Positions 1 through 29,692 of a stretch of DNA of 29,692 nt are shown here, piece after piece. The notes under the pieces were generated by a model. That model was not told the origin of the DNA. It did no database searches and saw only the letters and a program-made list of their open reading frames with translations. The translations under genes were made by a program, and so were the position numbers. The stretch comes from a virus, in IMG/VR virus record IMGVR_UViG_3300034163_000009, positions 1-29,692 of that record; one strand, given 5' to 3'. Within the stretch, counting starts at the first letter, position 1; each line of letters starts with the position of its first letter.

Positions 1-2
1 AC

Positions 3-137
3 TCCGGTAGCGTAGCGCTAATCCAAGGTACGGTGGCCGCCTCTGGTGGAGACTTCAACCTGTCGTCGATCACGATTACTTCCGGTGACAACGTGGCGAT
101 TACAGGCACCCCAACAGTTGCCTGGACTACGACTTAG
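3..137 (+). CDS. C-terminal end of a phage structural protein (5' truncated by window)
   Basis: An open frame runs from the window edge to a TAG at 135-137 and encodes 44 residues rich in Ser, Thr, Gly, Val and Ile, ending in ...PTVAWTTT. The alternating beta-strand pattern (F-N-L-S-S-I-T-I-T-S-G-D-N-V-A-I-T-G) looks like the last strands of an immunoglobulin-like or beta-sandwich capsid or decoration protein. The next gene starts within 13 bases on the same strand, so it belongs to the late structural operon. The start lies outside the window and the exact family is not recognised. Confidence 0.65.
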   Translation, partial: SGSVALIQGTVAASGGDFNLSSITITSGDNVAITGTPTVAWTTT

Positions 138-149
138 AAGGGAATGGGA

Positions 150-488
150 ATGCAGCTACCTGAGGCAGGGGACCTGATCCTCTTCGGGCAGAACAACAGC
201 TCGCTCGTGGACTTCATGATGGCGCTCGTATACCGCGAGCCGACACCGGCGGAGCTATCGGCGGCCTCGATTACAGAGCCTGCCGTTGTCGCGACCGCGA
301 TGTCTAGTAGCACTCCCGGCCTGTTCGCGACCGGTAACCCTGCAACATACCCTGCGCAGAATGCGGTGATCGTGCCTGTCTCGATCATCGTAGCCACGTT
401 CAAGGCGCATGAAGTGCGGCGGAGCCTGCTTACGGCAGCCGTGCCACTAGCCCTGTCGCCCTGGACTGCCAGTCCCGTCGCGCTGTAA
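150..488 (+). CDS. hypothetical structural protein (112 aa)
   Basis: A small protein with an acidic N-terminus (MQLPEAGDLILFGQ) and then a Ser/Ala/Pro-rich, mildly hydrophobic body. ATGs at 144 and 150 are in frame. The Shine-Dalgarno GAAGGGA (137-143) abuts the first ATG but sits six bases before the second, so the start at 150 is preferred. It lies 12 bases after the upstream stop and 17 bases before the next start, in a run of small beta-rich proteins that probably build or decorate the capsid. No catalytic motif or membrane segment is visible. The assignment rests on position and composition, not on recognised homology. Confidence 0.6.
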   Translation: MQLPEAGDLILFGQNNSSLVDFMMALVYREPTPAELSAASITEPAVVATAMSSSTPGLFATGNPATYPAQNAVIVPVSIIVATFKAHEVRRSLLTAAVPLALSPWTASPVAL

Positions 489-505
489 ACTGAAAGGGGA
501 CAGAC

Positions 506-1093
506 ATGTCCTGGACTACCGGCACTCAGACCGAAGCGCTCTCGGCGAACAATGCTGTCGGCACCTCATTCGCGTCGTTCACGACCGCGCAGTACGTCGG
601 CCCTTCAGCCTCAGGGGCTGGTTACCTGCCGGCGAACTTCTTTCTACCGGCGCTCGGCGGGGGTAAGAGTTTGCTTGTCAAGGCATTCGGAGTGCTCGGC
701 ACGACCACAACGCCGAACGTGACTGTCGGTCTATCCGGCAACATCACTCAGGGTATATACAGCGGTGGTACCCCGAACATCTTCGCTACAACCACTGCAA
801 TTGCCGGTCCGGCCTCAGGCTCGAACATGCCGTGGGAGCTTGATGTAATAATTACCTGTGTGACTACAGGTTCTGCGGGAACGTTCTTGGCAGATGGAGC
901 GCTGAAGCTCTATCCAACGACGACTACCGTGCAGAACTTTAGGTGTTCGTCTTCGGCCGCCAACCCGAACACTGTAACGTCGGCAATCTCGACCGAGTCG
1001 GCGATGTACCTGGAACCGTTTGCGGCGTTCTCGGCATCGAGCGCGTCCAACAACATTCAGGTCTACAACATCGCGATCCTCGGCCTGAACTAG
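506..1093 (+). CDS. hypothetical phage structural protein, beta-rich (195 aa)
   Basis: The start is an ATG preceded by GAAAGGGGA at a good distance. The product is low in charge and very rich in Ala, Ser, Thr, Gly and Asn, with repeated short strand-like stretches (SLLVKAFGVLG, NVTVGLSGN, NIQVYNIAILGLN). That composition is typical of virion surface or decoration proteins of actinobacterial phages. It has only two cysteines, no membrane helix and no enzymatic motif. The position between other structural genes supports a capsid fibre, decoration or minor structural role, but the family cannot be named from sequence alone. Confidence 0.65.
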   Translation: MSWTTGTQTEALSANNAVGTSFASFTTAQYVGPSASGAGYLPANFFLPALGGGKSLLVKAFGVLGTTTTPNVTVGLSGNITQGIYSGGTPNIFATTTAIAGPASGSNMPWELDVIITCVTTGSAGTFLADGALKLYPTTTTVQNFRCSSSAANPNTVTSAISTESAMYLEPFAAFSASSASNNIQVYNIAILGLN

Positions 1094-1128
1094 TTATCAC
1101 CGTAGAGGCACTCGATTAGGAGGCAGAA

Positions 1129-1260
1129 ATGCGTAAACTGCCGTTCTCTGAGCAGGCAAATATCAATAATCTCGGAGGTGGTAGTGCAGCTCAGCTTACC
1201 CTCGTTCAAGCGTTGCCTAGCTGTAGGATCTCCCTGCGTGGAATTCAGTGCGAGCGCTGA
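1129..1260 (+). CDS. putative small protein (43 aa)
   Basis: The ATG at 1129 follows a very strong ribosome binding site (TTAGGAGGCAG, 1117-1126), and the frame runs 43 codons to TGA at 1258-1260. The peptide begins MRKLPFSEQANINNLGGGS and ends GIQCER, with no recognised domain. A second ribosome-binding-like GGAGGTG (1174-1180) precedes an overlapping GTG at 1184 in another frame. Either reading could be the real small gene, or the site could be a relic. Confidence comes mainly from the ribosome binding site and from the otherwise empty gap between two structural genes. Confidence 0.4.
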   Translation: MRKLPFSEQANINNLGGGSAAQLTLVQALPSCRISLRGIQCER

Positions 1261-1304
1261 TATTCCCGTAAGTAGAGGCTGAGCTAGCCCGACGGGAGGA
1301 ACGC

Positions 1305-3437
1305 ATGGCCACGCTGACGCGCGTCCAGCACAACAGTGCTAACCTGAGTGCCACCGCCGCTAGCCTCACTGCGACGCTTCCGAATGTCGGAGGTGTCGTT
1401 TCCGGAAACCTCCTTGTCGCTACGATCGTGGTTGGCACGAACGTCGGTACGATCACACCTCCCGCTGGATGGCTCCAAGCCGGACCCACCGAATCAGTCG
1501 CTACGTTCCTTCAGACGCAGATCTTCTATTTGGTCGTCGGGACCGGTGGGGCAACCAGCTTCGTCTTCTCCTGGACTGGTAGTCACTCGTCTGGCTGGAC
1601 GATCGACGAGTGGAACAGCTCTACCGGTTGGCAGTCCAGCCCGGTGGACGGCTCCGCCGGGGCGACGCCCACGACCACCGCGCTCACCTGCGGTTCGCCT
1701 GCGACGACGACTCAGGCGTCTGAACTGTGGTACGGCGTGCTGTCCTGGTCGAACAGTGGACAGACGCTCTCCGGTGTTACCAGCGGCTGGACCACTGGGG
1801 ACACCTCCACGTACAGCGGCAACAATACCAACACTAGCTTCTACCAGATCGCCACCTCTACAGGCACGCCCAGCCTGGCCGCGACACTCAGTGCAGCGCA
1901 GAGTGGCGAAGCCGGCGTAGTCGCTACGTTTAAGCCTAACGTTGGCTCTGCTGACATGCCGCGGATCCTTCCAGGGCCGACGTGGTTGAAAACGTTCAAG
2001 CCTGGAATGCCGAGATCGCGCCCATGGCTATCCAGTTCTGAGAAGACTGTCACTGGCACGTTTAACTTGGTTCTACCGACGATGAACACGTCGCTCGTCG
2101 GGACTATGATTAACCCAGCCGACGTTCCTCAGATTAATCCCGGCTCTACTTGGCTTGGCTACTTTAAGCCTGGTTGGCCGAGACCGCGTCCGTGGCTACC
2201 GAGCGGCCACGGCGGTGATATCGGAGCGTTTGCTGTTGTGCTGCCGACGCCGACTATGGTGCTCACAGGTGCAGTAGGACACCAAGGCACGCTCGCGATT
2301 ACGCTGCCGACGCCGATTATTGGATTGGTGGCATTTAAGGCCGATCGTAGTAGTATCACCCAGATTAATCCAGGACCATCGTGGCTCGGGCACTTCAAGC
2401 CTAGTTTGCCTAGGCAGCGTCCGATACAGCCATATCCGTCTCCCTCGGTCGAGACAGGTTCGCTAGTCATCTCATTGCCGATAGTGTCGATATCACTGTC
2501 GGCCACTATCCAGCATATCGGTACGCTTTCGATAGTGCTGCCCGCGGCGCTATCGTCGCTGACCGCGACTATAGTTAACCCAAGCGATGTTTCGGCTATT
2601 AATCCAGGGCCGACCTGGCTGAATCTATTCAAACCAGGCCTAGTCCGACCGCGGCCGATCCAGCCTCAGTCAGGGTTTGTCGGCGAGTTTGGCACGTTGG
2701 CGATCAACTTGCCAACACTGACGATCACGCTCAACGCGTTTGTGCCGAACGTGAGTGATGTTGGTCAGATCAATCCAGGACCAATGTGGTTGCGTCGATT
2801 CAAGCCTGGCTTGGCTAAGCCTAGGCCGCCGATTACGAGTACCACGGCATTTATTGAATCTGGTTCGCTCGTTCTGATTCTGCCGCCAGGTGTAAACCTT
2901 CAGCTCGAGGCTGGTCCGCTAAATATTGTCTTGCCGACACTAACACCTAGTCTTCAGGGCAAGGATCAGTACGGCCGGCTAAGTATAGTCTTGCGTACGT
3001 TGCTGTTTAACTGGGCTGGAACTACACAGCTGACAGAGCAGGGCGCGCTTAATATTACGCTGCCCCTGACGCTGCTGCATCTGAGTGGTATTAACGGTCG
3101 CGAAACTGGTACACTAAGTATCAAGCTTGTCACTGTCCATATCTTTTCGTTCGGCGTGATAGTACATAACGGGACCTTCTTCATTAACATGACCACCGGT
3201 ATCGGCACGGAGATGCTGACTCGTTATGAGATGTTCGGAGCCGAGACCCGTGGCGAGCTAGCAGCCAAACTACCTGGACCAGAACTAGGACTCGTAGGTA
3301 CTGTGCAGTATACGGGTGCGCAGGTGTCAGGATACCAGCGGGCTAAGAATGTTAGGACGCAGCGGCGACACCAACTTAAGCTAGCACGAGCGCAGGCTGC
3401 AGTAGACAAGCCACCGCGCCAGGGAGAGGACATATAG
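1305..3437 (+). CDS. large repeat-containing structural protein with W-L-x-x-F-K-P modules
   Basis: A 710-residue protein with GGGAGGA before its ATG. Residues about 1-210 form a beta-sandwich-like domain of the type G-N-L-L-V-A...P-A-G-W...F-S-W-T-G...W-T-I-D-E-W seen in phage and bacterial surface proteins. After that come five copies of a ~27-residue module, I-N-P-G-P-T-W-L-x-x-F-K-P-G-x-P-R-P-R-P, with the Trp near residues 227, 283, 360, 438 and 495. They alternate with about a dozen ~17-residue strands of the form G-T-L-x-I-x-L-P-T-x-x-x-x-L-x-G, running to residue ~665. The C-terminus is basic (KNVRTQRRHQLKLARAQ). The stop overlaps the next GTG (TAGTG). Probably a virion fibre, spike or head-surface protein; function is inferred from repeats and location only. 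Confidence 0.7.
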   Translation: MATLTRVQHNSANLSATAASLTATLPNVGGVVSGNLLVATIVVGTNVGTITPPAGWLQAGPTESVATFLQTQIFYLVVGTGGATSFVFSWTGSHSSGWTIDEWNSSTGWQSSPVDGSAGATPTTTALTCGSPATTTQASELWYGVLSWSNSGQTLSGVTSGWTTGDTSTYSGNNTNTSFYQIATSTGTPSLAATLSAAQSGEAGVVATFKPNVGSADMPRILPGPTWLKTFKPGMPRSRPWLSSSEKTVTGTFNLVLPTMNTSLVGTMINPADVPQINPGSTWLGYFKPGWPRPRPWLPSGHGGDIGAFAVVLPTPTMVLTGAVGHQGTLAITLPTPIIGLVAFKADRSSITQINPGPSWLGHFKPSLPRQRPIQPYPSPSVETGSLVISLPIVSISLSATIQHIGTLSIVLPAALSSLTATIVNPSDVSAINPGPTWLNLFKPGLVRPRPIQPQSGFVGEFGTLAINLPTLTITLNAFVPNVSDVGQINPGPMWLRRFKPGLAKPRPPITSTTAFIESGSLVLILPPGVNLQLEAGPLNIVLPTLTPSLQGKDQYGRLSIVLRTLLFNWAGTTQLTEQGALNITLPLTLLHLSGINGRETGTLSIKLVTVHIFSFGVIVHNGTFFINMTTGIGTEMLTRYEMFGAETRGELAAKLPGPELGLVGTVQYTGAQVSGYQRAKNVRTQRRHQLKLARAQAAVDKPPRQGEDI
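1975..2850 (+). repeat. five diverged W-L-x-x-F-K-P coding repeats
   Basis: Within the 710-residue protein, five coding repeats read roughly (I/L)NPG(P/S)xWLxxFKPG(L/M/W)x(R/K)xRP. Trp-to-Trp distances are about 56, 77, 78 and 57 residues, so the longer spacings hold one extra G-T-L-x-I-x-L-P strand unit. The DNA copies have diverged at third positions, so the duplication is old and kept by selection on protein. This is a protein repeat, not a CRISPR or DNA-binding array. Confidence 0.75.
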
Positions 3438-3955
3438 TGGCTAACGCAACCAACACTTGGGCGATGCCGACAGATGTACTAAACATCACCGGTCAGGTTG
3501 TGACTGCAGCACAGGTGCAGCTCGCAGGCTCAATCATTGATCTGTTTACTGGACGGCCGTATTCGTTCAACTGGACGGATCCAAGTTCGCAGACGGTAAT
3601 CGATTACAATTGGTTCGAGAATGTTGGTGCTACGGATTCGTACTACCTGAATCTCGCCGTTGTCTATCAGACGGTCTGGATGGTGCAACAGCCTGACCTG
3701 TACACGAGGCTTGAGCTGGATTCGGTTCAGACGATGCGTTCGCCGATCAAGCTGAACAATGACAACGCGCTAATGATCGGGCCGCTAGCTCGTAAAGCGC
3801 TATCTCGAGTCTCCTGGCTACGCTCTCGTGCCCTGCATGTGAGGAGTCCTTTCGAGGACCTGTACGCTGCGAACTCCGTCAACTTCGGAGAATTTATCTT
3901 TCCTTGGAGTCCGATCGGTGGGTACGGAGGTGCGCCAAGTGGTCCGGATTACTAA
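3437..3955 (+). CDS. putative head-to-tail adaptor protein (172 aa)
   Basis: The GTG start overlaps the preceding TAG by one base (TAGTG), a common coupling arrangement. The protein begins with a helix that includes V-L-N-I-T-G-Q-V-V-T-A-A-Q-V-Q-L-A, followed by I-I-D-L-F-T-G-R-P and then helical stretches ending in a Gly/Pro-rich tail. Adaptor proteins of the HK97 gp6 type start the same way: a short helix with an 'it.....l..A...i..l.gr' pattern, then a helical bundle docking on the portal ring. Order also fits: adaptor, stopper, neck, terminator, tube. Family membership is inferred from this pattern and from position. Confidence 0.55.
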   Translation: MANATNTWAMPTDVLNITGQVVTAAQVQLAGSIIDLFTGRPYSFNWTDPSSQTVIDYNWFENVGATDSYYLNLAVVYQTVWMVQQPDLYTRLELDSVQTMRSPIKLNNDNALMIGPLARKALSRVSWLRSRALHVRSPFEDLYAANSVNFGEFIFPWSPIGGYGGAPSGPDY

Positions 3956-4057
3956 ATTCACACCAACGCGGCGATTCTGGTCGATCGGATGGGCTAGACA
4001 TCAGGGTCACGTCGTCGGAGTCAGCGTAGCTAGTCGTAAGTCTGCTGTCATGATAGA

Positions 4058-4447
4058 TTGGATAGATATGACATGTACGCGATAGCCAATACGACGGTAA
4101 CTATACTGCGCGGTACGATTCCGGATAGTTTCGGCAACATAGTTGATGACCCTGCACCTATCGCAACGCACGTGATCGCGTTCATCAGTCAACCGACTAT
4201 GAGCCCTCTGCGTCCAATCGTTCTAGGTAGCACGATATACGAGCCATCTTCGCCGGATCCAAGTACTGCTCGACTGTCAGCTTGTACGCTACCGTCAGGT
4301 ACGGATGTGCGGAACTCAGATCAGATCTTTGACGAGTTCACTAAGCTGTTGTACGAGGTGTATCAAGTTACGATGCTGGGTAATGCTGGCGCGACACTTG
4401 ACCTGATTTTGACGCTGAAGCGAATAACGACGACCGAGCAGGCTTAG
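4058..4447 (+). CDS. putative head closure (stopper) protein (up to 129 aa)
   Basis: The protein contains T-V-T-I-L-R-G-T-I-P-D-S-F-G-N-I-V-D-D followed by strand-rich sequence (ATHVIAFISQ, GSTIYEPS). This resembles stopper proteins of the SPP1 gp16 type, which close the head after packaging. The start is uncertain. An in-frame TAA at 4037 limits the possibilities to TTG at 4058 or ATG at 4073, and neither has a good ribosome binding site. The 102 bases upstream carry no convincing gene. Neighbours on both sides are head-tail joining genes, which supports the role. Confidence 0.5.
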   Translation: MDRYDMYAIANTTVTILRGTIPDSFGNIVDDPAPIATHVIAFISQPTMSPLRPIVLGSTIYEPSSPDPSTARLSACTLPSGTDVRNSDQIFDEFTKLLYEVYQVTMLGNAGATLDLILTLKRITTTEQA

Positions 4448-4455
4448 AAAGGTAG

Positions 4456-4695
4456 ATGATGACTAATCTGAGTACTGTTATTGCTATTCTCGCGGGTGCA
4501 GTTATCGTGCTAAGCGGGCTAGCAGCCTTGACTCGAGCTATTTGGCGTTCCGCTCAGGACCTACGTGACAATAAGAATGCGACACTAGCAAATACGACCG
4601 CGATTGTGGAACTATCGACTAAGATGGACGGTCGGATTACGTCGCTTGAGGCGCGCATGCTTGAGGTAGAGCGGAAGGAGCGAGGAGAGATTTAA
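4456..4695 (+). CDS. small membrane protein with coiled coil (79 aa)
   Basis: Residues about 6-28 form one hydrophobic helix (VIAILAGAVIVLSGLAALT). It is followed by a charged helical region with heptad character (NTTAIVELSTKMDGRITSLEARMLEVERKE), giving a type I or II membrane-anchored coiled coil. Two tandem ATGs (4456, 4459) follow GAAAGG. The stop TAA overlaps the next ATG (TAATG). Similar short proteins in actinobacterial phages (DUF2746-like) are often found near lysis genes, but here it sits between stopper and HNH genes, so a membrane-tethering or holin-like role is only a guess. Confidence 0.6.
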   Translation: MMTNLSTVIAILAGAVIVLSGLAALTRAIWRSAQDLRDNKNATLANTTAIVELSTKMDGRITSLEARMLEVERKERGEI

Positions 4696-5141
4696 TGAAC
4701 ATGACGCTCGCAGAAGTCATCGCGGCTCACGTGCAGCCGATCACGCACCACTATACGGAGCACTATCCTGAGCATGAAGGCCGTGTGGATGATCCTTGGC
4801 ATGCAGATTTCGAGGAGTTCAAGCGTCGCCGTGTAGCCAATGATACGAGCTACTGCGACTTTGCACATACGTATCGTAGCGACTCTTCGGAATGTGACCT
4901 ATCGACACCGCTGGAAGCGCATCACTCGATTATCGAGTTCGCACTGCAGAATGGTGTCGACATTAAGCTCCTGGAGCAGTTCTATCCAGGTGTTTCAACA
5001 ATGGGAATCGGGAAGTGGATCGATTCCGACCAGAACCTGACGCTGCTCTGTGCTTGGCACCATCGCGGACATGGCGGAGTGCACATCGCAAGCGCGTCGG
5101 ACTGGGAAGCATACCAGTTCGTGAAGGGACTGATCTCGTAG
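4695..5141 (+). CDS. HNH-type endonuclease-like protein (148 aa)
   Basis: The C-terminal half shows a zinc-finger nuclease arrangement. C54 and C67 are candidate zinc ligands; L-E-A-H76-H77 is the first histidine motif; N114 in Q-N-L-T-L-L-C119 is the central Asn; and W-H122-H123-R-G-H-G-G-V-H130 is the last histidine motif. This order (His, Asn, His with Cys pairs) is that of HNH nucleases, which cut DNA and in phages can act in packaging or as mobile or accessory nucleases. The ATG overlaps the upstream TAA and the TAG overlaps the next GTG, so it is co-translated with its neighbours and does not look like a recent free-standing insertion. The exact subfamily is not known. Confidence 0.65.
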   Translation: MNMTLAEVIAAHVQPITHHYTEHYPEHEGRVDDPWHADFEEFKRRRVANDTSYCDFAHTYRSDSSECDLSTPLEAHHSIIEFALQNGVDIKLLEQFYPGVSTMGIGKWIDSDQNLTLLCAWHHRGHGGVHIASASDWEAYQFVKGLIS

Positions 5142-5998
5142 TGTACGCAGGTATCACGCCGACCAAGTTCGGCCGAAACAGGATCGTGGAGCAGCTCGAT
5201 GCGGATCGTGCTCTTTTCCACTCCGACGAGACCCTGAAGGAGGTCAGCTGGACGATCCCGATTCCGGTTCTCGATCAGGAGGACCTGAACGCTCAGGGTA
5301 TCGACACGCAGACCATGATCCCAGGAGCGCCGCGGGTCGACGCACTCGGCTCCTGTACTGCACAGGCTTCGACAGCACACATCGCACAGCTGTCAGCAAC
5401 GGCCGACAAGAACCTCGAGAATCTCGAGATCGGCTTCGGAGGCAAGGTCTGGCGTATGGCTCCGGCTTCGGCTTCAGGTTCGGCGCAGATCAACGAGCAG
5501 TGGGCGATCGTGTTCTACCATGTCGATACCGATCAGACCAAGGTCGCCAACCAGGAATGGCCTCCGACGGACTGCGGCTCGACTGGACAGTACTGTTGCG
5601 AGCTAGCAGTCAAGAGCGGTCTGGCCAAGAACTACATCGTCCCGCATAACGTCCAGGGAGCGCTGCTAGCGCTACAGTCCGGGACGGTCATGCAGGGCTC
5701 ACCCTGGTTCAACTCCTGGTTCCAGCCTGATGCAGATGGTTTCGTCGATGGAGACGGTTCCGTCGATGCGCTCGAGGAGGCTATTCAGTCGGGCATCGCA
5801 GGCGGTCATGAGACTCTCGAGCACGCGATCCTCCAGCTGGCGCAGACGAGTACGGGAGTAGTCGAACTGCAGGACACCATCATCGGGGTGCGCAACTCGT
5901 GGAGCGGCGCGTTCGGTCTCAAGGGCGACTACCTGATTCATGCATCGACGCTGGATCTGCTCAGTTCGCACATCGACTACAAGCAGCTAGTCGTGTAA
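5141..5998 (+). CDS. papain-like (C1 family) cysteine peptidase (285 aa)
   Basis: The GTG start at 5141 overlaps the upstream TAG and gives MYAGITPTKFGRN; a longer open frame upstream lies inside the HNH gene and is not credible. The papain triad is in order: Cys72 in L-G-S-C-T-A-Q-A (compare CGSCWAF), His223 in G-G-H-E-T-L, and Asn252 in V-R-N-S-W-S-G-A-F-G-L-K-G-D-Y (compare NSWG..WG..GY). Between them, S-G-T-V-M-Q-G-S-P-W-F-N-S-W matches the usual strand before the His. No signal peptide or pro-peptide is clear, so it should act in the cytoplasm or in the virion. A role in maturing a structural protein is possible but unproven. Confidence 0.75.
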   Translation: MYAGITPTKFGRNRIVEQLDADRALFHSDETLKEVSWTIPIPVLDQEDLNAQGIDTQTMIPGAPRVDALGSCTAQASTAHIAQLSATADKNLENLEIGFGGKVWRMAPASASGSAQINEQWAIVFYHVDTDQTKVANQEWPPTDCGSTGQYCCELAVKSGLAKNYIVPHNVQGALLALQSGTVMQGSPWFNSWFQPDADGFVDGDGSVDALEEAIQSGIAGGHETLEHAILQLAQTSTGVVELQDTIIGVRNSWSGAFGLKGDYLIHASTLDLLSSHIDYKQLVV

Positions 5999-5999
5999 C

Positions 6000-6173
6000 A
6001 TGAATAAGGTGAAGCTCCTGCTGGAGTGGGTATTCGATCAGTTCATCTACCCGATCTGGCAGGCGATCTTTCCATCGAAGATCGATGGTCACGATCCTGA
6101 CCCAGACAACCCTGGGTTTAGGCGAGATGGGTATCGTGACGCTGAGTCCAGCTCGCCGCGTTCCGACGTTTGA
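6000..6173 (+). CDS. small protein (57 aa)
   Basis: The ATG lies one base after the upstream stop (TAA-C-ATG), suggesting translational coupling because no good ribosome binding site is present. The peptide starts with an amphipathic, aromatic helix (MNKVKLLLEWVFDQFIYPIWQ) and ends in an acidic, Ser/Arg-rich tail (HDPDPDNPGFRRDGY...). That layout suits a small peripheral membrane or protein-binding peptide. It overlaps the start of the following gene in a different frame. No family is recognised. Confidence 0.5.
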   Translation: MNKVKLLLEWVFDQFIYPIWQAIFPSKIDGHDPDPDNPGFRRDGYRDAESSSPRSDV

Positions 6174-6453
6174 AGACCTGGAGCGGGCCGGTGACTATAC
6201 CGGCCCGCATCCGGTCGAGTACCCTGAAGGGGAGCGGCAGTGTGTCTGGTTCTTGCTACCAATACATCAAGGTAAGGATCTGTTCGATCATGCCTCAGAA
6301 GGTAGCGGGGTTCATGGAGTAACTGCTCCTCCCTGGACGTTTCGCGAATGTACTGATGGCTCGTTGGAGATCCGAGCTTCGATAGGCTGTGGTATGCCGC
6401 CTTACTACTGGCATGGTTACTTGGATGAAGGTAACGTCTGGCGTCGAGTGTAG
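6127..6453 (+). CDS. hypothetical protein, DUF6527-like (108 aa)
   Basis: The C-terminal half reads ...PPWTFRECTDGSLEIRAS..., then I-G-C-G..., Y-Y-W-H-G-Y-L-D-E-G-N-V-W. This matches the general layout of a small phage family in which 'W.f.....g.l.i.pSi....C..H..i.dG.v' is conserved; the match is by eye. I chose the ATG at 6127 because the in-frame ATG at 6085 would overlap the 57-residue gene even further; neither has a strong ribosome binding site. Nothing suggests a membrane segment. Function unknown; it ends the first structural block before an intergenic promoter. Confidence 0.55.
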   Translation: MGIVTLSPARRVPTFEDLERAGDYTGPHPVEYPEGERQCVWFLLPIHQGKDLFDHASEGSGVHGVTAPPWTFRECTDGSLEIRASIGCGMPPYYWHGYLDEGNVWRRV

Positions 6454-6512
6454 AAGTCTATTAGTAGCCTTTATTATTTAAGGTGAGTATCTAGTCTTTT
6501 CATTGTGTCCTA

Positions 6513-6521
6513 TGCTATAAT
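6513..6521 (+). promoter_or_regulatory. extended -10 promoter candidate (TGCTATAAT)
   Basis: The 138-base gap 6454-6591 contains TGC-TATAAT, a perfect sigma-70-type -10 hexamer with the TG extension that can compensate for a weak -35. No good TTGACA lies 16-18 bases upstream (only TAGTCT and TTTTCA are near). The gap is AT-richer than its surroundings. A transcript would begin near 6528 and drive the neck and tail genes. Confidence 0.5.
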
Positions 6522-6591
6522 TAGAGTGAGAGCAGAAGAGCTTAGCGGTGGTAGACACTAGGAGCTTGGATGCGCCACAGAACGTCGAGGG

Positions 6592-7062
6592 ATGTGGCAA
6601 GTGCAGGTTTATCTTGATGCGAACGCAATCGGGCATGTAGAGGCTGACATTGAGGAGTTTCTCGATGTGACCCTTGGACCGCTGATCACCGCGGATGCGA
6701 TTCGTTACGCACCGAAGCATACTGGAGCCCTCGCTGCAGGTATCGGCTACTACGCCGACTTGACCAAGCTCATCGTGTTTTCAGCTGCAGACTATACACT
6801 CGATGTCGAATTTGGGCACCGAGTGTTTCATCGCTTTACTGGTGTTGCCGGTCCTGAGATGGTTCTCGAGGAGCCATTTCTGCGACCCGCGCTGTATAAG
6901 TACCGCTCACCGGATGATCCTGACGGGACTCCGCCGCTCATTGCGCCAGGCGTGCAACACACCGGTCGGCCAACAACCCTTGAGTCGTGGATCGCTCGAC
7001 ACTCGGCTTCAGCGCAAGCCACTGCACGCCGCGCTGCGCGTCGACGGAATCCTAATGGCTAA
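6592..7062 (+). CDS. HK97 gp10-like neck/tail completion protein (153-156 aa)
   Basis: The core reads A-D-A-I-R-Y-A-P-K-H-T-G-A-L-A-A-G-I-G-Y-Y, then D-Y-T-L-D-V-E-F-G-H-R and P-F-L-R-P-A-L. This is the signature of the HK97 gp10/minor tail completion family that joins the head connector to the tail: 'aP..TG.L...i', 'y...vEfGt', 'PFlrpA'. The C-terminus is basic (TARRAARRR). The ribosome-binding GAGGG (6587-6591) touches the ATG at 6592 but sits nine bases from the in-frame GTG at 6601, so GTG 6601 may be the true start. It overlaps the next gene by 8 bases. Confidence 0.75.
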   Translation: MWQVQVYLDANAIGHVEADIEEFLDVTLGPLITADAIRYAPKHTGALAAGIGYYADLTKLIVFSAADYTLDVEFGHRVFHRFTGVAGPEMVLEEPFLRPALYKYRSPDDPDGTPPLIAPGVQHTGRPTTLESWIARHSASAQATARRAARRRNPNG

Positions 7063-7540
7063 TCATCCCAACTCAGAGCTAGTCGCGATGGCCTGGATAG
7101 CAAGCATTCCAGGCTTCAATACTAGTATGGTTGCCACGCAGCCTCCGGTTGAGCAGAACTGGCCGCTGAACAGTGACAGTGTCGGACAGTTCGTTACGGT
7201 GGCGACGATCGGTGGAACGCCGATGCTCGGCATGCCGATTGCTCAGGCTGTTATGGAGATCAAAGGCTGGGCGACGAAACCAGGTTCGAACAAGCCTCCC
7301 TGGTTCGCAGCGAATGATTTGCTGCAGCGTATTTGGCTCGCGACGTATAGCAAGCAGCCTGGTGTTTTTGGGCGTGCACTGACAATCCAATCAGGAAACG
7401 TTACGTACAATCCTGCGAGTGCGACTGAGGCTGTCGTGCATGCTGAGCCGCGACGGATTTATAGCGATCCGCGAAACTGGGCCTGTTACTCAATGGACAT
7501 GAGCTTCTCTTGGCGGGAGGCTAACCTAGTAATTCGATAG
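7055..7540 (+). CDS. putative tail terminator protein (161 aa)
   Basis: The ATG at 7055 overlaps the end of the upstream gene by 8 bases; a longer frame back to 6803 is a shadow inside the neck gene. The N-terminus (NSELVAMAWIASIPGF) is the usual first helix of tail terminators ('..el.a..wl..ip'). The middle segment, F-V-T-V-A-T-I-G-G-T-P, then A-V-M-E-I-K-G-W-A, fits the family's central beta sheet, and D-P-R-N-W-A-C-Y-S-M-D-M-S-F-S-W-R matches the closing strand. Tail terminators cap the tube and dock it to the head. Placement between gp10-like and tube genes is canonical. Confidence 0.65.
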   Translation: MANHPNSELVAMAWIASIPGFNTSMVATQPPVEQNWPLNSDSVGQFVTVATIGGTPMLGMPIAQAVMEIKGWATKPGSNKPPWFAANDLLQRIWLATYSKQPGVFGRALTIQSGNVTYNPASATEAVVHAEPRRIYSDPRNWACYSMDMSFSWREANLVIR

Positions 7541-7583
7541 TAAGGAAGTCGTGGCGGACGCTTAGGATAGGAGGTTGACGACA

Positions 7584-7838
7584 ATGGCGAACAGGAAGCC
7601 GCAGATCCGAATTAAGCATCCAGGAGCGCTAACGCGTAAGGCGAAGGCTTCTGGAAAGTCTGCACAAGCGTACGCGCGCCAGGTGATGTCCGCCAAGAAG
7701 GGGAAGTATCCAGCTCAGACTCGTCGCCAGGCGAACTTTGCCTTGGTAGCGGCCAAGTGGAGCAAGCCGACTGCAGGCTCCGCTAAGGCAAAGACAGCTG
7801 GCCGTAAGGCTGCAGCGACTCGCAGGAGGCGAGGGTAG
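7584..7838 (+). CDS. small Lys/Arg/Ala-rich basic protein (84 aa)
   Basis: AGGAGG (7569-7574) sits nine bases before the ATG at 7584; a TTG at 7575 in the same frame is less likely. About a third of the residues are Lys or Arg. The fold part, H-P-G-A-L-T-R-K-A-K-A-S-G-K-S, then A-Y-A-R-Q-V-M and R-R-Q-A-N-F-A-L-V-A-A-K-W, recurs in small phage proteins of unknown function. The tail (AKAKTAGRKAAATRRRR) is histone-like, suggesting nucleic-acid or virion binding. Its stop is directly followed by the next ATG (TAG-ATG). Confidence 0.65.
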   Translation: MANRKPQIRIKHPGALTRKAKASGKSAQAYARQVMSAKKGKYPAQTRRQANFALVAAKWSKPTAGSAKAKTAGRKAAATRRRRG

Positions 7839-8225
7839 ATGGCAGGTATTCTTGCGCTTGGACCAGGAGTTTCGCCTGGGTATCAGGCTCTTGTTGGAAA
7901 CGGTGTAATCAACCTGACTACACTGTCGCTCGCCACGCTTGGTGCTAACACAGGCGTAACCTTCCCGAACATCCCAGGCTCCACGCTAGTGGTAACCAAG
8001 ACAGTCACCGGCGACCCTCTCGCTACGATCCAGCCTGGAGCTACGATCCTAGGCTTCCAGGTTGCAGCTATTGGGTTTACGGAGGCAGTAGCGGGTAACC
8101 TGTACTTGCTCGGGCCGTTCTTTACGCTCGACGCGAACGCAGGTACTGGCCTGGTTCAAATCAACTTCGCGACGCCTGCAAACGTCGCCGGGATCGCCGT
8201 GCTCCAGTCCGGCGGCGTCTACTAG
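7839..8225 (+). CDS. duplicated beta-rich structural protein, copy 1 (128 aa)
   Basis: The protein begins MAGILALGPGVSPGYQ and ends GIAVLQSGGVY. It is clearly paralogous to the next gene: shared blocks include ILALGPGV, VGNGV-NLTTL, VTFPNIPG-TLV, KTVTGDP, GPFFTLD and QSGGVY. It is Gly/Ala/Val/Thr-rich with no charge clusters or membrane helix, in keeping with a virion surface or tail decoration protein. A good AGGAGG lies just upstream, inside the end of the basic protein gene. Position directly before the major tail protein suggests a tail or neck decoration role, which is inferred. Confidence 0.65.
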   Translation: MAGILALGPGVSPGYQALVGNGVINLTTLSLATLGANTGVTFPNIPGSTLVVTKTVTGDPLATIQPGATILGFQVAAIGFTEAVAGNLYLLGPFFTLDANAGTGLVQINFATPANVAGIAVLQSGGVY

Positions 8226-8243
8226 CAGGAGGGAAACGATTAG

Positions 8244-8624
8244 ATGACTATACTTGCCCTCGGGCCGGGTGTCGCAGGATATCAGCAGATGGTTGGGAAT
8301 GGTGTAGCCAACCTGACGACACTGTGTGTGACACCTCCAGGAGGTACTACCGCAGTAACGTTCCCAAACATCCCAGGCTTCACGCTGGTTGCGGTCAAGA
8401 CCGTTACAGGCGATCCAGGTCTCACGGTTCAGCCCGGCTCGACGATCCTCGGAGAGCAGGTAGCAGCACTCCCGTTCGCTGAGGCGCTGTTCCCGGATAC
8501 CTATATCCTCGGTCCGTTCTTCACGCTCGACGAGAACGTGGGAACGGCTCTTGTTCAGCTCAACATCACAACGCTCGCGAACTTGTCCGGGATCGGCGTG
8601 ATTCAGTCCGGCGGCGTTTACTAG
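8244..8624 (+). CDS. duplicated beta-rich structural protein, copy 2 (126 aa)
   Basis: Paralogue of the preceding gene in direct tandem, separated by 18 bases that hold CAGGAGGGAAACG as ribosome binding site. The central core (VTFPNIPGFTLVAVKTVTG) and the ends (TILALGPGV, VIQSGGVY) are conserved, while the N-terminal loop (CVTPPGGTTA) and the region before GPFFTLD have diverged. Third-position differences are many, so the duplication is not recent. Both copies keep full length, which implies that each is used, perhaps as two subunits of a mixed ring or decoration. Confidence 0.65.
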   Translation: MTILALGPGVAGYQQMVGNGVANLTTLCVTPPGGTTAVTFPNIPGFTLVAVKTVTGDPGLTVQPGSTILGEQVAALPFAEALFPDTYILGPFFTLDENVGTALVQLNITTLANLSGIGVIQSGGVY

Positions 8625-8639
8625 AAGGAGGTGTGATAC

Positions 8640-9269
8640 ATGGCATACACAGGAGTCACTCCTGGTAACGTCGTTCAGGGACCTGCAACGATCTATTGGG
8701 GGCTGTCCCTCGGGGTCACCGAACCGCCGTCCGTGAACGCTGCGTTGCTGACTGATCCGGATAGCGCTGGTGGCTCCGGGTGGAACGACTTCGGCGCAAC
8801 GATGGGCGGCGTCTCATGGGACGTTGCGTATACGTACGGCCAGATCAAGGCAGACCAGATCATCGATCCAATCGGCGCGCGGCTTACTGGTCGCACGATC
8901 ACGGTCACTACGTCGTTGCTCGAAGCGACGCTGACTAACCTGCAGGTCTCGATGAACCAGTCGGGCACGCTCAGCGCAGGTGTCGGAATCACAACGTTCG
9001 ACCCGGGTGGAGCAATCGCTGCTCCCGGACCTGTGACGCCTCAGCTGACCCAGCCGCAGTACAGCGCGGTACTGATCGATGGTTGGGCTCCTTCGCTCGC
9101 GAGCGGCGCGGCTGCGCGTCGACGCTTCATCCTGCGCAAGGTGCTCAACGATGTCAAGGCGACTGCGAAGTATGACCTGACTACTCAGTCGGTGTGGGCC
9201 TGCACGTTCACGTGCTACTACGTGAGTGCGGCTAAGTCGCCATTCATCGTTCAGGACCAGACTGCATAG
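8640..9269 (+). CDS. major tail (tube) protein (209 aa)
   Basis: A strong AAGGAGGTG precedes the ATG. The sequence shows the hallmarks of actinobacterial-phage tube proteins: P-A-T-I-Y-W-G near the N-terminus, G-A-T-M-G-G-V-S-W-D-V, then D-Q-I-I-D-P-I-G-A-R-L-T-G-R, and L-L-E-A-T-L-T-N-L. It ends with an R-R-R-F-I-L-R-K-V-L segment and an aromatic strand. Length is typical. The order terminator, tube, DUF6131, G/GT chaperones, tape measure confirms the call. The subunits would stack as rings around the tape measure protein. Confidence 0.85.
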   Translation: MAYTGVTPGNVVQGPATIYWGLSLGVTEPPSVNAALLTDPDSAGGSGWNDFGATMGGVSWDVAYTYGQIKADQIIDPIGARLTGRTITVTTSLLEATLTNLQVSMNQSGTLSAGVGITTFDPGGAIAAPGPVTPQLTQPQYSAVLIDGWAPSLASGAAARRRFILRKVLNDVKATAKYDLTTQSVWACTFTCYYVSAAKSPFIVQDQTA

Positions 9270-9278
9270 GAGGACTAC

Positions 9279-9434
9279 ATGATCGTACTCGGTGCGATCC
9301 TGCTCATCATCGGCTTCGTGCTCGGGATCTATATCCTGATCGTCGCCGGAGTTATCCTGCTAGTCATCGGACTAGTATTCCTACTTCTTGGTCGGTCCGG
9401 TCGTCCGGTCGGCGGCCGCGCTCACTGGTTCTAG
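9279..9434 (+). CDS. DUF6131-like small membrane protein (51 aa)
   Basis: Too short for many gene callers. AGGAGG overlaps the tube gene stop and precedes the ATG at 9279. The protein is nearly all hydrophobic up to residue 38 (GAILLIIGFVLGIYILIVA and a second helix ending LVFLLLG), then ends G-R-S-G-R-P-V-G-G-R-A-H-W-F. That tail and the two-helix layout match a small membrane family (DUF6131) that I know as common directly after the tube gene in actinobacterial phages. Its function is unknown. Confidence 0.75.
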   Translation: MIVLGAILLIIGFVLGIYILIVAGVILLVIGLVFLLLGRSGRPVGGRAHWF

Positions 9435-9450
9435 AAAGGACGGCTTCGAA

Positions 9451-9846
9451 ATGGCGGACACCAAGTCTAAGTCGAAAGACATCGACATCATACCAGGTGA
9501 TGTCGATGTCCTTCGACTCTCGACCAAAGACGAGTCTGAACCGATTGAGATGGTGACGCTCTTCGAGATCGACGATACTACGTATCAGGTCCCCAAGAAT
9601 CCTTCACCTACCGTCGGTCTGCGGTACTTGAAGATTTGTAAGACTGAAGGACCTGAAGCTGGAGCGTACTATCTCCTAAGCAACATGCTTGGAGAGCAGG
9701 GTTACGAAGCCCTCATGGATTACGAACAGCTAACTCAGGATCAGTACGACTTCATTCTGACAGCTGCGCTCCGTATCGCGACTGGCAAAACAGAACGCCC
9801 AAAAGGGAGGAACCTCCAGACTGGGCCATTCGGACGGCCCAGCTAA
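9451..9846 (+). CDS. tail assembly chaperone G (131 aa)
   Basis: The start is the ATG at 9451, after GAAAGGACGG and 16 bases past the membrane protein stop; an open frame from 9388 lies inside that gene. The protein is acidic at its N-terminus and has an alpha-helical C-terminal half (T-V-G-L-R-Y-L-K-I, Y-Y-L-L-S-N-M-L-G, A-A-L-R-I-A-T-G-K), as in gpG-type chaperones that coat the tape measure protein during tail assembly. The last codons contain a slippery heptamer that produces the longer GT form. Confidence 0.8.
   Translation: MADTKSKSKDIDIIPGDVDVLRLSTKDESEPIEMVTLFEIDDTTYQVPKNPSPTVGLRYLKICKTEGPEAGAYYLLSNMLGEQGYEALMDYEQLTQDQYDFILTAALRIATGKTERPKGRNLQTGPFGRPS
9798..9804 (+). other. -1 ribosomal frameshift site (C CCA AAA)
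   Basis: In the G reading frame the codons are CGC CCA AAA GGG, so the heptamer C-CCA-AAA fits the X-XXY-YYZ rule. Slipping back one base re-pairs both tRNAs (CCC, AAA) and continues as AGG GAG GAA CCT. The G frame stops 42 bases later, and the -1 frame stays open to 10220, as expected for tail chaperone genes. GGGAGG just downstream might act as an internal Shine-Dalgarno-like stimulator. Confidence 0.85.
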
Positions 9847-10220
9847 TATGGATCCTCGATTGTCTGGACAGCGTTTGCAGCGACATGAATGCGCTACACC
9901 GTATTCGAGACATCAAGAAGCTCGACGGGCCAACGTTCTTCCGTCTAGCGTATAGACTACCAGCTTATGAAGGTGCTGCGCGACTAGATCTCGAAGGCTG
10001 GCTCGAAGAACTGAATACGGAACTTAACCCAGAGAAGTCGCTTGATGAAATCAGGTCGGAGCTGTACGGGAGCGCTCCGAGAAGACCTCACGAGGAGAGC
10101 GTGGTGCAGACAGACTCGACACGCGTGGCAACTCTAGAGGAACTGCAGGCTGCTGGTCCGGCGATGCCAGCTCTGCAACAGAACGTACCTATTTTTGAAG
10201 TCGTTAGGTGCACTGAGTAA
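9804..10220 (+). CDS. tail assembly chaperone T domain (reached by -1 frameshift, GT fusion 256 aa)
   Basis: After the slip, translation reads REEPPDWAIRTAQLIWILD... to the TAA ending at 10220. The fusion product has 118 residues from G plus 138 from this frame. The T part carries the usual start (P-P-D-W-A-I-R-T-A-Q) and two helical motifs (F-F-R-L-A-Y-R-L-P-A-Y-E-G and the acidic L-D-L-E-G-W-L-E-E-L). GT binds both tape measure and tube subunits and is made in small amounts relative to G. An ATG at 9885 also opens this frame, but an independent start there would omit the conserved W-A-I region. Confidence 0.8.
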   Translation, partial: REEPPDWAIRTAQLIWILDCLDSVCSDMNALHRIRDIKKLDGPTFFRLAYRLPAYEGAARLDLEGWLEELNTELNPEKSLDEIRSELYGSAPRRPHEESVVQTDSTRVATLEELQAAGPAMPALQQNVPIFEVVRCTE

Positions 10221-10221
10221 T

Positions 10222-13200
10222 ATGGCCGCAGGATTCAAGGTCGCACAGGGCTACCTCGAGGTTGATGTCGATTACGCGACTCTTGACGCGGGTATAGCAG
10301 GTATTGAGGCGCGCCTGGCAGCAATCAGGAATCTAGCGATTGACGCGAACCTGCCTACGGGAGCTATCGACGCGGCTATTGCGGACATTACGGCCAAGCT
10401 GGCTACGCTTAAGTTGAAGACGCTAGCCATCGGCGGTATCGATCAGACCGAGCTGAACGCGTCGCTCCTTGAAATTCAGGCTAAGCTAACCGCGTTCACT
10501 GATACTCACGGCCTCGATATTCGCACGACAGGAATCAGCGACGCGATCTCTCAGTTGGCGGCTCTTAGGGTCGCGGCTGATGCGACGACTGGTACTGAAG
10601 GAAGCGGTACAGGTGGTGGTACAGGCTTTCTAGGTTTGGCTGCGGCGCTGCTAGGGTTCGGAGGCGTCCGAGGAGCATTGGGTGCGCTGACGGCTCAGAT
10701 CCCTCTATTTGGCGGAGCGCTTGCAGGCGTCCCATTCTTGACCTCAGTCGGCGGCTTCCATCTTCTGGCTGACTCGATTCTGGAAGTAGGAGCGGAGCTT
10801 ATTCCAGCTGCAATCGCGCTGGGAGCTTTCGGCGTAGCGGCGTCTAGTACTGTCAGTGATATTGTTCATCAAGAGCAAGCGTTCCTCACTATCACGACTG
10901 CACTTGGTACTCAGTTTCCTGGACTATCTAAAGGGTTGCAGACCTTTACTGATTCCGTCAAGCCGGAAGTATACGTGCTGTTCGGTGAAGCACTAGGCGT
11001 GATCAATTCACATACTAGTACGTTCCAGCAGCTGGCAACAGGCGCAGGTCAGGTCCTGGACAATCTGGGTGCGCGTGCTGCGCTAGCTCTAGGCGGTAAT
11101 GGACTTGATGGGCTGATCGGCAAGGGTGTTAGCGACCTGCAGACACTAGGCAATATTGTCGGGAACGTCTTTGGTATCTTCGGCAACATTCTGAAGACGC
11201 TACCGGGTTACGCGCAGCTGCTCTTTGCTGGACTGCAAGATGCTACAGGTGCATTGGAAGCGCTAACAGGCAACTCGCTAGTGCAGGGTCTCTTGAGTAT
11301 CGGTCTAGCTCTCCATGGAGCAGTGCTCTGGGGCGGACTTGCCGTTACGGGCTTGATGCTTCTGCAGACACCGATCATGAGTATCGTAGGTTGGGTCGGC
11401 GGAGCTATTAATGCGCTGGTAAAGTTCGGCGTCATGTTTAGCGTCGTTGCAGCTCAGGAAGGTATTCTGGCGGCTGCCACTGCTACGCTTGAGGGTGTGA
11501 TGGCGGCGCTCGCGGCAGTGAACCCGTTTGTCTGGGTTGCGATTGGAGTCGGAGCGCTCATCGGGTTGGTTTTTTGGCTGTCTAATACTAAGACGTCGGC
11601 ACAGCAGTCAATGGATGCGATTAACAAGCTGGCAGAAAGTGCAACGTCGTTTCCGCTGGTTATGATGGCGCTAACTAACGGCCTACAGCAGACGAACCAG
11701 CAGCTGCAGCAGACGCCGCAGTACATCCAGGTTACGACCGTTGGCATGCATGGTCTGAGTCAGACGATTACAGAACTCAATCCGCAATATACAGGACTTG
11801 CAGGGAATGTTAAGGCACTGAGTGGTGAGATCTCGACTCAGAGTTCACGTCTAGATCAGCTAAACAAGATTACCGGTAGTGCAGCAACTACTCAGCAGGA
11901 TCTGCAGTCTATTGGAGTCAAAAATCTAGACCTGGCAACTATGTCAGCTAGTGCGTACAAGATCCTGGTTGAAGAAGTTACCGCATATGCTACAGCGACT
12001 ACCCAGTTGGCAGGATATCAGAGCGGTCCAGCTGCAGCAGCTCAGAACGCGCTGACAAATCTGTATATGCAGGAAACAGTGCCCGCGATCCAGAAGATCA
12101 CGCAGGCTGAGACGCAGCTGATGACCGTGATCACGGGAGGACAATCGGCGTTCGACTCGTTCGAGCTAAACCTTGCGGCTATGAATACGAACCTGAGTGC
12201 CGCCGAGGCTGCAACAGGTTCAGTAACACACAGCTTCGATGGCGTGACATCAAAGGTATCCGCTGCAGGTGCGGCTATGGCTGGAACTTCTCAGGCAAGT
12301 TACACACTGAACCAGGCATTCTACGGACAGGTTAACGCGGCGCAGCAAGTTGTCGATGCATTGGCGGCGCAGAGCATCTCGACGAGTGATATGTCTAAGG
12401 TTGTCGCCACTACTGTTGGACAGATGTTGCAGTTCGCAGGTAGCAACACAGCAGCGCGCTCGACACTTGTGGACTTGATCAACAACGCACTTGGTCCTGG
12501 AACTGTCACGCTCAAGAGCTTGAACCAGTGGGTCGGAACTAACTCAACGTCATTGGGTACGATGAATGGAATCATTGGTGATTCAACAGTCAAGGCTGGC
12601 GGACTGAATGGTGTTTTGTCGACGACGCTGAAGAACATGCAGGCTATTGCGCTGCTTCAGGCGGAGGGTGGTCAGCAGGCATGGAATATCTTCACGTCGG
12701 ACATTGAGAAGGGTACGACGAATAGTCAGGGCTTCACGACTGCTACTCAAGAGGTCATAGCGCAGCTGGTTACTCAGTCAAACAATAGTCTACCCGCTGC
12801 GCAGCGTGCCTTCGAGAATTATGCAGAACAAGGTCTAGGACTAACTAAGACGCAGGCTGACGCGCTCTGGAAGACGGACCTGCCTGGGATGCAGGCTGAG
12901 ATTGATTCGCTGCACGGCGCGTCGTTGGGTGTTAATGTTGCTGGTTCAGGTTCCGGAACTATTACGATGACGGAGCAGGGTATCAAGAATGCTCAGACAG
13001 GCTATCTAGAGTTCCATGCATCAGGTGGTCCTATTCGTGGCTTTGGTGGACCGACGCAAGATAATGTTCCTGTACTCGCCAGCGTGGGCGAATATATGGT
13101 GAATGCCGCAGCGGTCAATAAGTACGGCGTCGGATTGTTTGAAGCACTGAATGCACAGAAGCTTGCTCTGGGCGGTTCTATTGACTATTCGAGCTTCCAG

Positions 13201-13950
13201 AACGCGGTTACTATGGCTAGTGGCGCGGAGACTAGTGCGGCTACTAGTACAGAAGGTTCAGCAGCGCAGGCCATGATTGCGGACATGAAGGCTAAGATAC
13301 AGGCACAGGCAGCAGCGGCTGCTGCAGCCGCCTTGACAGCCGCATCGTCGTTTATTGCTTCAGGTGGAACATCCGGTGGAATTATTCAAGCAATGATGAC
13401 CACTATGGCAGCAGCTCGTGGCTGGACCGGTGCGCAGTTGACTGCGCTGCTGGAAGTAGAATCCCGTGAAGCCGGATTCAGTATGACTGCACAGAATCCA
13501 ACCTCTAGTGCCTACGGTCTAGCGCAGTTTATTAACGGACCCAGCGAGTATGCACAGTACGGTGGCAACTCTACTACAGCAGCTGGACAGATCACTGCGA
13601 TGCTGAACTATATTGCGCAGACTTACGGTACTCCAGAAGCCGCCTGGCAAAGCGAATTGACTCGCGGCTTTTACGGAGCTGGAGGGTATCTACCGCCGGG
13701 ACGATCAGGATACGTCGGTGAGTCTGGTATGGAAAGGATTACCGCAGTGCCAGGAGGAGGTACTAGAGTAACTCCTATGGGTGGAGGCGATCTAGGCTCC
13801 AGGCTCGATACACTAATCAATCTGACCCAGACGCTGATTAATACGACTGCAGCTGTTCCCAATGGAATTGGTAGTAGAGTGGGCAATGCGATGATGGTTG
13901 GCGGAGCGAGCACATCAGCCCAGATGCGTTATGGTCGAAGGGGTACATGA
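10222..13950 (+). CDS. tape measure protein with lytic transglycosylase-like domain (1242 aa)
   Basis: The longest gene in the window, directly after the G/GT chaperones. The ATG at 10222 is preferred over an in-frame TTG at 10195. Residues about 1-120 are helical repeats (A-T-L-D-A-G-I-A-G-I-E-A-R-L). Hydrophobic membrane-like helices lie near 357-453 (LHGAVLWGGLAVTGLMLL, FVWVAIGVGALIGLVFWLS). Residues ~930-980 carry the usual 'SGGPIRGFGGPTQDNVPVLAS-VGEYMVNA' pattern. A soluble-lytic-transglycosylase-like domain spans ~1068-1140, with Glu1080 in E-V-E-S-R-E-A-G and A-Y-G-L-A-Q-F following. It sets tail length, and the lytic domain should help pierce peptidoglycan during DNA entry. Confidence 0.9.
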   Translation: MAAGFKVAQGYLEVDVDYATLDAGIAGIEARLAAIRNLAIDANLPTGAIDAAIADITAKLATLKLKTLAIGGIDQTELNASLLEIQAKLTAFTDTHGLDIRTTGISDAISQLAALRVAADATTGTEGSGTGGGTGFLGLAAALLGFGGVRGALGALTAQIPLFGGALAGVPFLTSVGGFHLLADSILEVGAELIPAAIALGAFGVAASSTVSDIVHQEQAFLTITTALGTQFPGLSKGLQTFTDSVKPEVYVLFGEALGVINSHTSTFQQLATGAGQVLDNLGARAALALGGNGLDGLIGKGVSDLQTLGNIVGNVFGIFGNILKTLPGYAQLLFAGLQDATGALEALTGNSLVQGLLSIGLALHGAVLWGGLAVTGLMLLQTPIMSIVGWVGGAINALVKFGVMFSVVAAQEGILAAATATLEGVMAALAAVNPFVWVAIGVGALIGLVFWLSNTKTSAQQSMDAINKLAESATSFPLVMMALTNGLQQTNQQLQQTPQYIQVTTVGMHGLSQTITELNPQYTGLAGNVKALSGEISTQSSRLDQLNKITGSAATTQQDLQSIGVKNLDLATMSASAYKILVEEVTAYATATTQLAGYQSGPAAAAQNALTNLYMQETVPAIQKITQAETQLMTVITGGQSAFDSFELNLAAMNTNLSAAEAATGSVTHSFDGVTSKVSAAGAAMAGTSQASYTLNQAFYGQVNAAQQVVDALAAQSISTSDMSKVVATTVGQMLQFAGSNTAARSTLVDLINNALGPGTVTLKSLNQWVGTNSTSLGTMNGIIGDSTVKAGGLNGVLSTTLKNMQAIALLQAEGGQQAWNIFTSDIEKGTTNSQGFTTATQEVIAQLVTQSNNSLPAAQRAFENYAEQGLGLTKTQADALWKTDLPGMQAEIDSLHGASLGVNVAGSGSGTITMTEQGIKNAQTGYLEFHASGGPIRGFGGPTQDNVPVLASVGEYMVNAAAVNKYGVGLFEALNAQKLALGGSIDYSSFQNAVTMASGAETSAATSTEGSAAQAMIADMKAKIQAQAAAAAAAALTAASSFIASGGTSGGIIQAMMTTMAAARGWTGAQLTALLEVESREAGFSMTAQNPTSSAYGLAQFINGPSEYAQYGGNSTTAAGQITAMLNYIAQTYGTPEAAWQSELTRGFYGAGGYLPPGRSGYVGESGMERITAVPGGGTRVTPMGGGDLGSRLDTLINLTQTLINTTAAVPNGIGSRVGNAMMVGGASTSAQMRYGRRGT

Positions 13951-13951
13951 G

Positions 13952-16900
13952 GTGGGTAGCTCACTCATAATCTCGAACCAGATTGAACTCATGGGTGAAG
14001 TTCAGTCGACGAACCCTCTATGCCTAGGAACGATATTTAGGGTCGAATCGAGTACTACCGGGCAGCTCAATCTAGGTGCACCCCAGCCGACGACCGACTT
14101 TGTAGCATCATTGCTCTTGGACGGTGAGCGTCCTTTCGGTAGGCGATCTAGTAACCGTACAATTACGCTTCCGATATCAATAACGGCACCGACTCCACTA
14201 GCACTCGCGGGTGCGCTCGAAGTATTGCAGGGCGCGGTCGACCAGGATATGTGGACGCTGCAGTGGACGCGTGATCCATGGAACGGCACGCCTCTGCCGC
14301 TACTCTTCGACTGCTTTCGCGCTCAGCCGTCTGTACCAGTCTACAACCTGATAGACAATGCGCAGTCCTACGCGCAGATCTTGTTGACTATTCCAGCGCT
14401 TCCCTATGGCCGTTCGAACGTGCGACAGCAACTGTCATTTGCATCTCCGATACCCGCGTCGCCTCCTCCGCCTCCTGCACCTGTAGTACTAGACAACTAC
14501 TCCACGATCGCTAGTGAGCAGTTCCAGCAGTCGACTCAGTGCGTAACCGGGCCGCATTCAGGCTTTTGGGATCCAGACAGTTTCGGAGACCAAGGTGGCC
14601 GGGTAACTGAACTGGCCTATAGTTCGATCTTTACTAGCACGCTAAATCTATCCTCGATGACTTCGTTGCAGTTCTACTTGGGTCTAGGTACGCGTTACTA
14701 TCACAACCTAGAGCATGATGGAGTAACTGAAGGCGTAGCCGTTACTATAACGTTGCAGGACGCTTCGGGCAACCTGCTTTCATTCACCCGCAGCAACTTG
14801 CGAGTGCCTGTAGCTCCGGTAGTCACATCTCCATGCTTTACGTTGATAACTGTTCCGATCCCGCAGAACTCTACTGTTTTTGAATATAACGCGGTAGTCG
14901 GCTATAGTATGCAGATTACCAATAGGTGTGATGGTGGACTACCGAGATTCTCTTGGGTCTCAGCGTACATCGATGCGCTAACCGCGTACCCGTCGACGCA
15001 AACTGCGACACCTGTTACACGTAGTACCATTATAACCATTTACGGACTAATAGGTACTGCTCGAGCACCGATGGCGCTATCGTTTCAGCAGCTGCCAAGT
15101 GCTGGCACCGTAACAACGATTACTACGTCTGGGGTCGGAACCTATACAGTACCTGCCGGTACCGCTTATGCTAAGATGGAGGCTTGGGGAGCTGGAGGTC
15201 CTGGAGCCTCTGAGACAGGCGCCGGACTAGGTGGTGGCGGAGGCTCCGGTGCATACTCGCGAGAAAACGTCTTTCCTTGCTCGCCTGCCGATGTAGTTCC
15301 GTATAGTGTCGGTGCCGGTGGTACGCCAGGTAACAATGGCGCAGCTACGTACGTCGGCCCTGGTCCTGCTAGCCCTCTGGTTGTGAATGCCACTGGCGGA
15401 CAAGCCGCCGCGCAGAACTCAACTATCGGCGGTCTAGGCGGACTAATATCAGGCAACTCAGTGAGCTTCCCAGGAGCACAGGGGCGCACGGCGTCGGGAA
15501 GCGTAGGCGGCGGTGGCGCTTCGTCTGCTGGGCCAACTAGTGCAGGTCAGAGCCCTATAGGAACCTCCGCGGTCATCCTGACGGGTAGCGGTAACTGGAC
15601 GGCTCCGCTAGGCGTGTCGCAGATTTACGTTGAGTGCTGGGCTCCTGGAGGCTCAGGCGCCGACGGCTCGAGTGGCACTAACGGTGGCGGTGGAGGTGGC
15701 GGCGAGTATGTTGCTGCGTTCGTTAACGTTGTCGGAGGCAACTCTTACGCGTATGCGTGTCCTGCCGGCGGCGCGCTAGTTAACGGTAACGGCATTAATG
15801 GTAATCCAGGAGCAGGCCCTACGACATTCGCAGGTGCTAACGGATCCGTTGTCGCGTATCCCGGACTTGCCGGACTATCGCGAGGGTCAGTCGGAGGTAG
15901 CGGCCTAGGCGGATCTGGAGGCAGCTTCTCTGGTGGGCCTTATGTTGAATATCCAGGAGGCAATGGAGGTCCTTCGCAGCCGTACTCTGGCTCCGGAGGC
16001 TCGAGTGCTGGTCCTGGCTCAGCCGGTAACAATGGTAGCGGCTATGGTGGTACTACGCCTGCTCCTTCGGGAGGTGGCGCTGGCGGCAGCGGTTCTGGCG
16101 CTAACGGCAACCCAGGCGTATCCGGTTCTACTCCCGGTGGTGGAGGCGGCGGTACTTACTTCAACAACGTGAACACCGGTGCTGGTGCTGCGGGACAGAT
16201 TCGTATCACTTATCCTGGAGGCGCACCAACTAACAACGGAGCGGCGGCAGTCGCTGGAGGAGGCGCTGGAGGTAACGGTGGCGGTTCGTCGAATACTCCA
16301 GGCAGCAACGGTTCATCTCCAGGAGGCGGTGGAGGCGGTGCGGATTCGGGTGGATCGTCTGAGACTGGAGGTACTGGAGGTAACGGCAAGCTAGTCATTA
16401 CGCCCTATACCAGTGCAGCATTCAAGACACTTATCGTTCATAGGCCTCCACTAGGCTGTTCCGTGAACTACCAGCCGCTAGTATCAGTCGGTGCGGGCGG
16501 CGATGCCCCTGACGGCACGCATCAGTATACGATGCCGCAACCGTTTGCTAATGTCCCTGCAGACTTCGGTGGCACCTACACTATCTACCTGATCAACGAT
16601 ACATGGAACGGCTCTGGTTCAAGGACAGTATTCGTTACGGTTACGCAGTTTGAATCTGTTGGAGGCGCCAGTCATGCGATCTCCACAATCCCGGTAACGT
16701 TTGTGCCGTCGCAGATCGTTAACGGTATTCTAACAGCGGGTGTACTGACACTACCGTTCTGGAAGCTCGCGCCAGACAATGCCGGCGCATACTACACGGT
16801 TTCCGTGACAGACACGAACACGAGTGATCGGTTCTACGATTGCCTCTTCCTTGATACTCAAGGACAGTCGTACGTGATCAACGAGCCGTCGACCGGTTAT

Positions 16901-17140
16901 ATCAACTACTACATAGATATCCCAGACACAAACGTTAACGTCGGAAACGTCATGGGCAGCCAAGGAGGCCGTCCGAACGCGATTAGCGTACTCGACCATA
17001 CGCTGGTTTCTGGAATAACGCCGTACGTCGAACCTGCGGATTGCATGAATACGTTGTTCGTCTATAGCGTAGACGCTGTTGCAGGCATCGCACTGTCGCT
17101 TGAGTATTATCCGCACTGGTTCTTCGATAGAGATCAGTAG
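13952..17140 (+). CDS. distal tail (Dit-like) protein fused to glycine-rich modules (1062 aa)
   Basis: The GTG at 13952 has GAAGGGG eight bases upstream and lies one base after the tape measure stop; an ATG at 13931 is possible but poorly placed. Residues 1-155 look like a distal tail protein N-domain (F-R-V-E-S-S, L-L-L-D-G-E-R-P-F-G-R-R-S, I-T-L-P-I-S-I, P-Y-G-R-S-N). A beta domain follows to ~390. Two glycine-rich modules come next (~390-530 and ~543-820), each opening with G-x-G-x-W/Y-T-x-P-x-G and a W-G-A-G-G or W-A-P-G-G motif. The remaining 240 residues are beta-rich and end PHWFFDRDQ. Likely a baseplate ring protein with adhesive extensions. Confidence 0.7.
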   Translation: MGSSLIISNQIELMGEVQSTNPLCLGTIFRVESSTTGQLNLGAPQPTTDFVASLLLDGERPFGRRSSNRTITLPISITAPTPLALAGALEVLQGAVDQDMWTLQWTRDPWNGTPLPLLFDCFRAQPSVPVYNLIDNAQSYAQILLTIPALPYGRSNVRQQLSFASPIPASPPPPPAPVVLDNYSTIASEQFQQSTQCVTGPHSGFWDPDSFGDQGGRVTELAYSSIFTSTLNLSSMTSLQFYLGLGTRYYHNLEHDGVTEGVAVTITLQDASGNLLSFTRSNLRVPVAPVVTSPCFTLITVPIPQNSTVFEYNAVVGYSMQITNRCDGGLPRFSWVSAYIDALTAYPSTQTATPVTRSTIITIYGLIGTARAPMALSFQQLPSAGTVTTITTSGVGTYTVPAGTAYAKMEAWGAGGPGASETGAGLGGGGGSGAYSRENVFPCSPADVVPYSVGAGGTPGNNGAATYVGPGPASPLVVNATGGQAAAQNSTIGGLGGLISGNSVSFPGAQGRTASGSVGGGGASSAGPTSAGQSPIGTSAVILTGSGNWTAPLGVSQIYVECWAPGGSGADGSSGTNGGGGGGGEYVAAFVNVVGGNSYAYACPAGGALVNGNGINGNPGAGPTTFAGANGSVVAYPGLAGLSRGSVGGSGLGGSGGSFSGGPYVEYPGGNGGPSQPYSGSGGSSAGPGSAGNNGSGYGGTTPAPSGGGAGGSGSGANGNPGVSGSTPGGGGGGTYFNNVNTGAGAAGQIRITYPGGAPTNNGAAAVAGGGAGGNGGGSSNTPGSNGSSPGGGGGGADSGGSSETGGTGGNGKLVITPYTSAAFKTLIVHRPPLGCSVNYQPLVSVGAGGDAPDGTHQYTMPQPFANVPADFGGTYTIYLINDTWNGSGSRTVFVTVTQFESVGGASHAISTIPVTFVPSQIVNGILTAGVLTLPFWKLAPDNAGAYYTVSVTDTNTSDRFYDCLFLDTQGQSYVINEPSTGYINYYIDIPDTNVNVGNVMGSQGGRPNAISVLDHTLVSGITPYVEPADCMNTLFVYSVDAVAGIALSLEYYPHWFFDRDQ

Positions 17141-17153
17141 AGGGGAGGACTGT

Positions 17154-18578
17154 ATGGCAACTGGGCAGTTTGTAACCTCCTATCCTGCGTATCCAGGGAC
17201 TAGCGTAGTTTCGATCGCCCCGCCGGATCCACGAGGCTGTCCCGGTAGCCTCATGTGGACGTTCGCCGTTCAAGGTACCCCATCCCTGAACAGCTACTTT
17301 ATCTGTACGGTTGCTCAGGCGGCCTTGATTAAGGTAGGCGACAGGTTTACTAGCACCGGGTCGTTCGGCGGCCCGTTTACGGTAACTGGTATTAGTCTTC
17401 CCGCTTTCGGGGTCGTGAACGTATTTTTCTCGCCGAACGCTAGTTCGCCAATGTCGACGTCGGGGACGGTCACTGGATACTCTAGTCCCACGTGGCAGTA
17501 TATGGGATCGCTCGGAACTGTAACAGCGCTGAATTATATTTCCACCTGTCCTGGTGGAGCCTTCTCAGCGTCCTGGACTTTGATGGTTCCGAGTACTTAT
17601 CGTAACCAGATGTTCAATCCAGGTAACCTGGTACGCATCACGCGTGGAGGTCATCAGGTCTGGAGCGGCAAGCTTGACGAGCCTGTTTCTTCAACGAGCG
17701 GTTGGAACTTTACCGCTACCGGTGACGGTGTTCGCGGAAGTGACTTTGTCGCGTACTATACTAGCACTTGGCCGACTAGTGAGCCTGATCAGTCCATTAA
17801 CAATGCAATCGGGCGCGGATTGCCATGGGTTAACCCTGGTGTTGGATCTCCGACAGGCATATGGCTTGGGCAAGAGGTGGATCCAGGCGCTCAGTTTATC
17901 AGTGACCTGCTGAATCTGATCTGTACACGAGGTGGTCTGACTTGGTTCGTTAACAGTCAGCCTGGCGGGCCACTAGGTAGTAGTCTGTCAGTATTCCCAC
18001 TCCCGACGGCAGTTAATCGCCTGCTCGTTTGTACACAGCCTGTAGCGCGGACGCTCGGCGGCTATATTAACACGATCTTTATTCGGTATGAGGCGACGGC
18101 AGACAATAGCACGACGGGTGCTACGGCCGCTTACTCGGTTACTAGCGTGCAGAATACACAGTCTGTAGCTGTTCATGGAGTGATAGAAGACTACATAGAC
18201 CTGTCTAGTGCGGGCGTGCTAACGTCGACGCAGGCTCAGGCAGTAGGCAATTACGTCCTGTCGGTATACCAGGCGGCAACGTTTGCTGGACCGTTCACGG
18301 CGAGCTATGGCCAGCTATTGACTCCAGGCGGGCAACCGATTGATCCAGGAACCGATCAAGCAGGCAACGTGGTACAGGTCATCGCTACGGACTACGGCTA
18401 TGGTGGCGAGGTCACTCCGCAGTTCCCGATTACGTTCATTGTTGGCCAGTATGAATGGGACGACTTTGCACAGGTTGCCACGATAACACCATTCCAGGCT
18501 CTCAACCAGTCGATATCTGGGCTCCTGTCTATGGAAAGTACGATATTGACTCCTATTACCACAGCATCAGGCGGCTGA
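17154..18578 (+). CDS. tail hub / minor tail protein (gp27-Tal N-domain-like, 474 aa)
   Basis: The ATG at 17154 follows GGGGAGGA just after the Dit-like gene stop; the longer frame from 17079 overlaps that gene and lacks a good site. The middle has the hub signature: W-T-L-M-V-P-S, then F-N-P-G-N-L-V-R-I-T-R-G-G-H-Q-V-W-S-G-K-L-D-E-P, and later I-S-D-L-L-N-L-I-C-T-R-G-G-L-T-W-F. This matches siphovirus hub proteins (gp37/Gp44-like) that seal the tail end. The C-terminal half includes Q-V-I-A-T-D-Y-G-Y-G-G-E-V. It should sit below the Dit ring as the trimeric hub. Confidence 0.65.
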   Translation: MATGQFVTSYPAYPGTSVVSIAPPDPRGCPGSLMWTFAVQGTPSLNSYFICTVAQAALIKVGDRFTSTGSFGGPFTVTGISLPAFGVVNVFFSPNASSPMSTSGTVTGYSSPTWQYMGSLGTVTALNYISTCPGGAFSASWTLMVPSTYRNQMFNPGNLVRITRGGHQVWSGKLDEPVSSTSGWNFTATGDGVRGSDFVAYYTSTWPTSEPDQSINNAIGRGLPWVNPGVGSPTGIWLGQEVDPGAQFISDLLNLICTRGGLTWFVNSQPGGPLGSSLSVFPLPTAVNRLLVCTQPVARTLGGYINTIFIRYEATADNSTTGATAAYSVTSVQNTQSVAVHGVIEDYIDLSSAGVLTSTQAQAVGNYVLSVYQAATFAGPFTASYGQLLTPGGQPIDPGTDQAGNVVQVIATDYGYGGEVTPQFPITFIVGQYEWDDFAQVATITPFQALNQSISGLLSMESTILTPITTASGG

Positions 18579-18591
18579 CCAGGAGGTTACC

Positions 18592-19227
18592 ATGAAGCAG
18601 ATCATCATGCAGGCGGTTGCAGCCGTTCCTATCTTCTTGCTGCACGGTGTTGTGTTCTATGTTGCGCTATGCATCTATCTAATAGCCTCAGTGAATATCG
18701 TCGCGAATACGTCCAAGACGCGCGTGATTGAGCAGCGGCTTAACGCGCACGTGGTCGCGGCGGCCCCTGCGATCAACCTGGTCGCCAACGGGGGGACGAT
18801 CGGCGGGAATTTGGTGGTAGCTGGCGACCACCACATCAACGGGACACTGTACGGAGTGAGTGGTACGCTAACCGTAGGCGACGGCATTCAGGCCAACAGC
18901 AATCTAAACGTGAACGGGGGAGCGGCTGTCGGTAGCGACCTGAACGTGTACGGTGGAGCGACAGTGAACAGCAACTTCAATGCCGCTGGAGGTATTACTG
19001 GAGCAGGCGGCGGGACGCTGGAGAATCCTAGCGCCTTTCACTCCTCCGGATCTATTGAGGCGGACGGAGGCTTCACCGGTAGCAACTTCTCTGGTAGCTA
19101 CGCTGGTGGTCAGAGTACTCCCGGTGGTTATCCGGTTGCCGGCGGCGGTCCGTCCGCACCTAACACCGGAACTGCGAACATCCTGAACGCTATCGTTCAG
19201 GCCTGCCAAAACGCTGGTCTCATGTAA
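18592..19227 (+). CDS. membrane-anchored Gly/Asn repeat protein (211 aa)
   Basis: AGGAGGTTACC precedes the ATG. Residues ~8-37 are a long hydrophobic helix (AAVPIFLLHGVVFYVALCIY, then LIASVNIVA). Residues 60-150 are short repeating strands built on Gly, Asn and Val (G-G-N-L-V-V-A-G-D, N-S-N-L-N-V-N-G-G-A-A-V-G-S, D-L-N-V-Y-G-G-A-T-V-N-S), typical of a left- or right-handed beta solenoid. The end is Gly/Pro-rich and then helical (ANILNAIVQACQNAGLM). A tail-tip fibre or a membrane-attached adhesin are both possible; the N-terminal helix is unusual for a fibre. Confidence 0.6.
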   Translation: MKQIIMQAVAAVPIFLLHGVVFYVALCIYLIASVNIVANTSKTRVIEQRLNAHVVAAAPAINLVANGGTIGGNLVVAGDHHINGTLYGVSGTLTVGDGIQANSNLNVNGGAAVGSDLNVYGGATVNSNFNAAGGITGAGGGTLENPSAFHSSGSIEADGGFTGSNFSGSYAGGQSTPGGYPVAGGGPSAPNTGTANILNAIVQACQNAGLM

Positions 19228-19244
19228 GAAAGGAAGTAGTCAGC

Positions 19245-19547
19245 ATGCCGATGTTTGGTCAGCTCAACTCGTCGCAGACAGTGAATATAATTCAGCAGAA
19301 GCTCGTCGCGCTACGAAGCGCGTTCGAGGACTGCGAGGATACGTATCAGTGGCTGTCTGGCTACGCCCTAGCCGACCTGGAAGGCGCTCCGCTCAACCTG
19401 CCGTCCGACGATGCGCAAGCTATTCTTAACGCGTTCGCCGATACTCATGACCTGTGGATGACCTCACAGGGCGTGGCCGAATTCCCGACCGCGACGCTGC
19501 CTTACAACTTCATGGCATCGCAGCGCATGATACCCGGCGCGAGGTAG
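19245..19547 (+). CDS. hypothetical protein (100 aa)
   Basis: GAAAGGAAG precedes the ATG. The protein is all-helical in character, with I-I-Q-Q-K-L-V-A-L-R-S-A-F-E-D-C-E-D-T-Y-Q-W-L-S, then S-D-D-A-Q-A-I-L-N-A-F-A-D-T-H-D-L-W. Such small proteins recur near minor tail and lysis genes of actinobacterial phages, where no function is assigned. There is no membrane segment. It is separated by 13 bases from the following membrane protein gene, and the shared operon suggests a role at the tail tip or in lysis. Confidence 0.6.
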   Translation: MPMFGQLNSSQTVNIIQQKLVALRSAFEDCEDTYQWLSGYALADLEGAPLNLPSDDAQAILNAFADTHDLWMTSQGVAEFPTATLPYNFMASQRMIPGAR

Positions 19548-19560
19548 CGAGGAGAGAATC

Positions 19561-20034
19561 ATGGCGGCGGACATACAAACAGATCCGACGAGACCGCACT
19601 TCGGGTTTACGCGGTATGGTCTACCAGTACATGCACGCGTGCTCGATCATCTGCGAGCGAAACCGGATGATCATCCTATCATTAAGGCCAACGCTTGGCT
19701 TGCAGTGAAGATCACGCAAGGCGTCGGCACGATGTGGTGCGCTTATGCCTTTGCGCTCTTCGACCTGCTTGCGTTGCCGACCGCGATTAATGGTGGCCTG
19801 TACGGTATTGTCCAGTGGGTCGCGTCATTCTTCCTTCAGCTCGTCCTGCTGTCCATCATTATGGTCGGGCAAGCGGGCCAGGCTAGTGCGTCAGATGCGC
19901 GAGCAGCCAAGCAGTTCGAGGACACCGAGGTCATTGTCGATCGCTTGGACTGTAATACTTCAGGCGGCATCAAGGATGTGCTAGATGCAATAGCAGCGCT
20001 TCAAGCGCAGGTCGTAGCTTCGCAGGCTAAGTAG
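19561..20034 (+). CDS. membrane protein, DUF1003-like (157 aa)
   Basis: GCGAGGAGAG precedes the ATG. Two hydrophobic helices (~55-75, TMWCAYAFALFDLLALP; ~82-104, GIVQWVASFFLQLVLLSIIM) are followed by V-G-Q-A-G-Q-A-S-A-S-D-A-R-A-A-K and E-D-T-E-V-I-V-D-R-L-D. The pattern of two helices, a Gln-rich turn and a charged helix resembles DUF1003-type membrane proteins. It is placed between tail and lysis genes with other membrane proteins, so a holin-related or membrane-remodelling role is plausible but not shown. Confidence 0.55.
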   Translation: MAADIQTDPTRPHFGFTRYGLPVHARVLDHLRAKPDDHPIIKANAWLAVKITQGVGTMWCAYAFALFDLLALPTAINGGLYGIVQWVASFFLQLVLLSIIMVGQAGQASASDARAAKQFEDTEVIVDRLDCNTSGGIKDVLDAIAALQAQVVASQAK

Positions 20035-20041
20035 GTGAACG

Positions 20042-20827
20042 ATGGCAAACGGCGGTGCCGAGATGAGTCAGGGATCAGTGCCGGTTCCTGATCCGACTAA
20101 GCTGACTACGGATGCGGTAGACAAAGCTACCGATACGTTCCGTCGCGAGCTATCTTTTAACCGTGAGCTGATTGAAACTCGGCTGGCCGCGATGGACAAG
20201 GCCACTAAGCTGCTAGCTGACACGCTGAACCACGTGCCCACGGAAACGGATAAGGCCGTGAGCGCGCTACGCGAGCTGCTGGGTGCGCGAATCGACGGGA
20301 TGGACACCGCGACGAGGCTGCTAGCCGATCAGGTAAACCAGATCCCTTCGGAGACAGACAAGCGCATCATCGCTCTGAAGGAGATCCTGCTTGGTGAGAT
20401 CCACAATGTGCAGGACGTGGCGTCTGAGAAGTTCTCCGCGATCGACGGCACGTTCGGATCCAACGCCCTGGCGCTGACCGCGGCGCTCGCGGCACAGAAG
20501 GAAGCGGCAGCCGAGCAGAACAAGTCCAACACCCTAGCGATTAACAAGTCCGAGCAGGCGACGAAAGAGGCTAGCCTGGCGAACGTAGCACAGACCTCTA
20601 ATAGCTTGGCGTCTCAGGCAGCTACCATTGCAGATCTAAAGGACCGTCTGGTACGACTGGAATCTGGTGGTCTAGCGTTGTCAGGTGCTCGTGCTGATCA
20701 GCGAGCAGACCGTGCTGAAGCTCGCGACGTCGGTTCGGTTGGGCGACTGAACATGAACACGATCTTCACCGCGATCTTTGCTGTTACTTCAGTTGTCACA
20801 CTGATCCTATACATCACGAAGAAGTAG
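20042..20827 (+). CDS. coiled-coil protein with C-terminal membrane anchor (261 aa)
   Basis: ATG at 20042, with an alternative at 20063 (MSQGSVPVP). A long helical region contains two clear tandem units: L-A-A-M-D-K-A-T-K-L-L-A-D-T-L-N-H-V-P-T-E-T-D-K and G-M-D-T-A-T-R-L-L-A-D-Q-V-N-Q-I-P-S-E-T-D-K, about 37 residues apart. A Lys/Glu/Ala coiled coil follows. The C-terminus has a membrane helix (TIFTAIFAVTSVVTLILYI) and ends TKK. This is a tail-anchored elongated protein. Since it sits next to the holin-like gene, a spanin-like or lysis-timing role is possible. Confidence 0.6.
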   Translation: MANGGAEMSQGSVPVPDPTKLTTDAVDKATDTFRRELSFNRELIETRLAAMDKATKLLADTLNHVPTETDKAVSALRELLGARIDGMDTATRLLADQVNQIPSETDKRIIALKEILLGEIHNVQDVASEKFSAIDGTFGSNALALTAALAAQKEAAAEQNKSNTLAINKSEQATKEASLANVAQTSNSLASQAATIADLKDRLVRLESGGLALSGARADQRADRAEARDVGSVGRLNMNTIFTAIFAVTSVVTLILYITKK

Positions 20828-20846
20828 GAAGTCAAGGAGAACGGAA

Positions 20847-21113
20847 ATGTCCCTACTCACGAAACTCGCCCGGTACAATAAGTTCATCGTCGCAGTTCTC
20901 GGTGCAATCTCAGTTGGTCTCACGACTTTCGGTCATGGCCAGCCATGGATCGCGACACTTCTAAGTGCCATTTCGGCGATCAGCGTCTACTTCGTACCGA
21001 ACAAGCAACCAACCGTTCCCGTAGGTCCAGTATCAATGGAACTTCCGATACCGATCGTAATGTCAGGCGGTGTAATCGCTCCTTCAATCGAGAACACCCC
21101 ACCAGTCCCGTAA
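20847..21113 (+). CDS. putative holin (88 aa)
   Basis: AAGGAGAACGG precedes the ATG. The layout is a short basic N-terminus (LLTKLARYNK), a hydrophobic helix (FIVAVLGAISVGLTTFG), a short turn with W, a second helix (IATLLSAISAISVYF), then V-P-N-K and a Pro-rich tail. The pattern N-K-F-I-V-A...S-V-Y-F-V-P-N-K is a recurrent two-helix holin-like form in actinobacterial phages. It lies 18 bases before the lysin, as a holin should. Holins form the membrane pore that times lysis; no experiment is implied here. Confidence 0.6.
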   Translation: MSLLTKLARYNKFIVAVLGAISVGLTTFGHGQPWIATLLSAISAISVYFVPNKQPTVPVGPVSMELPIPIVMSGGVIAPSIENTPPVP

Positions 21114-21131
21114 CAAGAAAGGCGGACAGCC

Positions 21132-22190
21132 ATGAGTATGGCAATCGAACTCGCATTCGACGTCACAGCGTCGTTCTTCAATACCGTGCCTACAGGAGTG
21201 CAGCTAGCTGGGTACGTTACTGGCAGTTCAGATATTGTCTGGACCGCCGCGATGTTCGCATCCAAGCCCGGCTCTATCCATATCGATCAGTCTCCGAACA
21301 ACACCGTACTTGATGAGCTAGCCGATATTCTCGACTTCGAGAACGGCGCCGCGACGCTGGCTGACCTCGTAGGTTGGGTGAAGGCTGCGCAGGCTAACTT
21401 CGCTGCGAACGCACGCCCGGGACAGCGCAAGCCGGCGATCTACTGCTCAGCCGACAGCCTCACGGACGTCGTTAATGCACTCATCAAGGGCGGCGTGACT
21501 AGCGGCGTCGGACTATGGATAGCCCACTTCGGCGTAACCGAAGAGGCAGCGATTGCAGTACTCGAGGCTGCTTCCGGTCCGTTCCCGGTTATCGGCTTCC
21601 AGTTCACGGATACAGGTGGGGGTGGGGACTATGACATCGACGTATTCTCCACCGACTGGTTGGGAACACAGTCCGGTATCGCCGGTAACACGATTGCTCA
21701 GGGATCGTCGGGTCCAGCCGTGCTCGCTGCGCAGCAGCGTCTGAACGTCTGGGGCGCAAAGCTTACGCCTGATAGTCTGTTCGGTACCAGTACGTTCGAG
21801 GCTGCCAAGGCGTTCCAGACCAATAGGAAGCTCACGCCAGACGGCATCGTCGGTACCGATACGTGGGGCGCGCTCGAGACGGCACCGAACGATCCTCCGC
21901 CCGTATCTCCGACCGCGACTCCGGCGCCGAAGGGGCTGAGGCAGACAGTTCAGTCGACCGCGGCGGCAGCTGCGCTCTCGTGGCAGACTGTTGCGGCTGC
22001 GACGGCTGGCTACCACCTGCAAGTTGAATCCTATAAGCCTGGATTCGGCTGGGTGCTGAGCATCGACAGGGTCGTACCAGAGACCACAAGTAGTGAAGCC
22101 CTCGCGCCGCGGACGCAGTATCGCTGGCGAGTCGCCGTGAACAACACGGATCATGTTTGGTCGGGCTGGGGATCGTTCCAGACGGCTTAG
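21132..22190 (+). CDS. lysin: GH25-like domain, PG-binding domain, fibronectin III-like domain (352 aa)
   Basis: GAAAGGCGGACAGCC precedes the ATG. Residues ~5-178 form a GH25-like barrel: F-D-V-T-A-S-F, S-I-H-I-D-Q-S, L-W-I-A-H-F-G, and F-Q-F-T-D-T...Y-D-I-D-V-F. Residues ~190-248 are a peptidoglycan-binding type 1 domain (S-S-G-P-A-V-L-A-A-Q-Q-R-L...L-F-G-T-S-T-F-E-A-A-K-A-F-Q...D-G-I-V-G-T-D-T-W). After a Pro-rich linker, residues ~265-352 look fibronectin III-like (A-A-L-S-W, Y-H-L-Q-V-E, Y-R-W-R-V-A-V). It would cleave the host cell wall, as a muralytic lysin or virion-associated enzyme. Confidence 0.75.
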   Translation: MSMAIELAFDVTASFFNTVPTGVQLAGYVTGSSDIVWTAAMFASKPGSIHIDQSPNNTVLDELADILDFENGAATLADLVGWVKAAQANFAANARPGQRKPAIYCSADSLTDVVNALIKGGVTSGVGLWIAHFGVTEEAAIAVLEAASGPFPVIGFQFTDTGGGGDYDIDVFSTDWLGTQSGIAGNTIAQGSSGPAVLAAQQRLNVWGAKLTPDSLFGTSTFEAAKAFQTNRKLTPDGIVGTDTWGALETAPNDPPPVSPTATPAPKGLRQTVQSTAAAAALSWQTVAAATAGYHLQVESYKPGFGWVLSIDRVVPETTSSEALAPRTQYRWRVAVNNTDHVWSGWGSFQTA

Positions 22191-22196
22191 TAGACG

Positions 22197-22237
22197 CCCG
22201 GCCTCCTCTCCCGTCCGCCGAGAGGAGGCCGGGTTCC
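22197..22237 (+). terminator. strong hairpin terminator between convergent operons
   Basis: CCCGGCCTCCTCTC (22197-22210) pairs perfectly with GAGAGGAGGCCGGG (22220-22233) across a 9-base loop, starting six bases after the lysin stop. Only TTCCTT follows, so the U-tract is weak. The stem also reads in the minus direction, just past the stop of the last minus-strand gene (22245), so it probably ends both converging transcripts. Confidence 0.8.
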
Positions 22238-22244
22238 TTGCAGG

Positions 22245-22424
22245 TTAAGCGCGGGCTATGCGGAGTGTGCGGCGTAGCGTCATCCAGACGCTACGCCGCA
22301 TCGTCGGCATCGGTCGTGTTGGAGGCTTCCAGGCTGTTGCCGGCATACCTGGAACGTACCGTTTTAGTGGTTGAGTATCACGGTAGTGCGGATGCGCCAT
22401 CCAATGAAACGGATCATCACTCAT
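22245..22424 (-). CDS. small basic protein (59 aa)
   Basis: On the minus strand TAGGAG precedes ATG at 22424 and the frame ends with TAA at 22247-22245. The peptide starts MSDDPFHWMAHPHYRD, continues Pro-rich, and ends with a basic helix (MRRSVWMTLRRTLRIARA). It has no known family. A 13-bp perfect hairpin (22268-22300) lies within its last third. It would be the final gene of the leftward operon, right before the shared terminator. The ribosome binding site and the full fill of the gap are the main evidence. Confidence 0.55.
   Translation of the reverse strand: MSDDPFHWMAHPHYRDTQPLKRYVPGMPATAWKPPTRPMPTMRRSVWMTLRRTLRIARA
22268..22300. repeat. 13-bp perfect inverted repeat with 7-base loop
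   Basis: TGCGGCGTAGCGT (22268-22280) and ACGCTACGCCGCA (22288-22300) are exact complements separated by CATCCAG. It lies inside the 59-residue minus-strand gene and 35 bases beyond the main terminator hairpin. No T-run follows on either strand, so it is not a classic intrinsic terminator. It may protect the 3' end of the mRNA or help block readthrough. Confidence 0.75.
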
Positions 22425-22458
22425 CGCTCTCCTAGGTCTGGGGAGTCCGGGTTCTTTA

Positions 22459-22638
22459 CTAATGACCGTTCTGCATCAAGCGTTCGGCTTGTCCAAACCA
22501 TACTCCCGCTACTCTCCAACGCCAATCTGCAGTCGGGATGTCGTTGTCTACTTGACAGTCTAGGGCGTGCTCAATATGCTCGCACGCAATCTCTATACAC
22601 TGTTCAAGAGGCGTACGCCCCTTGCCGTCTTTGATCAT
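22459..22638 (-). CDS. small hypothetical protein (59 aa)
   Basis: The minus-strand ATG at 22638 overlaps the TGA of an upstream micro-ORF (ATGA, 22638-22635), and the frame closes with TAG at 22461-22459. The protein (MIKDGKGRTPLEQCIEIACE, then HIEHALDCQVDND, and A-D-W-R-W-R-V-A-G-V-W-F-G-Q-A-E-R-L) reads as a compact helical protein with regular hydrophobic spacing. No family is recognised. It fills the otherwise empty stretch between the gene at 22424 and the 90-residue gene, in the same direction as the operon. Confidence 0.55.
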   Translation of the reverse strand: MIKDGKGRTPLEQCIEIACEHIEHALDCQVDNDIPTADWRWRVAGVWFGQAERLMQNGH

Positions 22639-22706
22639 AGGACTAGGCTAATACATAGACCTATGACCAATCCGATTAGGAAGGTCTGGAAGTAGTTCGG
22701 CCTCAA
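22635..22706 (-). CDS. putative 23-aa membrane micro-protein
   Basis: On the minus strand a TTG at 22706 overlaps the upstream TGA (TTGA), and the frame runs 23 codons to a TGA that overlaps the next ATG. The peptide is MRPNYFQTFLIGLVIGLCIS plus LVL, a single membrane helix after a short polar start. The 4-nt overlaps on both sides match the coupling style of this operon. The open frame also extends further upstream without a good start codon, so the true N-terminus is uncertain. Confidence 0.3.
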   Translation of the reverse strand: MRPNYFQTFLIGLVIGLCISLVL

Positions 22707-22975
22707 GGATCGATCCAGTTGCCGTTTGAGTATACTTCCAGGAACGTCGAGCCCACAATCGTTACAGGCTTCGAGGTAAACCTGCAGTGGGAACCTCCGA
22801 GTATCTGTAGTATGACTTCCTCGACCTGGAATTCAGGTGGGAAGAGATCGTTGGACAGGGCAGTCACTGTCCCGTACATTATGCCATCTTGAGTGTTCAG
22901 GATTGCGCGGCCTTGCATACTGGTATTAGTAGCGGGGTTGATAACGAGCACTGCTCCATCGTAGCTAAGATCCAT
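22703..22975 (-). CDS. hypothetical protein (90 aa)
   Basis: The minus-strand ATG at 22975 lies three bases after the polymerase stop. GGAGGT at the end of the polymerase gene may serve as its ribosome binding site, although the spacing is long. The protein has a beta-rich pattern (G-A-V-L-V-I-N-P, I-M-Y-G-T-V-T-A-L, E-E-V-I-L-Q-I-L-G-G) and ends L-E-V-Y-S-N-G-N-W-I-D-P. No domain is recognised. It is likely co-transcribed with the polymerase. Confidence 0.6.
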   Translation of the reverse strand: MDLSYDGAVLVINPATNTSMQGRAILNTQDGIMYGTVTALSNDLFPPEFQVEEVILQILGGSHCRFTSKPVTIVGSTFLEVYSNGNWIDP

Positions 22976-22978
22976 TGC

Positions 22979-25597
22979 CTAATATACCTCCTGGAACATC
23001 GGCGGTTTCCATAGTACAAGCTCGACAGGCTCTGCTCGCTTGCCGTCTATCCAATCTTCGAACTCAATCATGTCGCCCCAGTTGCGACCGACTTCTACGT
23101 CCGTTATGAAAGGCACATAATCGCCGCATACCGAGTAAGCAGATTCGATCATGCGCTTACGCATCAGATTGCCTACGTACTCAACGTTGTCTTGATGCGT
23201 CTCGAAGTACAGAGCGTCATGAATGGTATTGCGACACCAAGCGGTACCTTTAAGTTCCGGGCGGAGCCAGGTGAAGGCCTGAAGGCATATGTCCGATCCG
23301 ATCGACTGCGGATAGAATGCCATTCCTTCGTTCTCGATTTCCTTCCGGTTCTCGTCGGTAATTAGATTGAACCGACGTCGGCGTCCGAAGGGTGAGATGA
23401 GATCGTCACCGTGCAAGGCAGCCCATTTAACCTTCTCACGGAATTCTACGATGCGAGGAATGACCCTAAAGAAGTCTCGATACATAGCCTGAGCGTCGCG
23501 AAGCGGAATGTCTAGTTCGTCGGCAATTGACTTAGCTTCTCTACCGTAGGCTAGACCGTACACGAACGCCTTAATAACGATCCGCTTGTCCTTCTTGGAT
23601 GCTGATGCTAGTCTGTACGAACGTTCTGGTCTGACGACTGGGAGCAACTCGGTGAACAAGTCACGAGAAGGATCCCGGAAGATCTCCGCGAAGTAAGGCT
23701 CTTGAGCTAGCCAGGTCAGCACGCGCAGTTCAAGCTGACCGTAGTCGGCGCCGATGAGAACATGATCAGGCTTGGCGACCTTGTACTGACGGCGTAGCTT
23801 GTCTCCTCGCGGGATGACTTGCAAGCTAGGCCTCTTCTGTGAAAGTCGACCGGTATTAGTACTATGTAGCATGATCGTTGGATAAACACGACCGCGATAA
23901 ACATACTTGCGGAGTCCTGAGACATAAGTCCCGTCCAACTTGCTGGCTTTACGGTGCTTCAACATCGTTTCAAGAAAGATAACGGCATGATCTTCGGTGT
24001 CAACTGCGACTACCTCAGGTCCGATAGCATTCGTGCTAGTATGATCGACCTTGCCTTGCAGAACGGTACGGTGCTTCTTCTTGCCCCGCTGATCCTTAGC
24101 TGCTTCGAACATTAGCATTAGGGCTTCGGCGTCGGTTGTCTCCGCCATGACACCCTTAGCGTTCTTCTTCTTGGGTATAGGAATGTGCAGGTCGCGCAGT
24201 ACATCCTTGACCTGCATCGGCGATCGCGGATTGAACTGGCCAACGATGCTGAACATGGCTTTTTCGTAGCCTGCTAGTTCAGCCTTGTACTCTTTCTGAA
24301 GCTGACGATTATAAGGCAGGTCGACCGCGAAGCCGTTTAGCTCGGTGTAGACAAAGTTCGTTGCGGCATCGCAGAGGAAGTCATGCAGGTGTCGTAGTCC
24401 CCAATACTCACCGTCAGCTCTAGGCCTGATGGGTGTGGGATGGAGTACGTCCTCCCGATCGATCTCTGCATCGAAGAAGTCATTGAGCTCCCATGTACAT
24501 ACAACATCGTAACCGTTGTAGCGATATAGGAGACGTCGAGGGATGTGTCCATAGTTACCGCCTTTGGGAATGTACTGAGACAGGAATTCATCATAGCGCG
24601 GCGCGCCTAGCTTTTCAATGGCATTGTATTTCAGGCCGTGAATGCCTCGTCTTTCATCGAGGACGTAAGACTTAAACATGGTATCTTGACTGATTTTCAG
24701 ATCAAGGAAACCGATGGGGTGTAGTCCACCTAGGTCGAACTTGCCGTTCTGCAGGATCAGTTCTGACTCTTTAAGCCAAGCAGCCAATTCGGTTAGAAAC
24801 TCTTTAGACTGGCATGCCTTCTCGCCAAAGACGATACCGACACCTTTCTGCACGCAGACACCTATGCATAGCATGCCGAAGTGATTAGCATGTTCATACG
24901 ATTTTTCCTTGTCTATGGCCACCTCTATGTCGACAACTACCTTACGAAACTTACGGCGCAGCACTTTAACAGCTAGTAGTGCTCCTCGCTCCGAATCGAG
25001 AATGCGAACTGTCGGCTCTTCCCACGGAGGCTGGTTAGTCACGAGCTTCTGGATGTCGTTTGCCATCGATGGGAAGGAAGCAGAAGACCGGAGACACGCA
25101 GCCGGATGGAAAGTGGGAATGATCTTTACGCCTGGAAGTTCTTCAGTTTCACGATACGGTCCAACACGGAGTGCTGTGATTCCTGTCTTAGTACGTAGCA
25201 GTGATTGCGCGGCTGAGTTTCCCATCGCCACGATACTCGTAACGCCGTGTTGCTTGAGCTCAGTCAATAGTCGATCGCGGCAGGATGATATGGCGGCTGG
25301 TGGCGGAGTAAAACTAGGGTTGTCTCTAGACGTGCAAAGGCAGGCATTGGTAATGAACATCTCGTCGCGCTTTAGATGAAACGCCTGCAGAGTTTTGTCT
25401 AGCAGCCTGCCTGAAGGACCTATGAATGGCCGACCGTACTTGATCTCGTTACGACCTGGATTCTGACCAACAAGGCCAATTTGAGCGCGGTCGGGTCCGA
25501 AGCTAGGTACGAATCCAAAGTCTGGAGTATTCAGCGGGCAGGTTTCACACTTGGCGAGAGGGTGTCGACGTTGCGACGTCGCGGCGACCTCAGTCAT
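22979..25597 (-). CDS. polA: uracil-DNA glycosylase domain fused to family A DNA polymerase (872 aa)
   Basis: Three parts in order. (1) Residues ~10-187, UDG superfamily: C17-x2-C20 and a later Cys pair (C86 or C88, C106) suit a 4Fe-4S cluster; motif 1 is G44-Q-N-P-G with R-P-F-I-G-P-S-G-R-L-L-D, and motif 2 is F-H164-P-A-A-C-L-R. (2) 3'-5' exonuclease, ~215-375: D223-I-E225, N284-G-K-F-D288, Y360-N-G-Y-D364. (3) Polymerase, ~400-840: motif A D618-Y-G-Q-L-E-L-R, motif B R672-x3-K676-x3-Y680-x3-Y684-G, motif C H793-D794-A795. It should replicate the phage genome with proofreading. Y680 is the T7-type tyrosine; Ala795 replaces the usual Glu. Confidence 0.9.
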   Translation of the reverse strand: MTEVAATSQRRHPLAKCETCPLNTPDFGFVPSFGPDRAQIGLVGQNPGRNEIKYGRPFIGPSGRLLDKTLQAFHLKRDEMFITNACLCTSRDNPSFTPPPAAISSCRDRLLTELKQHGVTSIVAMGNSAAQSLLRTKTGITALRVGPYRETEELPGVKIIPTFHPAACLRSSASFPSMANDIQKLVTNQPPWEEPTVRILDSERGALLAVKVLRRKFRKVVVDIEVAIDKEKSYEHANHFGMLCIGVCVQKGVGIVFGEKACQSKEFLTELAAWLKESELILQNGKFDLGGLHPIGFLDLKISQDTMFKSYVLDERRGIHGLKYNAIEKLGAPRYDEFLSQYIPKGGNYGHIPRRLLYRYNGYDVVCTWELNDFFDAEIDREDVLHPTPIRPRADGEYWGLRHLHDFLCDAATNFVYTELNGFAVDLPYNRQLQKEYKAELAGYEKAMFSIVGQFNPRSPMQVKDVLRDLHIPIPKKKNAKGVMAETTDAEALMLMFEAAKDQRGKKKHRTVLQGKVDHTSTNAIGPEVVAVDTEDHAVIFLETMLKHRKASKLDGTYVSGLRKYVYRGRVYPTIMLHSTNTGRLSQKRPSLQVIPRGDKLRRQYKVAKPDHVLIGADYGQLELRVLTWLAQEPYFAEIFRDPSRDLFTELLPVVRPERSYRLASASKKDKRIVIKAFVYGLAYGREAKSIADELDIPLRDAQAMYRDFFRVIPRIVEFREKVKWAALHGDDLISPFGRRRRFNLITDENRKEIENEGMAFYPQSIGSDICLQAFTWLRPELKGTAWCRNTIHDALYFETHQDNVEYVGNLMRKRMIESAYSVCGDYVPFITDVEVGRNWGDMIEFEDWIDGKRAEPVELVLWKPPMFQEVY

Positions 25598-25733
25598 CTG
25601 TATCCTTATCTGGAATGTCTACCATGAACAGCGGCGGTCGTATAGCTTCCTTGCCATGCTCTTCGACATGTGTTGTCAATTCTCCAGATTCGAGTAGCCG
25701 ACAACATAGTAGACACCATAGCGCCTTAGACAT
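25590..25733 (-). CDS. zinc-finger-like micro-protein (47 aa)
   Basis: The minus-strand ATG at 25733 opens 47 codons that end by overlapping the polymerase start by 8 bases. Residues W6-C7-L-L-C10-C-R-L-L-E-S-G-E-L-T-T-H22-V-E-E-H26 give C-x2-C-x11-H-x3-H, close to a classical C2H2 zinc finger. The C-terminus is acidic (DIPDKDTDD). AGGAAGG lies about 15 bases upstream of this ATG; an earlier out-of-frame ATG sits between. It is coupled to the polymerase gene, so a DNA- or polymerase-binding role is possible. Confidence 0.5.
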   Translation of the reverse strand: MSKALWCLLCCRLLESGELTTHVEEHGKEAIRPPLFMVDIPDKDTDD

Positions 25734-25751
25734 GACATTGAATCTACCTTC

Positions 25752-25982
25752 CTAGAATTCCACCCTATGTATAGCTACCCCACCGCTCAGACGAATCGGG
25801 TCATAAGTCAGACCGAAATTGCCGTCGCGATAACGCACTACGCCAGACCAGATCCCGTAAGTCTTAAGCGTCTCGATGCGCTCGAAGGCTGCTATCTCGG
25901 AGCCATAGCGTTTGGCGTCGTACTTGTTAACATTCGTCGGTCGACCGGATCGGTCGACCGAGGTAGTCCCATTCAAAATCAT
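25752..25982 (-). CDS. hypothetical protein (about 76 aa, start uncertain)
   Basis: The C-terminal portion reads as a good protein (N-K-Y-D-A-K-R-Y-G-S-E-I-A-A-F-E-R-I-E-T-L, then S-G-V-V-R-Y-R-D-G-N-F-G-L-T-Y-D). The frame is open back to a GTG at 26069 (105 aa), but that upstream part overlaps a more protein-like reading in another frame, so I prefer the ATG at 25982 or the TTG at 25976, which has GGAAG six bases before it. No family is recognised. It stops 18 bases before the zinc-finger gene. Confidence 0.5.
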   Translation of the reverse strand: MILNGTTSVDRSGRPTNVNKYDAKRYGSEIAAFERIETLKTYGIWSGVVRYRDGNFGLTYDPIRLSGGVAIHRVEF

Positions 25983-26100
25983 CTTCCGCTCTATGTGGCG
26001 TGTCTTCTTGATGTTCGTTACGGATACAAGTCCGTTCAGTATCTTTGTATCGGACGCCGCAGTTTTCACCCCAGGTCAGCAGGTCTTCTAGCTTTCTCAG
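25927..26100 (-). CDS. putative acidic protein with CTG start (57 aa)
   Basis: This frame begins at CTG 26100-26098, which overlaps the upstream TGA as CTGA, and runs to TAA at 25929-25927. The peptide (LRKLEDLLTWGENCGVRYKD, then TERTCIRNEHQ, ending RPIRSTDEC) has regular charge and helix patterns that look more natural than the competing frame. CTG starts are rare, but the 4-nt overlap repeats the coupling seen at five other junctions here. It carries C14, C25 and C57 and has no recognised family. Confidence 0.4.
   Translation of the reverse strand: MRKLEDLLTWGENCGVRYKDTERTCIRNEHQEDTPHRAEDDFEWDYLGRPIRSTDEC
25937..25960. repeat. tandem palindromes, two copies of TCGGTCGACCG
   Basis: TCGGTCGACCG occurs at 25937-25947 and 25950-25960, two bases apart. 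Each contains the 10-bp palindrome CGGTCGACCG, so the pair repeats with a 13-bp period. This is an operator-like arrangement, although it lies within coding sequence of the minus-strand operon. Confidence 0.7.
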
Positions 26101-26396
26101 TAGGGCGCTCCATGATTCGAATTAGTTGGTAGGTCGCTTCCTATAACGCGCCGGACTTCCTCCTCAAGCTGCTTGACACGCTCGGCTGCGAAGGTGTACA
26201 CCTTGCGCATATCGTCGAGCTCGGACTCTCCAGGCTTGCGACCCATACGGAGCAGGTATGCTACCATTGAACCACGCCAGTAGTCTAGGTCGAATTCCTT
26301 GATTACGGTCCACGCATTTAGACCGCCATCTGTCTGGTAGTAATCAGGATGGTGCAATGCTGGAGTAAGACCGTCTGGAATAATAGGTTTACTCAC
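26097..26396 (-). CDS. DUF3310 family protein (99 aa)
   Basis: The GTG at 26396 overlaps the dpdA stop (GTGA) and has GAAAGGTGG upstream; a longer frame from 26429 lies inside dpdA. The signature is H-H-P-D-Y-Y-Q-T-D-G-G-L-N-A-W-T-V-I-K-E-F, then D-L-D-Y-W-R-G-S-M-V-A-Y-L-L-R-M-G-R-K-P and L-D-D-M-R-K-V, the hallmark 'hPdYY...gie.idvi..f.l....gn.iKYl.R.grK....eDL.Ka' of DUF3310. These small phage proteins are common near nucleotide-metabolism genes; their biochemical role is not settled. The C-terminal half is helical. Confidence 0.75.
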   Translation of the reverse strand: MSKPIIPDGLTPALHHPDYYQTDGGLNAWTVIKEFDLDYWRGSMVAYLLRMGRKPGESELDDMRKVYTFAAERVKQLEEEVRRVIGSDLPTNSNHGAPY

Positions 26397-27241
26397 TTGG
26401 TCCACCTTTCGATTGGAGTACGCCCCCACTCGTCGAGCATACGAATGTTTTGCTCCAGTAGGTTGCGGTTGGGAAAATCTTCCGAAGTGAGCTGAAAGTA
26501 GTTATCTGGTCTAGGAACCTTGGTGATTCCAATACCCTGGATCGAATATCCAGCATGTGCGAATGAGAATGGCGCGATCGTGTCTAGGCTTCGGATCAGT
26601 CCAGGAACCGATGCACAGTGTTGCAACTCTGTGGGCCATTGGTCACTAAGTCCAAGCAGGTGGATATCGTATCGATGACCGTAGCGACGCTTGATCTCGA
26701 GCGCGAGTTCGAAACGGGCTGTAGGATTACAGGTCTTGTAGCACACTGTCCTGCTGATAGAGATAGTCTTGACCTGGCGAGCTACATCCTGTGTATTCAG
26801 TTCTCCTACGAACGCAATAGCTTCGCGTAGGGTTCGTCCGTGAGCTACAGCTGCGATACGCGGCTTGGTATCATAGCGGAATTGAGGGTGAGCCGTATCC
26901 TGAAGTATCCCTAGGAACTCTGTGGTGAGCTCTAGCGTTCCGTATGCATCATAGAGGATATCTGGAGCAACAAGTTCAGTGGCTCCATATCGAGCGGCTA
27001 CGCGAATGAGATCTGTCGGTGCTAGACGATCTCCTTCCCATGCGCCGTTATCCAGTAGCCATTGGGCACTGAGATTCTTCCAAGCATGGTTGTAGAACTC
27101 GACATAATCTGGATTCGGTCCTGCGGTTCCGTTGTTATGGACCAGCTCGCCTGCGAGAGCCATCTGGAACAGTCTGCCCTCGCAGTACTGTGCAGCGAGT
27201 GCTCCGGGTGGAATGAGCGCGATCTCGATAGGTACGGTCAT
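26393..27241 (-). CDS. dpdA: DpdA-type (TGT-like) DNA 7-deazaguanine transglycosylase (282 aa)
   Basis: TGT-fold features: L63-D-N-G-A-W-E-G, typical of DpdA-type proteins; V-A-P-D94 in the position of the general acid/base Asp of tRNA-guanine transglycosylases; H194-L-L-G-L before an S-D-Q-W-P loop; and R-S-L-D220-T near the expected nucleophile. It lacks the Cys-x-Cys-x2-Cys zinc site at its C-terminus, unlike bacterial TGT, as is common for phage DpdA. In a phage operon with folE and queD, it should exchange guanine in DNA for a preQ0-derived base rather than act on tRNA. Start ATGA overlaps the preceding stop. Which modified base is made cannot be read here. Confidence 0.75.
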   Translation of the reverse strand: MTVPIEIALIPPGALAAQYCEGRLFQMALAGELVHNNGTAGPNPDYVEFYNHAWKNLSAQWLLDNGAWEGDRLAPTDLIRVAARYGATELVAPDILYDAYGTLELTTEFLGILQDTAHPQFRYDTKPRIAAVAHGRTLREAIAFVGELNTQDVARQVKTISISRTVCYKTCNPTARFELALEIKRRYGHRYDIHLLGLSDQWPTELQHCASVPGLIRSLDTIAPFSFAHAGYSIQGIGITKVPRPDNYFQLTSEDFPNRNLLEQNIRMLDEWGRTPIERWTK

Positions 27242-27426
27242 TGGATTAGCTCCAGCGTAGGGTCAGGAAGATGTACGGTTTGGCCGAAGTCTGTGAAGGA
27301 GCAGTTCAGGTCGAAGCGTAGGATTTCGGTCATGCCATCAGCAGCTACACCGACGAGGTACAGCTTAACCGGAAACGGTGCAGGTGGCGGCGGCGGTTCT
27401 GGAGGTTGTACTGGCCTGATTCTCAT
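27238..27426 (-). CDS. small proline-rich protein (62 aa)
   Basis: The N-terminus is M-R-I-R-P-V-Q-P-P-E-P-P-P-P-P-A-P-F-P-V, a run of prolines, followed by a compact beta-like part (V-K-L-Y-L-V-G-V-A-A-D-G, then I-L-R-F-D-L-N-C-S-F). Both ends use ATGA overlaps, with the DUF2829 gene upstream and dpdA downstream, so it is tightly coupled in translation. No family is recognised. Being sandwiched directly before dpdA suggests a link to DNA modification, but that is only context. Confidence 0.6.
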   Translation of the reverse strand: MRIRPVQPPEPPPPPAPFPVKLYLVGVAADGMTEILRFDLNCSFTDFGQTVHLPDPTLELIQ

Positions 27427-27659
27427 GATGCGTCCTCAATTACTTCCCAGTCAGTGGCTGCAACGTCCTGGGCCGTGAAGTGGAAGTGTTCCCCTCCGCG
27501 AGGCTGACCTAGTCCTCGCTTGCCAACCTGAGTTTCGTCATGTATCAGGTATTCACCTAGACTATAGAAGTTGTGAACGAGGACCATACCTGACGGCCAG
27601 GCTTCGCGGCGAACCGTAAATCCATCGAACGTCTTCTCGAAAGCTTCGGCTAGGGTCAT
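27423..27659 (-). CDS. DUF2829 family, Tad2-like protein (78 aa)
   Basis: The frame shows M-T-L-A-E-A-F-E-K-T-F-D-G-F-T-V-R-R-E-A-W-P and ends with D-V-A-A-T-D-W-E-V-I-E-D. These two blocks (a leading helix followed by '(t/v)xRexW', and a closing 'D..A.DWev') define DUF2829. Members include Tad2, which binds cyclic-ADP-ribose-type signals and disarms Thoeris defence. Length is near the family norm. It overlaps folE by ATGA and the proline-rich gene by ATGA. Ligand binding is not tested here; the family name is from motif recognition. Confidence 0.6.
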   Translation of the reverse strand: MTLAEAFEKTFDGFTVRREAWPSGMVLVHNFYSLGEYLIHDETQVGKRGLGQPRGGEHFHFTAQDVAATDWEVIEDAS

Positions 27660-28273
27660 GTCAGGCCAATCAGACGGAGGAACTCGTCCTTGGTTCCTCG
27701 CTCGTTGGTGTAGAAGACGCCCCGAACAGCACTAGTGATCGTTTCGGCTTCGTGCGCCAGAGCACCTCTAAGACTCATGCAGGAATGATGTGCACGCATT
27801 ACGATGATCACACCAGACGGTGTGAGAATGTCGTCGAACGTGTCGGCTATAGCTGTGGTTAGCTCTTCTTGAACTGATGGCGTTCTAGCTATAGTCTGGA
27901 TCTGTCGAGCTATCTTGGATAGACCTGCGATGACTCCGTCAGGAATATAGCCTACGTGGCATACGCCTGTGTAAGGCGCGAGATGGTGTGAGCACATACT
28001 TACGAAACGGATCTGCTTGACGATGACCATCTCGTGGGCGTCTGACTTGAATACCGTGAATTTCCAGTGTTCACTGGCATCGGTCAGCTCTTTCATCATC
28101 TTGACGAAACGGCGCGGCGTCTCGCGAACGTCTTCGCCATCCCAGTCGAAGTCCGGCATGACCTTGTTTAGGAGCAAGTACATCAAGGTCTCAGGGGCGG
28201 CTGCCTCTAGGTCTATGACGTTGCGGCCCGTGACTGAATCGCGATAAGGAAGGCCGTCAGGTTCGAATGGCAT
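27656..28273 (-). CDS. folE: GTP cyclohydrolase I (205 aa)
   Basis: Converts GTP to dihydroneopterin triphosphate, the first step toward 7-deazaguanines. Zinc and catalytic residues are present: S-M-C94-S-H96-H97-L-A-P-Y-T-G and A-H162-H163-S-C165-M-S-L-R-G. The core motif G-L-S-K-I-A-R-Q-I and S-V-Q-E-E-L-T are intact. Cys-Ser-His-His replaces the more usual Cys-Glu-His-His, a mild variant. Start ATG lies 12 bases after queD's stop, and its stop overlaps the DUF2829 start. The length is close to other GTP cyclohydrolase I proteins. Phages carry this gene to feed their own DNA modification. Confidence 0.9.
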   Translation of the reverse strand: MPFEPDGLPYRDSVTGRNVIDLEAAAPETLMYLLLNKVMPDFDWDGEDVRETPRRFVKMMKELTDASEHWKFTVFKSDAHEMVIVKQIRFVSMCSHHLAPYTGVCHVGYIPDGVIAGLSKIARQIQTIARTPSVQEELTTAIADTFDDILTPSGVIIVMRAHHSCMSLRGALAHEAETITSAVRGVFYTNERGTKDEFLRLIGLT

Positions 28274-28285
28274 CAGAAGTCGTTC

Positions 28286-28765
28286 CTAGCTCGCCAACGA
28301 CGGATACCTGAGGCTGAACAGGGCTTGCTGTAGCCGAACGCGATCAGGGTTGCGTTCGGGTTCGGATGCTAGTGACTCGAGTACATCTAGTACCATATCG
28401 AGCGGCGGTAGCGAATGCGGTGCGAACCATGCAGTCGTGTTGCCAGTCTCGCTGACACGTACAGCGGTGACCTCAGAGAACATGGACACCGCGCGGTTGT
28501 AGATAAACTGGGCCATGAGCTCAGCAGTCGGCTGAGACACAACTGAGTTGACTACTTGATGGTCGAACGTATTGTCGAGCCACGTCTTGAACTGTCCGAG
28601 TTCACCGTAGTCACGCACGAAGCCTACCTGGTCGAGCATCGGCCCCTCAAGGAACAGCTCAACCTCGTAGTTATGACCATGCATACGACCGCATGGATGA
28701 CCTTGTGCGAGACCATCTAGTCGATGCGCGGCGGAAAAGGCGAACTTCTTACTGATGCGGTACAT
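28286..28765 (-). CDS. queD: 6-carboxy-tetrahydropterin synthase (159 aa)
   Basis: Makes 6-carboxy-5,6,7,8-tetrahydropterin from dihydroneopterin triphosphate, the second step toward preQ0. Zinc histidines H14 (S-A-A-H-R-L), H29 and H31 (G-R-M-H-G-H-N-Y-E-V) and the catalytic Cys25 (H-P-C-G-R) are present, as are F-V-R-D-Y-G-E-L, F-D-H69 and S-E106-T-G-N-T. Leader AAGGTGAAGTAATTA before ATG carries the ribosome binding site. The gene is followed immediately by folE. QueE and QueC, needed for the next steps, are not in this window. Confidence 0.9.
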   Translation of the reverse strand: MYRISKKFAFSAAHRLDGLAQGHPCGRMHGHNYEVELFLEGPMLDQVGFVRDYGELGQFKTWLDNTFDHQVVNSVVSQPTAELMAQFIYNRAVSMFSEVTAVRVSETGNTTAWFAPHSLPPLDMVLDVLESLASEPERNPDRVRLQQALFSLRYPSLAS

Positions 28766-28796
28766 TAATTACTTCACCTTAGGCTCGTTGTGTTTA

Positions 28797-28908
28797 GACA
28801 GTAGGGCGAGAGGCGGGACCATGTACTATCTGCTGAGAAACCACTTTACACCCCGTAAGCCTAGCTTGGGTGACCTCTGCTTATCGCGAGCACATCGACC
28901 CTACTGTC
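28797..28908 (-). promoter_or_regulatory. structured leader of the queD-folE-dpdA operon
   Basis: In the 156-base gap between the ssDNA-binding gene and queD, a nested fold is possible on the minus-strand RNA. Outer stem: GACAGUAGGG (28908-28899) with CCCUACUGUC (28806-28797), 10 bp perfect. Second stem: AUGUGCU (28895-28889) with AGUACAU (28827-28821), 7 bp with one G-U. Apical: CACCC with GGGUG (28872-28868, 28853-28849), enclosing AAGC-UAG-GCUU. No U-run follows, so it is not a plain terminator. A regulatory leader is inferred. Confidence 0.45.
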
Positions 28909-28921
28909 CTTCATGGTCTAG

Positions 28922-29473
28922 CTAGAACGGAGGCTCTTCAGTCACTGGAGCGCCCTTGTGTGCCGTCTCAGGGTCGTAGACCGCGAAGCCGCGGACCTCG
29001 ACCCAGCGTTCCGGCATGTCGGGGAACTTCTCCTTCTGCTTCTTGTTCTGGCCGCGCCGGATGAACAGCTCCTGTCCTTCGTAGTATTCCGGCTCGGTCG
29101 GGACGTCCAGCTCGAGAATCGGCTTGCCCTCGGCGTTGACTCGGCCGGTGGGCTTCATGTGGTCCTCGTAGGCGTTCTTCTTACCCTCTTGCGAAGGCAG
29201 TGCCTTGAGGATGCCGACGATGGTGTAGAGCGCACCGTCCCAGAGGCAGGCACGAGTCCAGTCGTGGCGGTTGGCGTACTTCTGCCACGTGCCCGGCGAG
29301 TCCTGCACCATGAACTCGAAGGTCAGCATTGGCTCGCCAGGGTGAGCTTCGGACTGCGACTCTTCCAGCTCCACGCCGATGATCGAGACGTGGTACTTCC
29401 CGATTGGCATCGCATCGAAGTTGCGTTCGCCTGAGCTAGCCTCTTGTTCGCTTACGTTTACCTTGATGCCCAT
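28922..29473 (-). CDS. putative ssDNA-binding protein, DUF669-like (183 aa)
   Basis: The N-terminus (M-G-I-K-V-N-V-S-E-Q-E-A-S-S-G, then M-P-I-G-K-Y-H-V-S-I-I-G-V-E-L) and the Trp/Arg-rich middle (Y-A-N-R-H-D-W-T-R-A-C-L-W-D-G-A-L) have a single-domain DUF669-like look, with a lysine-rich segment R-G-Q-N-K-K-Q-K-E-K. It ends E-E-P-P-F, resembling the acidic 'DDIPF' tip of bacterial SSB that recruits partner proteins. Located in the replication operon just upstream of the leader of queD, it is probably the phage's ssDNA-binding protein. GAAAGAGAAAC precedes the ATG. Confidence 0.6.
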   Translation of the reverse strand: MGIKVNVSEQEASSGERNFDAMPIGKYHVSIIGVELEESQSEAHPGEPMLTFEFMVQDSPGTWQKYANRHDWTRACLWDGALYTIVGILKALPSQEGKKNAYEDHMKPTGRVNAEGKPILELDVPTEPEYYEGQELFIRRGQNKKQKEKFPDMPERWVEVRGFAVYDPETAHKGAPVTEEPPF

Positions 29474-29506
29474 AGTTAGTTTCTCTTTCTGTTTCGTTGC
29501 CTTGCC

Positions 29507-29692
29507 CTATTGGGCCGATGTACCGTCGCCGATAGCGGTGATCGACTGGTACAGCTCTCCGAGTACGGGATCGTTAACGACCCTCTCGAAGAGACCTGTG
29601 CGACTCTTTGCTTGGAACCCTTCCGTGAGTCCTGTGAGCAAGAGTCGACGCTCGTCAGTGACGATCTTGGTGCGACCCTCTGCTTGGGTCTT
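29507..29692 (-). CDS. C-terminal end of an unidentified replication-operon protein (5' truncated by window)
   Basis: The minus-strand frame is open from the window edge to TAG at 29509-29507, giving 61 residues: KTQAEGRTKIVTDERRLLLT then GLTEGFQAKSRTGLFERVVN and an acidic end. The leucine/arginine-rich pattern looks like the C-terminal segment of a RecA-like or AAA ATPase of phage recombination, but no ATP-binding motif is in the window, so this is a weak guess. It precedes the ssDNA-binding gene by 33 bases, so it belongs to the same replication module. Confidence 0.6.
   Translation of the reverse strand, partial: KTQAEGRTKIVTDERRLLLTGLTEGFQAKSRTGLFERVVNDPVLGELYQSITAIGDGTSAQ

What the first reader, a model, noticed from the sequence alone, without database searches (positions are those of the whole stretch)
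27423..28765. 7-deazaguanine genes with a Tad2-like gene embedded between them
queD, folE, a DUF2829 gene, a proline-rich gene and dpdA lie in one translationally coupled block. FolE and QueD feed a preQ0-type base that DpdA places into DNA, which shields phage DNA from host restriction. DUF2829 includes Tad2, which sequesters signals of Thoeris defence. A gene of that family sitting between folE and dpdA suggests one operon that pairs DNA masking with suppression of a separate defence. QueC and QueE are not here.
Basis: partly seen in the sequence, partly recalled or inferred. Interest (0 to 1): 0.7.

Follow-up and report, generated by a model that had tools for sequence, protein, structure and literature searches.

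The report
Phage DNA-masking operon with swappable gene slot
An uncultivated phage carries genes that disguise its DNA with a modified guanine, and between two of them sits a position where related phages swap small genes; here it holds a distant relative of the Tad2 proteins that soak up bacterial alarm molecules, but the parts that line the Tad2 pocket have changed, so that role is plausible and unproven.

Summary
queD, folE, a 78-residue DUF2829/Tad2-like gene, a proline-rich gene and dpdA run on the minus strand, with 4-base overlaps from folE to dpdA. FolE and QueD match their families. The dpdA product models as a TGT fold, and its best structural match is the DNA preQ0 insertase DpdA. 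QueC and QueE are missing only because the contig ends: relatives with the same gene order carry both. With no QueF or amidotransferase found, dPreQ0 is the likely product.

The 78-residue protein passes the Pfam Tad2-like cut-off narrowly (27.9 against 25 bits; eight Tad2-like genes of named phages score 78-90), and its model matches only Tad2/AcrIIA7 structures. Both pocket-forming motifs are altered, so sequestration of a Thoeris signal is untested.

Among 13 related operons the folE-dpdA junction is an exchangeable cargo slot: empty in six, Tad2-like in two, other small genes (deoxyribosyltransferase, DUF3310, DUF1599-like) in five. In near-identical phages the slot gene is swapped at exact gene boundaries. 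Phages nt-1 and KVP40 already carry both functions, far apart. This is a new variant of a known kind, of moderate interest.

The parts
28286..28765 (-). queD: 6-carboxy-tetrahydropterin synthase (QueD/PTPS family), 159 aa
   Evidence: PF01242 90.2 bits; TIGR03367 queuosine_QueD 80.6 bits, below its cut-off of 89.25; PHROG QueD-like 71.7 bits; C-x3-H-G-H motif visible in the translation
27656..28273 (-). folE: GTP cyclohydrolase I, 205 aa
   Evidence: PF01227 172.5 bits; NF006826 172.3 bits, over its cut-off of 162; 82% identical to FolE of L006
27423..27659 (-). DUF2829/Tad2-like gene, 78 aa, in the folE-dpdA slot
   Evidence: PF11195 27.9 bits, cut-off 25; homologue P0006 at the same site in L005/L028; model matches only Tad2/AcrIIA7 entries, Z 6.2-6.7, mean pLDDT 69
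27238..27426 (-). proline-rich small gene, 62 aa, unknown; second gene of the slot cargo
   Evidence: open frame with 4-base overlaps on both sides and a GAGG shortly before its ATG; no family match
26393..27241 (-). dpdA: TGT-fold DNA guanine transglycosylase, 282 aa
   Evidence: model pLDDT 88.5; best match 7ui4 DNA preQ0 insertase DpdA, Z 16.4, 242 aligned, 18% identity, then TGT structures; LDNGxWE, PD and SxD conserved among relatives
26097..26429 (-). DUF3310-like gene that follows dpdA and overlaps its 3' end (start uncertain); conserved in the nearest part of the lineage
   Evidence: PF11753 15.7 bits, under cut-off; PHROG 'nucleotide kinase' family 37.2 bits; same position in the seven closest relatives
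28922..29473 (-). SSB-like (DUF669) gene upstream of queD, part of the conserved replication/modification block
   Evidence: PHROG ssDNA-binding protein 25.5 bits; PF05037 20.5 bits, just under cut-off; same position in relatives
22979..25597 (-). uracil-DNA glycosylase (family 4) fused to DNA polymerase A; downstream end of the block
   Evidence: UDG_fam4 108.5 bits on residues 17-186 and Pol I 195 bits on residues 540-843; same gene downstream of dpdA in relatives

Best explanation
This is a phage 7-deazaguanine (probably dPreQ0) DNA-modification operon with an exchangeable accessory-gene slot at the folE/dpdA junction. FolE and QueD, with QueC and QueE probably encoded just beyond the contig end, make preQ0, and DpdA swaps it for guanine in phage DNA so that host restriction enzymes cut less. 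In this phage the slot carries a highly divergent DUF2829/Tad2-fold protein and a small proline-rich protein, probably translated together with the modification enzymes through 4-base overlaps. The most likely job of the Tad2-like protein is to bind and hold a small nucleotide-derived molecule, most simply an immune signal, as other members do. Shown by sequence or model: gene content, order, DpdA fold, slot turnover, distant Tad2 homology. Inferred: preQ0 in DNA, restriction protection, oligomer assembly, ligand, and the defence that is countered. The confidence given is for the whole statement including the signal-sponge step; the operon-with-slot part alone I hold at about 0.9.
For: Family matches for FolE, QueD and Tad2-like. 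DpdA model: top structural match 7ui4 DNA preQ0 insertase, then TGT. Relatives with the same SSB-queD-folE-[slot]-dpdA-polA order; QueC and a QueE with a CxxxCxxC radical-SAM motif in longer ones; no QueF above cut-off and no GATase_6 in six records including three of 77-79 kb, which by PMC6884629 predicts dPreQ0. Cultured phages Youna2 and BSTP12 share the order. Slot: Tad2-like in window and L005/L028, different genes in L030 and L032-L035, none in six others; L034/L035 differ by a clean gene swap (folE 98.8%, dpdA 93.8% identical, slot gene unrelated), L026/L028 by a clean one-gene insertion; two changes of state on the tree. Tad2 link: Pfam above cut-off, N-terminal profile match E 6e-4 against 0.66 for the neighbouring gene as control, model matching only Tad2/AcrIIA7 entries.
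Against: The Tad2-like protein scores 27.9 bits where eight Tad2-like genes of named phages score 78-90. The four distinct Tad2/AcrIIA7 proteins of solved structures whose sequence could be read, and all 20 viral Tad2 rows added to alignment A4, have W-N-G where this one has W-P-S-G, and the W and S of the C-terminal motif are F and T here. Its model is of modest confidence (pLDDT 69) and was built with canonical Tad2 rows in the alignment, so the fold match is partly built in; Foldseek alone gave E 0.33. The homologue P0006 scores under the cut-off (18 bits, N-terminal half only). Other slot genes look like nucleotide metabolism rather than counter-defence. No host is known, so presence of Thoeris or CBASS cannot be checked.
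Confidence: 0.45

Rival explanations
1. Metabolic accessory: the slot collects genes that tune nucleotide or deazaguanine supply, and the DUF2829 protein here binds a pathway compound (a GTP- or preQ0-type molecule) or helps FolE/DpdA; the sponge fold is used for metabolism, not for counter-defence.
For: Other slot occupants resemble a nucleoside 2-deoxyribosyltransferase (PF05014, 30.8 bits), DUF3310 (54.9 bits), a DUF1599-like protein (weak, E 0.19) and, in BSTP12, a thymidylate-kinase-like protein. The Tad2 pocket motifs are altered. The gene is embedded between a GTP-consuming enzyme and the base-inserting enzyme.
Against: The gene is absent from most related operons that keep folE and dpdA intact, so it is not needed for the modification. 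No DUF2829 protein with such a role came up in the papers searched.
Confidence: 0.25
2. Chance cargo: the folE/dpdA junction is a neutral landing site for small genes; the Tad2-like gene has some function (counter-defence against another system, such as CRISPR as claimed for AcrIIA7, or none) unrelated to its neighbours.
For: Slot contents change between near-identical phages; occupancy is patchy on the tree; none of 80 viral Tad2 loci has FolE, QueD, QueC, QueE or DpdA within 8 kb; a DUF2829 protein of solved structure is annotated as a type II CRISPR inhibitor.
Against: The same family occupies the same slot in two branches, and the gene keeps exact translational overlaps.
Confidence: 0.25
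3. The 78-aa protein is not a Tad2 relative at all: the match rests on a short N-terminal helix-strand motif and a generic DW ending.
For: Score only 2.9 bits over the cut-off; hhalign aligns only residues 1-27; Foldseek E 0.33.
Against: Full-length Pfam match 1-74 to 1-73 with E 3.4e-6; F-x-x-T-x-x-D-V-x-A-x-D-W lines up with W-x-x-S-x-x-D-V-L-A-x-D-W; all listed VIA matches are Tad2/AcrIIA7.
Confidence: 0.05

Closest known systems
Phage preQ0/archaeosine DNA-modification clusters (CAjan, Rosebush, 9g, nt-1; PMC6884629)
   Same: FolE, QueD, QueE, QueC and a TGT-fold DpdA; the set without an amidotransferase gives dPreQ0 in CAjan and Rosebush
   Different: This DpdA is short (282 aa) and missed by Pfam and NCBIfam; folE and dpdA flank an exchangeable slot
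Weizmannia phage Youna2 and Bacillus phage BSTP12 (cultured)
   Same: queC-queD-folE-[small genes]-dpdA-like-PolA order; DpdA-like protein 24-28% identical
   Different: No PF11195 gene anywhere in either genome; their dpdA-like genes are annotated as a hypothetical protein and as a NadR-like protein
SPO1 Tad2 (gp34.65; PDB 8sme, 8smf), ModTad2 (9eib), HgmTad2/AcrIIA7 (8kbi)
   Same: PF11195 family; same predicted helix-strand order; R, W, G, D, A and DW positions kept
   Different: 23-25% identity in the structural alignment; GWNGK loop replaced by AWPSGM, W and S of the C-terminal motif replaced by F and T, middle region shorter
Vibrio phages nt-1 and KVP40
   Same: Both a 7-deazaguanine pathway (FolE, QueC) and a canonical PF11195 gene in one genome
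   Different: There the two are far apart (nt-1: PF11195 at 76.6 kb, folE at 237 kb; KVP40: 160 kb against 71 kb), although in KVP40 the gene lies about 5.5 kb from a QueE-like gene

Membership tests
Phage 7-deazaguanine DNA-modification operon | FolE and QueD present with family-level matches | tested here: met
   PF01227 172.5 bits, PF01242 90.2 bits
Phage 7-deazaguanine DNA-modification operon | DpdA with TGT fold and conserved TGT-type aspartates | tested here: met
   Z 16.4 to 7ui4 DpdA, then TGT; LDNG and SxD motifs conserved; assignment of these aspartates to the TGT catalytic pair is from general knowledge
Phage 7-deazaguanine DNA-modification operon | QueC and QueE present in the phage | tested here: inconclusive
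   Absent from the 29.7-kb fragment; present in relatives G002, G003 and G004 upstream of the same block
Phage 7-deazaguanine DNA-modification operon | 7-deazaguanine in virion DNA | not testable with these tools
   needs LC-MS of phage DNA
Tad2 (DUF2829, PF11195) | Pfam match above the curated cut-off | tested here: met
   27.9 bits against 25, narrowly
Tad2 (DUF2829, PF11195) | Tad2 fold of the protomer | tested here: inconclusive
   VIA Z 6.2-6.7, rmsd 1.9-3.6 A over 57-63 residues, only Tad2/AcrIIA7 listed, but pLDDT 69 and canonical Tad2 rows in the input alignment
Tad2 (DUF2829, PF11195) | Pocket-loop motifs common to characterised members: GWNGK and W-x-x-S-x-x-D-x-L-A-x-D-W | tested here: not met
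   AWPSGM and F-x-x-T-x-x-D-V-A-A-x-D-W; partial conservation
Tad2 (DUF2829, PF11195) | Tetramer that binds gcADPR, His-ADPR or cyclic dinucleotides and blocks Thoeris/CBASS | not testable with these tools
   needs protein binding and phage assays

The most novel reading that the evidence does not exclude
The folE/dpdA junction is a counter-defence cargo slot inside a DNA-modification operon, and the divergent Tad2-fold protein there has shifted to a new ligand (another immune signal, or a deazaguanine/GTP-derived compound), so that DNA masking and signal capture are expressed as one unit.
Probability: 0.2. Interest if true: 0.65.

Novelty: new variant of a known kind. Interest (0 to 1): 0.42.

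Why it matters
If true, one phage transcript would carry both a passive shield (modified DNA) and an active signal sponge, and its folE/dpdA junction would be a place to look for unknown counter-defence or nucleotide-metabolism genes across a whole phage lineage. The exact gene swaps between near-identical phages also show how small accessory genes enter tightly coupled operons without breaking them. A DUF2829 protein with altered pocket motifs is a useful test of how far Tad2 ligand specificity can shift.

Tried and rejected
Close relatives of the 78-aa protein in viral contigs, in the phage collection at E 0.01 and E 10 and of P0006: none convincing. A two-row profile (A2) gave only the L005/L028 contig. 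A DNA pattern for RxxWPSGxVLVH gave L005's contig and one chance match, L134, without any operon gene. PDB by sequence: no hit for P0001 alone; the A2 profile gives Tad2 only at E 0.5. DpdA relatives in bacterial genomes, sought to identify a host: none. Tad2-like genes elsewhere in 22 related or DpdA-bearing records: none besides the slot gene of G004. General linkage of Tad2 to 7-deazaguanine genes: none in 80 loci with up to 8 kb on each side, a set biased towards WNG-type members. Slot genes of Youna2 and BSTP12 tested as Tad2: no. QueF and GATase_6 in the long relatives: none above cut-off; the weak QueF hit in G013 appears to be its FolE, a related T-fold protein. No paper in the library holds both Tad2 and DpdA, so no prior report of the pairing was found there; that library lacks most subscription journals, and the primary Tad2 structure paper was not readable, so exact ligand-contact residues could not be checked.

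Full report
What is there. The window is a 29,692-bp IMG/VR virus record. On its minus strand, read right to left, lie an SSB-like gene (28922-29473), queD (28286-28765), folE (27656-28273), a 78-codon gene (27423-27659), a 62-codon proline-rich gene (27238-27426), dpdA (26393-27241), a DUF3310-like gene and, further on, a uracil-DNA-glycosylase/DNA polymerase A fusion (22979-25597). queD and folE are 12 bases apart; folE to dpdA is joined by three 4-base stop/start overlaps. The 78-codon frame has the same codon-position GC pattern as its neighbours.

The modification operon. FolE and QueD match their families strongly. The putative DpdA has no useful match in Pfam, NCBIfam or PADLOC. An AlphaFold2 model from 16 relatives (pLDDT 88.5) finds tRNA-guanine transglycosylases by Foldseek and, by VIA-align, the crystal structure of the DNA preQ0 insertase DpdA (7ui4) as the first of many tied TGT-fold matches (Z 16.4, rmsd 4.3 A over 242 residues, 18% identity). 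LDNGxWE, PD and SxD are conserved among the relatives; they resemble the TGT aspartate motifs (general knowledge). Relatives in viral contigs keep the order SSB-queD-folE-dpdA-polA, and the long ones have QueC and a radical-SAM QueE a few kilobases upstream of queD. In G002, queC starts about 4.7 kb upstream of folE, whereas the window ends 1.4 kb upstream of it, so their absence is best read as a contig-end effect. No QueF above cut-off and no GATase_6 was found in six records. [quoted passage not shown] That is inference. Two cultured phages, Youna2 and BSTP12, have the same arrangement with the dpdA-like gene unrecognised.

The Tad2-like gene. PF11195 matches the whole 78-aa protein at 27.9 bits (cut-off 25, E 3.4e-6). 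Eight PF11195 genes in named phages, among them SPO1 Tad2, score 78-90 bits. In an alignment of SPO1 Tad2 with seven phage homologues, R22, G24, W25, N26, G27, W73, S76, D79, L81, A82, D84 and W85 are invariant; the Tad2 and AcrIIA7 sequences of solved structures that could be read carry the same loop. The window protein keeps R18, W21, G24, D65, A68, D70 and W71 but has A20 and P22-S23 for the G and N around W21, F59 for W73, T62 for S76 and A67 for L81. A review describes the SPO1 pocket as built from the beta1-beta2 loop, the beta3-beta4 loop, strand beta4, the beta4-alpha3 loop and helix alpha3 (PMC12043709); placing the changed residues in those regions is my mapping, and exact ligand contacts could not be checked. 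The model is of modest confidence (pLDDT 69) and was built with canonical Tad2 rows, so its exclusive matching to Tad2/AcrIIA7 entries (Z 6.2-6.7) supports the family but is not independent. Foldseek alone gives E 0.33. Verdict: a real but distant DUF2829 member with altered pocket motifs; the ligand is unknown. Known members already differ in ligand: SPO1 Tad2 binds gcADPR and ModTad2 binds His-ADPR (PMC13299392), and Tad2 proteins are reported to bind cyclic dinucleotides (PMC12043709) while SPO1 Tad2 did not bind 3'3'-cGAMP in another study (PMC11722364).

The slot. Across 13 operons of this lineage the folE/dpdA junction is variable. It is empty in L026, L006, L009, L029, L031 and L012; it holds a Tad2-like gene in the window and in L028 (same contig as L005); a 53-aa unknown in L030; a 139-aa unknown in L032; a DUF1599-like protein (weak) in L033; a nucleoside 2-deoxyribosyltransferase-like protein in L034; and DUF3310 in L035. 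L034 and L035 are near-identical phages (folE 98.8%, dpdA 93.8%, polA 97.1%) whose slot genes are unrelated between shared ends. L026 and L028 (folE 85%, dpdA 86%) differ by exactly one gene between the folE stop and the dpdA start. On a tree of FolE, DpdA and QueD the Tad2-like state needs two changes, and supported branches force both; the window's nearest relative, L006, is empty. The two Tad2-like proteins align at 46% over their first 41 residues while the flanking FolE and DpdA are 73% and 65% identical. So the gene is accessory cargo, gained or lost at least twice.

Is the pairing new? At genome level, no: phages nt-1 and KVP40 already hold both a 7-deazaguanine pathway and a canonical DUF2829 gene, tens of kilobases apart, with a QueE-like gene about 5.5 kb from DUF2829 in KVP40. 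Of 80 viral Tad2 loci, none has 7-deazaguanine genes within 8 kb, although that set is biased towards WNG-type members. The embedded placement looks rare, and no paper in the searched library mentions Tad2 together with DpdA.

How it most likely works. FolE, QueD, QueE and QueC make preQ0 and DpdA exchanges it for guanine in phage DNA (pathway known; inferred here). Translational overlap would express the slot proteins with the enzymes. The Tad2-like protein would hold a nucleotide-derived compound, most simply an immune signal. The main rival is a metabolic accessory role, suggested by the nucleotide-metabolism flavour of other slot genes; the other is unrelated cargo. I give about 0.45, 0.25 and 0.25.

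Noticed in passing
L034 6582-7001 and L035 6708-7001 (folE-dpdA junction): Two near-identical phage contigs have unrelated genes (nucleoside 2-deoxyribosyltransferase-like and DUF3310) swapped between identical ends, which share the last codons ESERGQ.
   Followed up: yes
window 22979-25597, and Bacillus/Weizmannia phage relatives: Family-4 uracil-DNA glycosylase domain fused to a family A DNA polymerase, next to dpdA in this lineage.
   Followed up: partly
L003 7497-10931 and L026 8515-11919: The UDG-PolA gene of this relative carries a large in-frame insertion after FHPAAC with intein-like sequence; L032 shows a similar split in its PolA match.
   Followed up: no
L034 5175-5384: DUF397 gene (PF04149, 79.9 bits), a family that I know mainly from actinomycetes, between SSB and queD; hints at an actinobacterial host for part of the lineage.
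   Followed up: no
window 7839-8225 and 8244-8624: Two similar adjacent small proteins (128 and 126 aa), apparently a tandem duplication in the tail region.
   Followed up: no
OM293949.1 (L051 5884-6654) and MW354678.1 (L132 5818-6606): DpdA-like genes of Weizmannia phage Youna2 and Bacillus phage BSTP12 are annotated as a hypothetical protein and as a NadR-like protein.
   Followed up: partly
NC_005083.2 153732-160372 (L136): KVP40 has a DUF2829 (Tad2-like) gene directly after asiA and about 5.5 kb from a QueE-like gene; ValKK3 and K575 have the same anti-sigma factor neighbour.
   Followed up: partly
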